From assembly GCA_026390735.1 (NCBI GenBank), contig JAPLFJ010000056.1, positions 1-55,872 of the forward strand: a stretch of 55,872 nt of DNA, given 5' to 3'. Source of the stretch: Ignavibacteriota bacterium (GTDB taxonomy: Bacteria; Bacteroidota; Ignavibacteria; Tepidaquicellales; Tepidaquicellaceae). Under the pieces are notes generated by a model. That model ran no database searches. It was not told where the DNA came from and worked only from the letters and a program-made list of their open reading frames with translations. This document shows, piece after piece, positions 1 through 55,872 of the stretch (positions are counted from its first letter, which is position 1; each line of letters starts with the position of its first letter). Made by a program: the position numbers and the translations under genes.

Positions 1-133
1 ACCTATACGCATTAGGTCCCTTATTTGTGTACTTTTTTGCAAGGATACATTTGGAGTCATCTTGTTTAATTTAATTACTCTAATATAACCATTATTCTAT
101 TAATTTACTATGTTAGTGCCATTACTCCTTGGA

Positions 134-362
134 GGGGTGGATTCCTCCGTTCTTTGGACGAAGACGGGGTGGGTTGTAATTTTCCATTTCCTCTTCTTCC
201 ACAAATCCTCCTCCGTAGTTCCGTCATTCCTGACGGAACCAAAACAATACGGATTCAACTCTAAGATTCCCCTCTGGTCGCAGATCCGCCATCTTGCTGG
301 GCGGAAGGGGTGGATTCGTCCGTTCTTTGGATCCGCCGCGGCGGAACGGGGTGGGTTATAAT
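134..362. repeat. Duplicated GC-rich palindromic module
   Basis: A segment at 134-180 recurs at 307-362. Both copies begin GGGGTGGATTC, continue TCCGTTCTTTGGA and end CGGGGTGGGTT. The second carries the 14-bp perfect palindrome TCCGCCGCGGCGGA (332-345), which recurs at 8972-8985. Between the copies are two more hairpins: 9-bp arms at 218-239 (arm GTTCCGTCA, loop TTCC) and TCCGCC...GGCGGA at 285-305, the latter repeated at 42160-42180. This GC-rich material stands out in an AT-rich background and is intergenic. An 83-codon frame across it (110-361) is composed of the repeats and is not believed. The rest of 1-448 shows nothing recognisable. Confidence 0.75.
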
Positions 363-448
363 TTCATCTAAGTGTATAAATGGCATCACAGAATCAAAGT
401 TGCAGGTTTGGCTCCTCCCCCTCCTTCCCATCCCCAAAAATACTGTTA

Positions 449-478
449 CTTATATGCATCAAAACACTGCTTATATGC
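449..478. promoter_or_regulatory. Candidate HipB operator (direct repeat)
   Basis: CTTATATGC occurs at 449-457 and again at 470-478, exactly 21 bp (about two helical turns) apart, just upstream of the hipBA promoter. TGTTAC (444-449) and GTAACA (486-491) form an inverted pair around it. HipB-type antitoxins autorepress their operons from repeated sites, so this is a plausible operator. The role is inferred from position and spacing only. Confidence 0.4.
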
Positions 479-506
479 CGTTATTGTAACATATATACAA
501 CACATC

Positions 507-538
507 ATTGCATCTTTCTGCTAAAAAACCTATCTTTG
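507..538 (+). promoter_or_regulatory. Bacteroidota-type promoter for hipBA
   Basis: TATCTTTG at 531-538 matches the -7 consensus TAnnTTTG of Bacteroidota housekeeping promoters, with ATTG at 507-510 (20-nt spacer) as a weak -33 TTTG. The hipB start codon follows 15 bp after the -7 box, so the leader would be very short. Confidence 0.5.
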
Positions 539-553
539 TTAAACTGAAACAAA

Positions 554-883
554 ATGAACAATAGCTACATACAAAACTGGGAAGCTATGTCTGACGCGGC
601 TATAATAAAAGAAATCGGAAAAAGGCTGAAACAGATTCGCCTCAATCAAAATCTTTCTCAGGAAAAACTTTCTCTTCTATCAGGTATCGACCGAATTACG
701 ATATCCCGTATGGAATCCGGTCGACCGGTAACATCGCTGACTTTAATACAGGTATTAAGAGCTTTAAACAAACTTGAAATCCTGAATGCCTTCAGGCAGG
801 AACCTGAAATTAGCCCTATTAAACTGTTAAAACTTCAGGAGCAGCAGCGGAAAAAAGCATCATCAAAACGCTCTGATAATTAA
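554..883 (+). CDS. hipB: HipB-like XRE-family antitoxin
   Basis: 109-residue DNA-binding protein. Residues about 17-70 form an HTH of the Xre/Cro type (IGKRLKQIRLNQNLSQEKLS followed by GIDRITISRMESGR), and the tail is basic and lysine-rich. In hipBA modules this protein dimerises, neutralises the HipA kinase and represses the operon. It lies 18 bp upstream of hipA in the usual antitoxin-first order. An internal Met at residue 12 (position 587) is an alternative start. No clear ribosome-binding site is visible, as is common in this phylum. The family call is secure; the specific partnership rests on adjacency. Confidence 0.85.
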   Translation: MNNSYIQNWEAMSDAAIIKEIGKRLKQIRLNQNLSQEKLSLLSGIDRITISRMESGRPVTSLTLIQVLRALNKLEILNAFRQEPEISPIKLLKLQEQQRKKASSKRSDN

Positions 884-901
884 TTTAATTCTGCTAATAA
901 A

Positions 902-2197
902 ATGAACACAACAGCTAAAGTAAATATCTGGGGTTATATGGTTGGCGCCGTTACCTGGAACGAAAGTAAAGGGTACGCAATATTTGAATATGACAAAAGT
1001 TTCTTAAAAAAGGGAATAGATTTGTCTCCGCTGGTTATGTCAGTTAAAACAGCCCTTGATAGAAATCCGATTTTTTCTTTTCCTGATTTAAATCCCGAAA
1101 CCTACAACGGACTGCCCGGTTTACTCGCAGATAGTTTGCCGGATAAATTCGGGAACAAAATTATAGAATCCTGGCTTGCACAACAAGGCCTTAATCCTGA
1201 ATCATTCAATCCCGTTCAACGACTTTGCTATACAGGCAGTAGGGGTATGGGAGCATTAGAATACGAACCGGTTATTCCAATATTCGAAGACGCTTCAGAA
1301 ATTTTAGAAATAAACGAGCTGATTAAGTTTACTAAAAATGCTCTAAGGAAGAAAAAGAACTTAAAGACAAATATTAATAAAGAAATCCCTGAAGGTCTGA
1401 AACAGATTATTAAAGTTGGTACTTCTGCAGGGGGAGCAAGAGCAAAAGCCATTATTGCCTACAACGAAAAAACAGGGGAAGTCCGTTCGGGTCAAATCAA
1501 AAACCTTCCTGATTACGAATATTGGATAATTAAATTCGATGGTGTAACTAATTCAAAATTAGGTGACCCAAAAGGTTACGGAAGAATTGAGTATGCTTAT
1601 TATCTTATGGCAAAAGAATGTGGAATTAATATGTCTTACAGTAAATTACTCGAGGAAAATGGAAGAGCACACTTCTTAACTAAACGCTTTGACAGGGAAG
1701 GAACAAACAAATTGCACATGCAGACTTTATGCGCAATTGCACACTTCGACTACAACGACTCTGCTTCTTACTCATACGAACAGGCATTTCAGGTACTAAG
1801 ACAATTGAAATTACCCTACACAGAAAACGAAGAATTATACAGACGTATGGTTTTTAATGTAATAGCACGTAATCAGGACGACCACACAAAAAACATATCT
1901 TTCTTAATGAACGAATCAGGAACCTGGAGTTTGTCCCCTGCGTATGACATTACATACGCATACAACCCGTCTAATATATGGACAAAGCGGCACCAACTAA
2001 GTATTAATGGAAAAAGAGATAATATCACAAAGGAAGACCTCTTAAAGTTAGCTAAAAATGTAAACATCAAAAAAGCAAACGACATAATAAATAATATCTC
2101 CGAAAAGGTTTCTTCCTGGAACAAATACGCTCTTAAAGCAGGAGTCCCAAAAGAACAGATTAAAGCAATCAGTCACACACATCTCCTTTCAATATAA
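902..2197 (+). CDS. hipA: HipA-like serine/threonine kinase toxin
   Basis: 431 residues, close to the usual HipA length. The N-terminal subdomain (about 1-110) resembles the HipA N-terminal domain (YNGLPGLLADSLPDKFGN). The nucleotide loop is GTSAGGARAKA near residue 173, whose Ser matches by position the autophosphorylated Ser150 of E. coli HipA. The catalytic loop is NQDDHTKN at 324-331, and the metal-binding Asp is in SPAYDI (D349). All kinase core motifs are intact, so the toxin should be active. E. coli HipA inactivates glutamyl-tRNA synthetase by phosphorylation and promotes dormancy; the target here is unknown. It is co-transcribed with the HipB-like gene, and the module sits between copies of a CCGTCA/TGACGG hairpin (218-239, 2254-2275). 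Confidence 0.88.
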   Translation: MNTTAKVNIWGYMVGAVTWNESKGYAIFEYDKSFLKKGIDLSPLVMSVKTALDRNPIFSFPDLNPETYNGLPGLLADSLPDKFGNKIIESWLAQQGLNPESFNPVQRLCYTGSRGMGALEYEPVIPIFEDASEILEINELIKFTKNALRKKKNLKTNINKEIPEGLKQIIKVGTSAGGARAKAIIAYNEKTGEVRSGQIKNLPDYEYWIIKFDGVTNSKLGDPKGYGRIEYAYYLMAKECGINMSYSKLLEENGRAHFLTKRFDREGTNKLHMQTLCAIAHFDYNDSASYSYEQAFQVLRQLKLPYTENEELYRRMVFNVIARNQDDHTKNISFLMNESGTWSLSPAYDITYAYNPSNIWTKRHQLSINGKRDNITKEDLLKLAKNVNIKKANDIINNISEKVSSWNKYALKAGVPKEQIKAISHTHLLSI

Positions 2198-2253
2198 ACA
2201 CCTTATCTAGAAAACCATTCCCATCAAACTTTCCTGAATAAAATTATTTTGTA

Positions 2254-2275
2254 TTTCCGCCATTCCTGACGGAAA
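2254..2275. repeat. Dispersed hairpin repeat (second copy)
   Basis: TTTCCGCCATTCCTGACGGAAA forms a hairpin with one mismatch and loop TTCC. It is the same element as the perfect copy at 218-239 on the other side of hipBA. It is noncoding, and a terminator role is doubtful because no T-run follows it. Confidence 0.55.
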
Positions 2276-2438
2276 CAAATTCTTAAACTCTATATAATTT
2301 TGTGATAATCCTGAGAGCTTTCATCTTGATATACTAATCTGATAAATTGTAGCCAGGAGACTATATTTTTATTTCTGTTTTTGCAAAAACGTCTATTCCA
2401 GAGAGTTTTCAGGTATAGAAACTGAAATCAAAACAATG

Positions 2439-2493
2439 AGACTAATTTAAGACTAATTTGAGACCAATCAGAGGCCAATTAGAGACCAAGATA
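2439..2493. repeat. 11-bp tandem repeat, five clear units
   Basis: Five head-to-tail 11-mers: AGACTAATTTA, AGACTAATTTG, AGACCAATCAG, AGGCCAATTAG, AGACCAAGATA. More degenerate units may extend the array on both sides. It lies in the 686-bp gap between hipA and kdsD. The remainder of that gap is AT-rich with no convincing gene, apart from the hairpin at 2254-2275 and CATCTTTG at 2826-2833, which resembles a promoter -7 box for kdsD. The unit resembles that of the larger 11-bp array at 42000-42120. Confidence 0.7.
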
Positions 2494-2883
2494 GATTGAA
2501 ATTAGAATGGTAGTCATAAGACTTTCTATTTGTGTTTCCGATATTAAAGAAATTAGAAATTTCTGATTAAAGTTATTGTTGAGAAATGGAAATTTCTATT
2601 GGTGTGAATTTCAAAAATTTGAAGAGTACAGTTGTTTTTGAGATTACAATTTGAAATCTTCTTTCGTAATTTGACTTCTTTTGCAATATATCAATAATTT
2701 TTAAATTATTAAGATTATCATTCGTTCCTTTCTTCAATAGGATACTTAGTTTCTTTCCGGCAGATTAATATTTGTCTCAATTCTTAGCGGAGAAATCCAT
2801 TCATTTTATCTAACCCCTGTTCCGCATCTTTGAATATTTATTTACCCTTAAATAAGTTATTTTTATTACAATTAAATTAACAG

Positions 2884-3858
2884 ATGCTTAAAGATATTAA
2901 AAACGCTAAAGATGTTGTTCTGAAAGAAAAGAACGAAGTCCAGAATCTTCTCAACAGGTTCGGCGAAAAGAAGTTTCAAAAGAATTTTTCCTCTGCAATT
3001 GAATCTATTTATAAGTGCAAAGGAAAAGTTGTTATCTCGGGTGTCGGCAAGAGCGGTATCGTTGCACAGAAAATCGTCGCTACTTTTAATTCCACGGGCA
3101 CGCATTCCGTCTTCCTTCATTCCGCCGACAGCATCCACGGTGACCTCGGTATTATAGAAGCTGATGATGTGGTAGTTCTTATTTCAAAGAGCGGTGAATC
3201 CGAAGAGATTAAAAACTTAATCCCTTATTTGAAGAATATTAAAGTTAAAATTATATTCATTACCGGGAATCTTAAATCATCTATTGCAAAAAGCGCTGAT
3301 ATTTTAATCGACGCATCCGTGAAGGTTGAAGCCTGTCCGCATAACCTTGCGCCGACTTCTTCTTCAACTGTTACGCTCATTATCGGTGACGCTCTCGCAG
3401 TTGCATTGCTCCAGAAACGCGGCTTCACAAAAGAAGATTTTGCATTCCTTCATCCGGGCGGTATTCTTGGAAAGAAACTCCTGCTCCGTATCGAAGATAT
3501 TATGGTTAAGGGAAATGACATTCCCGTAGTAGCAAAATCCGCAAAACTGAAAGATGTTATCTATCAGATTTCATCGAAGAGGCTCGGCTGTGCAGTGGTT
3601 ATGGGCAAGTCGAAGATTGATGGTTTTATCACAGACGGTGATATCCGCCGCCTTCTTGAAAATGATGTTGACGTCAGAAACATTCTCGCAAAAGATTTAA
3701 TGAATCCGAAACCGAAAACTATTCTGAAGGAAACTCTCGCAAAGACGGCATTGGAAATTATGGAGAAGAATAAAATCACTCAGCTCGTTATCGTCGACAG
3801 CAAAAAGAAGCTCGCGGGGATTCTGCATATTCACACTCTTATTCAACTGGGTCTTTAA
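2884..3858 (+). CDS. kdsD: Arabinose-5-phosphate isomerase (KdsD/KpsF)
   Basis: 324 residues, the standard length. The SIS sugar-isomerase domain (about 40-175) has GVGKSG at 53-58, SKSGES at 101-106 and the family HPGG motif at 190-193. Two CBS domains occupy about 205-324. The enzyme interconverts D-ribulose-5-phosphate and D-arabinose-5-phosphate, the first step to the LPS inner-core sugar Kdo, in the cytoplasm. Its stop overlaps the lptC start by one base (TAATG), so it heads a translationally coupled LPS cluster with lptC and an OstA-like gene. Confidence 0.93.
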   Translation: MLKDIKNAKDVVLKEKNEVQNLLNRFGEKKFQKNFSSAIESIYKCKGKVVISGVGKSGIVAQKIVATFNSTGTHSVFLHSADSIHGDLGIIEADDVVVLISKSGESEEIKNLIPYLKNIKVKIIFITGNLKSSIAKSADILIDASVKVEACPHNLAPTSSSTVTLIIGDALAVALLQKRGFTKEDFAFLHPGGILGKKLLLRIEDIMVKGNDIPVVAKSAKLKDVIYQISSKRLGCAVVMGKSKIDGFITDGDIRRLLENDVDVRNILAKDLMNPKPKTILKETLAKTALEIMEKNKITQLVIVDSKKKLAGILHIHTLIQLGL

Positions 3859-4385
3859 TGAAGTATTTACCCCTTTATATATTGTTCATTCTTGCAGCAG
3901 TCTTCTATTCCTGTGAAAATAAATTCGTTCCGCCGAAGATGGACCTGAAGTCTGAAGATATTCCCGAACAGGAAAGCTGGAATTCTTCAGTTGCGTTTTC
4001 CGACTCCGGTAACGTTAAGGCAATTCTCCGCGCAGGACATATTTCTGCTTTCAATAAAAAAGGTTACACATTAATCGATAGCGGTGCTAAAGTTGATTTC
4101 TATAAAAACGGAGAACTTGTCTCTACCCTCACCAGTAAACGCGGGAAGGTGCTTGAACCCTCTAAAGATATTGAAATATACGACAGCGTTGTTGTAGTTA
4201 ATAAAGAAGGAAGTATTCTTAAAACTCAGAAACTCCTCTGGAGTAATAAATCTCAGAAGGTTTCTACAGATGTGTACGTGAAGATTAAATCTCCTAAAGA
4301 AGAAGTGGAAGGCATCGGATTTGAATCAGACCAGAACCTGAAGAATTATAAAATATTTAAAGTGACGGGTATTTTCAGCCAATGA
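3858..4385 (+). CDS. lptC: LptC-like LPS export lipoprotein
   Basis: 175 residues. The N-terminal hydrophobic stretch ends in a lipobox-like VFYSC (Cys19), so it is probably lipid-anchored rather than membrane-spanning as in E. coli. The body is a LptC/YrbK-type periplasmic beta-jellyroll (DSGNVKAILRAGHISAF and TSKRGKVLEPSKDIEIYDSV). LptC receives LPS from the LptBFG transporter and hands it to LptA. It overlaps kdsD by 1 bp and the downstream OstA-like gene by 4 bp (ATGA), which strongly suggests one operon. LptB, F and G are not in the window. Confidence 0.82.
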   Translation: MKYLPLYILFILAAVFYSCENKFVPPKMDLKSEDIPEQESWNSSVAFSDSGNVKAILRAGHISAFNKKGYTLIDSGAKVDFYKNGELVSTLTSKRGKVLEPSKDIEIYDSVVVVNKEGSILKTQKLLWSNKSQKVSTDVYVKIKSPKEEVEGIGFESDQNLKNYKIFKVTGIFSQ

Positions 4386-5815
4386 TTAATACTCTCAGAA
4401 ATATTGCCATCATCATTCTTTTGCTTACAGGGTCTGCTCTGTACTCGCAGGATAAAATTGAACTTAAGAAAAGTGACCAGCTTACGGGTAAGACAATCGA
4501 CGGTAAGACTGTACGCGAAGCAACGGGTAACGTGCATTTTGTTCAGGGTAACGTAAACGTTTTCTGTAACGATGCAATTCAGTACATCGACGATAACAAG
4601 ATTGAACTGAAGGGTAACGTGAAAATTTATCAGGATACTCTTTCGCTCTTTACTTCCAAAGCAACTTACTACGGTACTGACAAACACGCAGTTTGCGAAG
4701 GAGGCGTCACGCTTAAAGACCCGAATGCTACACTCCGCGCAGATGGAGGTGTCTATTACTTCGGCGAAGCAAAAGCAATCTTCAAAGGCGATGTTATTAT
4801 CGTTAACCCGACTTACAGAATCACTTCAAAGGAATTAACATATTTAAGAAACACCGAAGACTCATTCGCTAAGGGCGATGTTATCGTTACAACCGACTCT
4901 GCCGTTATCAAAGCCGAGAACATTGACTTCTATAAACGTCAGGGGAAAACCTATGCCGTTCAGAACGTTAGCATTGACAGCGATTCTTCTACTATCTATT
5001 CCGATACTCTAACTGATTATTCTTTCGAAAAGAAAAGTATTGCAGTCGGTAACGTAAGAATCTTAAACCTTCGCAATAATCTTGTCGTTACCGGTATGTA
5101 CGCTGAAAACTATGACAGGACTAAGTATTCATTCGTTAAAGGTAATGCAAAACTTACTCAGGTTGAAAATGAAAAGGATACGTTGTTCATTTTCAGCGAT
5201 GTTCTTGAAACGTTCCGCACTGTTCCCGAAAGGTATAAGGCAAAAGAGAACGTGGAAATCGTTCGCGGTAATTTCCTCGCTAAAGCCGATACCGCAGTCT
5301 TTGCAAAGACTAAAGATGCAAACGTCGAAGAGATGTCGCTTTTTCCAAGACCGATTATCTGGCAGGATAATCTCCAGCTTACTGCCGACTCTGTCTATGC
5401 GCAGATTGTGAACCGTAAACTCTCAATGATATACGCCAAAAAACTCGAAGGATATCCGATGTCTAAAAACTCTTTCTTGCTTACTGCAAACCGTGATACT
5501 TTCTTCGTTGAGCGTTACGACCAGATTACAGGACGAGACATTAAAATAAAGTTTGAGAACGATACTATTAAAAACGTTAACGTCTACAAGAACTCTTCAA
5601 GCATATACTATGTTTATGATAATTTGAAAGCTAACGGAGTTAACATAGTTGACGGAGAAAATATGTACATTACTTTTGATAACAGCCAGAAGGTATCTAA
5701 AATAAGAATTGAAAAGAACTCCAAGGGGCAATATGTTCCTGAAGCAAAAATAGCAACAGTTCAGACAAGGCTCCCGGGCTTTATTCTGCGAACTGATAAA
5801 CCAAAACGAAAATAA
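4382..5815 (+). CDS. OstA/LptA-like periplasmic LPS transport protein
   Basis: 477 residues with a signal peptide (cleavage after about GSALYSQ, residue 23). The body is a long run of OstA/LptA-type beta repeats, recognisable as recurring GNV and GDV motifs: ATGNVHFVQGNVNVFCND, LKGNVKIYQDTLSL, FKGDVIIVNP, AKGDVIV. It is too short and lacks the barrel expected of LptD, but much longer than LptA (about 185 residues), so it probably forms an extended periplasmic slide for LPS. The 4-bp overlap with lptC supports a transport role. The C-terminal third is less clearly repeated. Confidence 0.8.
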   Translation: MINTLRNIAIIILLLTGSALYSQDKIELKKSDQLTGKTIDGKTVREATGNVHFVQGNVNVFCNDAIQYIDDNKIELKGNVKIYQDTLSLFTSKATYYGTDKHAVCEGGVTLKDPNATLRADGGVYYFGEAKAIFKGDVIIVNPTYRITSKELTYLRNTEDSFAKGDVIVTTDSAVIKAENIDFYKRQGKTYAVQNVSIDSDSSTIYSDTLTDYSFEKKSIAVGNVRILNLRNNLVVTGMYAENYDRTKYSFVKGNAKLTQVENEKDTLFIFSDVLETFRTVPERYKAKENVEIVRGNFLAKADTAVFAKTKDANVEEMSLFPRPIIWQDNLQLTADSVYAQIVNRKLSMIYAKKLEGYPMSKNSFLLTANRDTFFVERYDQITGRDIKIKFENDTIKNVNVYKNSSSIYYVYDNLKANGVNIVDGENMYITFDNSQKVSKIRIEKNSKGQYVPEAKIATVQTRLPGFILRTDKPKRK

Positions 5816-5847
5816 TTTATCATCAAAACGATTGTATATAAGAGAAT

Positions 5848-7824
5848 ATGAACCCGACAAATAATTCAAGAGGCAGTCATCTGTCTGTTCCTTCATACAT
5901 ATTGTTTCTATTATTGGTTTTTATATCCGGGATGTTGTTATTCCTTCTTTTCCGTTTGGGTTTGCTGGCAGTCAATTATAATCAGACTAAAGGAACACCT
6001 GCGAATATTATCCTTTACTCCATTTTTAACCGCGGAAGTCTTTTTGATGCTTCTGTTAATTCGTACATACTTATTCTGCCATTCTTTTTGCTGACGATAG
6101 GGTATTTCTTTAACGTACACAGGAAAGTTTATTATGCAGTATCAATCGTAATCTTAGATATCTTTTATGTAATTTCGATTTCAATGCTTAGTTCTGATAT
6201 TCCTTATTATACATACTTTAATTCAAGGCTTACAAACAGCATTCTCAACTGGAACGGCGAACTTTTTCTGATTATTTATGCAAGGTTTTCCGTACCAACT
6301 TACTATCCTTACGTTTTTCTGTTCCTTATTATCTCTGTCTTGTTTTGTTTCTGGATAAATTTTCTTGCAAAGAGAACATTGAATAATGTCAATGAGCATC
6401 CTGATTATGTTTTTAAGAAAATCATTGTCTTTTTATTTTTTGGTATACTTACGTTTTTAGGAATCAGGGGCGAATACAATACAGACAAATCTCCGCTGAA
6501 TGTTTCAAACTCATTTTTTGCTGACTATTCGTTCCCTAATCAACTTGGCCTTAACCCTGTTTATAGTTTTGTCAGCAGTTTTAAAAATGAAAAGGGTTCG
6601 TTACTTCTTAAAACTAACTACATTCAGAACGTTCAGAATTACCTGAAAATTAAACCCAAATATCTGTCACCGATTGCACGCGATGTTAGTTTTGATTCCA
6701 AATCGGCAAAGCCAAATGTTGTTATTTTCATAGTTGAAAGTTTAAGTGCTTTTAAGTTGAAACGGTATGGCTACCCGATTAACATTATGCCCTTTATAGA
6801 TAGTCTTATGAATGTCTCTGCTACTTTCGATAACGTCTATACTTCCGGTGTTCATACTTATGATGGTATTTATTCTACTTTGTTTTCTATGCCTTCAGGT
6901 TTGAATTATAAAGCCATGACGAACTCTATTACAGTAGACCAGAAACATTCTGGAGTCTCAAGTGTACTTAAACAAAACGGCTACAAGACTGCATTCTTTT
7001 GTACAAGCGATAAAAGAATCGATAACATGAATGGCTTCTTAACGAATAATGATTTTGATGTTATTTACAGCCTGGATGATTATCCAAAGGAATATAATGT
7101 TACTGAATGGGGCGTTCCCGATAATGTTATGTTTGATTATTCTGTCGATAGATTCAACGATTTTGCAAAATCCGGTAATCCATTTCTTGCTGCTTATATG
7201 ACTATCTCTACTCATAAATCGATTGCATTGCCAAATTGGGTTCCCTTTAAACCCGATGCGGAAGACAGTTATGATAAACTGTATCAGTATCTGGATTGGT
7301 CTTTGTCTGAATTCTTTAAGAAGGCAGAAAAAACTGAGTGGTTTAAAAATACTATCTTTGTTTTCGTTGCTGACCATGGACAGAACTTTGATCAGACGTA
7401 CGACCTCTCGCTTTCATACAAGCATACTCCCTTGATTTTCTACGCACCTGAAATTATTAAACCTTTTAACTCGGATAAACCGGGCTTGCAGATTGATTTA
7501 TTTCCGACTCTTATGGGATTTGTCAAATTACCTTACATAAATAATACACTTGGAGTAGATTTAATGAAAGAAGGAAGACCTTATGCATACTTCTGTACTG
7601 ATAATAAAATCGGTTGTATAGCAGGTGATTTCTTTCTTGTGGTCAGACAGGATGGACCAACTTCCCTTTATAAGTACAAACAAAAGGATGTATCTAATTA
7701 TTATGACCAGAATGAAGCTTTAGCTCTCGAAATGAAAAAGTATGCAGAGTCTATGATTCAAACATCTTACTGGATGGGTGAACATAAATTTTTGTCGTTG
7801 CCCGAACAGGAAAAGAATAAATAA
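5848..7824 (+). CDS. LtaS-like membrane-bound sulfatase/phosphotransferase
   Basis: 658 residues. Residues 1-210 hold about five transmembrane helices. Residues from about 288 form an extracytoplasmic alkaline-phosphatase-superfamily domain: metal ligand E297 in VVIFIVESLSA, probable nucleophile T337 in SGVHTYDGIYST, and metal ligands D509-H510 in VFVADHGQ. This is the lipoteichoic-acid-synthase/phosphoethanolamine-transferase architecture. In a Gram-negative LPS cluster it more likely transfers phosphoglycerol or phosphoethanolamine to an envelope glycan or lipid than makes teichoic acid; the substrate is inferred. It lies 32 bp after the OstA-like gene and 6 bp before a GT9 gene. Confidence 0.82.
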   Translation: MNPTNNSRGSHLSVPSYILFLLLVFISGMLLFLLFRLGLLAVNYNQTKGTPANIILYSIFNRGSLFDASVNSYILILPFFLLTIGYFFNVHRKVYYAVSIVILDIFYVISISMLSSDIPYYTYFNSRLTNSILNWNGELFLIIYARFSVPTYYPYVFLFLIISVLFCFWINFLAKRTLNNVNEHPDYVFKKIIVFLFFGILTFLGIRGEYNTDKSPLNVSNSFFADYSFPNQLGLNPVYSFVSSFKNEKGSLLLKTNYIQNVQNYLKIKPKYLSPIARDVSFDSKSAKPNVVIFIVESLSAFKLKRYGYPINIMPFIDSLMNVSATFDNVYTSGVHTYDGIYSTLFSMPSGLNYKAMTNSITVDQKHSGVSSVLKQNGYKTAFFCTSDKRIDNMNGFLTNNDFDVIYSLDDYPKEYNVTEWGVPDNVMFDYSVDRFNDFAKSGNPFLAAYMTISTHKSIALPNWVPFKPDAEDSYDKLYQYLDWSLSEFFKKAEKTEWFKNTIFVFVADHGQNFDQTYDLSLSYKHTPLIFYAPEIIKPFNSDKPGLQIDLFPTLMGFVKLPYINNTLGVDLMKEGRPYAYFCTDNKIGCIAGDFFLVVRQDGPTSLYKYKQKDVSNYYDQNEALALEMKKYAESMIQTSYWMGEHKFLSLPEQEKNK

Positions 7825-7830
7825 TCTCTT

Positions 7831-8787
7831 ATGACACAGAAAACTAAAATACTCGTTGTTCAGATAGGTAAAATAGGGGATATGATTCTCACTACTCCCT
7901 TATTCTGTGAACTAAAAAGGTTGTATCCCGATTCCGAAATATCCGTTCTTGCAAGTACTAAGAATTCTGCCATCACTAAGAAACTTTCAACCGTTGACCT
8001 TACTATCGAATACAACAAGAAGTTATTTTCAACTCTTAAACTTATTGCTTCATTTCGCAGGAAATCTTTCGACCTGTGGGTTGATACTAAAGATGAATAT
8101 TCAAGCACTTCTAAACTTCTTAAATCTCTTTGTGGTCCAAAGAAATCCCTTGGCTTCAATTTCGATAAGAATGTCTTTGATGTTGACTTGAAGAATTTCG
8201 TCGTAGGTGAACACCGTGTTGATATTAATCTTTCACCTATTAATTACCTGTCAAATGAAAAGAAACTTCGTTCAGTAAAACCGAATGTTGATATTCCTGC
8301 TCAGGACACCTTAAACGTCAGTAAACGTCTGGAAAAGGTTGCAGGCAAAAAGATATTGCTTAACCTTTCCGCAGGCATTAACACTAGAGACTGGGCAACT
8401 CAGAAATGGATTGAAGTGTCTGATGCAATCGATTCAGGTTGCAATGTTATTCTCACAGGTCAGGAAAAAGATTATGAGAGCATTAATTTAATTATCAGTA
8501 AATCGGTTAGAGATAAGATTTATTTCATCGAGACTAATAGTATATTCGAACTTGCCGAACTCATTAAACAGTGCGATTTAATCGTAACTCCTGATACTTC
8601 TGCAGTTCATCTTGCATCCTGCTTTAACACCCCTATAGTTTCTTTCTTCCACAATGTCGACTGGGTTCATAGGAAGTTCGCTCCTCTCTCCGAAAAACAA
8701 ATAATCATTGTCTCAAAAGAAGAAAACTCCTTCAGCAGCATCACCGTCTCGGAAGTCATTAATGCAATAAACTCTATTAAACTCTAA
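7831..8787 (+). CDS. GT9 (heptosyltransferase-type) glycosyltransferase
   Basis: 318 residues, GT-B fold. The N-terminal VVQIGKIGDMILTTPL (GxxGD at 13-17) and the C-terminal TPDTSAVHLASCFNTPIV (from about 253) are the two hallmark motifs of the WaaC/WaaF/WaaQ family. ILLNLSAGINTRDWATQKW is the conserved central sugar-nucleotide loop. It probably adds a heptose or another sugar to the LPS core or a surface glycan, in keeping with its place directly after the Lpt and sulfatase genes. The exact donor and acceptor cannot be told from the sequence. Confidence 0.85.
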   Translation: MTQKTKILVVQIGKIGDMILTTPLFCELKRLYPDSEISVLASTKNSAITKKLSTVDLTIEYNKKLFSTLKLIASFRRKSFDLWVDTKDEYSSTSKLLKSLCGPKKSLGFNFDKNVFDVDLKNFVVGEHRVDINLSPINYLSNEKKLRSVKPNVDIPAQDTLNVSKRLEKVAGKKILLNLSAGINTRDWATQKWIEVSDAIDSGCNVILTGQEKDYESINLIISKSVRDKIYFIETNSIFELAELIKQCDLIVTPDTSAVHLASCFNTPIVSFFHNVDWVHRKFAPLSEKQIIIVSKEENSFSSITVSEVINAINSIKL

Positions 8788-8872
8788 ATCTTAATTCGTT
8801 AAATTCGCGGACATTTCTAACCCTTAAAAAATCTCTTCTCTAATCTTATCTCTTAGCCTAAATAATCTTTTG

Positions 8873-9064
8873 TCAGTGGTAATCATCTCTAATCAATCTT
8901 TTCAGTGTGCCAATCTTTTTATATTTTTGCCTAAAATCTATCCGTGAGAATCGGCTCTTATCGTCTTTTATTCCGCCGCGGCGGATTCTATTTCTACTAT
9001 TTATCAGTGAAAATCAGATCTAATCATTCTCTTCAGTGTGCTATTCTTTTTCAGTGTGCCAATC
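8873..9064. repeat. Duplicated 48-bp intergenic repeat
   Basis: A 48-bp unit at 8873-8920 recurs at 9004-9051. Both start TCAGTG, contain TCTAATCA and TTCAGTGTGC, and end near TCTTTT. A further TCAGTGTGCCAATC follows at 9051-9064. The 14-bp GC-rich palindrome TCCGCCGCGGCGGA (8972-8985) lies between the copies. The block occupies the 279-bp convergent gap between the GT9 gene and bshA. No gene is seen in it; a frame of 105 codons starting at 8944 runs into bshA antisense and is rejected. Confidence 0.7.
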
Positions 9065-9066
9065 TC

Positions 9067-10209
9067 TCACTTCCCCAGTATCTTATCATAAAACTCTTCA
9101 TAATACCCTATTATCTTATCCTCATTAAAAAACTCCGCCCTCTCTCTCGCATTCTTCTGAAAGAGCTTATACTTCTTCTCTTCCGAGAACAACTCAACCG
9201 CATACCTTGCCATTCTTTCCACATCTCCGAACTCAGCAATATACCCCGTCTCACCGTGTAAGTTTAATTCAGGCAATCCTCCTACACTCGAAGAGATTAC
9301 AGGTACTCCGCAGCTCATTGCTTCAAGCGCTGATAGACCAAAACTCTCCTGCTGTGATGGCATTAAAAACAGATCTGCTATTGATAATATTTCAGGCAGC
9401 GAATCCTGCTTACCCATAAACTTCACGTGCTCCATTATTCCCAGTTCCCTGCAAAGTCTTTCGCACTCGCTTCTTTCGGGTCCATCGCCGACAAGTATAA
9501 GCCTCGATGGAATCTTCTCCCTTACCAGAGCAAAGATTTTAATAACGTCCGGTACTCTCTTTACAGGTCTGAAGTTTGAAACGTGAATAAGCACTTTCTC
9601 TTTCGCTTCTGCAAAGTTCTTCCTGAAGCATCCAGTAGTTTTCTCAGGATTCCTTTTGTATTTATCTGTGTCGATAAAGTTAGGAATAACTTCAATGTCT
9701 TTCTCAATTTTGTATGTTGAAATGGTCTTGTCTTTCAGGAACTGCGATACTGCTGTTACTCCGTCTGACTGCTCAATGCTGAACTTCATCGTCGAAAGGA
9801 AACTCGGCTCAAGCCCTACAAGCGTTATGTCCGTTCCGTGCAGAGTTGTTATTACTTTAATTTGCTTATTGTTCTTTCTCTCATTTTTTAAAATCTCCCT
9901 CGCAAGATAAGCACTCGTTGCGTGTGGTATTGCATAGTGTGCGTGTATAAGGTCGAGGTCGTTGAACTTTACTACTTCCACCATCTTGCTCGACAGTGCA
10001 ATGGAGTATAAAGGAAATTCAAACAAAGGATAACTGTACATCTCAACTTCGTGGTAAAATATATTTCCGATGTAACTGCTTAGTCTGGTTGGCATCGCAT
10101 AAGAAATAAAGTGTACTTCGTGTCCCTTTAACGCAAGTGTCTTTCCGAGTTCTGTGGCAACAACACCGCTGCCGCCATAAGTTGGATAACAGGTAATTCC
10201 GATTTTCAT
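9067..10209 (-). CDS. bshA: BshA, GlcNAc-malate synthase (bacillithiol pathway)
   Basis: 380 residues, GT4 family. The N-terminus KIGITCYPTYGGSGVVATEL is diagnostic of BshA, followed by HEVHFISYAMPTRL and the LIHAHYAIPHA motif. The EX7E element is QESFGLSALEAM (E288, E296). BshA joins GlcNAc from UDP-GlcNAc to L-malate, the first step of bacillithiol, a low-molecular-weight thiol of Firmicutes, Deinococcus and many Bacteroidota. BshB and BshC are not in the window. Transcribed leftward, divergent from ppk2 across a 118-bp AT-rich gap with no clear regulatory element. Confidence 0.93.
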   Translation of the reverse strand: MKIGITCYPTYGGSGVVATELGKTLALKGHEVHFISYAMPTRLSSYIGNIFYHEVEMYSYPLFEFPLYSIALSSKMVEVVKFNDLDLIHAHYAIPHATSAYLAREILKNERKNNKQIKVITTLHGTDITLVGLEPSFLSTMKFSIEQSDGVTAVSQFLKDKTISTYKIEKDIEVIPNFIDTDKYKRNPEKTTGCFRKNFAEAKEKVLIHVSNFRPVKRVPDVIKIFALVREKIPSRLILVGDGPERSECERLCRELGIMEHVKFMGKQDSLPEILSIADLFLMPSQQESFGLSALEAMSCGVPVISSSVGGLPELNLHGETGYIAEFGDVERMARYAVELFSEEKKYKLFQKNARERAEFFNEDKIIGYYEEFYDKILGK

Positions 10210-10327
10210 GGTCTTCTGATATATTGATATAAAATACTTATATAATCCTTAAAAATAAAACTATTAAGGTTTAGATTTACATTGATATTAATTTCTATTA
10301 TTAATAATCTAATATAAATAACAAATT

Positions 10328-11191
10328 ATGGACATTAAATGTTTTACTTCCGAACCGGATAAAGTTATAAAGTTAAAAGATTTTGACCCTTCGTTTACTG
10401 CAGGTTTCAATAATAAGGACGAAGCAAAAGAAAAACTCGAAAATGATATTCAGGAAATGGCCCGCTTGCAGGATATTCTCTATGCAAGCAGTAAGTATGG
10501 ATTGTTGTTAGTCTTTCAGGCAATGGATGCCGCAGGCAAAGACGGGACTATTAAACACGTTATGTCGGGTATCAATCCGCAGGGCTGTGAAGTATACAGT
10601 TTTAAAAGCCCCTCGAGCGAAGAACTTGACCACGACTATCTTTGGCGCTGTATGAAGCGTGTTCCTGAAAAAGGAAGAATAGGAATATTCAACCGTTCAT
10701 ACTACGAGGAGGTGCTTGTCGTAAGGGTTCATCCTGAACTTCTTGCATACCAGAACCTGCCAGTTAAAAAATACAACGAAGATTTCTGGAATAAGAGGTT
10801 TGATGAAATTAATGACTTCGAAAAGTATCTTGTTAACAATGGGATTAAAGTATTAAAGTTTTTTCTGAATGTATCAAAGGAAGAACAGAAAAATCGCTTC
10901 CTCGAAAGAATAAACAACGAAGACAAGAACTGGAAGTTCTCGTCCGCCGATGCTAAGGAAAGAAAATTCTGGGAAGACTATCAGCTTGCGTATGAGATTA
11001 TGTTCAATAAAACCAACACTGAACACGCTCCATGGCATATTATTCCGGCTGATAAAAAATGGTTCACAAGAACCGCTGTTTCGGAGATAATAGTTAAAAC
11101 CCTTAAAGAACTTAACCTCGAATATCCGAAAGTATCCGATGAACATAAAGAGGAACTTCAGAACATAAAGAAAATGCTCGAAGAAGAATAA
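10328..11191 (+). CDS. ppk2: PPK2-family polyphosphate:nucleotide phosphotransferase
   Basis: 287 residues, one PPK2 domain. The Walker A is QAMDAAGKDGT (64-74) and the Walker-B-like segment is GRIGIFNRSYYEEVLVVRVH (about 116-135). The N-terminal extension and ILYASSKYGLLLVFQAMD match the single-domain nucleotide phosphotransferase group. These cytoplasmic enzymes regenerate ADP or ATP (or GTP) from polyphosphate. Whether AMP or ADP is preferred cannot be judged by eye. It stands alone, and its end faces a leftward gene 5 bp away. Confidence 0.9.
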   Translation: MDIKCFTSEPDKVIKLKDFDPSFTAGFNNKDEAKEKLENDIQEMARLQDILYASSKYGLLLVFQAMDAAGKDGTIKHVMSGINPQGCEVYSFKSPSSEELDHDYLWRCMKRVPEKGRIGIFNRSYYEEVLVVRVHPELLAYQNLPVKKYNEDFWNKRFDEINDFEKYLVNNGIKVLKFFLNVSKEEQKNRFLERINNEDKNWKFSSADAKERKFWEDYQLAYEIMFNKTNTEHAPWHIIPADKKWFTRTAVSEIIVKTLKELNLEYPKVSDEHKEELQNIKKMLEEE

Positions 11192-11196
11192 CCTCT

Positions 11197-11736
11197 TTAT
11201 TTGAAGAACTCTTCTTCCGTTATCTGGGATGATTTGTATTCGTTCTTCTTGTTCTTCTTGTATATTTCTAACTTTAATTCAAAGTTCGGTATCTTTATAC
11301 CTGTTTCTGTCTTTACTGTGTAAAAGTCGAGAAGTTTGTCTCCTTTTTTGTAATACACTTCCTGCTGAAACTTTCCCTCGCACTTCTGTCCGCCAAAATC
11401 TTTCTGCATCCAGAAATTACCGAATGCTATCTTTAAGTAGTAAATCCCCTCAGGAATATTCTTTATCTCAAAGGACTCACCAGGGTTTATGTACACACAT
11501 CTTATGCATTCATCGTTTATGGTGTTATGTACCTTTACTATAACGTTCGTATTCCTGCCTATTAATACCCTCAGGAAGTTCTCGGTTTTATAGTCAAACT
11601 TTTCTGAGGAGACCATACACGAAGGTTTTTCACCTGTTTTATAACTTACTTCTTCCCATCCGTCGTCCTGTGAGAATAAAGATGTAACCCTGATAAAGCA
11701 AAAAATTAATAATGATGTTAAGAATATATTTTTCAT
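11197..11736 (-). CDS. Exported protein of unknown function
   Basis: 179 residues with a signal peptide (hydrophobic 3-16, cleavage probably after SLFSQ). The mature part contains VIVKVHNTINDECIRCVYIN with a CxxC-like pair, then a beta-rich region (IPEGIYYLKIAFGNFWMQKD) and a lysine-rich end. The GIYYLKIAFG stretch looks like a carboxypeptidase-regulatory or beta-sandwich module, but I cannot name a family. Single gene, convergent with ppk2. Confidence 0.6.
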   Translation of the reverse strand: MKNIFLTSLLIFCFIRVTSLFSQDDGWEEVSYKTGEKPSCMVSSEKFDYKTENFLRVLIGRNTNVIVKVHNTINDECIRCVYINPGESFEIKNIPEGIYYLKIAFGNFWMQKDFGGQKCEGKFQQEVYYKKGDKLLDFYTVKTETGIKIPNFELKLEIYKKNKKNEYKSSQITEEEFFK

Positions 11737-11923
11737 CTGATATCTTATTTACTCCAAAATATACAATACCGATTATACTTTGTATGCAAAACACAACAAA
11801 ACAGTACATTTATTATCGTTTTTTTGAGGGTTTTTATAATCTTGATAATACTATCAGTATAAGTTAATTTAACAGTTAAATATTTTTCTAATGCAGGAAG
11901 TTTATGCTGAATTTACGTTTAAA

Positions 11924-12535
11924 ATGAAGGCTCTTTTGTTCATTATTGCCGCTGTTTTGTTGATTTCTGGCGATGGAATTGCACAGAATGAGTACGGTGA
12001 GTTGCCGAAAACTAATTTAAACGCATTTCAGGAAATTACCTCCGATTGTTTTAACGAAATTGCAGATGTTATAACTATTATAGGTAAAGATAAGTTGTAT
12101 AAAATTAGTATAGAGGATAATACTGAGTTTAAAGATTTCCTGCTTAATGAATTAAAACAGAAATTCTATAATCTGAGGTTCGTGTATGTTGTTTCCGACT
12201 CAGTCGATGCAGTTATAAGGTTTAGCAGTTTAAACTTTAAAACTGAATATTCTGAACTGAAAGAAAAGAAATTACTCGGCGATGAATATTTCAAAAGACA
12301 ACTGTCCGTTGGTTATAACTTTTCGGCATCGGGAACATCTGAAAGAAAAATATTCAGGGTTTATAAGGACGAAGTGAAAGCAGATAAGATGGATTATGTT
12401 GAAAGCGGGAATTATGCATTCCTGAAATCGGTTTTACCGGAGAAGCCCTTTTTAAAGAAAGTAATCGTCCCGGCTGTAATCGTTGCAGTTTCAGCGATAG
12501 CTACAATATTATTTTTTACAATTAGAAGCAAATAA
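11924..12535 (+). CDS. Exported protein with C-terminal membrane anchor, unknown
   Basis: About 203 residues if started at the Met at 11924, which gives a clean signal peptide (MKALLFIIAAVLLISGDG, then IAQ). An upstream ATG at 11891 would put 11 residues in front of it and is less likely. The middle is soluble and charged; the end is a hydrophobic helix (VPAVIVAVSAIATILFF) with a basic tail RSK. It begins the rightward run that continues with bamD 5 bp downstream. Function is not recognised; an envelope role is inferred from context. Confidence 0.6.
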   Translation: MKALLFIIAAVLLISGDGIAQNEYGELPKTNLNAFQEITSDCFNEIADVITIIGKDKLYKISIEDNTEFKDFLLNELKQKFYNLRFVYVVSDSVDAVIRFSSLNFKTEYSELKEKKLLGDEYFKRQLSVGYNFSASGTSERKIFRVYKDEVKADKMDYVESGNYAFLKSVLPEKPFLKKVIVPAVIVAVSAIATILFFTIRSK

Positions 12536-12540
12536 AATTA

Positions 12541-13308
12541 ATGTATAAAGAAATGAAAGTATATCTGTTGTTATGCGTTGTCTTGTTCGCCTTTGTTCTG
12601 GCGGGATGCTCAGGTTCGGGTAAATCGGATATTAAAACGGAAGACCCTGATAAAGCATTCGACATCGCTAAAGTCAGTTACGACAAGAAAGATTATGTTC
12701 AGGCAATTGAAGATTTTTCTCTTATTAAAGTTAAATTCTCAGGAACAAGTATAAGCGATAAAGCACAGTATTATCTCGGCTTGAGTTATCTTAAACAGCA
12801 GGAATATATCCTCGCAGCTTATGAATTTGAGTATTTACTGAAAAACTATGCAACGAGTAAATATGCTACGGAAGGACGTTTCCAGCTTGCTATGTGCTAT
12901 TTCGGTATGTCGCCTAAGTGGCCTTTAGACCAGACGTATACTCGTCAGGCAATTACGGAATTCAAGAATTTCCTCGAACTGTTCCCGACCGATAAGAATG
13001 CTCCCGAAGCAGAAGCAAAAATTAAAGAATTAAGGAATAAACTAGCACTCAAGGAGTTAAAGGCTGCCGAACTATACAATACGATGGAGAATTATAAAGC
13101 CGCTACATTGTACTACGATAATGTTGTTAATGAATATTATGATACAGATTATGCCGATGATGCCCTATACGGAAAGATTAAAACTCTTATAACCCGTAAA
13201 AAGTATGCTCTTGCAAAAACAGAAATTGAAAGGTTTGAAACCAAGTTTCCCGGCAGTAACCTGCTTCTTAAAGTCAAAAGTTTAATAAATACTATACCGT
13301 CAGAATGA
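12541..13308 (+). CDS. bamD: BamD outer-membrane assembly lipoprotein
   Basis: 255 residues. Lipoprotein signal with lipobox VLAGC (Cys23, or Cys19 if started at Met5, position 12553). The mature protein is TPR repeats of the BamD/YfiO type (KAFDIAKVSYDKKDYVQAIE; SDKAQYYLGLSYLKQQEYIL; FQLAMCYFGMSPKWPLDQ). The last signature, with the DQTYTRQAI loop, is characteristic of BamD. It anchors at the inner face of the outer membrane and works with BamA to insert beta-barrel proteins. Its stop overlaps the next start (ATGATG). Confidence 0.87.
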   Translation: MYKEMKVYLLLCVVLFAFVLAGCSGSGKSDIKTEDPDKAFDIAKVSYDKKDYVQAIEDFSLIKVKFSGTSISDKAQYYLGLSYLKQQEYILAAYEFEYLLKNYATSKYATEGRFQLAMCYFGMSPKWPLDQTYTRQAITEFKNFLELFPTDKNAPEAEAKIKELRNKLALKELKAAELYNTMENYKAATLYYDNVVNEYYDTDYADDALYGKIKTLITRKKYALAKTEIERFETKFPGSNLLLKVKSLINTIPSE

Positions 13309-13790
13309 TGAATTCCAAAAAAGTTAAAGACTCTCAGGTACAAATGGTTGAACTTGTTCTGCCAAACGATACTAATATGCTCGGTAATCTCCTTGGCGGA
13401 AAACTTATGCACTGGATGGATATTGCCGCTGCACTCGCTGCTTCAAGGCATTGTAACAATGTTGCAGTAACTGCCGCTGTCGATAATCTTCAGTTTCATA
13501 AACCTGTTAAACTGGGCGATATTATCAGGCTGAAAGCGTCTGTGAACAGGGCATTTAAAACTTCTATGGAAGTCGGTGTAAAAGTAGAAGTGGAAAATAT
13601 TAAGTTCGGAGAAGTGTTTCACTCAAACAGTGCTTATTTAACGTTCGTGAACGTTGACAGGGAGTCCAATAGACCTATTCCCGTGCCTGAAATTATTCCC
13701 GAAACAGATGAAGAGAAGAGAAGGTTTGATGAAGCTTTAAAGAGAAGAAACCAGAGAGTTCAGGAAAAATCAGGATTTATTCAGAACTGA
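13305..13790 (+). CDS. Acyl-CoA thioesterase, hotdog fold
   Basis: 161 residues. NMLGNLLGGKLMHWMDIAAA is the hotdog-fold active-site helix of YciA/BFIT-type acyl-CoA thioesterases, followed by VAVTAAVDNLQFHKPVKLGD. It hydrolyses acyl-CoA to free acid and CoA in the cytoplasm; chain-length preference is unknown. Translation is coupled to bamD: two adjacent ATGs (13305, 13308) overlap the bamD stop. Only 1 bp separates it from the next gene, an ABC ATPase. Confidence 0.88.
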   Translation: MMNSKKVKDSQVQMVELVLPNDTNMLGNLLGGKLMHWMDIAAALAASRHCNNVAVTAAVDNLQFHKPVKLGDIIRLKASVNRAFKTSMEVGVKVEVENIKFGEVFHSNSAYLTFVNVDRESNRPIPVPEIIPETDEEKRRFDEALKRRNQRVQEKSGFIQN

Positions 13791-13791
13791 T

Positions 13792-14436
13792 ATGTCTGGC
13801 ATTAGTTTAAAATGTACTTCACTCGAGAAAAGCTTTTTAAATAAGGTAATATTTAAAAATGTTACCCTTGATTTCGTTAAAGGTGATTCGGTTGCCATAA
13901 CAGGAAGAAACGGCTCTGGTAAATCTACATTGCTGAAGGTTCTGGCAAACCTTATTAAACCCAATAAGGGGAAGGTGGAAATATTCGATGACGGGAAAGA
14001 GGTTATTCCCGATAAAGTTCATATGCATCTTGGTATGATTGCTCCGTACATTAATCTTTATGATGAACTCACAGCTTATGAAAACCTTGAGTTCTTCTTC
14101 GATTTAAAATGTAAGTCTGATAAGTACAGCGATAAGAAAGAAAGAATTAAATATCTTCTTGATAAGATAAACCTTTACGGCCGCAGAAATGATGATGTGA
14201 AGAACTATTCGTCAGGTATGAAACAGCGCGTAAAACTTGCATTCGCAATTATTAATGACCCGGAAATATTGCTGCTCGATGAACCGAGAACAAACCTGGA
14301 CGTTGAAGGAATTGACCTTGTGTATAAAGTAGCAGAAGAACAGAAACAAAAAGGAATATTAATTCTCGCAACAAATGAGCCCGAAGATACAGGTCTTTGC
14401 AGCAGAATAATATCTATAGAAGATTATAAAAAATAG
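13792..14436 (+). CDS. ABC transporter ATP-binding protein (CcmA-like)
   Basis: 214 residues, a single nucleotide-binding domain. Walker A GRNGSGKST (38-46), signature YSSGMKQRVKLAFA (about 138-151), Walker B EILLLDEPRTNLD (about 160-172). The short size and overall pattern resemble the haem-exporter ATPase CcmA or ABC-2 type ATPases. Usual CcmA proteins read EPTTNLD or similar; here an Arg follows the Pro. No permease gene (CcmB or ABC-2) is adjacent, so the partner must be encoded elsewhere. Confidence 0.82.
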   Translation: MSGISLKCTSLEKSFLNKVIFKNVTLDFVKGDSVAITGRNGSGKSTLLKVLANLIKPNKGKVEIFDDGKEVIPDKVHMHLGMIAPYINLYDELTAYENLEFFFDLKCKSDKYSDKKERIKYLLDKINLYGRRNDDVKNYSSGMKQRVKLAFAIINDPEILLLDEPRTNLDVEGIDLVYKVAEEQKQKGILILATNEPEDTGLCSRIISIEDYKK

Positions 14437-14456
14437 AAATATTAGTAAACTATTAA

Positions 14457-15068
14457 ATGTCTGAAGATAAATCTCAGGAAAATAAGAGCGCATCTAAACT
14501 GGAAGATTATGATCTGATTGGTAGAGCCATTAAAGGCGACCAGTCTGCTTACGACAGGTTGATGAAGAAGTACTATAAGCTTGTTAACAATCTTATCTAC
14601 CGTATGATTTATAATAAGGAAGATGTCGAAGACCTTACTCAGGAAGCATTCATCAAGGCATTTAATTCACTCGAGAAGTTTGACCATCAGTTTGCATTCT
14701 CTACCTGGCTCTATAAAATCGCATCTAATAATTGTATAGATTATTTAAGGAAAAAGAAATTAAATACTATATCTATCGATAAGGAAATCGATTCCGAGGA
14801 TGATGACCTCCGGTTTGAGATTCCTGATAACGATTATAAACCCGACAGAAACATTCTCGATGCAGAAAGGAAGAAAATCCTCGAGGATGCTGTTGCAAGT
14901 TTACCCGATAAATATAAAACTGTTATTATCTTAAGACATCAGGATGAGATGGAATACGAAGAGATAGCTCAAAAACTAAATATTCCTCTGGGTACCGTAA
15001 AAGCTCATATCTTCAGAGGCAGAGAGCTTTTAAATAAATACCTGAAGGATAAAATGATTCATTTTTAA
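14457..15068 (+). CDS. ECF-type RNA polymerase sigma factor
   Basis: 203 residues. Sigma region 2 spans about 20-95 (DQSAYDRLMKKYYKLVNNLI, EDVEDLTQEAFIKAFNSL, FSTWLYKIASNNCIDYLRKK), followed by an acidic linker (IDSEDDDLRFEIPDNDY) and region 4 at about 140-195 (LPDKYKTVIILRHQDEMEYE, LGTVKAHIFRGRELL). No anti-sigma gene follows. It sits between the ABC ATPase and mutS, 6 bp before the latter, so it may serve a general rather than a dedicated stress response. Confidence 0.92.
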   Translation: MSEDKSQENKSASKLEDYDLIGRAIKGDQSAYDRLMKKYYKLVNNLIYRMIYNKEDVEDLTQEAFIKAFNSLEKFDHQFAFSTWLYKIASNNCIDYLRKKKLNTISIDKEIDSEDDDLRFEIPDNDYKPDRNILDAERKKILEDAVASLPDKYKTVIILRHQDEMEYEEIAQKLNIPLGTVKAHIFRGRELLNKYLKDKMIHF

Positions 15069-15074
15069 TCAGTT

Positions 15075-17666
15075 ATGAAACGCGAAGAAACTCCGTTAAT
15101 GATGCAATACCGCAAGGTAAAGGAAAAGTATCCTGATATGATATTGCTTTTCCGTATGGGAGATTTCTTCGAGACGTTTGAAAACGATGCGATTCTTACT
15201 TCCAAAGTTCTCGGTATTACTCTCACTAAACGTTCAAGCGGAGATGTTCCTCTCGCAGGATTCCCTCACCACGCACTCGATAATTATCTGCCTAAACTCG
15301 TAAAGGCGGGTTACCGGGTTGCAGTCTGCGAACAACTTGAAGACCCTAAGTTTGCCAAAGGCATAGTTAAACGCGACGTCGTTGAGGTTGTTACCCCAGG
15401 TGCAAATTTCTCGGATAAACTTCTTAACCATAAATCAAATAATTTTCTCGCCGCTGTATACATAAAAGATGATGTCTGCGGATTCTCTTTCTGCGATGCT
15501 ACTACTGGCGAGTTTGCTACATCTGAAATTCATAAGAATAATTTACTCTCTCAGATAGAATCTATTAACCCAGCCGAAATTCTTATTCCTAAGAAAAGCA
15601 GGGAGACAATATTCAAACTGCTCGATATAAACGAAGGACCTATGTATGACGGTGAGCCGCCTAAGTATTCAATAACGAAAGTTGATGACTGGGTGTTTAA
15701 TCTTGATTATGCAAAGGAACTCCTTACTAATCAGTTCGGTACTCAGTCTTTAAAAGGTTTCGGAATAGAAGACTTAAAGGAAGGTCTCGTTTCTGCAGGC
15801 TGTATTATTAACTACCTGAACGAAACACAGAAGAGTAAACTTGAGCATATTAAGAAAATCTATCTGTACAACTACACTGATTATATAATTCTCGACCCTT
15901 CCACAAAGCGCAATCTTGAAATCACTGCTTCAATCACTGAAGGCAGCAGGGAGGGGACTTTAATATCTATACTCGACAGGACTCAGACTGCAATGGGAGG
16001 CAGACTTTTAAAGAAATGGGTGTCCCGTCCTTTGAAGAAGAAAGATCAGATTGATAAAAGACTCGATGCTGTTAAAGATTTCTTCGATAAAAAAGGTCCG
16101 AGAAAGTCACTGGTGGAAATATTAAACTCCATCGCCGACTTGGAACGTCTGCTCTCAAAAGTGGCAACAGGTAAAGCTGTGCCAAGAGACATTCTTCAGT
16201 TAAAGATTTCCCTTAAGAATGTTTCAGAGATTAAGAAACTTCTTGATGGTTTCGAATCCAACTCTATTACGGCTCTCAAAAACGGACTCGTCGTTATTCA
16301 GGAACTGATAAACGAGATTGGAAAAATAGTTAATGAAAATTATCTCTCCGGTACCGATAAATACGGGATTATAAATAAAGGTTACGATTCCGAACTTGAC
16401 GAACTTAAGGAAATTCATATAAACGGTAAGACGTGGATAGAGAACTATCAGAGTAAAGAAAGAAAAAGCACAGGTATCAGTTCACTGAAAGTTGACTACA
16501 ATAAAGTCTTCGGTTATTACATCGATATCACAAAAGCCAATATTGATAAGGTTCCACCGGATTATATCAGGAAACAAACCCTCGTTAATTCCGAGAGGTA
16601 TATTACTGAGGAATTAAAAGTATATGAAGATAAAATCTTTAACGCAGAAGAAAAGATAATTATTATCGAGAATAAAATCTTCCTTCAGCTTAGGGAGTTT
16701 ATTCTTAAATTTACAGACGACATTCAGAAGAATGCATCTATAATCGCAACCCTGGATTCTCTGTTAAGTTTTGCTGAAATATCCGAAGCATACAATTATG
16801 TATTACCCGAAATTAATGAAAGCGAAGAACTCGAAATAATTGAAGGTAGACACCCTGTAATCGAAAGATTATTATCAGCAGGCGAAAAATACATCCCTAA
16901 CGACACTATCGTTGATACTACCGATAATCAGATTCTTATCCTTACTGGTCCTAATATGAGCGGTAAGTCAAGTTATCTGCGTCAGACAGGATTGATTGTC
17001 CTGCTCGCACAGATTGGTTGCTTCGTTCCTGCAAAGTCCGCTAAGATTGGTATTGTCGATAAAATATTCACAAGGGTCGGCGCTTCCGATAATATCGCAA
17101 AAGGTGAGAGTACATTCCTCGTCGAAATGCACGAAGCCGCTAACATACTGAATAATGCTACCTGCAAAAGTCTGTTGCTGCTAGATGAAATCGGCAGAGG
17201 TACCAGCACATATGACGGTATTTCTATCGCCTGGGCTATTACTGAATATCTTCACGAGAACCCAAACATCAGAGCAAAGACTTTATTCGCTACTCACTAC
17301 CACGAACTTAATTCTCTTGCCGATAACTATGACAGGATTAAAAACTACAGAGTTGAAGTCCGTGAATATGGCGACAAAGTTATATTCCTCAGGAAAATCA
17401 CCGAAGGCACTGCAGACCATAGTTACGGAATACAGGTTGCACAGATGGCAGGTCTTCCCGAAACCGTTACTAAACGTGCCAAGGAAATCCTGAAGTCATT
17501 CGAGGATAAAAAGCAGCGCAAGACACATAAAGATGATATCCAGATAAGTCTTTTCGAGGTCACAAAAGACACTGTCTTAAAAAACAAACTTAAAGATATA
17601 GATATAAACACAATTTCTCCATTAGAAGCACTTAACCTCTTAAAAAGTCTTAAAGACGATTTATAA
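15075..17666 (+). CDS. mutS: DNA mismatch repair protein MutS
   Basis: 863 residues, full length. The mismatch-reading Phe-X-Glu is F31-F32-E33 in GDFFETF. Connector, lever and clamp domains follow (to about 560). The ATPase has Walker A GPNMSGKS (625-632), Walker B LLLDEIGRGTSTYDG (D704, E705) and the ATHYHEL switch. A C-terminal helical tail (KSFEDKKQRKTHKDDIQISL) resembles the MutS dimerisation segment. It detects mispairs and recruits MutL, which is not in the window. Tightly packed after the sigma gene and before the decarboxylase gene. Confidence 0.97.
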   Translation: MKREETPLMMQYRKVKEKYPDMILLFRMGDFFETFENDAILTSKVLGITLTKRSSGDVPLAGFPHHALDNYLPKLVKAGYRVAVCEQLEDPKFAKGIVKRDVVEVVTPGANFSDKLLNHKSNNFLAAVYIKDDVCGFSFCDATTGEFATSEIHKNNLLSQIESINPAEILIPKKSRETIFKLLDINEGPMYDGEPPKYSITKVDDWVFNLDYAKELLTNQFGTQSLKGFGIEDLKEGLVSAGCIINYLNETQKSKLEHIKKIYLYNYTDYIILDPSTKRNLEITASITEGSREGTLISILDRTQTAMGGRLLKKWVSRPLKKKDQIDKRLDAVKDFFDKKGPRKSLVEILNSIADLERLLSKVATGKAVPRDILQLKISLKNVSEIKKLLDGFESNSITALKNGLVVIQELINEIGKIVNENYLSGTDKYGIINKGYDSELDELKEIHINGKTWIENYQSKERKSTGISSLKVDYNKVFGYYIDITKANIDKVPPDYIRKQTLVNSERYITEELKVYEDKIFNAEEKIIIIENKIFLQLREFILKFTDDIQKNASIIATLDSLLSFAEISEAYNYVLPEINESEELEIIEGRHPVIERLLSAGEKYIPNDTIVDTTDNQILILTGPNMSGKSSYLRQTGLIVLLAQIGCFVPAKSAKIGIVDKIFTRVGASDNIAKGESTFLVEMHEAANILNNATCKSLLLLDEIGRGTSTYDGISIAWAITEYLHENPNIRAKTLFATHYHELNSLADNYDRIKNYRVEVREYGDKVIFLRKITEGTADHSYGIQVAQMAGLPETVTKRAKEILKSFEDKKQRKTHKDDIQISLFEVTKDTVLKNKLKDIDINTISPLEALNLLKSLKDDL

Positions 17667-17680
17667 ACTCATATAATATT

Positions 17681-18469
17681 ATGGAAACTTCTAACCTCAT
17701 CCTCACAGAAGTAAAGAACCAGACAGGGATTTTAACTTTAAACAATCCCGAAAAGAAAAATTCACTTACTTCAGTAATGCTGAACCTGATTATTTCATCG
17801 TTGCAGGATTTTGAAAAACAAAAAGTTCGTGCCGTAATTATAAGGGCGGAAAAGAATGCTAAAGTCTGGTCTTCTGGACACGACATTGCTGAACTTCCAT
17901 TGAACGGAATAGACCCGCTCGGCCAGGAGAAACCTCTTGAACGTGCACTTAATGCCATTCAGGTTTTTCCCGCACCTGTTATTGCAATGGTTGAGGGAAG
18001 CGTCTGGGGCGGTGCCTGTGATATGGCAATTACCTGTGATATGGTTATAGGTTCTCCCGACTGTACTTTTGCAATTACTCCTGCAAAGATTGGTGTACCG
18101 TATAATGCAAGCGGAATTCTTCATTTCATTAACCGTCTTGGACTGAGTCATGCAAAAGAAATGTTCTTTACCGGTTCGCCAATCGATTCCGAGGCAGCAC
18201 TTCACTTCGGTATAGTTAATCACATCGTTGAGAATGATAAAATTGAAGAGTTTACTTTTAAACTTGCAGAGAAAATATCACATAACTCGCCGTTGTCAAT
18301 CAGTGTTATCAAGGAACAGTTCAGGATTCTTACAAATGCGCATCCGATAACACCGAATGCATTTGAACATATTGAATCGTTAAGAAGAAAAGTTTACTGC
18401 AGTGATGATTATAAGGAAGGAATAAATTCCTTTTTAGAGAAAAGACATCCGGATTTCAAGGGTAAGTAA
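17681..18469 (+). CDS. scpB: Methylmalonyl-CoA decarboxylase (ScpB/YgfG type)
   Basis: 262 residues of the enoyl-CoA hydratase/crotonase superfamily, essentially co-linear with E. coli YgfG with a one-residue offset. Matching active-site positions are H67 in SSGHDIAELP (E. coli His66), G111 in VEGSVWGGA (Gly110) and Y141 in IGVPYN (Tyr140). The C-terminus ending NSFLEKRHPDFKGK also matches. It decarboxylates methylmalonyl-CoA to propionyl-CoA. No mutase, epimerase or CoA-transferase genes are nearby, so here it is a stand-alone gene at the end of the mutS run. Confidence 0.85.
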   Translation: METSNLILTEVKNQTGILTLNNPEKKNSLTSVMLNLIISSLQDFEKQKVRAVIIRAEKNAKVWSSGHDIAELPLNGIDPLGQEKPLERALNAIQVFPAPVIAMVEGSVWGGACDMAITCDMVIGSPDCTFAITPAKIGVPYNASGILHFINRLGLSHAKEMFFTGSPIDSEAALHFGIVNHIVENDKIEEFTFKLAEKISHNSPLSISVIKEQFRILTNAHPITPNAFEHIESLRRKVYCSDDYKEGINSFLEKRHPDFKGK

Positions 18470-20122
18470 TTATCTGTCAGGATTCTCTATGCTTCTCTTA
18501 ATCGTTTCAATTAATTCACTTCTTGTGAATGGCTTTGAAACATAAGCATCAAGACCGCTGTTTATAAAGAAATTCTTGTCGCCTTTCATTGCATAAGCGG
18601 TAACGGCAATGATAGGTACTCTGTCGTAGTTTTTTATTGTTCTTATTTCTCTCGTTACGTCTATACCCGTATCTTCGCCGCCGAGGTTAATATCCATTAT
18701 TATAAAATCATAGAGATGTTCAGAGGCTTTGTTTAAAGCATCTTCCATATTCGTTGCAATGTCGGCTTCGCATAAATCATTAATTATATTCTTGAGCAGT
18801 GAATATGATATCTCATCATCTTCAACAATCAAAGCTCTCATCCCTGTGAATATCTCGCCCAATGAATGTTCTGTCTGTTCTTTTGGTTCAAGAGGTAATT
18901 CCACTATAAATTCAGTGCCTTTGTTTATCTCGCTTTTAACCCTGATTGTTCCGTCCATTAATTCGATAAACCTTTTCGTAAGAGTAAGGCCAAGACCCGT
19001 TCCGCTGAACTGACGGTTTGCATATACACCTGTCTGCCGAAACTCTTCGAACAACAAATTAATCCTTTCCTTTTCGATGCCGACACCTGTATCTTTTACT
19101 TTAAGTATCAGGTTGTTATTGTCTGTATACATCAAAATTTCTACGGAGCCGTCGTTCGTGAATTTTACCGCATTGTTAATCAGGTTGTTTATTATCTGCC
19201 TGAATAGTCTTGGGTCGACGTCTGCATATATTCCTTTGTCGTCTGATTTATATTCTATTTTAAGATTCTTCTTCTGAACTGTTTCTGAAAAAATGTTAAC
19301 TACATCATTTACAATTTCATTCACATTTGTGTTCTCGTAATTCAGGTTTATTTTCTCTGACTCTACTTTGGAGAAATCTAATATCAGGTTTAAGGTTTCC
19401 AAGAGTCTTGTACCGCCGCTGTGTATAAGTGAAGCCATTTCCTTTATGTCCGGGTCTTTTGCCTCAGCCATTATTACTTCTGAAAAACCCAGTATCCCAA
19501 CCATCGGTGTTCTGAGTTCATGACTCATGTTAGAAAGGAACAGTGACTTTACCCTGTTCATTTCTTCGGCCTTGTCTCTCTGGTCCGTCAGTAACCTGTT
19601 ATTTTCTTCTGCTTCGCTTGTTATTACACTTAACCTTTCTTCAAAATCCCTTTGAACCTTTAATGTTTTTTCTTCTGCGGCTTTTTGTTCTGTTATGTTT
19701 ATGATTGCAATTTTACTCTCTTTTATGTTCTTTTCTTCGTCTGAATCACTTTTGATTGTAAGGTTAGCATAAACGAACTCACCTGAATGGTTTTGAAGTT
19801 TTATTCTGCAGTTCTGAGTGTTGTCAGGTTCCGCCGATTTTTTCAGTGCGTCGAAGTATGGATTCATGCTTTCCTTGGTGAGAAATAAGGAGAAGGATTT
19901 TCCTATGAGTTCATACTTGTTTAACTTAAATATCTGATATGTAAATTTATTAACTGCTTTTATTGTACCTGATTTATCCAGTGTGATGTATCCGATTGGT
20001 GCATTATCAAACAAATCCAGAAAATTCTCGTATGTTCTTTTTAACTCATTCTGAACCGTAACAAGTTCGTCGCTCTCTGTGTTCGGGGCAGATTTTAATT
20101 TCTCGGTCTTGGATTTGCTCAT
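18470..20122 (-). CDS. PAS hybrid histidine kinase with receiver domain
   Basis: 550 residues and no transmembrane helix, so cytoplasmic. In order: PAS (about 28-145, DLFDNAPIGYITLDKSG), coiled-coil linker (150-190), HisKA with the phospho-accepting His201 in SNMSHELRTPMVGILGF, HATPase (N-box NNLINNAVKF; DTGVGIE; GTGLGLTLTKRF), then a receiver (about 428-546) with the acceptor D477 in FIIMDINLG and an acidic pair in VEDDE. There is no output domain, so the phosphate probably passes to another protein. It converges on the decarboxylase with no gap. Upstream (20123-20382) is an AT-rich intergenic stretch with no identified signal. Confidence 0.93.
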   Translation of the reverse strand: MSKSKTEKLKSAPNTESDELVTVQNELKRTYENFLDLFDNAPIGYITLDKSGTIKAVNKFTYQIFKLNKYELIGKSFSLFLTKESMNPYFDALKKSAEPDNTQNCRIKLQNHSGEFVYANLTIKSDSDEEKNIKESKIAIINITEQKAAEEKTLKVQRDFEERLSVITSEAEENNRLLTDQRDKAEEMNRVKSLFLSNMSHELRTPMVGILGFSEVIMAEAKDPDIKEMASLIHSGGTRLLETLNLILDFSKVESEKINLNYENTNVNEIVNDVVNIFSETVQKKNLKIEYKSDDKGIYADVDPRLFRQIINNLINNAVKFTNDGSVEILMYTDNNNLILKVKDTGVGIEKERINLLFEEFRQTGVYANRQFSGTGLGLTLTKRFIELMDGTIRVKSEINKGTEFIVELPLEPKEQTEHSLGEIFTGMRALIVEDDEISYSLLKNIINDLCEADIATNMEDALNKASEHLYDFIIMDINLGGEDTGIDVTREIRTIKNYDRVPIIAVTAYAMKGDKNFFINSGLDAYVSKPFTRSELIETIKRSIENPDR

Positions 20123-20382
20123 TGTGATTTTTTCTTGTGAGGATAATATAATGAATATTAACTTTTATTAATATGATAAACTATAAACACATAAATCCAG
20201 GAAACTTCTTAACGCTGTTAATACAGTATTTAACTATCCACTCATTTGTCGACAAAACCCGCACTCTGAAAATTTCATGTCTGCAATTCAATTGTTAAAT
20301 CTTTCCCTTAAAAATGATTAGTGATAATCGGTAACGACTTTATTCGTTTTTTGTTTAAGATAATACAGGTAAATTAACATAA

Positions 20383-21687
20383 ATGAAGATTAAAAAAGAC
20401 AAAGTTAAGATAATTACACTCGGTTGTTCCAAAAACCTTGTTGATTCTGAACATATTATGGCTCAGCTGAAAGCAGGTAATATTGAAATAGTCGAGGATG
20501 AGAAAAAGGCCGATACGGTTATAATAAATACCTGCGGATTTATTCAGTCTGCTAAAGAAGAGTCGATTAATACGATTCTGGCTGCCGTAGAAAATAAAGA
20601 TCAGGGAAAACTGAAGAATGTTTTCGTTGCAGGGTGCCTGTCTGACAGGTATATGGAAGATTTAAAGAAGGAAATCCCTGAGGTAGATAAATATTTCGGT
20701 GCTACAAGCAGACCTAAAACAATTTATGATATACTCAATTCTCTTGGTGTTGATTACAAAAAGAATTTAATCGGAGAGCGCAGCTTAACAACTCCGAATC
20801 ATTATGCGTATTTAAAGATAAGTGATGGTTGCGATAATCCCTGTGCGTTCTGCTCTATTCCTATAATGCGCGGCGGACATGTGTCAAAACCGCTGAATGA
20901 AATCATTGACGAAACAAAGAAACTTGCAGATAAAGGGGTAAAAGAAATTGTTGTAATAGGCCAGGATACTACTTTCTGGGGGCTGGATTTAAACAGGAAA
21001 AGAGAAGTTGCAAAAGTACTCGATGAAATTTCCAAAGTAAACGGTGTTGAGTGGATAAGGCTCATGTATGCATATCCTTCAAGGTTTCCCGAGGAATTGT
21101 TTGATGTTATCAGGGATAATGAAAAAATTTGTAAGTATGTGGATATACCGGTTCAGCATATATCGGATAATATGTTAAAAATAATGCGCAGAGGTACTAC
21201 GAAAAGCAATCAGATTAAAATACTTGAGAAGTTACGCGATAAAGTAAGCGATATAGCAATCAGAACTACTTTGCTGGTTGGCCATCCGGGAGAAACCGAA
21301 GAAGATTTTAAAGAACTGCTGGAATTTGTGAAAGATTTTAAGTTTGACAGACTCGGAGTCTTTACTTATTCTCACGAAGAAGATACTCATGCGGGAAGTT
21401 TGAAAGACAGCATATCCCAGAAAGAGAAAAACATCAGGCAAAAGAGAATACTCGATGCGCAGAAAAAAGTATCCGAAGAACTTAACAGTGAAATGCTTAA
21501 CAGAGTCTGTAAAGTAATTGTTGACAGGAATGATGCTGGTTATTTTATCGGAAGAACGTATAAGGACGCCCCTGAGATTGACCAGGAAGTATACATACAG
21601 AGTAAATCAAAATTAAAGACCGGAGAGTTTTACGAAGTGAAGATATACGACTATGAGGAATTTGATTTGTTTGGGGAAATTGTTTAA
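20383..21687 (+). CDS. rimO: RimO, ribosomal protein S12 methylthiotransferase
   Basis: 434 residues, standard for RimO. The N-terminal UPF0004 domain carries the auxiliary-cluster cysteines C15 (TLGCSKN), C51 (NTCGF) and C85 (AGCLSD). The radical-SAM motif is C150-x3-C154-x2-C157 in SDGCDNPCAFCSIPIMRGG. The C-terminal TRAM domain runs from about 365. It adds a methylthio group to an aspartate of S12. RimO rather than MiaB is chosen from IPIMRGGHVSKP and the overall pattern. It is followed 18 bp later by a GWxTD protein gene. Confidence 0.94.
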   Translation: MKIKKDKVKIITLGCSKNLVDSEHIMAQLKAGNIEIVEDEKKADTVIINTCGFIQSAKEESINTILAAVENKDQGKLKNVFVAGCLSDRYMEDLKKEIPEVDKYFGATSRPKTIYDILNSLGVDYKKNLIGERSLTTPNHYAYLKISDGCDNPCAFCSIPIMRGGHVSKPLNEIIDETKKLADKGVKEIVVIGQDTTFWGLDLNRKREVAKVLDEISKVNGVEWIRLMYAYPSRFPEELFDVIRDNEKICKYVDIPVQHISDNMLKIMRRGTTKSNQIKILEKLRDKVSDIAIRTTLLVGHPGETEEDFKELLEFVKDFKFDRLGVFTYSHEEDTHAGSLKDSISQKEKNIRQKRILDAQKKVSEELNSEMLNRVCKVIVDRNDAGYFIGRTYKDAPEIDQEVYIQSKSKLKTGEFYEVKIYDYEEFDLFGEIV

Positions 21688-21705
21688 ATTAATTAATACA
21701 GAAAA

Positions 21706-22989
21706 ATGAAAAAGGGAATCCTGACATTGGTTTTGCTGCTTGCTCTTGCATTTTCTCTGAAGGCACAGGTAAAAGACAAAACACTGACAAATTTAAACGC
21801 AGGGAAAGAATACTTTTATATCGAGCCCCTGGTTTTCTATCCTCTTGATTCTGCTGTCGGCAGACTGGATTTATATGTGGAGATTCCTCTTGAAAACATT
21901 TCGTTCAAAAAAGTAAGTACAGGCGACAACTACGAGTCCTCTTTAAGTCTTACACTACAGATTAAGAATTCTGCAGGCGATCAGGTAATATCCCATACTT
22001 ATGACGATAAAGTAACCAACACTAAAACTGAACAAAAAAATCTTGCCGAGAAGTCTGTTTCCAGTTATAAAAGTTATTTTCTGAAACCGGACTCTTATAA
22101 ACTGTTTTTCATCTTAAAGGACAGGAATACCAATGCTGAGTATACAAAGGAAACCTCCTTTGCCGTGAAGAATCCTGTAACAGACAGGGTAATCAGCTCC
22201 GATATTATGCTTCTGTCGAATTACCAGCTTGATTCCAGAGGAGAGAAAGAAATCACTCCTGTTATTAACGGTAATGTAGGAACACTGGATGGTTTTTATA
22301 TTTTTGCTGAAGTATGGAACCGAGACGAAAATGAAATTCTGAATAAACAGTTAAACATTAAGGTGATTGATGAAAAGGAAAAAACAGTTTTCGATTCATT
22401 AATTAATGTGAACCTTAAAACAGGCAGCAATTCTGTTATAGAGAAATTATACACTGATAAATATAATATCGGTAATTTAAGACTTGAAGTATATGACGGT
22501 ACCAGAAAAATAACAGAAAGAAAGTTTTCCTGTAAGTGGGGTGATGTACCCATTACCCTTAAAGATCTTGATAATGCTGTCAATCAACTCCAGTATATAG
22601 CGAAATCCAGCGAACTGGATTATATTAATAATGCTAAAACCAGCGAAGAGAAACTGAAAAGGTTTATGAAGTTCTGGAAGAGCGTTGACCCGTCACCAAG
22701 AACTGCTAAAAATGAGTTGATGATAGAATACTATAACAGGATAAAAATTGCCAATGAAAGATACTCTCATTATGTTGAGGGCTGGAAAACAGATATGGGA
22801 ATGGTGTTCGTTATTAACGGCAGCCCCAGCGTAATCGACAGACATCCCTTTGAAGCTGATTCCAAACCTTATGAAATCTGGACGTATTACGATATTAACA
22901 GGCAGTATATTTTTGTCGACTATACAGGGTTCGGCGATTACCGCCTTACAACACCTATGTATGATGACAGAAACAGAATCAGGTATTAA
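21706..22989 (+). CDS. GWxTD domain exported protein
   Basis: 427 residues with a signal peptide (cleaved after about FSLKAQ). The long N-terminal part is predicted beta-rich. The C-terminal GWxTD domain is centred on VEGWKTDMGMVFVINGSP (near residue 358) and ends with a PYEIWTYYD segment. GWxTD proteins occur in Bacteroidota, Chlorobi and Acidobacteria; their function is not established. The 3' end overlaps the convergent DUF58 gene by 4 bp. Confidence 0.85.
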   Translation: MKKGILTLVLLLALAFSLKAQVKDKTLTNLNAGKEYFYIEPLVFYPLDSAVGRLDLYVEIPLENISFKKVSTGDNYESSLSLTLQIKNSAGDQVISHTYDDKVTNTKTEQKNLAEKSVSSYKSYFLKPDSYKLFFILKDRNTNAEYTKETSFAVKNPVTDRVISSDIMLLSNYQLDSRGEKEITPVINGNVGTLDGFYIFAEVWNRDENEILNKQLNIKVIDEKEKTVFDSLINVNLKTGSNSVIEKLYTDKYNIGNLRLEVYDGTRKITERKFSCKWGDVPITLKDLDNAVNQLQYIAKSSELDYINNAKTSEEKLKRFMKFWKSVDPSPRTAKNELMIEYYNRIKIANERYSHYVEGWKTDMGMVFVINGSPSVIDRHPFEADSKPYEIWTYYDINRQYIFVDYTGFGDYRLTTPMYDDRNRIRY

Positions 22990-23948
22990 AAACTTTTCTT
23001 TCGTTTGTTGAGGTATTTCAAAAGTGCTGTATCGAATGGTGTATCGGTAGTAAGCAGAACGTAATCAATGTTGTTCTTCATACATTCTGATTTGTATTTA
23101 TCTGTAAACTTTTTCATAATATCCGAGTATTCCTTCTTAATGTCAAAAGGCTGTGAGAATATTTCTTCCTTTGTTTCCGAGTCTATTAGTCTTACAGGGT
23201 TTGAATCAAGGAATGACATTTCAACCGGGTCTAATATCTGAAACAGAATAACTTCGTTTTTGTCATACCTGAAATGCCTTAAAGATTTCATCACTTCCTC
23301 GTGGTTATCGAATAAATCACTGATTATAATTATAATTCCCCTGCGTTTAATCTTATCGGCAATCACGTTCAGACAGTTTGCGGTTCCTGTCGCTTCACTC
23401 GATTTAATGTTTGTAAGTTCTTTAAGTATAAGCTTCAGGTTAGCCTTCGTTGACTTGGCAGGAATGAATTTCCTTATGTTTGTGTCATAGGTCGTCAGGG
23501 ATACTGCGTCACGCTGCAGCAGCATTAAGTATGCAAGTGAGGCGGCTACGTAAGAACCGTATTCAAGTTTTGTAATGCCGTCCTCTGTCTTTGTATTCCT
23601 GTTGAATAACCCTTTTATTCCTGTGGATTTACTCATCTTTGAATATGAAAAATCCATGGACTTGCTTATGTCAAGAAGGATGTATGCCTTCAGGTTTGTT
23701 TCTTCTTCGTATTGTTTTATAAAGTATTTGTCCGTTCTTGCGAATACTTTCCAGTCAAGATGCTTAAGGTCATCTCCCGGCATATACTGCCTGTGTTCGG
23801 CAAACTCAACACTGAACCCGTGATATGGAGACTTGTGAAGCCCCGTCATAAAACCTTCGACAACAAATTTAGCCTTAAGTTCAAGATTGGATAATTTTGA
23901 AAGTGCGGACGGGTTAAGATATTTAGTGTATTCGGTTTTGCTTTCCAC
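22986..23948 (-). CDS. DUF58 domain protein (MoxR-associated type)
   Basis: 320 residues. The DUF58 signature is HRQYMPGDDLKHLDWKVFAR near residues 51-70, and the following region has a von Willebrand A-like metal site DISKSMDF (DxSxS). Such proteins usually accompany a MoxR AAA+ ATPase and vWA/BatA genes, probably in metal-cofactor chaperoning; none is present in the window on this side. It is separated from the upstream leftward lipoprotein gene by an intrinsic terminator (23965-24000). Confidence 0.88.
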   Translation of the reverse strand: MESKTEYTKYLNPSALSKLSNLELKAKFVVEGFMTGLHKSPYHGFSVEFAEHRQYMPGDDLKHLDWKVFARTDKYFIKQYEEETNLKAYILLDISKSMDFSYSKMSKSTGIKGLFNRNTKTEDGITKLEYGSYVAASLAYLMLLQRDAVSLTTYDTNIRKFIPAKSTKANLKLILKELTNIKSSEATGTANCLNVIADKIKRRGIIIIISDLFDNHEEVMKSLRHFRYDKNEVILFQILDPVEMSFLDSNPVRLIDSETKEEIFSQPFDIKKEYSDIMKKFTDKYKSECMKNNIDYVLLTTDTPFDTALLKYLNKRKKSF

Positions 23949-23964
23949 GTTAATAATAGTATAT

Positions 23965-24000
23965 AAAAAATGCCGTTCCGCTTAATAAAACGAAACGGCA
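23965..24000 (-). terminator. Intrinsic terminator after the TPR lipoprotein gene
   Basis: Read leftward, TGCCGTTTCG pairs with CGGAACGGCA (10 bp including one G-U) around a 10-nt loop and runs directly into TTTTTT. It sits between two leftward genes, so the DUF58 gene probably needs its own promoter or read-through. Confidence 0.85.
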
Positions 24001-24017
24001 ATATAAAATCGGTTTAA

Positions 24018-24689
24018 TTATTTCTTCTTTTGCTCTGGTGCTCTGTCAACATTACCGTCATCGATTGTCTGCGTTTTCTTCACCTCGGTCTTCTTCTCTT
24101 CCTTCTTTGAATCCTGCTTGGTATCAGTCTTTGTTTCAGATGTCTTGTTGTCTGAGTTCTGGAGAATTAATTCTTCTATCGATTTACCAGATTCAAGAAC
24201 TTCCAGCATCCTTTTTGCAGATTCAGTCATCTTGTCATTGGCATCGGTATCTGTCGGATATTTTTCAATGAACTTCTTGTAATAAATCTTTGCGTTTTCT
24301 TTGTCCTTCATCGTTTCATCATAAATAAACGCAATCATGAACAATGATTGTTTGGCTTCCTTCTTGTCAGGATACTTGTCGACAACGATTTTATAAGTGT
24401 TAATTGCTTCAGGGTAATTCTTTAAATTATCAAAGTTTATCCCTGCAATCTGGTTATAAGCAAAAAGAACTTTTTCTGATTTCGGGAATTTGGAAACAAA
24501 TTCCTGGTATTTCTTAATAGACTGATTGAAAAGTTCATTGTCGTTTTTCACCAGTCCGCTGTCGTACAAACTCTTTGCACTCGTTAAATACTCTTCTTCA
24601 GTCTTTAGTTCTTTTTCCTGTTTTCCGCAGGATGCAATCATAACTACAATTAAAGCTACAAACAATAAATTTAATCCGTTTTTTAACAT
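24018..24689 (-). CDS. TPR-containing lipoprotein
   Basis: 223 residues. Lipoprotein signal with lipobox MIASC (Cys21). The mature part has TPR-type helical repeats (NELFNQSIKKYQEFVSKFP; YPEAINTYKIVVDKYPDKKE; KENAKIYYKKFIEKYPTDTD) similar to YbgF/CpoB or BamD-like periplasmic scaffolds. The last 50 residues are a highly charged Lys/Glu/Thr tail with no fold. Probably an envelope scaffold; the partner is unknown. It diverges from the DUF2851 gene across 64 bp. Confidence 0.8.
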   Translation of the reverse strand: MLKNGLNLLFVALIVVMIASCGKQEKELKTEEEYLTSAKSLYDSGLVKNDNELFNQSIKKYQEFVSKFPKSEKVLFAYNQIAGINFDNLKNYPEAINTYKIVVDKYPDKKEAKQSLFMIAFIYDETMKDKENAKIYYKKFIEKYPTDTDANDKMTESAKRMLEVLESGKSIEELILQNSDNKTSETKTDTKQDSKKEEKKTEVKKTQTIDDGNVDRAPEQKKK

Positions 24690-24753
24690 TTTTTTAGTTA
24701 ATTTATTTAAAGTAATATTTTATGTAATTTAAGGAAATAATTCAAAACTATTA

Positions 24754-26145
24754 ATGAAAAAACTCACCCTAAATGAGAACTTCATTTCCCGCATTTGGTT
24801 GAATGCGTCGTATTACAATGACCTTAAAACGACCGATGGAAGATTCGTTAATGTTATTAATTACGGAATCCCCAACACAGATTCAGGTGCTGATTTCTCA
24901 GACGCGTTAATTAAGATAGACGATGTTATTTATTCTGGTGATGTCGAAATACATCAAACAGTAAATGACTGGAATGTTCATAAGCATAGGAAAGATGCTA
25001 AATACAATAAAGTGATTCTCCACGTAGCATTCTGGGATGACGAGTTTTCCGGCTCATCATTATCTTTAAGCAACAGGGAAATACATACTGTAATCTTATC
25101 AAAATTTCTTGTTTCGTCGATACATGATGTATGGAAAGATATTATCAACAATCCTTCTCCTAAGTTCAAACTGCCTTGCTATGAAAGCAATAACGAAGTA
25201 AGCACCGAAATCAAACGGGAGTGGATAAAGGATGTTGGAATGGCTCGTCTCATTTACAGGGCGGGCAGAATCAAATCACGGAAAAATATTCTTTCTGAAG
25301 ATTTACACATATCATCTAAAAAAGATGTATGGGAAAAAATATTTCTTGAGTTTACATTCGAAGCACTCGGTTTTTCAAAGAATAAAACACAGTTTCTGAA
25401 TTTGTCTAAACTGATAGATTTAAAGAAAACTAAAAAACATGTAGTTAATATACTCGATGCCGATGCCATACTGTTTGGCACTGCAGGGTTTCTTTGTGAA
25501 ACCAAAGATGAATATCAGACAGACTTAATAAAACGATGGAATGAACTTCAGCCTCTTTTGAAATCCGACTCTATGAATAAGGCAGAGTGGCATTTCTTCC
25601 GTCTGAGACCTTTAAATTTCCCGACTTTAAGGATTGCATACGCTTCTGCATTTATGCTTGAAATCATTAAATCGGACCTTCTTAAAAGAATAGTCTTTTG
25701 CTTTAAGAACAGTAACAATGTTTTTAAAGACCTGACTTCTTTATTTCTGGAGATAGATTTTTCTGATTTCTGGAAGCATCATTACGATTTCGGCAAGAAA
25801 TCAAAAAAGGAAAACAGTGTAATAGGGAAGTCAAGAGTTACCGATATAATAATAAACGTTGTGATTCCTCTTATGTATTTGTACTCAAAAGAGTTCAGCG
25901 ACGAAGAACTCTTCATAAAGGTAAAAAAAGCATATCTGACAACTAAAGATAAAAGTATAAATAATGTTCTTGATGTAATGATAAAGCAGCTTGATGTCAA
26001 GCCCGCAAATATATGCGAATCGCAGGGTCTCATCCATCTGCATAATTTCTATTGTGTAAAAGGAAACTGCGGAGAATGCAAAATCGGTGAAAAGGTATTC
26101 GACAAATTTGCAGTCAAAGAAGTCCTGAAAATTATACTGTATTAA
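24754..26145 (+). CDS. DUF2851 family protein
   Basis: 463 residues. The N-terminal half shows the DUF2851 signatures GDVEIHQTVNDWNVHKHRKD and YNKVILHVAFWDD, typical of Bacteroidota. The C-terminus has clustered cysteines (ICESQGLIHLHNFYCVKGNC followed by GECKIG) that may bind a metal. The family has no established function; the GDVEIH stretch recalls restriction-nuclease-like active sites, but I do not assign activity. It is followed by a repeat-rich gap (26146-26531). Confidence 0.85.
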   Translation: MKKLTLNENFISRIWLNASYYNDLKTTDGRFVNVINYGIPNTDSGADFSDALIKIDDVIYSGDVEIHQTVNDWNVHKHRKDAKYNKVILHVAFWDDEFSGSSLSLSNREIHTVILSKFLVSSIHDVWKDIINNPSPKFKLPCYESNNEVSTEIKREWIKDVGMARLIYRAGRIKSRKNILSEDLHISSKKDVWEKIFLEFTFEALGFSKNKTQFLNLSKLIDLKKTKKHVVNILDADAILFGTAGFLCETKDEYQTDLIKRWNELQPLLKSDSMNKAEWHFFRLRPLNFPTLRIAYASAFMLEIIKSDLLKRIVFCFKNSNNVFKDLTSLFLEIDFSDFWKHHYDFGKKSKKENSVIGKSRVTDIIINVVIPLMYLYSKEFSDEELFIKVKKAYLTTKDKSINNVLDVMIKQLDVKPANICESQGLIHLHNFYCVKGNCGECKIGEKVFDKFAVKEVLKIILY

Positions 26146-26159
26146 TTTTTAGCATTTTT

Positions 26160-26276
26160 GACAGAAAATAGTCCCTCCTTCCACAAGCTCTGCCGCCTGT
26201 GTGAAAACAAATACAGCTGACAGAAAACAGTCCCTCCTTCCACAAGCTCTGCCGCCTGTGTGAAAACAAATACAGC
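26160..26276. repeat. 59-bp tandem duplication
   Basis: Two nearly identical units, 26160-26217 and 26219-26276. Each starts GACAGAAAA, contains CCCTCCTTCCACAAGCTC and TGCCGCCTGTGTG, and ends AAATACAGC. The internal CCTCCTTCCACAAGCT module recurs a third time at 26441-26456 inside the next repeat pair. Noncoding. Confidence 0.85.
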
Positions 26277-26335
26277 CCACGGATTCATCCGTGGGGATAA
26301 GATATATACTCCAATTATTAACCGTTTTAACGGTT
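26276..26335. repeat. Two-hairpin REP-like element, copy A
   Basis: First hairpin 26276-26295: 9-bp arms CCCACGGAT/ATCCGTGGG with loop TC. Second hairpin 26320-26335: 7-bp arms AACCGTT/AACGGTT with loop TT. They are 24 nt apart. The same pair of hairpins, 21 nt apart, occurs at 29186-29242. The arrangement is that of REP/BIME elements. No REP-associated transposase is in the window. Confidence 0.8.
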
Positions 26336-26374
26336 TATTGTTTCCTTTTATCTTGTCACTAATGTACTCAGCTT

Positions 26375-26520
26375 CTCCAGCTTGGGAAGGCGTTCATTAC
26401 TGTGAATAATTTATAGCGTTTTACTTTTTCCGAATTGTACCCTCCTTCCACAAGCTCCAGCTTGGGAAGGCGTTCCTTACTGTGAATAATTTATAGCGTT
26501 TTACTTTTTCCGAATTGTAC
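26375..26520. repeat. 66-bp tandem duplication with strong hairpin
   Basis: CTCCAGCTTGGGAAGGCGTTC through CCGAATTGTAC at 26375-26440 repeats at 26455-26520 with an 80-bp period. At the junction, CCTTCC-A-CAAGCT pairs with AGCTTGGGAAGG (26444-26470), giving a 12-bp hairpin with one bulge and a CC loop. Ends 11 bp before the next gene, so it also forms that gene's leader or promoter region. Confidence 0.85.
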
Positions 26521-26531
26521 TATTTTACTCC

Positions 26532-27605
26532 ATGTCATACAAGGTATACAATATCGATAACATTAACGAATGGGAGTCAGTCTATAATTCTCTTCCCGAA
26601 GAATTCCGTCATATAAGTTATTCTCCTGTATACCATAAGCTCTTCGAGATCAACGGCGACGGTAAAGCCGAACTCTTCTGCTATGAATCCGACGGAAGCA
26701 TCTTCTATTACCCGTATCTTGTAACAGAAACAAAGTCAGTCGGAGATGTTGTCCTTGAAGAACCCGTCTATGACATTAAATCTGTATTCGGTTATACAGG
26801 TCCCTTATTCGTTAATGAAGATAAAGATTTTATAAAAGCATCTTATAAACAATTCCAGAAATATTGTGCAGAACAAAACTTTCTGTGCGAATTAATTCGC
26901 TTTAACCCTGTTCTTGAAAACCATCTGAATCTTACCGATATTAAGTTGCACGAATTCATAGGTGTTAAGAAATACGTTCTTCTCGACCTGAAAGCTCATG
27001 AAGATTTCAGAGAAAATTATAAAACAAAGTACAGGAAAGAAATCCGCAGATACAGCGGAATTACAGAAAGAATAAAATGCGATATCACGGAGGAATCCGT
27101 CTCTAAGTTCAGAAAGCTGTATCAAAAACAGATGATTGAAAAGAATGCTGACTCATACTATTTATTCACTGAAGAGTATTTCGATAATCTTCTGAGTCTT
27201 CTGAAAAATTACGGAAGTCTTCATTACGTAGAAGATAATGGCGAAATGAAAGCCGCCGTAGTCTTTGTATTTGATAAACACACGGCTTACTATTATCACA
27301 GCTGCAGGGACACATCCGATGCCAATTCAAACTGGTACAGCAAAATCCTGCTCGACTTTACATTCAATAAGTTTCAGGTAAAAGGTTTTCAATACTGTAT
27401 GATAGGCGGTGGCGTCACCAATTCAAACGACGACAGTCTTCTTAGCTTTAAAAGAAATATATCTCCCCTCGAACGTACATTCATAATGGGAAAAAGAATA
27501 TTGCTAAAGGAAAAATACGATACAATAGTTAAAATCTGGGAAGAACAATATCCCGCTTTAAAAGACAAATATTCCTCCTTCCTTGAGAAATTCCGATTAA
27601 CTTAA
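26532..27605 (+). CDS. FemAB/GNAT-like acyltransferase
   Basis: 357 residues. The N-terminal half (FRHISYSPVYHKLFE; YFYPYL-like; SVFGYTGPLFV) and C-terminal half (FRKLYQKQMIEKNAD; GEMKAAVVFVFDKHTAYYYH; GFQYCMIGGGVT) follow the double-GNAT pattern of FemAB and BioF2-like (Acetyltransf_6) proteins. These transfer aminoacyl or acyl groups to peptidoglycan precursors or to exported sugars and peptides. The substrate is not predictable here. It is isolated between the 26.1-26.5 kb repeats and the leftward toxin-antitoxin pair. Confidence 0.75.
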   Translation: MSYKVYNIDNINEWESVYNSLPEEFRHISYSPVYHKLFEINGDGKAELFCYESDGSIFYYPYLVTETKSVGDVVLEEPVYDIKSVFGYTGPLFVNEDKDFIKASYKQFQKYCAEQNFLCELIRFNPVLENHLNLTDIKLHEFIGVKKYVLLDLKAHEDFRENYKTKYRKEIRRYSGITERIKCDITEESVSKFRKLYQKQMIEKNADSYYLFTEEYFDNLLSLLKNYGSLHYVEDNGEMKAAVVFVFDKHTAYYYHSCRDTSDANSNWYSKILLDFTFNKFQVKGFQYCMIGGGVTNSNDDSLLSFKRNISPLERTFIMGKRILLKEKYDTIVKIWEEQYPALKDKYSSFLEKFRLT

Positions 27606-27655
27606 TAACTATAATTATAGATATATTAATACTCTTTGTAATCAGTCCGAATAAA

Positions 27656-28687
27656 TCAATCTTGCAAGAAAATAGCGTATTTTTGATAATCAATTATTCC
27701 ATTACTATCTTTGTTTTCTATCCATCCAATCTCTTTGTGAGAATATTTACTGATTTCGCTTGGTTTGTAGTTTTTAAATTTATGGTATATTTTCTCAATA
27801 ATATTAATTTCTTTTTCGTTAAAGAGATTCATATCTGGTTCTCTTATATTTGTAATTTTTTCTGTAACACCACATTCCTCTAAATTTTCTTTGATATCAA
27901 TATACTTTTTCATAAATAGCCAACTGTATATTGCGTCATAATCATTTGGGACAGGTCCGTATTTTATAGCAACATACCTGCATCCGGTAATTGATTGTAT
28001 GTAATTTTTGTAAAATTCAAAATCCACGTAGAATAGTAATTTGTTTAGTTTGGTTTTGTATGGTTTTTCTTTTGAGGCAAAAAATAGAATAATGTTTATG
28101 AATTTCTCGAAGTTTGGTTTTACATACCCGGTATCACTCCCAACTCTTTTTGGCCATAGTTCTTCAATCCATTTGGACAAAGTATTGTTGTTATGTTGCT
28201 TATCGGCTACTTTTTCTATTTCTTTTAATTCTGATTTGCTAAATAAATCCTCTCTATATTCTATAAGTTTTAGGAATTGTATTGGGTCTTCTATTAATCT
28301 TAATATTGAATTGTGAGACTCATTTGGAATAGCTCCCTTTTCGTAATTTGAATAAGTATTCTCTCCCCATCCCAAAGCTAATGACATTTTGTTTTTAGTT
28401 AGACCGTATTTATTTCGAAGCGAAGTAATTTCACTTGGAAAAAGAATTTTATACTTCTCCCTATATTGATTATATACTTGATGTATGTTCTTATCACCAA
28501 GTGTATTGTCTATTAATTCTTCACCACAGCTATCACATTTATAATAACTTTCAAAAACCTTAAAGTTTTCTTTTCTAAATGTTATATCTTTAGGTTTTCC
28601 GGTAATTAAACTTAATGGACCATTGCATAATGGACATAAATTTGGAATTTTCATTTTAGTTATATTTTTGTTATTCTGCGTTTTCAT
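27656..28687 (-). CDS. Zinc-finger/HTH/Panacea (DUF4065, SocA-like) antitoxin
   Basis: 343 residues in three parts. Residues 15-60 are an MqsA-type zinc finger (CPLC at 18-21, CDSC at 51-54). Residues about 85-135 are an Xre-type HTH (KNKMSLALGWGENTYSNYEK). Residues about 190-300 are a Panacea/DUF4065 domain (TKLNKLLFYVDFEFYKNY; YVAIKYGPVPNDYDAIY). Panacea domains act as interchangeable toxin neutralisers; the zinc finger plus HTH would bind the promoter. It overlaps the upstream toxin gene by 4 bp (ATGA), so the two are translationally coupled in toxin-first order, as in mqsRA. Inner starts (Met12) are possible. Confidence 0.85.
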   Translation of the reverse strand: MKTQNNKNITKMKIPNLCPLCNGPLSLITGKPKDITFRKENFKVFESYYKCDSCGEELIDNTLGDKNIHQVYNQYREKYKILFPSEITSLRNKYGLTKNKMSLALGWGENTYSNYEKGAIPNESHNSILRLIEDPIQFLKLIEYREDLFSKSELKEIEKVADKQHNNNTLSKWIEELWPKRVGSDTGYVKPNFEKFINIILFFASKEKPYKTKLNKLLFYVDFEFYKNYIQSITGCRYVAIKYGPVPNDYDAIYSWLFMKKYIDIKENLEECGVTEKITNIREPDMNLFNEKEINIIEKIYHKFKNYKPSEISKYSHKEIGWIENKDSNGIIDYQKYAIFLQD

Positions 28688-29031
28688 TTTTTAAATGGAT
28701 AAACCATACTCTTTTTTGCCCTATGAAAAGAAATACATACGGGTCTCTGATTATCTTTCCTATCACTAAGTTTTATGTAAATTTCGTACGATTGATTCTC
28801 TATTGACACCCCAAATACCCAAACGTTAAATTGTTTGAAATCTATATCCTCTTCTGGGCCTGATACATAATCAGTTTTTTTTAAACTTTGGACAATTTCT
28901 TTTGCGATATCAACTGTTAACCCTAATTCAAGAATGCCGTCTTGTGAACGTTTTAGGAAATATAAATTATGGTCTGAAATACATTTAGTGTATTCCTTAA
29001 TGAACTTTTCAATCTCCTTTTCTTTGGTCAT
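28684..29031 (-). CDS. MqsR-like toxin (probable mRNA interferase)
   Basis: 115 residues. From about residue 33, ELGLTVDIAKEIVQSLKKTD, then FNVWVFGVSIENQSYEIYIK and ending in RPVCISFHRAKKSMVYPFKK, parallels E. coli MqsR (ELGLDFDGMCNVIIGLSESD, then VYLKITV and VSFKEK). MqsR cleaves mRNA at GCU. The family call is from remembered motif similarity and is moderate; the antitoxin neighbour with its MqsA-type zinc finger supports it. The gene has its own sigma70-like promoter 20 bp upstream. Confidence 0.65.
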   Translation of the reverse strand: MTKEKEIEKFIKEYTKCISDHNLYFLKRSQDGILELGLTVDIAKEIVQSLKKTDYVSGPEEDIDFKQFNVWVFGVSIENQSYEIYIKLSDRKDNQRPVCISFHRAKKSMVYPFKK

Positions 29032-29049
29032 AATCTATTATATAGTGGT

Positions 29050-29078
29050 AATATATAGTAAATATTGGCACTAGTCAA
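29050..29078 (-). promoter_or_regulatory. Sigma70-like promoter of the toxin-antitoxin pair
   Basis: On the minus strand TTGACT (29073-29078) is followed after exactly 17 nt by TATATT (29050-29055). Transcription would begin near 29043, about 12 nt before the toxin start. TATAGTG at 29041-29047, TATAGTA at 29054-29060 and TATAGTG at 29093-29099 surround the promoter and are candidate antitoxin binding sites. Its E. coli-like form differs from the TAnnTTTG promoters elsewhere in the window. Confidence 0.6.
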
Positions 29079-29185
29079 GGAAAATCCCACTCTATAGTGT
29101 AAACAAAAGATCTTTATAATAACTAAAAGGGTTGTATTTTGATATTTTATGGAAAACTTCCCCTAATAAAAATTGCTAAATCTAG

Positions 29186-29242
29186 CCCACGGATTTATCC
29201 GTGGGAAAAAGAATAGATATTATGCTAACCGTTTTAACGGTT
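29186..29242. repeat. Two-hairpin REP-like element, copy B
   Basis: Hairpin 29186-29205 (arms CCCACGGAT/ATCCGTGGG, loop TT) and hairpin 29227-29242 (AACCGTTTTAACGGTT), as in copy A at 26276-26335. It lies in the 416-bp gap 29032-29447, which otherwise holds the toxin promoter, a pyrimidine-rich stretch (29335-29375, similar to 42181-42225 and 47447-47475) and a terminator. Confidence 0.8.
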
Positions 29243-29381
29243 TATATTTTCGCAATAATCATATTATCAAAATGTTTTTATTCGCTTAAACTCTATAGCT
29301 AATATGTTTTATGAATCTCTAAATCACTAATTTTTTCACCTCCTTACTTATTCACTTTCTAACTCCCTCACTGCTCTTAAT

Positions 29382-29417
29382 AAAAAAACTGTGCAGCACC
29401 TCTTCAGCACTGCACAG
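29382..29417 (-). terminator. Intrinsic terminator of the DUF6266-like gene
   Basis: Read leftward, CTGTGCAG (29410-29417) pairs with CTGCACAG (29389-29396) across a 13-nt loop and is followed by seven Ts. It lies 31 bp beyond the stop codon of the leftward gene. Confidence 0.85.
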
Positions 29418-29447
29418 CTCAATCTCTCCAATTAATTGTAAATCCAA

Positions 29448-30131
29448 TCAATGAACAACAGTGTTCGAAAACCTGACTGGATTACCAAGGTCATCAAGCG
29501 TCACGAAGGTTATGAACCCCTTGTGCGTTGAATACTTGTCGAACATCTGACTCTCAGTTCCGCTAAGCGTAACCGAAAAAGTCAGTGGGTTAACAAGGTT
29601 AATATTCATTGGACTCGACTTCATCGCAATGAAATAATTCTCCTTGAAGTTCGGGTCAAGAACCCCCTTGCAGTAAACCACCACTGCCATCACCATAGTT
29701 GTCTCCACCATAGTATCTATCTCAGTGTCTGTCCCAAGTGCATTCAAAGTAACAGAAACATCGGTGTTTGTCACCTCAGCACTCGATGTCGTTATCTTGA
29801 ATCCCACACCTGGTGCCATCAGCATAGTATTCGACACATCAGTTGGTGTAACATTCTGGTAATTCGCCTTAAATATTCCATTGTAAGGTGTAATATTGCT
29901 TGGTGTTGCCTTGTCCCAAACAATCTTCAGCTTATCAATCGAATTAATTGCAGTCGAAAGTTTTCCGGTCAAACCGAATTTCATTCTTCTGCTAACTGCA
30001 TCTGTACCATTACCTGGCATATAAGGCTTAGGCCTCACGCCAATATAGATATTGCCGCCTCTCTCTTTGAAGACGACCTTTCCCACGGCTCCCGAAGGAT
30101 CACCGAGCACGTTCTTAAATAATTTCCCCAT
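29448..30131 (-). CDS. DUF6266-like protein
   Basis: 227 residues. The N-terminus (SGAVGKVVFKERGGNIYIG, RPKPYMPG, SRRMKFGLTGKLS) matches the pattern of DUF6266 proteins of Bacteroidota, which begin with a G-K-V-G segment, an R-P-K segment and a helix. The rest is beta-rich (TNTDVSVTLNALGTDTEIDT; PLTFSVTLSGTESQMFDKYS). There is no signal peptide. A strong Shine-Dalgarno AAGGAG (30141-30146) lies 9 nt upstream of the ATG, unusual here. Function unknown. Monocistronic with its own terminator. Confidence 0.7.
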   Translation of the reverse strand: MGKLFKNVLGDPSGAVGKVVFKERGGNIYIGVRPKPYMPGNGTDAVSRRMKFGLTGKLSTAINSIDKLKIVWDKATPSNITPYNGIFKANYQNVTPTDVSNTMLMAPGVGFKITTSSAEVTNTDVSVTLNALGTDTEIDTMVETTMVMAVVVYCKGVLDPNFKENYFIAMKSSPMNINLVNPLTFSVTLSGTESQMFDKYSTHKGFITFVTLDDLGNPVRFSNTVVH

Positions 30132-30250
30132 CGAATTTTACTCCTTTTTATAGGGTAATATTAAAATGCTCCTCAATTGTAAAAACTTATTATATATCTA
30201 AGAAAAGTATCTTTCTGATATGCCATAATTCTTTTATCTCTTATTTCTTC

Positions 30251-30650
30251 TATTCCTCAATATTAACGTTATTTAATTTCTCGTTTTTGCGAAAGTTGCT
30301 TTCCATCTAATTGTTTTGGATTTCTCCTCACTATTAACACTATTTAATTATCCGTTTTTGCGAAAGCTGTTTTCCAAGTAATCGTTCTGAATTATCTCTC
30401 ACTATTAACACTATTTAATTATCCGTTTTTGCGAAAGCCGCTTTTCGTCTAATAGTTTTGGTTTTCCTCTCATTATTAACACTATTTCATTTTCTGTTTT
30501 TGCGAAAGCTGAATTCCAACTAATCTTTTCTATTTCATCTCACTATATTCACTATTTTATTCTTTGATTTTGCGATTCAGTTGTTTATCCAAAATATTGA
30601 TTCCTTTTCCCGCCAAAAACACTATTCTATTCTCCGTTATTGCGAAAGAA
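30251..30650. repeat. 71-bp tandem repeat array, about six units
   Basis: The core TTTTTGCGAAAG starts at 30284, 30355, 30426 and 30497, with weaker copies near 30567 and 30637, giving periods of 71, 71, 71, 70 and 70. Each core is preceded by TATTAACACTATTTAATTAT-like sequence and followed by TTCCANCTAAT...TTT...TCTCAC. Both halves are conserved, so this is one long unit rather than repeats with unique spacers. No reading frame crosses it. It takes up most of the left part of the 965-bp gap 30132-31096; the right part holds the structured RNA. Confidence 0.85.
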
Positions 30651-30880
30651 TATCTTCCTTTAAAAATATATTGTATTTTGAATACTTTTGTTCTAACTTA
30701 CTATAAGTTGTATATCTAAATAAAACAAATTAGGGTTGGGGGTTAAAATATTGATTCAAGGAATTGCTATTTTAATCTTTAACCTTTTTGTGTTTTAAAG
30801 AGATACTATTGGTATTATATTTGATTAATAATGAATAACGTTTGTCTCGATTTGTAATCGTTCTTTATAAATAAGATTTT

Positions 30881-31042
30881 CACGTAGCTTTTTGCTATGT
30901 TCTGTACTGAAAACTGGTAATTTTTAAAACAGAGAACAAGCAAGAATGTTGCGTCCTGATATAGGGCGCGCTTTCTTATGTCTTCTGTTTGGGTATACCA
31001 GTACCTCAGTGCAGGGCGTAATGTTAGTTGCGTCCTTTTTTT
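30881..31042 (+). ncRNA. Candidate structured RNA with switchable stems
   Basis: Nested pairings on the plus strand: ACGTAGC/GCTATGT (30882-30900); ACTGGTA (30913-30919) with TACCAGT (30996-31002); AAACAGA (30927-30933) with TCTGTTT (30984-30990); AAGAA (30942-30946) with TTCTT (30973-30977); GCGTCCT (30951-30957) with AGGGCGC (30963-30969). Then AGGGCG (31013-31018) pairs with CGTCCT (31031-31036) and a T-run. GTTGCGTCCT occurs twice (30948-30957, 31027-31036) and AGGGCG twice, so the stems can swap partners. No ORF fits. A TATATTTG at 30816-30823 may be the promoter. It could be an sRNA or the leader of the gene at 31097. Confidence 0.65.
31013..31042 (+). terminator. Intrinsic terminator ending the structured RNA
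   Basis: AGGGCG/CGTCCT (6 bp, one G-U) with a 12-nt loop, followed by seven Ts (31036-31042). It stands 54 bp before the ATG of the first membrane paralogue, so it would end a short RNA or, if the alternative pairing forms, allow read-through. Confidence 0.7.
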
Positions 31043-31096
31043 ATTTCCTCAATTAATTTAGAATAAATACTTTTTAATAAATTAATTTATAATAAA

Positions 31097-31993
31097 ATGA
31101 GTAAACCGGCAAAAGATGTTAAATTCATCATTTATCAGGTTCTGTACATATTTGTCATAGTTGTTCTTACTATGAAAGGTGCAGATTTAGATCTTACAAA
31201 AGTTTTAGCTTCAGATAAAGCTGTTCCTAAAACATATTCCGATAGTTTAAAAGCTTATATAGATTCTCTTGAATCGATGGGTTTGGTTCCCAGAGTTGAA
31301 TTTGATGCTATTAGAAATCTCGATTATAAGATGCAGCCTATTGTAGATATTAGAGGTATGGTGAGATTAACAGATGGACAGGTGATAATGAATAAAAGTG
31401 ATATACAGAAAACAGAAAGTAATGAACCCATTCCAGTACCAAAAGAAGAAAGACAGTTTGAGTTAAAGATAGTTCAGCCAACACAGTTCACTAACAATAC
31501 TATAAAGAACAATAATAGTGAACCATTGCAAATATATGCGGATAATAACTTAATCCAAACAATACCTGCAAATAGTCCAGGTGCATATCAATTAAAAGGA
31601 CAATCAACAGTAAAATATGTTTGTGGTAACAGTAGTAAAAGTGTTGAAACGCTACAGAACCAAACACAAAAGCTTAATTTCCAATCATTCGGTGCTGGTA
31701 ATTCAGAGGCAAGTCTTAGAAGTCTGCAATCAGTGATTGGATGGAGAGTAACTATAGATGATGATTTTATTGACCAAATTGATGTAAAGATATCAGGTTC
31801 GGTAAAATCCAAACAAGTTGCTAAGGGGATTTATGATATACAATTAGCTTTATGCAACAGCAAAGACCAATTTGACAGGATGTTTGACAATAAAGAAGCG
31901 CCATATAGTGTATCGTTCAATGTTGTAACTACAGATAAAATCTCGGGGAAAGTAGTAAGCCAGCAGAGAACATTCACTTTTGGTGGTTGGTAA
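31097..31993 (+). CDS. Membrane-anchored paralogue A, unknown function
   Basis: 298 residues. One transmembrane helix near the N-terminus (about 10-28), then a DSLKAYIDSLESMG helix, a linker with a beta-rich middle (residues 120-195, absent from paralogue B), and a C-terminal domain of about 95 residues: SLRSLQSVIGWRVTIDDDFI, VKISGSVKSKQV, YDIQLALCNSKDQFDRMF, PYSVSFNVVTTDKISGKVV, ending RTFTFGGW. The same domain ends the next gene. Topology suggests an inner-membrane anchor with a periplasmic domain. No family recognised. First gene downstream of the structured RNA. Confidence 0.75.
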   Translation: MSKPAKDVKFIIYQVLYIFVIVVLTMKGADLDLTKVLASDKAVPKTYSDSLKAYIDSLESMGLVPRVEFDAIRNLDYKMQPIVDIRGMVRLTDGQVIMNKSDIQKTESNEPIPVPKEERQFELKIVQPTQFTNNTIKNNNSEPLQIYADNNLIQTIPANSPGAYQLKGQSTVKYVCGNSSKSVETLQNQTQKLNFQSFGAGNSEASLRSLQSVIGWRVTIDDDFIDQIDVKISGSVKSKQVAKGIYDIQLALCNSKDQFDRMFDNKEAPYSVSFNVVTTDKISGKVVSQQRTFTFGGW

Positions 31994-31995
31994 GA

Positions 31996-32622
31996 ATGAA
32001 AAAAACATTAAACTATCATGTTCTATATAAAAGCATAATATCTTTACTGTTTATATTAATTGCAGTTTTAATTTTCATTTTAGAGCAAAAGAAAATTGTT
32101 GATGAAACTACTATTGGAAAAAAGATATATGCAGATAGTTTAAAATCATTAATTGATAGTCTTATAGAAAGGGAACATTTTCCTTTTGTTGGATATACAG
32201 AACCTATGACAGACGCAAGCACAACTACAATTTGCTTTCGTGGAAAAGTATATACATTAACAGAATCTTTTTTTGATCGTTTTGAATATAAAATCCAAAT
32301 GCTTAATTATGAAACTTTCACCTTAGGAGGTCCGGATATAAGTCTTAGAAGTTTGCAATCATTAGATGGATGGAGAGTATCTATAAGAGAGGATTACATA
32401 AAGCAAAAAGATGTACGAATATCTGGCCCGGTAAAAACAAAGCAAGTTTCAATGGGGGTTTACGAAATACAATTAGCATTATGCAGTAGTAAAGTTGAAT
32501 TTGAAAAAATGTTTAAGAATAAAAAGTCGCCATATACTGTGTCGTTCAATATAGTATTTACAGATACTATTACAGGCGAAGTGGATAACCAACAAAGGGC
32601 ATTTACTTTTGGAAGTTGGTAG
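31996..32622 (+). CDS. Membrane-anchored paralogue B, unknown function
   Basis: About 208 residues. The ATG at 31996, 2 bp after the stop of paralogue A, is preferred over an in-frame TTG at 31987. One N-terminal transmembrane helix (SIISLLFILIAVLIFIL), then DSLKSLIDSLIERE as in paralogue A, then directly the shared C-terminal domain (SLRSLQSLDGWRVSIREDYI; VRISGPVKTKQV; YEIQLALCSSKVEFEKMF; PYTVSFNIVFTDTITGEV; RAFTFGSW). A and B clearly arose by duplication and differ mainly by the central insert. Coupled translation suggests that they act together. Confidence 0.75.
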   Translation: MKKTLNYHVLYKSIISLLFILIAVLIFILEQKKIVDETTIGKKIYADSLKSLIDSLIEREHFPFVGYTEPMTDASTTTICFRGKVYTLTESFFDRFEYKIQMLNYETFTLGGPDISLRSLQSLDGWRVSIREDYIKQKDVRISGPVKTKQVSMGVYEIQLALCSSKVEFEKMFKNKKSPYTVSFNIVFTDTITGEVDNQQRAFTFGSW

Positions 32623-32726
32623 TAAAGCAGTATTTAACTAACATTAGCAAAATAAATAGTACACCATAAAAGAGTGAACTATAAAATTTTAAATAACATA
32701 TCAATAATAAAGAAAGGAATTTTATT

Positions 32727-32882
32727 ATGACTGCAATCTATTGTCCAATCTGTAAAGTATTTGCGGTAATCTTTGCCCAATGCAAAAGTTGCGGCGTTTA
32801 TATGTGTCACAGTTGCTATTGTAGTGGCGGTGCAGGTCAATGCCCCAAATGCGGCCAAATTCATTCGGTCGAACCAATTTAA
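32727..32882 (+). CDS. 51-residue zinc-ribbon protein
   Basis: Short gene with a good ribosome-binding site (AGAAAGGA, about 8 nt before the ATG). The product has nine cysteines, most in CxxC pairs: CPIC (6-9), CKSC (19-22), CHSC (27-30), CPKC (39-42), plus C32, with a glycine-rich SGGAGQ turn and several histidines. This is the pattern of a double zinc ribbon or treble-clef protein. There is no signal peptide, so it is cytoplasmic, unlike its neighbours. It lies between paralogue B and the XAC2610-like gene. Role unknown; it could bind nucleic acid or a protein partner. Confidence 0.7.
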   Translation: MTAIYCPICKVFAVIFAQCKSCGVYMCHSCYCSGGAGQCPKCGQIHSVEPI

Positions 32883-32922
32883 ATAGTTTAAACATATTAT
32901 AAACTTAAATTTCTATTGAAAA

Positions 32923-33591
32923 ATGAAACCATTTGTAATTACTTTATTAATTTTGTCTTCTCTAAGTTTGTGTTCTGCACAAAGTATATATGTCATCAAA
33001 AATATTTCCCCCAATTATTATGGTAAATTGTGTTTTGAAAAGTTACACAGCTATGGGTATGATGGCTGGATTGCAATATATGATAGTAATACAAATGAAG
33101 AAATAATTAAGAATAGATTTGATAAATTATTTTTAAACAAAGATAAAGTAATTAATTCGAACGAAATTCCATTTGATTCACAAGAATATATTTATTATGA
33201 TGATTTCAATTTTGATGGAATTAAAGACTTTGCTTTGGAAGATGGTCAGCATGGTGGGTATGGCTCTGATACTTATAAAATATATTTAGCCGAAAATACA
33301 AAATTTGTATATAATGAAGACTTCTCAAATTTGACACAGTATGGTAATTTAGGTATGTTTGAATACAATTATAACCAACAAACTCTAAAAACATATTCAA
33401 AAAGTGGTTGTTGCCTCCATTCGGAGTCAGAATATATTGTGGTAGATAACAAACCAACTATAATATCTAACCTGTATACAGACAACTCAAAACAAGACGG
33501 ATTTGTTATTGTAACTACAGAAAAGCTTAAGAAAGGGAAGTGGATAAAAACCACAAAAAGATACAAAGAGAAAGATTATTTTAAGAATTAA
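32923..33591 (+). CDS. XAC2610-like exported protein
   Basis: 222 residues with a signal peptide (cleavage after LCSAQ). Signature segments are YDDFNFDGIKDFALEDG (calcium-type DxNxDGxxD), GGYGSDTYKIYL, and LKTYSKSGCCLHSESEYIV, the last strongly recalling the XAC2610 family. The Xanthomonas prototype is a periplasmic inhibitor that protects against a T4SS-delivered lysozyme-like toxin. By analogy this may be an immunity or lysozyme-inhibitor-type protein, an inference only. A related lipoprotein (37750) and a pseudogene copy (35925) occur in the same island. Confidence 0.7.
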   Translation: MKPFVITLLILSSLSLCSAQSIYVIKNISPNYYGKLCFEKLHSYGYDGWIAIYDSNTNEEIIKNRFDKLFLNKDKVINSNEIPFDSQEYIYYDDFNFDGIKDFALEDGQHGGYGSDTYKIYLAENTKFVYNEDFSNLTQYGNLGMFEYNYNQQTLKTYSKSGCCLHSESEYIVVDNKPTIISNLYTDNSKQDGFVIVTTEKLKKGKWIKTTKRYKEKDYFKN

Positions 33592-33601
33592 ATCAGTAAT
33601 T

Positions 33602-34282
33602 ATGCGAAAAATTGTATTATTAATACTTATTTATTTCATTTATCAGATTAGTTACGGTCAAAATTATCTAAATGGTTATGGGAAATCTTATCCCATTGAA
33701 GGGAAGTATGATAAATCATTTAATTCTTTTTTAAAAAAGCTAAAAACTGCAATAGAAAATTACGATCAAAATTATATCTATTCTATCGTTGATCTTGATA
33801 TTGATCTCGGTCCGGAATCAAATGGAAGAGGTATTTGGGAATTTAAATCAGTATATGACCTAAGTGATGTAAATTGCGTTTTTTGGAGTTTAAATAAAAG
33901 AGTATTATCCTGGGGTGGGAGTAAATCAAATTATCAAAATGTATTTCATTTTCCTTCCGAAGAAATATGGGATAAATATTCTTATTTGACAAATGGTGTC
34001 TTAAGTCAAAATATATTTAGTATCGGTATAGCCATAGGTGATAAAGTCCCGGTTTATTTTAGCCCTAATGAAAATTCAAATATAGAAGGTTATCTAAATT
34101 TTGAAGTTGTTGAGATAGTAAATTTTATTCGTGACGAATGGAGTAAAATTCAAATGGCAAACAACAAAAATGGTTTTGTCAGAAAAAATGATTTATATGA
34201 ATTCTTAGGTGATTATTGCATAGAGTTTAAGAAAAAGAACAATAAATGGGTAATATCACTTTTTTGTAGAACCAGTATATAG
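33602..34282 (+). CDS. Exported SH3-domain protein
   Basis: 226 residues with a signal peptide (cleaved near QISYGQ). The C-terminal half is a bacterial SH3 module: KVPVYFSPNENSNIEGYLNF, VEIVNFIRDEWSKIQMANN and KNGFVRKNDLYEFLGDY, with the classic W-x-K-I and G-F-V-x-x-x-D-L positions. Bacterial SH3 domains usually bind cell-wall peptides. The N-terminal half (FKSVYDLSDVNCVFWSLNKR) is not recognised. Starts 10 bp after the XAC2610-like gene and is probably cotranscribed. Confidence 0.7.
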   Translation: MRKIVLLILIYFIYQISYGQNYLNGYGKSYPIEGKYDKSFNSFLKKLKTAIENYDQNYIYSIVDLDIDLGPESNGRGIWEFKSVYDLSDVNCVFWSLNKRVLSWGGSKSNYQNVFHFPSEEIWDKYSYLTNGVLSQNIFSIGIAIGDKVPVYFSPNENSNIEGYLNFEVVEIVNFIRDEWSKIQMANNKNGFVRKNDLYEFLGDYCIEFKKKNNKWVISLFCRTSI

Positions 34283-34337
34283 AAAATATATTTTTATAAA
34301 TACTTAATTCAGATAATTTAACATTTAACAAGCTTTT

Positions 34338-35900
34338 ATGGAATATAAAAAATACTCAAAAGAAGAACTTGAATTAATATTAGAACTTGATTTTACAAAG
34401 TTTTTAAAATTATCTGCTTATCATAAAGAGAATAATTCTGATTACTTCAATTCGGTTATAGTCCCGTTTTATATGGAACAAAAGAAATTGGGTAACATTC
34501 CTGATTATAATTCTTCCAATACTAAGGAAAATGAAACAATCAATAAATCTCAGCAATTTGATGATAAGAAAGCAAACATAAAGGGCATTCAAAGCAATAT
34601 TAAGTTTCACAATGCCGTTGAACTGGAAAATATAGCCATCTCAGATGAAAATAGGTTTAAAATTTTAATGACATATTATTATGAAAATGACTACGAATTC
34701 TTCGAAAAGACAGTTCTTCCAATAATAAAGAAAACAAAAAGCAAAAACACAAACGAATCCAATATTGACTATTTTAGTATTCCTGGAAATTCAACATCTG
34801 ATCATGTTAAGAATGACTTAAGCGAGCCTATTAAATATTTAAACGAATATAAACCGAATAACAGAATTAATCACAAGCCCCGACAAAACATATCTAAGAA
34901 AATTATTATGATAAGCATAAGTGCTTCAATTATTATTGTAGCATCTTTAGTTTATTACTTTGCTATTTATAATACTAACTACAGTCAAGCGATAAGGAAC
35001 TTAAAAAACAAAGAATATTCAATAGCATTAGTCAAATTAGGCATTATTGATACAACAAGTTTGCAATTCCAAAAACACAAATCTAAATATTTTTATGCTC
35101 AGGGTGGCTCTTTTTTGGAGTTAAATAAGATTAGGGAAGCGTATTTTAGTTTAATGAAGGTTGATAGTAATGACGAGTTCTTTAGTGATGCGAAAGAACT
35201 AATTTTAAAAATTGATACTGATCCTAAATTGATTTATCAGAAGGCATTAGACCATTTGTCTTTTGAAGAATATAACTTAGCTTTAATTGACCTTAAAAAA
35301 ATTAAATCAAATGATAATAACTTCACACAATCACAAAGCAAACTTGCATTTATAAATGGCGTTTTAGAATATAATAATAGCAACTATGAAAATGCAAACA
35401 CATTCTTTCAGCAAGTTAATAAATCAGATGAATACTATTATAAGATAGTGGAGTTGCAGCCACAAATTGATGAATATTTAAGGGCAAAAGCAGACAAAGA
35501 AACAAATTTATATTTTGCCAAATTTCTCCTGAGAACCGCTGATGAGATTCAAGATGAATTCCAATTAATGAGTCAGAGAAACACATATGATTACACAAAG
35601 CTAACTTATTTACCAAGATTAATATCATTAAGATCCAGTATAAATGGATATACTTATGATGCAAAGAATAAGAACAAGGATTTAATAGAATTTAAAAAAA
35701 TGATTCTAAGTTGGGTTAATTCTTATATTAAATATGGGGAATACATTGGTGATTATGGGTATAAATCAAATTATCAGCCTCAAAGTATGTGGAATAATTA
35801 TGGTTATATAATAAACAGTGAAAAGGAAAATGGTCTTAATTTACACCAAAAGATAATTAAGAAATGTAAAACTATAAAATCTTCTTTTGACATTAATTAA
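34338..35900 (+). CDS. Membrane protein with C-terminal TPR-like domain
   Basis: 520 residues. The N-terminal cytoplasmic part holds two copies of a roughly 35-residue repeat: FTKFLKLSAYHKENNSDYFN followed by SVIVPFYMEQKK, and NRFKILMTYYYENDYEFFEK followed by TVLPIIKKTK. One transmembrane helix follows at about 190-212 (IIMISISASIIIVASLVYYF). The rest is helical with TPR-like units (YSQAIRNLKNKEYSIALVKL; ALDHLSFEEYNLALIDLKKI; NGVLEYNNSNYENANTFF). It resembles bacterial membrane TPR scaffolds. No enzymatic motif is seen. Role in the island unknown. Confidence 0.7.
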   Translation: MEYKKYSKEELELILELDFTKFLKLSAYHKENNSDYFNSVIVPFYMEQKKLGNIPDYNSSNTKENETINKSQQFDDKKANIKGIQSNIKFHNAVELENIAISDENRFKILMTYYYENDYEFFEKTVLPIIKKTKSKNTNESNIDYFSIPGNSTSDHVKNDLSEPIKYLNEYKPNNRINHKPRQNISKKIIMISISASIIIVASLVYYFAIYNTNYSQAIRNLKNKEYSIALVKLGIIDTTSLQFQKHKSKYFYAQGGSFLELNKIREAYFSLMKVDSNDEFFSDAKELILKIDTDPKLIYQKALDHLSFEEYNLALIDLKKIKSNDNNFTQSQSKLAFINGVLEYNNSNYENANTFFQQVNKSDEYYYKIVELQPQIDEYLRAKADKETNLYFAKFLLRTADEIQDEFQLMSQRNTYDYTKLTYLPRLISLRSSINGYTYDAKNKNKDLIEFKKMILSWVNSYIKYGEYIGDYGYKSNYQPQSMWNNYGYIINSEKENGLNLHQKIIKKCKTIKSSFDIN

Positions 35901-35924
35901 TAATATCGATGTAAATTTGAATTA

Positions 35925-36536
35925 ATGAAAACAATATTATCTGGCTTCATATTTTTAATGTTGGTTGGTTTATCTTGTAAAGAAAACAAAAAATTCTATG
36001 TATCTGGTTCTGACAATGGTTTTGATTCTGATTCGATAAAAAGTGTATCTGCCGAAAAATACTTTAAACCGGAAAGAGAGTTGAATGATTATGTAAAAAT
36101 TGACACTAATGTTTGTATTTATAATTCTCGTCTTATATCCCCAATTATTGGTTATTTAAAAATTAGCGGTGACATCCCAACTGTAAAAATTGAAACCTAT
36201 TTTGATACAACAATGATTTTGGAAGTATGATTGGAGTATCTAAATATTGTTGATTCTTCAACCAGTAAATTGATACAAAAGATAAGTACATCAGATATAC
36301 AAGTAAACATGAATAAGGGTGAGAATCCTATTTCTTTTACAGAATTACACTTTAATTATTACAATCTTGACGAATATATAGATATTTATCTTTTGCAGGA
36401 TTGTGGTGCTCATGTTCCTTGCGCTGGGTATTATTTCTTATATGGTAAATCTAACGGCAAATATATTTAAGCAAAAGAGTATGGAAACCTAGTTGATTTC
36501 TTTAGAGTTGCTTTTTGCGATTTTAAGGATAGATAA
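35925..36536 (+). pseudogene. Broken copy of the lipoprotein at 37750
   Basis: One reading frame with two internal stops: TGA at 36228-36230 and TAA at 36468-36470, ending at TAA 36534. Translation through them aligns with the intact 274-residue lipoprotein: shared SCKENK lipobox region, IGYLKI, IQKIS, FTE-HF-YYN, CGAH-PC-G-YFLY and KY-AKEY. The frame then ends about 70 residues short of the homologue. The two stops and the truncation mark it as a decaying duplicate. A peptide from the first 101 codons could still be exported. Confidence 0.8.
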
Positions 36537-36621
36537 TGCTGGATTTGCAAACTAAACAATTGTAATAGTTCGTTATAATAATATGACTTAATAAATTGTA
36601 AATTTAATTAATACAATCATT

Positions 36622-37563
36622 ATGAAAACAATACTTATTTTTTGTAGTTTTTCACTTTTTGTGATATTTATGTGTTTTGGGTGTGGTGACAAAGTAAATG
36701 TAATAGAAACATCAAAACCAAATAACCAAACACCTCCAGAAAACTTAGTTCAGAAACAAATATCTCCAGAAAAATATTTCGAATATTCAAGTAATGCTCC
36801 TGTTACTAGGGAAATTGAATCGCCCTCAAAATCAAATAGAAAAGCAGATGAAAAAATACCGGATGTTAAAGACCAGCGGTTGATAATAAGGACAGGAATA
36901 TTAGATGTTGAGGTTGACAAATATGATGAATATGGAAATAATATTTTTTCCATTTTGAAAAAATACAATGGATATATTGTAAATAATAAAACTACCCAAA
37001 GTATAAATGAAAGTAAATCAGGTACTATTGTAATGAAATTTCCCTCTGAAATATTTGATGAGTTAATATTTGAAGTTAGTAAAATTGGAAAAGTATTAAA
37101 TTTAAATGTTCAAGCAACTGATGTTACTGATGAATTCATTGATTTAGTGGCAAGAGAAAAGACACAAAAAGAATTGGAGCATCGAATTCTTCAACTGCTT
37201 AACAACAAATCTTCAAAGTTATTAGATGTATTCGAAATAGAAGAAAAGCTTGCATCTGTAAGACAAAAGATTGAAAGTATTGATGGAAAAATTAAACTGA
37301 TGAAAGCACAATCAAGTTATTCTACACTCACTTTAAATATCAAAGAACAAACTTTAAAAACTCCCACTATAGCGCAAGGTGGTATTTTATATGAGCTTAA
37401 ACAGGCGTTTAAAAACGGATTATCGGGATTAACAAAAATAGTTGTATTTCTTGTAACAGTTTCAATTTCGGTATTTCCTGTCATAGTTATTGCTTTAGCA
37501 ATATATTGGATTATCAGAAAGTATAAAGCGAGAAAGGGTTTGCTAATAAAATCCGAGAAGTAA
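36622..37563 (+). CDS. DUF4349 family lipoprotein
   Basis: 313 residues. Lipoprotein signal ending CFGC (Cys21), a low-complexity linker, then the DUF4349 core: DQRLIIRTGILDVEVDKYDE, KYNGYIVN, GTIVMKFPSEIFDELIFEVS, KVLNLNVQATDVTDEFIDL, a coiled coil (about 175-235, LDVFEIEEKLASVRQKIESI) and SSYSTLTLNIKEQ. It ends with a C-terminal transmembrane helix (IVVFLVTVSISVFPVIVIAL) and a basic tail. The family occurs in many phyla and its function is unsettled; the coiled coil and terminal helix suggest an envelope-spanning or sensory role. Confidence 0.82.
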   Translation: MKTILIFCSFSLFVIFMCFGCGDKVNVIETSKPNNQTPPENLVQKQISPEKYFEYSSNAPVTREIESPSKSNRKADEKIPDVKDQRLIIRTGILDVEVDKYDEYGNNIFSILKKYNGYIVNNKTTQSINESKSGTIVMKFPSEIFDELIFEVSKIGKVLNLNVQATDVTDEFIDLVAREKTQKELEHRILQLLNNKSSKLLDVFEIEEKLASVRQKIESIDGKIKLMKAQSSYSTLTLNIKEQTLKTPTIAQGGILYELKQAFKNGLSGLTKIVVFLVTVSISVFPVIVIALAIYWIIRKYKARKGLLIKSEK

Positions 37564-37749
37564 TATTCTATACTAATATTTTAGCGTCTAAAGATAGTCA
37601 GAGAATATTGTTTAAATAGTCTTTAAAAATATAGTTAGAAATTGAGTTTGATAATATTTAAAATAATTAAGAATAAAATTTAACGGCAAAAAGAAACTAA
37701 TTGGAAGCATCTTTTGATAGTAATTTACTGAATAAATCAATATTACATT

Positions 37750-38574
37750 ATGAAACTATTAATATTTTACATTATTATAATTGTGCTGTTCACAATATCT
37801 TGCAAAGAAAATAAACCAGCACTAATTTCAGATACAGTTGTTTTTAAAGATTCTTTGATAATTAAATCTGACACTTTGAGAAAAAGTAATGACACCAATA
37901 TCAAAGTAAAAGATTATGAAATAATCAATACGGAAACTTGCATGGATGGAAATTCTCCAACAATTGGATACTTAAAAATTGGCAAAAATATTCCTACCGC
38001 AAAAATAATTCCTCATTATAAAACGCCCTATGATTTCATGGAATCATTACTATCTGTAAGTATTTTTGATTCTTCAAGTGGAAGACAGATTCAAAAAATA
38101 AGTCCACATGATGTCTATCCTCGAAAAGGAACGGCATATGATACTGTTACTTTTACAGAAATACATTTTGACTATTACAACTTTGACGATTATATGGACA
38201 TTTTTATTTTGCAGACCTGTGGTGCTCACGGTCCCTGTTACGGATTTTATTTCTTATATGACAAAAATAAGGGCAAATATGTCTATGCAAAAGAATACTC
38301 TTCATTATTTGAAATATCAGTTGATAAAAAGAAAAAATTAATTTATGATTGTTCAAGTTCTGGCAATGGTTATTGGACATATAGGACCTATGAATTAAAA
38401 GGAAATAAACCTTATTTAATTGAAGATGAATCTTTAATACGAATTGACACAGATCATAATTCAGAATTGTTTCGTTATGTCCGCAGGTTGCGAAATTCAC
38501 AAGGCAAATTTGTAAAGGTGGAAGTTTTTGATACTTCGCAATTTATTGGACCAAAATATTTTAAGGAAGATTAA
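37750..38574 (+). CDS. XAC2610-type lipoprotein
   Basis: 274 residues. Lipobox TISC (Cys18). The central portion, HFDYYNFDDYMDIFILQTCG followed by AHGPCYGFYFLYDKN, and the C-terminal YDCSSSGNGYWTYRTYELKG resemble the XAC2610 group, with the DxxxFDDxxD element as in the protein at 32923. It is the intact relative of the pseudogene at 35925. It may be a periplasmic inhibitor or sensor; that is inference. A gap of 186 bp with no visible gene precedes it. Confidence 0.65.
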   Translation: MKLLIFYIIIIVLFTISCKENKPALISDTVVFKDSLIIKSDTLRKSNDTNIKVKDYEIINTETCMDGNSPTIGYLKIGKNIPTAKIIPHYKTPYDFMESLLSVSIFDSSSGRQIQKISPHDVYPRKGTAYDTVTFTEIHFDYYNFDDYMDIFILQTCGAHGPCYGFYFLYDKNKGKYVYAKEYSSLFEISVDKKKKLIYDCSSSGNGYWTYRTYELKGNKPYLIEDESLIRIDTDHNSELFRYVRRLRNSQGKFVKVEVFDTSQFIGPKYFKED

Positions 38575-38630
38575 ATAGCTTAAATATAGTAATATCAAAT
38601 AATCTTTTTATTCTAATTAAAATCACGAAA

Positions 38631-39740
38631 ATGAAATATTTTAAAATAAACAACGTTGTCGCTTTTTACAAACCCTCCTTTATAATTTCCATTATAATAT
38701 ATATAGTCTTTTGTAATATTTGTTACTCGCAAGCATTATGGGAAAAAATTGTCATTCCTCAGGATAATTATGGTATTTGTTTGGAGTGTATTCAATCATT
38801 AGTTGTAATTGATTCTACACTTTATGCAAGTGTTTGTGATGACAACGGCATGTATTATTCTTCTGATTTAGGTGCTAATTGGTCGTCTTTGAGAGATATT
38901 CAAAGTCTGATTTTTGGAAGGTATGATCCTGCTGACCAATCAAAAAAATATCCATATTGTGTAAAATTATTTTCATTTAATGATAATTTGAAATACCTTT
39001 GTTTAGGCATTGTTAATAGAGGTTTAAACAATGGTATGTTTTGTGAATCCTTGCTTTTATCCTCGAATAACGGAGAGAACTGGTATATGGAAAAAATTAA
39101 AAATGATTTGAATATTAAATCGATTTTGGTTGATGGAGATAATATTTTTATATCTGATTATTATTACGGTATATTTCTGTCACGTGACAAAGGTGTTACT
39201 TGGGATAACATTTATATGTTTTATAATACTGATGACGGTTCTGAATGTAAAGGATATACAAATTCTTTAATTAAATTAAGCAATAAATTATTTGTTGATG
39301 TATATTGGGGTTATGTTTTGTCATCCTCGGACTATGGTTTAAGTTGGAATATTATTTTTAAAACTCCTCATCCAAGAACCACAAGTGAATTAATAAACAT
39401 GGGGAATACTGAAATTACTGTTTTTAAGTCTATTAAATCAAATTTATACGTGGTCGCAGGCGGTCAAATATTTATGTCAAATGACTTAGGGAATAATTGG
39501 GTAAAATATTCAACCAATCAATTTAGGGGGGTAATTAGTGATATCGCAATATGGAATGATTATTTAATTGCATCGACTTATAATGGAATATACATATATT
39601 ACAATTCCAAGTGGTTTCCTGTCGGTTTGCAAGGTAATGATATCAATTCGTTGACTATCGTAAGAGACTGCTTGCTTGCCAAAGGATGGTCTTTGTGGAA
39701 ATGCAAACTGAGTGATATAATAATTCCCTTTCTGCATTAA
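38631..39740 (+). CDS. Exported Asp-box beta-propeller protein
   Basis: 369 residues with an N-terminal export signal (SIIIYIVFCNICYSQ). Five Asp-box (BNR) motifs are visible: SSDLGANW, SSNNGENW, SRDKGVTW, SSDYGLSW and SNDLGNNW. The fold is therefore a sortilin/YCF48-like beta-propeller. Such domains in Ignavibacteria and relatives are often secreted with a C-terminal sorting signal; none is present here. No glycosidase catalytic residues can be assigned. Confidence 0.72.
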   Translation: MKYFKINNVVAFYKPSFIISIIIYIVFCNICYSQALWEKIVIPQDNYGICLECIQSLVVIDSTLYASVCDDNGMYYSSDLGANWSSLRDIQSLIFGRYDPADQSKKYPYCVKLFSFNDNLKYLCLGIVNRGLNNGMFCESLLLSSNNGENWYMEKIKNDLNIKSILVDGDNIFISDYYYGIFLSRDKGVTWDNIYMFYNTDDGSECKGYTNSLIKLSNKLFVDVYWGYVLSSSDYGLSWNIIFKTPHPRTTSELINMGNTEITVFKSIKSNLYVVAGGQIFMSNDLGNNWVKYSTNQFRGVISDIAIWNDYLIASTYNGIYIYYNSKWFPVGLQGNDINSLTIVRDCLLAKGWSLWKCKLSDIIIPFLH

Positions 39741-39759
39741 ATATCTTGCAAAAACAAAA

Positions 39760-40662
39760 ATGAGAATAATTTTAATTATCCTATCATTAATTGCAATAAA
39801 CATTACAACTGCTCAGGATATCGAGCAGATATCCAAATGGAAAAGCTATCCGGTTCCTAAAAATATTGATACTCTTAAAGAAATATTTAAAATGGATATC
39901 GAGGTAATTACTTTTGGTAAAAGTAATGATATCACTGAACAATCGAAAATGAATACTGGAAATGCTAAAAAAAACGAGTATTATTATTTGTATACACAGA
40001 ATAGTGAAGTTATGGTAACATCAAAAAGGCCTTTTAATCCAAAGGAAGACAAAATCTTAGCTGAATTGAATAATCCCATTAATCTTTATATTAACCCTTG
40101 CTCGGATTATGTGTTTATGAAAGTCGATGATGGATATTTATATGGTTATGATAATGGTGAATTTGGTGGATGTTTAAAGTGGTATGGTCTAAACGGAAAT
40201 GGGGTTTATTTGGTATCAGATCAAAGTACAAGACAAATAATTAAGTGCGATAACAGAATTTATGCTTCTTATGGTTTATCACAAAGTTTTACAAATGCGT
40301 ATATTACCTTAGATGATGGAAGTATTATCGAATATTTAAAGAATATCGAAAATTGCAGCATTATAGAAATTTATAAACAAAACGATAAATGGCTGACAAA
40401 AGAATATTTTAACACATATTATCAAATAGAGTTTATGTCTTTAGATTCACAGAATAATATCATTGTGTTAAATAGGAATAGTTTGCTAAAGGTTAATAAT
40501 GATTTATCTGTAGATTCATTGGGAAATCAGTTTTTTTGGAATAATCATTTTAATCCAAAATCTTTGTTAATTGATAATAATATTATATATGTAAGTTTCA
40601 GAAATTTCGTTTATAAATACGATTTAATTAGTAAATCCGAATCCATCTTAAGAAGGAACTGA
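39760..40662 (+). CDS. Exported protein, possible beta-propeller
   Basis: 300 residues with a signal peptide (ILIILSLIAINITTAQ). The mature protein is beta-rich with repeats of the form Y-x-Y-D/N-x-G (YLYGYDNGEFGG, NGVYLVSDQSTRQIIKCDNR, YITLDDGSIIEYL, YVSFRNFVYKYDL), consistent with a propeller, but I do not recognise a family. Starts 19 bp after the Asp-box gene. It is the last gene of the exported-protein island; 40663-41233 follows without a gene of normal size. Confidence 0.55.
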   Translation: MRIILIILSLIAINITTAQDIEQISKWKSYPVPKNIDTLKEIFKMDIEVITFGKSNDITEQSKMNTGNAKKNEYYYLYTQNSEVMVTSKRPFNPKEDKILAELNNPINLYINPCSDYVFMKVDDGYLYGYDNGEFGGCLKWYGLNGNGVYLVSDQSTRQIIKCDNRIYASYGLSQSFTNAYITLDDGSIIEYLKNIENCSIIEIYKQNDKWLTKEYFNTYYQIEFMSLDSQNNIIVLNRNSLLKVNNDLSVDSLGNQFFWNNHFNPKSLLIDNNIIYVSFRNFVYKYDLISKSESILRRN

Positions 40663-40973
40663 AGCTTTAGATTCTTTTTAGTTTAAAGTCTATTTTCACT
40701 GTTTTTAAAAAATAGTTGAAATTTTTGAGTAATTATACCCTCACAAATTGAATATCATAAAAACCTTATTTTTGAGTAAATTTCTCACTTTTCTCTGACT
40801 ACAATCCAATTTTTTGGAAATTTATTTCTCTTTAACTATATTGTATTCATAGTAGTTAACCCATTTTCAACTTTCATGTCAACATTTTTTGGTATATTTA
40901 TATAAATTTTAAACTTTATAAAGCTTAAACAATTGCAAAAACCGTACCATAATTGCTATTGATAAAACATATA

Positions 40974-41003
40974 TTTGCATTTATTTTGAATTCTTTATAT
41001 TTG
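40974..41003 (+). promoter_or_regulatory. Bacteroidota-type promoter upstream of the sigma-like gene
   Basis: TTTG at 40974-40977, an 18-nt spacer and TATATTTG at 40996-41003 match the -33 TTTG / -7 TAnnTTTG consensus well. Transcription would start near 41010, leaving a 5' leader of roughly 220 nt before the HTH gene at 41234. The rest of 40663-41233 is AT-rich with no other recognised feature except the mini-frame at 41129. Confidence 0.6.
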
Positions 41004-41128
41004 TTTTAGAAGGTAGCTTTTCTTTACTGCGAAATTGCGGTTATTTAGGCATTCTATAGAAAACACCGAAATTCCAGTTTCTTCAATTTAAGAGATAATC
41101 ATTAACACTTAAACATAAAGGAGTAAAA

Positions 41129-41155
41129 ATGAACCAGCAATTCATATTTATCTAG
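41129..41155 (+). other. Eight-codon mini-frame with strong Shine-Dalgarno
   Basis: AAAGGAG at 41117-41123 stands 5 nt before an ATG that encodes MNQQFIFI and stops at TAG (41153-41155). Strong Shine-Dalgarno sequences are rare in this window. It lies inside the long leader of the gene at 41234, so a leader peptide is possible; the start of a decayed gene is the simpler alternative. Confidence 0.4.
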
Positions 41156-41233
41156 TTTTTGCTATTATTCCAAATTTTTCAATAATTGAAGAGATTTTGA
41201 AGAGAAATACATAGAATTCAAAATACTAACAAA

Positions 41234-41941
41234 ATGGGACAATCTAATACCCCAAATCGATCGAACGTATCAAAATACTTCGATATTTTATTAAAAGAGA
41301 AAAATTTAACTGAGAAAGGGAAATTACTTAAGAATTTGTTTAGTAGTCCTCAATTAATGAATAAACTTTTTGAAAACACCAAAAAATATTTTGATGGTAT
41401 GGTATTTCAAGGTTTTCACTGTTCTCATTTTGACATTATCAGTGTTACAGTTTTAAAATTACTTACTGGTTCAAGAAAATGGAACACAGTTAAATTTCCT
41501 AACGCATATTTTCAGGTTTTGCATGTATTTAAAAGTGAAATAAGTAACCATAATTCATCCCTTAAAAATAAACTTACCGATAACAAAGGTCTTGAAAATG
41601 GTGGAACAATTTCATCAGATGATATTGATAGTTATTCATCATCATTGGAAAAAATGCAATTTTGTGAAGAAAGCATTTATAGTAAAAATTTATTAGAAAT
41701 ATTCAATAAGCATGATCAATCAATTCACGAATTAGTAGATTATTGTGAATCACAATTAGAAGAAGCAGGTAAAATTGAAGAACTTGAAGTATTCAAGTTA
41801 TGGAGATTGGGTGACAAAAACCAAAAGATGGCAAAGGAATTAAATATTTCTGTGAAAGAAGTATCAAACAGAAAAAGAAGAATATTATATTTCTTTGATG
41901 CTATACCTGATTTAAAGAAACGATGGCTTTCAATCAAATAA
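41234..41941 (+). CDS. Sigma-like HTH regulatory protein
   Basis: 235 residues and no signal peptide. The C-terminus (about 195-232: FKLWRLGDKNQKMAKELNIS followed by VKEVSNRKRRILYFFD) is a sigma region-4-like HTH. The middle contains FDIISVTVLKLLTGSRKWN and a serine/aspartate-rich linker. The N-terminal half is not a canonical sigma region 2, so it may be a highly diverged ECF-type factor or a regulator using only the region-4 fold. Preceded by a strong promoter and a long leader, followed by a strong terminator: a single-gene unit at the island edge. Confidence 0.6.
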   Translation: MGQSNTPNRSNVSKYFDILLKEKNLTEKGKLLKNLFSSPQLMNKLFENTKKYFDGMVFQGFHCSHFDIISVTVLKLLTGSRKWNTVKFPNAYFQVLHVFKSEISNHNSSLKNKLTDNKGLENGGTISSDDIDSYSSSLEKMQFCEESIYSKNLLEIFNKHDQSIHELVDYCESQLEEAGKIEELEVFKLWRLGDKNQKMAKELNISVKEVSNRKRRILYFFDAIPDLKKRWLSIK

Positions 41942-41961
41942 TTTATTCGCTTAAAATCAAT

Positions 41962-41996
41962 ACAGCCGCCTTTTCCCAAAGGCGGCTGTTTTATTT
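41962..41996 (+). terminator. Strong intrinsic terminator
   Basis: Perfect 12-bp stem ACAGCCGCCTTT/AAAGGCGGCTGT (41962-41973, 41978-41989) with loop TCCC, followed by TTTATTTT. It ends the unit at 41234. Confidence 0.93.
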
Positions 41997-41999
41997 TCT

Positions 42000-42120
42000 A
42001 TACTGCTTTTATACTAAAATGATACTGCCTCGATACTAAAAATATACTGAAATGATACTAAAAGTATACTGAAAAGATACCATCATCATGCCATCATCAA
42101 CCCATCACTATACTGAAACA
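42000..42120. repeat. 11-bp tandem array, eleven in-phase units
   Basis: Eleven consecutive 11-mers with no gaps fill exactly 121 bp. The consensus is ATACTRAAANN: ATACTGCTTTT, ATACTAAAATG, ATACTGCCTCG, ATACTAAAAAT, ATACTGAAATG, ATACTAAAAGT, ATACTGAAAAG, then degenerate ATACCATCATC, ATGCCATCATC, AACCCATCACT, and a last ATACTGAAACA. One unit per helical turn puts each on the same face of the DNA. ATACTAAAATA occurs again at 42246-42256, before glnA. The rest of 42121-42310 holds the hairpin at 42160-42180, a pyrimidine-rich stretch and CACGTG at 42258-42263. Confidence 0.85.
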
Positions 42121-42159
42121 CCTTCCGCGTTCTTTGTCGAAGATTCGCAGCGGAGAACG

Positions 42160-42180
42160 TCCGCCGTTTTGCTGGGCGGA
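42160..42180. repeat. TCCGCC/GGCGGA dispersed hairpin
   Basis: TCCGCC and GGCGGA arms around GTTTTGCTG. The copy at 285-305 has the same arms and an almost identical 9-nt loop (ATCTTGCTG). The upstream CGTTCTTTGTCGAAGA (42128-42143) also resembles CGTTCTTTGGACGAAGA at 148-164, so a longer module is shared with the start of the window. Confidence 0.7.
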
Positions 42181-42310
42181 TCACTCATTCACTCTTTCAC
42201 CCTCTCACTTTCTCACTATCCAAATTCCATTCTGCTTCATTTTATATACTAAAATATCACGTGTATTTTTATTATCTTGCCTTAACTAAAGAAACAATAA
42301 ATCAAACATA

Positions 42311-43765
42311 ATGCAAAACAAAAATCAATTAGAAGAGCAAAAAGAAAAATTAAGAAAAGTTCAGGATGTGTTTAAACTGATTAAAGAAAAAGAGATTAAG
42401 ATGATTGATTTCAGGTTTACGGATATGCCGGGACAATGGCAACATTTTTCCATTCCCGCAGATAAACTTGAAGAAGGACATTTTTATGAAGGTCTTGGTT
42501 TTGATGGCTCCTCGATTCGCGGATGGAAGACAATAGAAGAGTCTGATATGCTCGCAATACCTGATGCCACTACTGCAAAAGTTGATCCGTTCATAAAATA
42601 TAAATCTTTAAGTCTGGTCTGTGACATTGTGGATCCGATGACTAAACTGCCTTACGACAGAGACCCGAGACTTATTGCTAAAAAAGCAATCAGTTATATG
42701 GAGTCAACCGGTCTTGCCGATGTTGCTTACATCGGACCCGAAGCAGAATTCTTTATACTCGACCACGTTGCTTATAATGTTAATGAATATTCAAGCTGGT
42801 ACAGAATCGATTCGCAGGAAGGATTCTGGAATACAGGTTCCGAAAAAGAAGCAAACCTCGGACATAAGATTAAAGTTAAAGAGGGATACTTTCCCGTGCC
42901 GCCGTCTGATTCTACAAATGACTTAAGAAATCAAATGGTTGAACATTTAATCAATCTTGGAATAGACGTTGAAGTTCAGCATCACGAAGTCGCTACCGCA
43001 GGTCAGAGTGAAATTGATTTTCGTTTTGCTCCACTGGTTGAATGTGCCGATAATCTTCAGACATTTAAGTACGTTGTAAAAAATACTGCACGTGAAGCAG
43101 GAAAGACCGCTACATTTATGCCGAAACCTATCTTTGGCGATAACGGCAGCGGTATGCATGTCCACATTTCTCTCTGGAAAGACGGCAAGGCATTGTTTGC
43201 GGGTGATAAGTATGCTGGATTAAGCGAAATGGCGCTGTACTTTATCGGTGGCATCTTAAAACATGCACCATCATTGCTCGCATTCACAAACCCGACTACA
43301 AATTCTTACAAGAGACTCGTACCGGGATATGAAGCACCTGTAAACCTCGTGTATTCAATGAGGAACAGAAGTGCCAGCATCCGTATTCCTATGTATTCTG
43401 AAAATCCAAAGGCAAAGAGAATTGAATTCCGCTGCCCTGATGGAACCGCCAACCCGTACCTTGCCTTTGCAGCATTGCTTCTGGCAGGACTCGATGGAGT
43501 TGAAAACAAAATTGAACCTGGAAACCCTGTTGATAAGGATATCTACCATTTAAGCGAAAGTGAAAAGAAAGATATTCGCCAGGCACCTGGTTCGCTCGAA
43601 ATAGCACTCGAAAATCTTGAAAGAGACCATGCATTCCTGTTAAAAGGCGGAGTCTTCTCCGAAGAAATAATTAAAACATGGATAGATTATAAGATGGAAA
43701 AAGAAGTTAAGGAAGTTCAGCTTAGACCACATCCTTATGAATTCCATCTGTATTACGAAGTTTAA
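42311..43765 (+). CDS. glnA: Glutamine synthetase, type I
   Basis: 484 residues. Hallmarks are FEG-like LGFDGSSIRGW (about 57-67), the metal-site YIGPEAEFFILD, the NGSGMHVHISLWKDGK ATP/metal motif, and IRIPMYSENPKAKRIEFRCP. Y412 in DKDIYHLSESE aligns with the adenylylated Tyr397 of E. coli GlnA, so it has the GSI-beta regulatory site, though no GlnE is present here. It makes glutamine from glutamate, ammonia and ATP. Single gene ended by a terminator; the 11-bp array lies upstream. Confidence 0.96.
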   Translation: MQNKNQLEEQKEKLRKVQDVFKLIKEKEIKMIDFRFTDMPGQWQHFSIPADKLEEGHFYEGLGFDGSSIRGWKTIEESDMLAIPDATTAKVDPFIKYKSLSLVCDIVDPMTKLPYDRDPRLIAKKAISYMESTGLADVAYIGPEAEFFILDHVAYNVNEYSSWYRIDSQEGFWNTGSEKEANLGHKIKVKEGYFPVPPSDSTNDLRNQMVEHLINLGIDVEVQHHEVATAGQSEIDFRFAPLVECADNLQTFKYVVKNTAREAGKTATFMPKPIFGDNGSGMHVHISLWKDGKALFAGDKYAGLSEMALYFIGGILKHAPSLLAFTNPTTNSYKRLVPGYEAPVNLVYSMRNRSASIRIPMYSENPKAKRIEFRCPDGTANPYLAFAALLLAGLDGVENKIEPGNPVDKDIYHLSESEKKDIRQAPGSLEIALENLERDHAFLLKGGVFSEEIIKTWIDYKMEKEVKEVQLRPHPYEFHLYYEV

Positions 43766-43778
43766 ATAAATTTATTAT

Positions 43779-43806
43779 CCTGCTTTCCTGTGAAAAGGAA
43801 AGCAGG
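43779..43806 (+). terminator. Terminator after glnA
   Basis: CCTGCTTTCCT/AGGAAAGCAGG, 11 bp, loop GTGAAA. Only a weak T-rich stretch (AATATTTCATTT) follows, so efficiency may be partial. Confidence 0.75.
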
Positions 43807-43830
43807 AATATTTCATTTCAAAATATATTA

Positions 43831-44538
43831 ATGACAGAAGAAACACAAAAAAAATCTGTACTCGATAAAGGTTTTGTGGAAGTTATCGACAAATTAGGTT
43901 CCGACCTTACCGTCGTAAATTCTGCAAGAGTATCCTTTGGGAAAGCAAAACAAGAATTTACAGAAAGAGATAGAGTGCTCGTAAGATACCTTGCCGAGAA
44001 TAAACACTATTCTCCTTTCAGACATATAATAGTACAGTTTCATGTTAAGGCTCCCGAGTTCGTGATGAGGCAGTGGTATAAACATGTTGTTGGTATTGAA
44101 ACCTCATCAAGCTATCCTACAAAAGACCACGCCTGGAATGAAATCAGCGGAAGGTATGTACCTGTATCAGATTTCTATACTCCTGATAAATGGAGAGCAC
44201 AGTCGGACGATAATAAGCAGGCATCCGCAGGTGAAGTAGAAAATCAGGATGAGGCAAAAAAAGTCTTTGAAAATGCAATGAATGAAATTCTTATGTGTTA
44301 TAATAAACTTCTTGAACTTGGTGTTGCAAAAGAACAGGCAAGAGTTATACTTCCTCTTAATCAGTTTACGGAAGTTTACTGGACTGCATCGTTTCAGGCA
44401 GTTATGAATTTCATCGACCTTAGAGATCATACTCACGCACAATGGGAAATCAGAGAGTATGCTAAAGTTATAAAAGATTTTATGTTTGAACTTTTTCCTG
44501 AAACTACGAAAATCTGGTTCGAAGTTCAGAATAAATAA
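43831..44538 (+). CDS. thyX: ThyX, flavin-dependent thymidylate synthase
   Basis: 235 residues. SARVSFGKAKQEFTERDRVL and the helix FVMRQWYKH (77-85) identify ThyX. The usual RHR-x7-S motif is replaced by KHVVG (84-88) followed by an insertion (IETSSSYPTKDHAWNE) before SGRY, a recognised variant of the family. The substrate-binding RVILPLNQFTEVYWTASFQA is intact. It makes dTMP from dUMP with methylene-tetrahydrofolate and FAD. No thyA is in the window. Confidence 0.9.
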   Translation: MTEETQKKSVLDKGFVEVIDKLGSDLTVVNSARVSFGKAKQEFTERDRVLVRYLAENKHYSPFRHIIVQFHVKAPEFVMRQWYKHVVGIETSSSYPTKDHAWNEISGRYVPVSDFYTPDKWRAQSDDNKQASAGEVENQDEAKKVFENAMNEILMCYNKLLELGVAKEQARVILPLNQFTEVYWTASFQAVMNFIDLRDHTHAQWEIREYAKVIKDFMFELFPETTKIWFEVQNK

Positions 44539-44550
44539 ATATTAAAATAT

Positions 44551-45345
44551 ATGAGTTTTTTACTGTATATCCCGTTATGGCTGATGGTACCGATAATTGC
44601 CCTGTTAAGTATCGCAATTATCTTTACCGGTTTTAAAATTATTCATAAGTTCATTCATTATGAACATCTTGAAAAGTACCATAATGTTACAAGTTATATA
44701 TTCAATGCCTTTGGTCTTCTTTATGCCGTCATTATTGCATTCGTTGTTTATATAAACTGGAGCGATTACAACAATGCTCAGGAACAGGTTTACAATGAAT
44801 CAAATTATATATCAAATCTATTCCATAATGTTCAGGGATTCCCTGAGCCTGTAAAATCAGATTTGATGAAATGCATTATCGAATATACTGATCATATATA
44901 CTACGTTGAAATGACGGATATGAAGTTTGGCAAATCTGATTACGAAAGGAATATTTATTATTCTAAACTATGGGATTATTTTCTTAAAATTGAACCCAAA
45001 AAACTTGATAATCCTCTTTTATACGAACAGTGTCTGGGTTTAATAAATAAAATAAGTGAATCCAGAAGGTTCAGGTACTTTTACTTAAACAACACTATCC
45101 CTTCTCTGATATGGGTTGTTATGCTGTTCGGTTGTTACTTTTCTTTCTCGTTCTCGTTTTTCTTCGGTATGCGTGCAAAATTCCCGTATTTGCTGCTTGT
45201 TATAGGGTTTACATTTATAAATATAATTTTGCTGTACCTAATATTCATTCTCGATCACCCTTATCAGGGGGTAAATGCAATTTCCTATTTACCAATGGAG
45301 AAAATTTTAGCCCATTTTAATACAGTATTCAGTGGCGTAAAATAA
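44551..45345 (+). CDS. DUF4239 (bestrophin-like) membrane protein
   Basis: 264 residues with four transmembrane segments: about 8-28, 50-68, 185-205 and 213-235. FGLLYAVIIAFVVYINWSDY and the terminal LDHPYQGVNAI match the DUF4239 pattern. These resemble bestrophin-type channels; transport has not been shown for this group as far as I know. It starts 12 bp after thyX and is probably cotranscribed. Its 3' end nearly meets the convergent proline dehydrogenase gene (2-bp gap), with no terminator seen. Confidence 0.78.
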   Translation: MSFLLYIPLWLMVPIIALLSIAIIFTGFKIIHKFIHYEHLEKYHNVTSYIFNAFGLLYAVIIAFVVYINWSDYNNAQEQVYNESNYISNLFHNVQGFPEPVKSDLMKCIIEYTDHIYYVEMTDMKFGKSDYERNIYYSKLWDYFLKIEPKKLDNPLLYEQCLGLINKISESRRFRYFYLNNTIPSLIWVVMLFGCYFSFSFSFFFGMRAKFPYLLLVIGFTFINIILLYLIFILDHPYQGVNAISYLPMEKILAHFNTVFSGVK

Positions 45346-45347
45346 GT

Positions 45348-46244
45348 CTATTTTGAAAATATAGATTTTAAAACCTGTCCTGCAACATTCGGGTTTTCCT
45401 GAAAACGCCTGATTGAATATTCATACCATCTTTTTCCGAATGGTACGTATACTCTTGTTCTGTGCCCGTTCGCAACAATCTTGTCCCTCAGCCACTCCCT
45501 CACTCCAAGCAGCATCTGAAATTCATACCTATCTTTTGAAATGTTCATTTCCTTAATAATCTTCTCTGCTCCGTCAGTCAGATAATCGTCGTGTGTCGCA
45601 ATCCCAACGTATGCATTGCGCTCAAACATTATTCTTAAAACCTTTAAATAATTGTCTCTTATTTCCTGCCTGCCCTTAAATGCTATCGATTCCGGCTCCA
45701 CGTATATTCCCTTGCAGAGTCTGAAGTTTGCTTTCTCTTCGGTTAAATCCATTACATCCTTTTTAGTTCTTCTCAGGTAAGCCTGTAACACCAGTCCGAC
45801 GTTATCATACTTTGCCCTCATTTCCCTGTACATCTTTATTGTTATATCCGTTACTTCAGAATTCTCCATATCTATACGCACAAATATATTCTTACTCTTT
45901 GCACTTTCAAGTATTTCTGAAAACAAATTCCTGCAAAGCTCATAGTCCATCGCAAGAGCAATCATCGTAAGTTTTACCGAAAGATTACCGTCCAGTTTTT
46001 CTTTCACAATTGTATCCAGAACCTCAAGCGATTCATTCTTAGACTGTACTGCTTCACTCCTGTCTTTAATACTCTCGCCAAGCACGTCAATGGTTGCCAT
46101 TATTGTCTTTACGTTCAAAGCTTTTACTGCCGCTACTGCATCATTGATGTTGTCGCCTGCAATGTATTTGTTCGCAAATACACGCACGAGTTTCTTCGGA
46201 AGTAATGGTAATGTTTTTACGATTACTGTATTTATTGGGTTCAT
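45348..46244 (-). CDS. Proline dehydrogenase
   Basis: 298 residues, a single beta/alpha-barrel PRODH domain without the aldehyde dehydrogenase of PutA. Conserved barrel segments are LSVKLTMIALAMD, NIFVRIDMENSEVTD, VGLVLQAYLRRTKKDVMDL, FRLCKGIYVEPESIAFKG, VGIATHDDYLTDGA, YEFQMLLGVREWLRDK and VYVPFGKRWYEYSIRRFQEN. It oxidises proline to pyrroline-5-carboxylate with FAD and passes electrons to quinone. It follows the DUF2203 gene by 10 bp in the same direction. Confidence 0.92.
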   Translation of the reverse strand: MNPINTVIVKTLPLLPKKLVRVFANKYIAGDNINDAVAAVKALNVKTIMATIDVLGESIKDRSEAVQSKNESLEVLDTIVKEKLDGNLSVKLTMIALAMDYELCRNLFSEILESAKSKNIFVRIDMENSEVTDITIKMYREMRAKYDNVGLVLQAYLRRTKKDVMDLTEEKANFRLCKGIYVEPESIAFKGRQEIRDNYLKVLRIMFERNAYVGIATHDDYLTDGAEKIIKEMNISKDRYEFQMLLGVREWLRDKIVANGHRTRVYVPFGKRWYEYSIRRFQENPNVAGQVLKSIFSK

Positions 46245-46254
46245 ATATTGAAAT

Positions 46255-46641
46255 TTATAGTTCGTCTAATGTTTTTCTGCCGGCAAATCCTTCGCTCAGA
46301 CTGTGCCAGTATTCTATCTTCTCTTCTCCGAGCAGATAGCATAAATATACTTCTTCTCCGTTGTTTCTTATGTGCCGGAAATCAATTAATGCAGTGTCCA
46401 CATTCTTTATCTCTATCGATAAAGAAGAAAGATTCTTTACGATTTTAATCAGCTCTTCCATCTCATCAGGAAATTTACCCGTCCCGTTGGGACCCATTCC
46501 GCCATAGTATTCGTGTTTGTATACATCAAACCCAAGTTCGTTTAACTTTTTCTTCAGCATTACCATCTGTACCAGTGCCGGCATTACTGATTTTAAACGA
46601 CTTTGTGCTTCTTCTACTGTATAATATATTGTTCTGCTCAT
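46255..46641 (-). CDS. DUF2203 family protein
   Basis: 128 residues. The N-terminus YYTVEEAQSRLKSVMPALVQ and the C-terminus IDFRHIRNNGEEVYLCYLLG then IEYWHSLSEGFAGRKTLDEL are the typical DUF2203 signatures. Small cytoplasmic, largely helical protein of unknown function. First gene of a two-gene leftward unit with proline dehydrogenase; divergent from the YdcF-like gene at 46728 across 86 bp. Confidence 0.88.
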   Translation of the reverse strand: MSRTIYYTVEEAQSRLKSVMPALVQMVMLKKKLNELGFDVYKHEYYGGMGPNGTGKFPDEMEELIKIVKNLSSLSIEIKNVDTALIDFRHIRNNGEEVYLCYLLGEEKIEYWHSLSEGFAGRKTLDEL

Positions 46642-46727
46642 TGTGTGTAAATTAACTTTATTGTGAATATCAAAAAAGTCAAAATCTTTGAATTGAATTG
46701 TTAATAGAATTTAGCAATTTTAAACGT

Positions 46728-47390
46728 ATGCAGAACACTGATAATTTTTTCACAAAAGAGGTACATAAACGCAGACTGACCTGGAGGTTTAAAGTAATAA
46801 TACTCCTCGTGCTGATATTGATGATTGTTCTCCTGCGTAATTCGATACTCTATTCTCTGGGCTCATTTCTCGTTTATGATACGGGCGACATCACCAGGGC
46901 AGATATTGTAATCCTTGAAGAAGATGTAAACTCGAAGGAAGGTTTAGGTTATTGTCTTAATCTATACACAAAAGGCCTGTGCAAAGAAATCTGGGCAGTT
47001 AAGATTGTTGATACTTCTATGATCTATACAGATGAACAGTATCTGCAGTTTATTAACTCTGTTATCGATTCAGGCGGTTATAAAGTAAAGATTAAGTATT
47101 TCATCTTTGACGTGGAACATCCCGTTACTTTGAATAAATCCCTGCAAATCCAGGACTCTATGAAAACCCATAATTATACTTCGGCAATATTAGTGACAAA
47201 TGCTTTTCATTCAAAACGAAGTTATAAAGTTTATAATAAAATATTCCAGCCGAACGGAATCTCCATTCAGTCTAAAGTCTATTATACAAAAGTCAGACTC
47301 GAAGACTGGTATAAAAATTCAAACGGACTGCGCTATGTATTTCCCGAATACATAAAATACATCTATTACACCTTCAGAGGCTTCATCTAA
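46728..47390 (+). CDS. YdcF/SanA-like (DUF218) membrane protein
   Basis: About 220 residues from the ATG at 46728; an upstream in-frame TTG at 46698 is less likely. One transmembrane helix near residues 21-42 (VIILLVLILMIVLLRNSILY), then a Rossmann-like extracytoplasmic domain. TSAILVTNAFHSKRSYKVYN is the DUF218 motif for helix and loop, and DIVILEEDVNSKEG is at the N-terminal strand. The family includes ElyC and SanA, linked to envelope integrity. The remaining family residues are diverged, so this is a moderate call. Confidence 0.65.
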   Translation: MQNTDNFFTKEVHKRRLTWRFKVIILLVLILMIVLLRNSILYSLGSFLVYDTGDITRADIVILEEDVNSKEGLGYCLNLYTKGLCKEIWAVKIVDTSMIYTDEQYLQFINSVIDSGGYKVKIKYFIFDVEHPVTLNKSLQIQDSMKTHNYTSAILVTNAFHSKRSYKVYNKIFQPNGISIQSKVYYTKVRLEDWYKNSNGLRYVFPEYIKYIYYTFRGFI

Positions 47391-47487
47391 TCTTTTTCCC
47401 ACTTATTGAGCATTCTTCGCGAAATCCCGATGTTCTATATCGGGATTCACTTTCTAACTTCTTCACTCTCATTCATTCCAGAATTTC

Positions 47488-47537
47488 TTTACAATTTCTT
47501 AACATTTCCGTTGCATTATCGTAACTTGCATTTTCAA
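47488..47537 (+). promoter_or_regulatory. Pho-box-like array upstream of pstS
   Basis: Hexamers TTTACA (47488), TTAACA (47499), GTTGCA (47510), GTAACT (47521) and TTTCAA (47532) lie at exact 11-bp spacing, separated by 5-bp T-rich spacers. This is the layout of PhoB/PhoP-type boxes (TTAACA repeats every 11 bp in Bacillus). TATAAC at 47544-47549 can serve as the -10, placing the array over the -35 region as in activated Pho promoters. Confidence 0.65.
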
Positions 47538-47579
47538 CATTTGTATAACTTTTTAAACTAAAACATTAATAAAACAACT

Positions 47580-48614
47580 ATGAAGTATTTAACAATTCTT
47601 TTACTCGTGTTTGCTTTTATCGCATCGTCTTGCGGCAAAAAGGAAAATGCAGGACCTGTTCAGTTAAACGGTGCTGGTGCAACTTTTCCGTTTCCATTGT
47701 ATTCAAAATGGTTTGATGAATACGCAAAGGTAAACAAAGATGCAAAGTTCAACTACCAGTCAATCGGTAGTGGCGGCGGTATTAAGCAGGTTACAGAGGG
47801 TACCGTTGATTTTGGTGCAACAGATGCTCCTATGTCTGTCGAGGAAACAAAAAACGCCGAAACAAAAAGCGGCACAAAGATTCATCATATCCCTACTGTG
47901 CTTGGTGCAGTTGTATTGACATATAATGTGCCTGGAGTAGAGAAATTGAATTTAACAGGTGAAAACGTTGCCGATATATATCTCGGAAAAATTAAAAAAT
48001 GGAATGACCCGAAAATCGTAAAAGAAAATCCTGATACAAAATTACCGGACAAGGATATTACGGTTGTGTTCAGAACAGACGGAAGCGGTACAACATATAT
48101 ATTTTCTGATTATTTAGGTGCTGTAAGCCCGGAAGCCAAAGAAAAGATTGGTGTATCAAAGACAGCCAAATTTGAAATCGGTCAAGGCGGTAAAGGTAAC
48201 GAAGGAGTCACAGGTGTAGTAAAACAACTTGAATACTCAATCGGTTATGTTGAATTAATATATGCAATCCAGAATAAACTAAAATATGCAAACATAAAGA
48301 ACTTAGAGGGTGAGTTTGTAGCACCGACTTTAGAATCAGTTACAAAAGCAGGTGAAGTTACATTACCTCAGATGCCGGAAACATTAACGATGTCAATCAT
48401 TAATGCAAAAGGACCGGGAGCTTATCCGATTGCAAGTTATACATACTTATTAGTATACGAAAAACACAAAGACCCTGCAAAAGGTAAACTTGTAAAAGCA
48501 TTCCTCGAGTGGGCACTTGGAGAAGGTCAAAAATACGCAAAAGACCTTGGTTATGCTCCCCTTCCTGCAGAAGTAAGCAAAAAGGGATTAGAAAAAGTTA
48601 AAGCATTAAATTAA
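47580..48614 (+). CDS. pstS: PstS phosphate-binding lipoprotein
   Basis: 344 residues. Lipoprotein signal with lipobox ASSC (Cys18). PstS signature loops: GAGATFPFPLYSKWFDEY, SIGSGGGIKQVTEGTVDFGA, TDAPMS and FRTDGSGTTYIFSDYL, which supply the Ser/Thr/Asp/Arg phosphate contacts. It binds phosphate for the PstCAB transporter. No pstC, pstA, pstB or phoU gene follows; instead come a porin and a TonB receptor, so this may be a split Pst system or an outer-membrane-linked uptake locus. Preceded by a Pho-box-like array. Confidence 0.93.
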   Translation: MKYLTILLLVFAFIASSCGKKENAGPVQLNGAGATFPFPLYSKWFDEYAKVNKDAKFNYQSIGSGGGIKQVTEGTVDFGATDAPMSVEETKNAETKSGTKIHHIPTVLGAVVLTYNVPGVEKLNLTGENVADIYLGKIKKWNDPKIVKENPDTKLPDKDITVVFRTDGSGTTYIFSDYLGAVSPEAKEKIGVSKTAKFEIGQGGKGNEGVTGVVKQLEYSIGYVELIYAIQNKLKYANIKNLEGEFVAPTLESVTKAGEVTLPQMPETLTMSIINAKGPGAYPIASYTYLLVYEKHKDPAKGKLVKAFLEWALGEGQKYAKDLGYAPLPAEVSKKGLEKVKALN

Positions 48615-48694
48615 ATCAATTTGTTATTCCAGTAAGAATAAGGGCTTTTTGGAATAAGTAATTAAAAATTAAATTAAATTAAATTAAATAGACT

Positions 48695-50035
48695 ATGAGA
48701 CATTTATTAATCGCAGTATCGCTGTTATTCGTTATAACAACAGCATCATTTGGACAAAATAAAACAGAATTTAAACCGGAAGTTAAAATCGGTGGTACAA
48801 TGTTTACAGGATGGACAGACAATATTGACAACTCTGATTTTATCGGCAAACTGGATACATCTGCATCAACAGGCGTTAACCCGGGTTCTGCTTTTGGTTT
48901 TAATCCTGTGAAAAATCAGTTTGAAACAGGCAAGAATTCTTTCTATCTTGATCGTGCATACATAAATATAAGAGCATCTTTAACTCCTCAGATCAGTGCA
49001 CGTATTACACCAGATATCACTTCTATAGTTGATCAGGCTGGCGTAACTCAATGGACATATCAGTTAAAATATGGTTTTGTTGATTATACTCCGCTCGCTA
49101 TGGATAACGGTTCGAGCCTCACTTTTGAAGTCGGTGTTCTTCCTAATTACTGGATAAACAATGTCGAAAAAGCATATGGTTTCAGAGGTGTTCAGAAAAC
49201 ACTTACAGATTACGGCTGGACAATGTCAGCCTCAAGAAACGGAACAACAGTAACAAGAAAAACAGGTTCTTACTTCTCAAGTGCCGACCTTGGTTTAACT
49301 GCTAAGTTTACATTCCCTGATAAAATTGCCGACCTTTATGTCGCAGTATTAAACGGTAATGGTTATAAGAACCTTGCTTACGACCAGAACAGGTTTAAAG
49401 ATTTTATGGCATCAGCATTTATCTATCCTCTTCAGGGTACGATTAAGCAAAATATGGACGCCGCAAAAAAAATGAACAAGACAAGAATAGACGGTATCGC
49501 AGACCTTACAGTTGGCGGATTTGCTTATATGGGTAAATTAGGAAGCAATGAATACGGCGTTGTTAACGGAGGTTCATATAAAAATAACCGTTTCGGCGGT
49601 ATGGCTAACTTCAAATACAATTTCAAAAACTTTGGTTACATAAAAGTAGGCGGTGAATTAAGTCTTCAGTCGAATCAGGTTCCTTCTTCTACACCGGCAA
49701 CGTCTGACTCTACTTTCTCTGCACAGGGTATTTCAACCTGGGTTGAGTTCAATCCTCCGATAGAAATGTTACAGGAAAAATTAATGTTCACATTCAGATA
49801 CGATACTTTCACCCCTAATACAACAGGTCCCGGAACTAACCTTACCGGCTTCACAGGTGATGCTAACAAGCAGTCATTAATGATTATCGGACTTATGTTC
49901 AAACCGTCTTCGGTTTTAACACTTGGTCTGAATTATCAGTCTCAGGGATTTGATAAGAATTATATTGTTAATTATGATGGAACAACCAAAAGTACTTTAA
50001 ACAGACTCTACTTCAATACAATAATCGAGTTCTAA
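48695..50035 (+). CDS. Outer-membrane porin, probably phosphate-linked
   Basis: 446 residues with a signal peptide (VITTASFGQ cleavage). The mature protein alternates aromatic and polar residues in amphipathic beta strands and ends in an aromatic residue (LNRLYFNTIIEF), the usual barrel-assembly signal. SFYLDRAYINIRASLTPQIS is typical of the OprP/OprO-like porin group. The gap of 80 bp after pstS contains an AAATT-rich stretch and only a weak 7-bp hairpin (48624-48657), so cotranscription with pstS is likely. Phosphate selectivity is inferred from this. Confidence 0.78.
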   Translation: MRHLLIAVSLLFVITTASFGQNKTEFKPEVKIGGTMFTGWTDNIDNSDFIGKLDTSASTGVNPGSAFGFNPVKNQFETGKNSFYLDRAYINIRASLTPQISARITPDITSIVDQAGVTQWTYQLKYGFVDYTPLAMDNGSSLTFEVGVLPNYWINNVEKAYGFRGVQKTLTDYGWTMSASRNGTTVTRKTGSYFSSADLGLTAKFTFPDKIADLYVAVLNGNGYKNLAYDQNRFKDFMASAFIYPLQGTIKQNMDAAKKMNKTRIDGIADLTVGGFAYMGKLGSNEYGVVNGGSYKNNRFGGMANFKYNFKNFGYIKVGGELSLQSNQVPSSTPATSDSTFSAQGISTWVEFNPPIEMLQEKLMFTFRYDTFTPNTTGPGTNLTGFTGDANKQSLMIIGLMFKPSSVLTLGLNYQSQGFDKNYIVNYDGTTKSTLNRLYFNTIIEF

Positions 50036-50058
50036 AGTAGGCTGTAATCTTTTTATGA

Positions 50059-50093
50059 ACGGGCAGATTAAACAATCTGCCCGTTTTGTTTTA
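50059..50093 (+). terminator. Intrinsic terminator after the porin gene
   Basis: ACGGGCAGATT/AATCTGCCCGT, 11-bp perfect stem (50059-50069, 50074-50084) with loop AAAC, followed by TTTGTTTTA. Confidence 0.92.
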
Positions 50094-50099
50094 TAAAGT

Positions 50100-50175
50100 T
50101 TAACAATTACTTGAGCTCCTCTTAACCATTTCGTAACATTATTTATATTTCCTTAACATATCAAATGTAATTTTG
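50100..50175 (+). promoter_or_regulatory. Pho-box-like array and promoter of the TonB receptor
   Basis: TTAACA (50100), TTGAGC (50111), TTAACC (50122), GTAACA (50133) and TATATT (50144) occur at exact 11-bp intervals, the same layout as before pstS. A further TTAACA at 50153 is out of phase. TAATTTTG at 50168-50175 fits the -7 box TAnnTTTG. The start codon is at 50201. Confidence 0.6.
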
Positions 50176-50200
50176 TATTAGAAATTAACAAAATTAGAAT

Positions 50201-52993
50201 ATGAAAAGGGCATTATTTACTATCTTGTTTGCCATATCCATCTTCACTTTTAGCGAACTGTCGGCGCAGTCTGTTAAAGGTAAGATTCTTGATGCAAATA
50301 ATTCTGAACCGCTTGTCGGTGCAACCGTGAAGGTTGTAGGGACGAATCACGGTGCTATTGCTGATTTAGACGGCACGTATCAAATCGATGGTCTGATACC
50401 TGGTAACTACGACATTAAGGTTTCATACATCGGGTATGACGATAAGACAATCAAAAACGTTCAGGTCAAATCAAATGAATTTGTGAAACTAGATATTGTT
50501 TTGCAGATTGATGGTCTGACTACAGATGTTATCGTAGTTGAATCAAATACTTCTCTTGCGAATGAACAGGCGCTTCTGGTCGAGCAGAAAAATTCTGACA
50601 AAGTTCAGGATGGCATTTCTGAACAGCAGATTAAAAGGGCTCCCGATGCTGCGGCATCTGATGTTCTGAAAAGGGTAACTGGTATTTCCATAGTATCTGA
50701 TAAATACGTGTTTGTCAGGGGTACTTCTGAAAGATACAATAACACAACTTTAAACGGCGTGCTTATTCCATCTACCGACCCTGATAAAAAAGCGTTCTCG
50801 TTTGACCTGTTTCCGTCAAACCTTCTGGAAAATATTATCATTTCTAAAACATTTACACCGGATTTAACCGCTAATTTCTCGGGTGGGTTAGTTCAGATTA
50901 CAACGAAAGACTTTCCGGATGCATTCACTTACAATGTAGGTGTAAGTTCTGCTTTCACAACCGGTACAAGCACCGAAACATTCATGGATTATAATGCAAG
51001 CGAGAAAAAATTTCTAATCTTTAACACCGGAATTGATAACAGCAGAAGTTTGCCGGGAAATTTTCCAACAATGCAATTAAAGAATTCCAATTTTTCAAGG
51101 GAAGAGGTTAGAGATTATGGAAGATCATTCAGCAATAACTGGAATCAGATATCGGACAGAGCCCCTCTTAATTCAGGGTTTCAGTTATCAATCGGGAATT
51201 CATTTAATTTAGGTAAAATGCCTTTTGGTTTTATGGCTGCATATTCTTACAAGTCTTCTTTCTCAAACAAAGATATTTCAAGAAATGACTATAATTCAGA
51301 TTATTCAAAGTTAATCAGTTTAAACGGTAGGAATTCAGAATCTTCATATTTATCGGGAGGCCTTCTTAACCTGAACCTGAAAATTAATGATAGGAATAAA
51401 ATCAGCTCAAAAACAACATTTACCACTAACAGCGAAGATAACACGGAATATTATTCCGGTTTCACAAATCTTAACGATGCATTCGATAAACAGCTATACG
51501 TCACTTCATTCGTTCAGAGATTATTACTTTCAACTCAATTCTTCGGAGAGCACAATATTTCTGCATTAAATAATGCTAATATAGACTGGAAATTGTCTTA
51601 TTCTGAAACTCACAGGGATGAACCGGATAGGAAAACAATGACCTATCAAAGAGAGTTGCAGACAGAAAACCCGTATTATGCTGCTATCAATCCAAACTTC
51701 GGTAATACTTATGCAGGAGGAAGATTCTTCTCAAACTTACAGGATATAAACAGAAGTGCTGCTTTAAACTTTGAAATACCTTTTAAATTTAACGTACCGT
51801 TACTTAATAATGAATTTTCGCAAACAAGAATGAAGCTAGGTGTGTTTGCAAACGGAATTAACAGAAATTTTAGTGCCAGAAACTTCGGTGTCGGTTATTA
51901 CATTGGTATGCCGTTTGATGTGCTGTATCAGCCGATTAGCACTATTTTTAACCAGGAAAACTTTGATGTGAATAAATTGTTTTATGATGAGCTCACAAAT
52001 GAAACAGATAAATATACGGCATCCGATAACAATTATGCTTCATTCTTAATGTTTGATATTCCTGTCAATAAGTTTAGGATGATTATTGGAGCAAGGTATG
52101 AAATAAACGAGCAGAAAGTTTCCACAACAGGAATTATTGGTAATCCCATTTCAAATAGTTTATTCACCAGGGATTTGCTCCCGTCTGTCAACATCCAGTA
52201 TAAACTTACTGAGTCTTCAAATTTAAGGGCTGCATACACACAAACAATAGCAAAGCCGGAACTAAGGGAAATTGCCCCGTATTCATATGTTGACTTTGTT
52301 TCCTACACATCCGTCGTTGGGAATGCAATAGATTTAAGAAGAACACTTGTCAGGAACTTTGACCTCAGGTATGAAATATTCCCGAAAGCAGGTGATATTA
52401 TTTCCGTTTCGGCTTTTTATAAATACATTGATGCTCCAATCGAAGAAGTCTTTATTGCAACAAGTTCAAACAGGATTAAGACATTTCAAAATGCAAAGAA
52501 TGGCGCGGTTAATTATGGCCTGGAAATAGAAACAAGAAAAAACCTTGGTTTCCTGAGCAGACATTTGACGGATTTGTCATTGAACGCAAATGTTACTCTG
52601 GTTAATTCCAAAATTAATCTTGAAAATGTAAGCACTATTGCTACAACCAAAGAAAGAAGAATGCAGGGGCAGTCTCCATATATGATAAACATCGGTCTTT
52701 ATTATGATAATTATAATTTAGGAACAAGCGTAAACCTTACTTATAACAGGTTTGGCGACAGAATTGCTGAAGTTGGTTTAAATGGATTTAATGATATTAG
52801 TGAAAAAGGCAGAGACTTGCTTGATTTTTCAATCTCCAAAAAACTTCTGAGCAGAATCGAACTGAAGTTTGCAATAAAGGATATTCTTGACCAGGATCAG
52901 CTTCTTATTCAGAATGTTATGGGTACTGAGGAAATTGTTCGTGGAATAAAGAGTGGCAGAAGTTATTTGTTTACAGTTTCATACAAATATTAA
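50201..52993 (+). CDS. TonB-dependent receptor with N-terminal CarboxypepD_reg domain
   Basis: 930 residues. Signal peptide (cleaved near ELSAQ), carboxypeptidase-regulatory-like domain at about 24-105 (VKGKILDANNSEPLVGATVK), plug domain at about 140-260 (QQIKRAPDAAASDVLKRVTG; VFVRGTSERYNNTTLNGVLI; ANFSGGLVQITTKDF), then a 22-strand-type barrel ending SGRSYLFTVSYKY with a terminal aromatic residue. It lacks a SusD partner. Given its promoter array and its neighbours PstS and porin, it probably imports a phosphorus compound. It is followed 44 bp later by a T9SS-exported protein gene. Confidence 0.9.
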   Translation: MKRALFTILFAISIFTFSELSAQSVKGKILDANNSEPLVGATVKVVGTNHGAIADLDGTYQIDGLIPGNYDIKVSYIGYDDKTIKNVQVKSNEFVKLDIVLQIDGLTTDVIVVESNTSLANEQALLVEQKNSDKVQDGISEQQIKRAPDAAASDVLKRVTGISIVSDKYVFVRGTSERYNNTTLNGVLIPSTDPDKKAFSFDLFPSNLLENIIISKTFTPDLTANFSGGLVQITTKDFPDAFTYNVGVSSAFTTGTSTETFMDYNASEKKFLIFNTGIDNSRSLPGNFPTMQLKNSNFSREEVRDYGRSFSNNWNQISDRAPLNSGFQLSIGNSFNLGKMPFGFMAAYSYKSSFSNKDISRNDYNSDYSKLISLNGRNSESSYLSGGLLNLNLKINDRNKISSKTTFTTNSEDNTEYYSGFTNLNDAFDKQLYVTSFVQRLLLSTQFFGEHNISALNNANIDWKLSYSETHRDEPDRKTMTYQRELQTENPYYAAINPNFGNTYAGGRFFSNLQDINRSAALNFEIPFKFNVPLLNNEFSQTRMKLGVFANGINRNFSARNFGVGYYIGMPFDVLYQPISTIFNQENFDVNKLFYDELTNETDKYTASDNNYASFLMFDIPVNKFRMIIGARYEINEQKVSTTGIIGNPISNSLFTRDLLPSVNIQYKLTESSNLRAAYTQTIAKPELREIAPYSYVDFVSYTSVVGNAIDLRRTLVRNFDLRYEIFPKAGDIISVSAFYKYIDAPIEEVFIATSSNRIKTFQNAKNGAVNYGLEIETRKNLGFLSRHLTDLSLNANVTLVNSKINLENVSTIATTKERRMQGQSPYMINIGLYYDNYNLGTSVNLTYNRFGDRIAEVGLNGFNDISEKGRDLLDFSISKKLLSRIELKFAIKDILDQDQLLIQNVMGTEEIVRGIKSGRSYLFTVSYKY

Positions 52994-53037
52994 ATATAAA
53001 TAAAAATAAATTAAAAATTAAACAGAAAGGTAAAGAA

Positions 53038-54684
53038 ATGAGAAAACTTATTCTTACATTATTGGTGTCACTGGCTTTTTGCACTTCTATTTATGCACAG
53101 GCCTGGGACTCTACAACATTGAACAACAATAACATTACTTCAAATGTAACTTTAAATGCAGGTACAAAGTACATTATGAAAGGTTTTGTTTACGTAAAAT
53201 CACCTGCAACAATAACAATTCCTGCCGGTACTATCATCTATGGTGATAAATCAACCACAGGAACCTTGATTATCGAAAGAGGCGGAAAAATAAATGCAGT
53301 AGGTACTGCCGCACAGCCAATAGTCTTCACAAGCAGAATTGCTGCGGGTTTAAGAGGACCCGGTGACTGGGGTGGTGTTATTATATTAGGATTAGCAACA
53401 ATAAACACTGTTGGTGGTTCAGATACAGCCGCAATTGAAGGACTTCCTGTCTCTACAGCACCTGCTTATTATGGTGGACATAATGACGATGATAATTCTG
53501 GTATAATGCAGTATGTAAGGATAGAGTTTCCCGGAATTAACTTATCTGGAATCAGCGGTAATGAAATAAACGGATTAACAATGGGTGGAGTTGGAAGAGG
53601 CACAACTCTCGATCACATACAGGTAAGTTACTCTGGTGACGATTCATTCGAGTGGTTTGGTGGAACAGTTAACTGTAAATATTTTATCGCATACAAAGGT
53701 GTTGATGATGATTTCGATACAGATAACGGCTTCAGAGGAAGATGCCAGTATTTTCTTGGAATAAGAGACAGTAACATTGCTGACATTAGTGGTTCAAACG
53801 GATTTGAAAGTGATAATAATGCGAACAATCCAAATAATTTCAATACTCCAAGAACAGCACCAGTCTTTACAAACGTTACTTTTATTGGCCCAAAAAGAAC
53901 TCTGACAACACCTGTAAATCCTAATTTTACAAGATGCGAACATATCAGAAGAAATTCAAAACTTAGTTGCTATAATTCCATATACATGGGATATCCCGTA
54001 GGTATAAGGTTTGACGGAGTTGGTGTTGCCAATGCATTTAATGGTGATTCAATGGCAGTTAAAAATTTAATAATTGCCGGAATGACGACACTTGCCGATA
54101 CAACTGGAATGGCAGGAAACGGTTTTAATGGACCAAACTTTGTAAATACTCCCGCTTTTTCGAATCGTGTTTTAACAAACAACACAGATGTAATGCTCAC
54201 AAATCCGTATGGTTATGAAAATAACGGCAACTGGTTACCTTTAACAGGTTCACCTGCTTTAACAGGTGCTAACTTTACATACCCACAGTTATCAGATCCG
54301 TTCTTTACTGCAACAACATACGTCGGTGCTTTCGGCCCTACAAACTGGACCGCAGGCTGGGCACAGTTTAATCCTATGAATTACAATGTCGGAGTAAATC
54401 AGATATCCTCTGAAGTTCCTTCAGTATATTCATTAAATCAAAACTATCCAAACCCGTTCAACCCGTCAACAAAGATAAACTTCTCAATTCCTAAGTCTTC
54501 AGTAGTTACATTAAAAGTGTTTGACATTACCGGAAGAGAAGTTGCAAATTTGTTAAACGAAAAATTAAACGTTGGAACTTATGAATTTGATTTTAATGCA
54601 AGCAAATTAAACTCAGGAATATATTTCTACAGAATCATTGCAGATGGTTTCACAGCAACAAAGAAAATGATGTTAGTTAAATAA
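53038..54684 (+). CDS. T9SS-exported beta-helix-like protein
   Basis: 548 residues. Signal peptide (CTSIYAQ). The body has right-handed beta-helix-like turns (ATITIPAGTIIYGDKSTTGT, GGKINAVGTAAQPIVFTS, GDWGGVIILG) with Asp-rich loops (GGHNDDDNSGI, GVDDDFDTDNGF) that may bind calcium. The C-terminal type-A T9SS sorting domain (about 460-548) includes NYPNPFNPSTKINFSIPKS, LKVFDITGREVANLL, LNSGIYFYRI and the basic end MMLVK. It is therefore secreted through the type IX system to the surface. It may capture or process ligand for the upstream receptor; that is inference. Confidence 0.88.
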   Translation: MRKLILTLLVSLAFCTSIYAQAWDSTTLNNNNITSNVTLNAGTKYIMKGFVYVKSPATITIPAGTIIYGDKSTTGTLIIERGGKINAVGTAAQPIVFTSRIAAGLRGPGDWGGVIILGLATINTVGGSDTAAIEGLPVSTAPAYYGGHNDDDNSGIMQYVRIEFPGINLSGISGNEINGLTMGGVGRGTTLDHIQVSYSGDDSFEWFGGTVNCKYFIAYKGVDDDFDTDNGFRGRCQYFLGIRDSNIADISGSNGFESDNNANNPNNFNTPRTAPVFTNVTFIGPKRTLTTPVNPNFTRCEHIRRNSKLSCYNSIYMGYPVGIRFDGVGVANAFNGDSMAVKNLIIAGMTTLADTTGMAGNGFNGPNFVNTPAFSNRVLTNNTDVMLTNPYGYENNGNWLPLTGSPALTGANFTYPQLSDPFFTATTYVGAFGPTNWTAGWAQFNPMNYNVGVNQISSEVPSVYSLNQNYPNPFNPSTKINFSIPKSSVVTLKVFDITGREVANLLNEKLNVGTYEFDFNASKLNSGIYFYRIIADGFTATKKMMLVK

Positions 54685-54696
54685 ATGCAATACACA

Positions 54697-54723
54697 GGCG
54701 GTTGTTTTGTAACCGCCCTTTTA
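54697..54723 (+). terminator. Terminator after the T9SS gene
   Basis: GGCGGTT/AACCGCC, 7 bp (54697-54703, 54711-54717), loop GTTTTGT, then CTTTTAAAT. First of two tandem terminators. Confidence 0.85.
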
Positions 54724-54763
54724 AATCAGAGGCTTAAAACCCTTATTCATATTCTCATAGCCG

Positions 54764-54799
54764 AAGAGTCCGTTAGTAAAATAACGGACTCTTTTATTG
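54764..54799 (+). terminator. Second, stronger tandem terminator
   Basis: AAGAGTCCGTTA/TAACGGACTCTT, 12-bp perfect stem (54764-54775, 54782-54793), loop GTAAAA, followed by TTATTGT. It insulates the rightward phosphate-type locus from the leftward phosphoesterase gene. Confidence 0.9.
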
Positions 54800-54844
54800 T
54801 ATAAACAGAATATTGTTGTGGTTTTAAGAATTGATTAATGTCAG

Positions 54845-55594
54845 TTATTTTAACGAATCTGAGATTTTAATTTCACCGTCTTCAGAAATGGTGATGTACG
54901 AAGAAGGTATATCTGTCCAGCAGCCTGTGTTGTAATAAGAAATATTCCTCTCAGGAAAATGTTTGTGCAGTGGCTGATGCGTGTGCCCGCATATGACTGT
55001 ATTGAAGCCTCTGTGTCCGGCATATTCAGCCGCCCTAATGGCAATTTTATTTGCAAGCCTTAACCACCCCTTGCTTTTACCTTTCACCCATCTTGCAAAT
55101 GTTTGTTTCTCACCGCTGAGTCTTTGTATCTTGTCGTATATATACGATGTTATACTGCTGATTATTATGTTCTCATTCAGAAACCTGTCGAACTGATGAC
55201 CGTGTATTGCAAGTAAGTTCTTTTCCTTAATTTGAAAAGAATATTCTTTGTAAACTTTTAAACCCAGAAAGTGTGAGGTGATTCGTGAAAGTCCTTCGTC
55301 GTGGTTTCCTTCCACCCAGATAACTTCCACCTTGTTTTTAGGATTGGAAAGTTTTCTTATGTATGAAAGAAAACTCCAGTGCTCCTTTTTTAACCTGTTG
55401 AAATTCAAATCATCGAATATATCTCCGAGCAGGATTAATCTTTTAAACTTATACTTCTTTAATGTTTCCTTTGCTTCGGTTGGTCTTGCTACTTCAGACC
55501 CGAGGTGTATGTCGGAAAGTATGATTGTGTCAATCTCTGCCTTATTTTGTAAATCAGGTTCTATAGTCTTTGTATTATTTATTATTAATATAAT
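54845..55594 (-). CDS. LpxH-like calcineurin-type phosphoesterase, unusual start
   Basis: The conserved metal-ligand motifs all lie in one frame: DIHLGS (5' part), GDIFDD, EGNHDEG, IHGHQFD and CGHTHQP. This is the UDP-2,3-diacylglucosamine diphosphatase (lipid A step 4) pattern. The first two motifs lie upstream of 55408, where the first TTG occurs. The frame is open back to a TGA at 55601-55603, yet contains no ATG, GTG or TTG before the DIHLGS motif. The ATT at 55592-55594 (or a nearby ATA) is the only start that saves the active site. It lies after two terminators and is transcribed leftward. Confidence 0.8.
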   Translation of the reverse strand: MILIINNTKTIEPDLQNKAEIDTIILSDIHLGSEVARPTEAKETLKKYKFKRLILLGDIFDDLNFNRLKKEHWSFLSYIRKLSNPKNKVEVIWVEGNHDEGLSRITSHFLGLKVYKEYSFQIKEKNLLAIHGHQFDRFLNENIIISSITSYIYDKIQRLSGEKQTFARWVKGKSKGWLRLANKIAIRAAEYAGHRGFNTVICGHTHQPLHKHFPERNISYYNTGCWTDIPSSYITISEDGEIKISDSLK

Positions 55595-55736
55595 AAAGTT
55601 TCAATATGTTTGTGCAAATATAATATTATTTAATCGTTATCATTTATTACATAATAATAAAATGTCTGCAGGCTTTATTTAAAAGCCTTATAAAATTACA
55701 TAATCCGGACTATAAATGAAATAGCGGATACCACAG

Positions 55737-55794
55737 CTGTCCAAAATAAATTAGGAACCATAATAAACCAGCAAGAACAATCTAAATTGGACAG
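55737..55794. other. Inverted repeat CTGTCCAA/TTGGACAG near window end
   Basis: 8-bp inverted repeat at 55737-55744 and 55787-55794 with a 42-nt interior; TTTTG follows the right arm. It lies in 55604-55872, where I see no gene. It could be a weak hairpin or a remnant of an insertion-sequence end; no transposase is present. Confidence 0.3.
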
Positions 55795-55872
55795 TTTTGT
55801 TTAGAATAAATCGTAATTTATAAACAACCCCCCATCAGTTTCTAGAATAATTGATATTGAAATTCTTCTATT

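Follow-up and report, generated by a model that had tools for sequence, protein, structure and literature searches.

A portable structured RNA with competing helices before a U-run, a candidate conditional leader found across the Bacteroidota

What is the strongly structured RNA that lies at 30881–31042 of the window (the whole 55,872-nucleotide stretch of an Ignavibacteriota contig that was analysed), and what, if anything, does it do to the genes behind it? The original prediction, made from the letters of this DNA, read here a terminator and two mutually exclusive sets of stems, and offered a new sRNA, a 6S-type RNA or a regulatory leader as possible identities. The RNA is a real structured feature: its recurrence, with compensatory changes, in many genomes puts it far beyond chance. 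It is probably a cis-acting 5′ leader and the representative of a new family spread throughout the Bacteroidota, in which the choice of partner by one strand (d) would decide between termination and read-through in response to a signal shared by the phylum. Its parts, all on the + strand, are as follows.

~30882–31042, + strand: the structured RNA as a whole, recognised by its fold, repeats and stems
30882–30900, + strand: P1, the 5′ hairpin, with strands a (30882–30888) and b (30894–30900)
30903–30910, + strand: 5′ strand of P2, whose partner is 31006–31013
30913–30919, + strand: 5′ strand of P3, ACUGGUA, whose partner is the loop of hairpin B (30996–31002)
30928–30989, + strand: P4–P6 arm, with tip strands e (30948–30956) and f (30964–30969), represented by helices 4–7 of the 27-member alignment
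30992–31005, + strand: hairpin B, GGU-AUACCAGU-ACC
31006–31013, + strand: 3′ strand of P2, identified by alignment covariation and the exchange test
31014–31021, + strand: strand c, which pairs with d (terminator hairpin) or with b (rod)
31027–31035, + strand: strand d, the last before the U-run, which may pair with c, f or a
31036–31042, + strand: U-run, a terminator-like 3′ end of seven T

The repeats, stems and T-run that had been read from the letters were each found in their places: GTTGCGTCC(T) is present at 30948 and again at 31027, and AGGGCG at 30963 and 31013. Folding of the + strand of 30870–31050 yields −67.5 kcal/mol, versus −37.9 ± 3.9 kcal/mol in dinucleotide shuffles (z −7.5), and none of 200 shuffles folded equally well; the opposite strand folds less well (z −4.35). 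When the window's copy was folded under constraint from its inferred start, with programs that cannot score a pseudoknot, the 5′ P1 hairpin together with the terminator hairpin reached −71.8 kcal/mol and the long rod, with the pairings a:d and b:c, reached −71.2 kcal/mol. Because these two folds lie within 0.6 kcal/mol and are practically equal in energy, the original picture of mutually exclusive stems is right.

Homologues with compensatory changes, whose absence the prediction had listed among the outcomes that would count against it, were found. In a 27-member alignment, fitted to a model whose structure derives from the window's own copy, 53 of 58 pairs show compensatory double changes, with 90.8% of cells paired and a covariation score of 0.575, versus 0.207 in shuffles and about 0.1 with slid partners. 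Double changes are seen at all eight pairs of P2 (98.6% of cells paired), at five of the seven pairs of P3 (98.9% paired), at three of three in the stem of hairpin B (98.8% paired) and, within the window's class, at all seven pairs of P1. Since the alignment model was built on the window's structure, an alignment-free test was added, in which pairing with the member's own partner was compared with pairing with exchanged partners in 87 mutually divergent members. The resulting z values, which are not probabilities because the members fall into sequence classes, were 23.6 for P4, 12.2 for e:f, 11.6 for f:d and 6.2 for c:d, none of which had been selected for; those of P2 (41.7), P3 (15.2) and the B stem (12.5) are inflated, as members were picked by a pattern demanding P3 complementarity, the B stem and some P2 pairing. 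Controls ranged from −2.3 to +2.1. P1 received no support in the phylum-wide local-fold test, despite passing the alignment test in the window's class.

The pairing of 30913–30919 with the loop of hairpin B was missed by the original prediction and is part of the universal core. Covariation of both P3 and the B stem is seen in the model-based alignment, whose members were chosen without regard to either, and both occur in several versions: ACUGGUA/UACCAGU, UCUGGUA/UACCAGA, UGUGGCA/UGCCACA and ACUGGGG/CCCCAGU for P3, and GGU/ACC, GGC/GCC, GCC/GGC and CCU/AGG for the B stem. Either the B loop would form a pseudoknot with the upstream strand or P3 and the B stem would alternate. Some further candidates were set aside. 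An extra helix between the segment preceding P2 and the arm (UGUUCU/AGAACA, UCUCG/CGAGA) is convincing by eye but lies within the range of shuffles and is not claimed; the small GAAAA/UUUUC hairpin considered around P3's 5′ strand was dropped because divergent members, inspected by eye, break it; and a tRNA-binding, T-box-like role for the UGG of the UGGU/ACCA strands was dropped because both strands covary to other sequences.

The alternative pairings foreseen by the original prediction are present, but the c:d terminator that it described belongs mainly to the window's class, where it covaries, and reaches at least 6 bp in just 39% of the family, whereas f:d is phylum-wide. Of the 87 divergent members, 99% allow f and d to form at least 6 bp and 90% allow 7 bp, versus 34% and 13% for shuffled d against f, and this complementarity is realised by 67 different helices. 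As f also pairs with e, and e:f, f:d and c:d each covary, the RNA possesses the mutually exclusive conserved helices, one of them abutting a U-run, that mark an attenuating leader. The T-run itself follows d in 152 of 166 members, which bears out the terminator-like end. Two observations, the first made by eye, touch on pairing with the message. In several loci with a RibD_C gene (L099, L154, L179 and L241 among them), a segment such as AGCGAAUGUU, 8–20 nt past the U-run, shows complementarity to AACGUUCGCU of the 5′ hairpin, possibly a further pairing between leader and message. At five others (L101, L117, L122, L162 and L174), the downstream gene opens with ATGGAAACTGGTAC, a repeat of the P3 5′ strand GAAAACTGGTA, which could compete for hairpin B or may be there by chance.

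Where the original prediction dealt with a single locus, the RNA turned out to be a multicopy, phylum-wide family. The source genome (4.0 Mb in 69 contigs) holds six copies by blastn and eight by covariance model (on contigs C21, C29, which has two, C35, C42, C67, C30 and C25), and its relatives carry further copies. By a second covariance model, 50 of 294 genomes of the same class are carriers, about one in six, as are 47 of 395 genomes, about one in eight, in a phylum-wide sample. In a named collection, a strict pattern for the core sequence found at least 119 matching stretches; among the matches listed are Chryseobacterium, Flavobacterium, Maribacter, Elizabethkingia, Mucilaginibacter, Bacteroides, Parabacteroides, Phocaeicola, Dysgonomonas, Ignavibacteria and others, and the few labelled as other phyla are draft metagenome bins and possibly misbinned. 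The window's class is probably Ignavibacteria-like, because two named Ignavibacteria (L120, L124) rank among the best-scoring named loci.

None of the 4227 families of Rfam 15 matched over the RNA, either in the window or in 20 loci taken across the family, and permissive scans of three members returned noise alone; Flavo-1, 6S-flavo, Bacteroidales-1 and other families stayed below their curated thresholds. Of the identities first offered, the regulatory leader is favoured and the 6S-type RNA is rejected: no 6S covariance model matched, and the RNA is phylum-wide, has up to eight copies per genome and sits before unrelated genes. In phage and plasmid collections the window's RNA found no match; Bacteroidales relatives are present on plasmid records. 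In one Bacteroidales element, the rteR sRNA (RF04181; L099, 2244–2324, − strand) adjoins the RNA and a RibD_C gene. The element is undescribed in the literature searched, with most subscription journals and preprints outside that search; structured 5′ elements without an Rfam match are among those listed for Flavobacterium psychrophilum (PMC9723704).

How the RNA is placed relative to promoters and genes bears on whether it is a leader. The features concerned, again with their strand, are these.

30723–30881, + strand: upstream part of the cassette, comprising promoter region and transcript 5′ end, common to four other copies in the same genome
30816–30823, + strand: likely promoter −7 box, TATATTTG (phylum consensus TAnnTTTG), from motif enrichment in the family
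31097–31993, + strand: first downstream gene, 298 aa, with one N-terminal membrane segment and without known family
31987–32622, + strand: second downstream gene, 211 aa, sharing its C-terminal domain with the first by pairwise comparison

Judged by this sequence motif only, the promoter precedes the RNA: TAnnTTTG is found upstream in 48 of 84 members, versus 10.7 in shuffles (largest of 200: 21), mostly 50–110 nt before the core, and between the U-run and the gene in 5 of 84, versus 9.3 in shuffles, which is no enrichment. A lone occurrence is not significant by itself. In the window, transcription would start at about 30830. Of 149 genes that come next downstream, 137 (92%) are co-directional with the RNA, at a median of 103 nt from the U-run and at less than 47 nt in a quarter of the same-strand cases. 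Since boxes lie upstream and none are enriched after the U-run, the gene is most simply transcribed through the RNA, and a 5′ leader controlling read-through is most likely. A 3′ UTR or terminator of the upstream gene was rejected, as the closest gene upstream has the opposite orientation in 96 of 149 cases, and a leader peptide was rejected because the short ATG frame at 30831 is, by eye, absent from the other copies in the genome.

The same data bear on the idea that the RNA is a free-standing, trans-acting sRNA, about 165–215 nt long, that is transcribed from its own promoter and ends at a constitutive terminator, the gene being a mere frequent neighbour or a target. We regard this as unlikely, if less so for the SusC group. 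It would account for the likely promoter and the U-run, for the several copies per genome, as in paralogous sRNA families such as FopS (PMC11697453), and for the longer gaps ahead of SusC genes, which in that group lie 230–500 nt further downstream and leave space for a separate start. However, no promoter is enriched between RNA and gene, the gaps are often too short for one, downstream genes share the strand of the RNA in the proportion given above, and a plain terminator has no need of conserved competition between e and d for f. In several Flavobacteriia loci (L104, L108, L110, L126, L143), the stretch between U-run and SusC gene contains a second conserved hairpin (ATGGCCCTCTA ... TAGAGGACC) close to the start codon.

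The genes behind the RNA are diverse. In the window, the first ATG after the U-run is at 31097, 54 nt away, so that the predicted spacing to two paralogous genes was right: the two products have in common a C-terminal domain with 58% identity over 113 aa, and neither matched Pfam or NCBIfam above threshold. Both belong to a family within the same genome with at least five loci (on contigs C21, C14, C58, C18 and C35), likewise without a Pfam or NCBIfam match. The 102 downstream proteins scanned across the family fall into 69 Pfam families with no common pathway; they include 23 SusC-like TonB receptors, 14 RibD_C/DHFR-like proteins, 5 with sigma-70 regions and 4 with a T9SS tail, while many have no known family and some are secreted. 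By a crude measure, a hydrophobic N-terminal segment is present in 57% of downstream genes versus 27% of other frames at the same loci. Upstream genes encode Cro/C1-type HTH proteins in 32 of 92 cases and are frequently divergent, and in Bacteroidales the RNA is carried by conjugative-type elements, flanked by a primase or HTH gene on one side and a gene of the dihydrofolate-reductase family on the other. The window also encodes an MqsR/MqsA-type toxin-antitoxin pair whose antitoxin is fused to a SocA/Panacea domain (27656–29031, − strand), and at related loci toxin-antitoxin pairs (RelE, MazF, HEPN/MNT) often end 40–110 nt before the RNA.

This diversity weighs on a narrower form of the leader switch, a metabolite-binding riboswitch in which a small molecule bound to the P2/P3/B core would set termination. 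The compact core, with GAAAACUGG and the loop sequences near-invariant across the phylum, and the terminator-like platform would suit such a switch. The lack of a common downstream pathway does not, nor does the high variability of the arm outside the core; binding of a protein or of polymerase would explain this as well, and we consider the riboswitch improbable. Still less probable is a put-, EAR- or LoaP-like element of processive antitermination, which would be loaded onto polymerase and meet its first target in the U-run. RfaH and LoaP targets are accessory operons with leader elements, which the position of this RNA resembles, but genes with a NusG domain do not vary in number with the presence of the RNA: carriers and non-carriers alike have one or two, and four carriers (G017, G277, G229, G366) have only one.

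The RNA is a separable module: it precedes a variety of genes, and three paralogues of its own downstream gene lack it. Five copies in the source genome share promoter region and RNA and have different genes behind; homology starts at −191 from CTGGTA (30914) in the window and extends to −282 or more in the other four, and the resulting unit of 320–420 bp is repeated before different genes with abrupt ends. Paralogues of the 298-aa gene occur at other places in the genome (87, 50, 48 and 38% identical), and in the three that were fetched (87–48%) homology begins only at about 31067–31073, with no RNA in front, so the tie to the two membrane genes did not hold. That this unit is a non-autonomous mobile hairpin (MITE- or REP-like), conserved as a DNA palindrome rather than as RNA, is the least credible of the readings considered, since its repetition with abrupt ends is outweighed by the strand bias to the downstream gene, the G-U pairs common on the RNA strand, the U-run, the promoter position, and a model score of 162.6 bits in sense versus 27.8 in antisense. 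By eye, the aligned copies of this genome show neither inverted terminal repeats nor target-site duplication. Directly upstream of the module, a 38-nt repeat (TCTCACTATTAACACTATTTAATTATCCGTTTTTGCGA) is present six times at 30255–30645, regularly spaced at 70–71 nt; at this position the other copies in the genome retain further common sequence instead.

For the 5′ leader, the analysis has shown the fold, the alternative helices, their conservation, the orientation, the promoter position and the modularity; conditional termination, the direction of switching and the signal belong to the model that follows. We propose that transcription would begin at the promoter directly upstream and that the RNA would fold into a core of P2, the P4–P6 arm and hairpin B, with the B loop paired with ACUGGUA. 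Strand d, emerging last before the U-run, would then pick its partner. With a free partner, either its neighbour c, as in the window's class, or f in the arm, d would form a helix abutting the U-run and transcription would stop; if instead e occupies f in the folded arm, and the rod ties up c with b and d with a, polymerase would continue into the gene. The availability of f or c to d would depend on how the core folds, and the balance would be shifted by a signal shared by the Bacteroidota, be it a core metabolite, a protein or the transcription machinery; we infer a phylum-wide signal from the occurrence of the cassette in many hosts and before unrelated genes. The leader would thus be a portable promoter-plus-leader cassette before unrelated accessory genes. 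We hold more tentatively, as a possible reading, that it constitutes a class of leaders with a pseudoknotted core, by which SusC-type receptors, conjugative-element genes and secreted proteins are placed under one signal. Against a leader switch it must be said that downstream genes without a common function are unusual for a ligand switch, that c:d is weak outside the window's class and that the f:d terminator would have an unusual loop of about 60 nt.

If the leader reading is true, a common regulatory RNA of a major bacterial phylum has been missed by standard annotation. The RNA precedes nutrient receptors and conjugative-element genes of gut Bacteroides, and its signal may therefore tie a large set of accessory genes to a single cell state. 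With alternative helices that are conserved and covary, the switch lends itself to direct tests in readily cultured laboratory strains of Flavobacterium, Chryseobacterium or Bacteroides.

Among known systems, attenuators and transcriptional riboswitches are the closest in having an upstream promoter, a structured leader and competing helices with a U-run before the gene, but the present RNA differs from them in its unrelated downstream genes, its pseudoknot-like core, the location of f far off at the tip of the arm, and having no known ligand or leader peptide. FopS comprises paralogous sRNAs of 65–70 nt, described for Bacteroidaceae, which act in trans via a 5′ seed (PMC11697453). The two share occurrence in Bacteroidota, several copies per genome and a link to SusC-type genes; however, at about 165 nt, phylum-wide and in front of a gene, our RNA has the wrong length and anatomy (FopS carries its R1 seed at the 5′ end), and it was set apart from FopS by this description (PMC11697453). 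Flavo-1, 6S-flavo, Bacteroidales-1 and Bacteroid-trp are likewise intergenic, structured RNAs of this phylum, but the RNA matches none of these Rfam models. Finally, JUMPstart/ops, EAR and the targets of LoaP and UpxY are also leaders before accessory operons, acting on the elongating polymerase; the family described here differs from them in having neither a link to NusG paralogues nor an Rfam match, JUMPstart and EAR (epsC) included.
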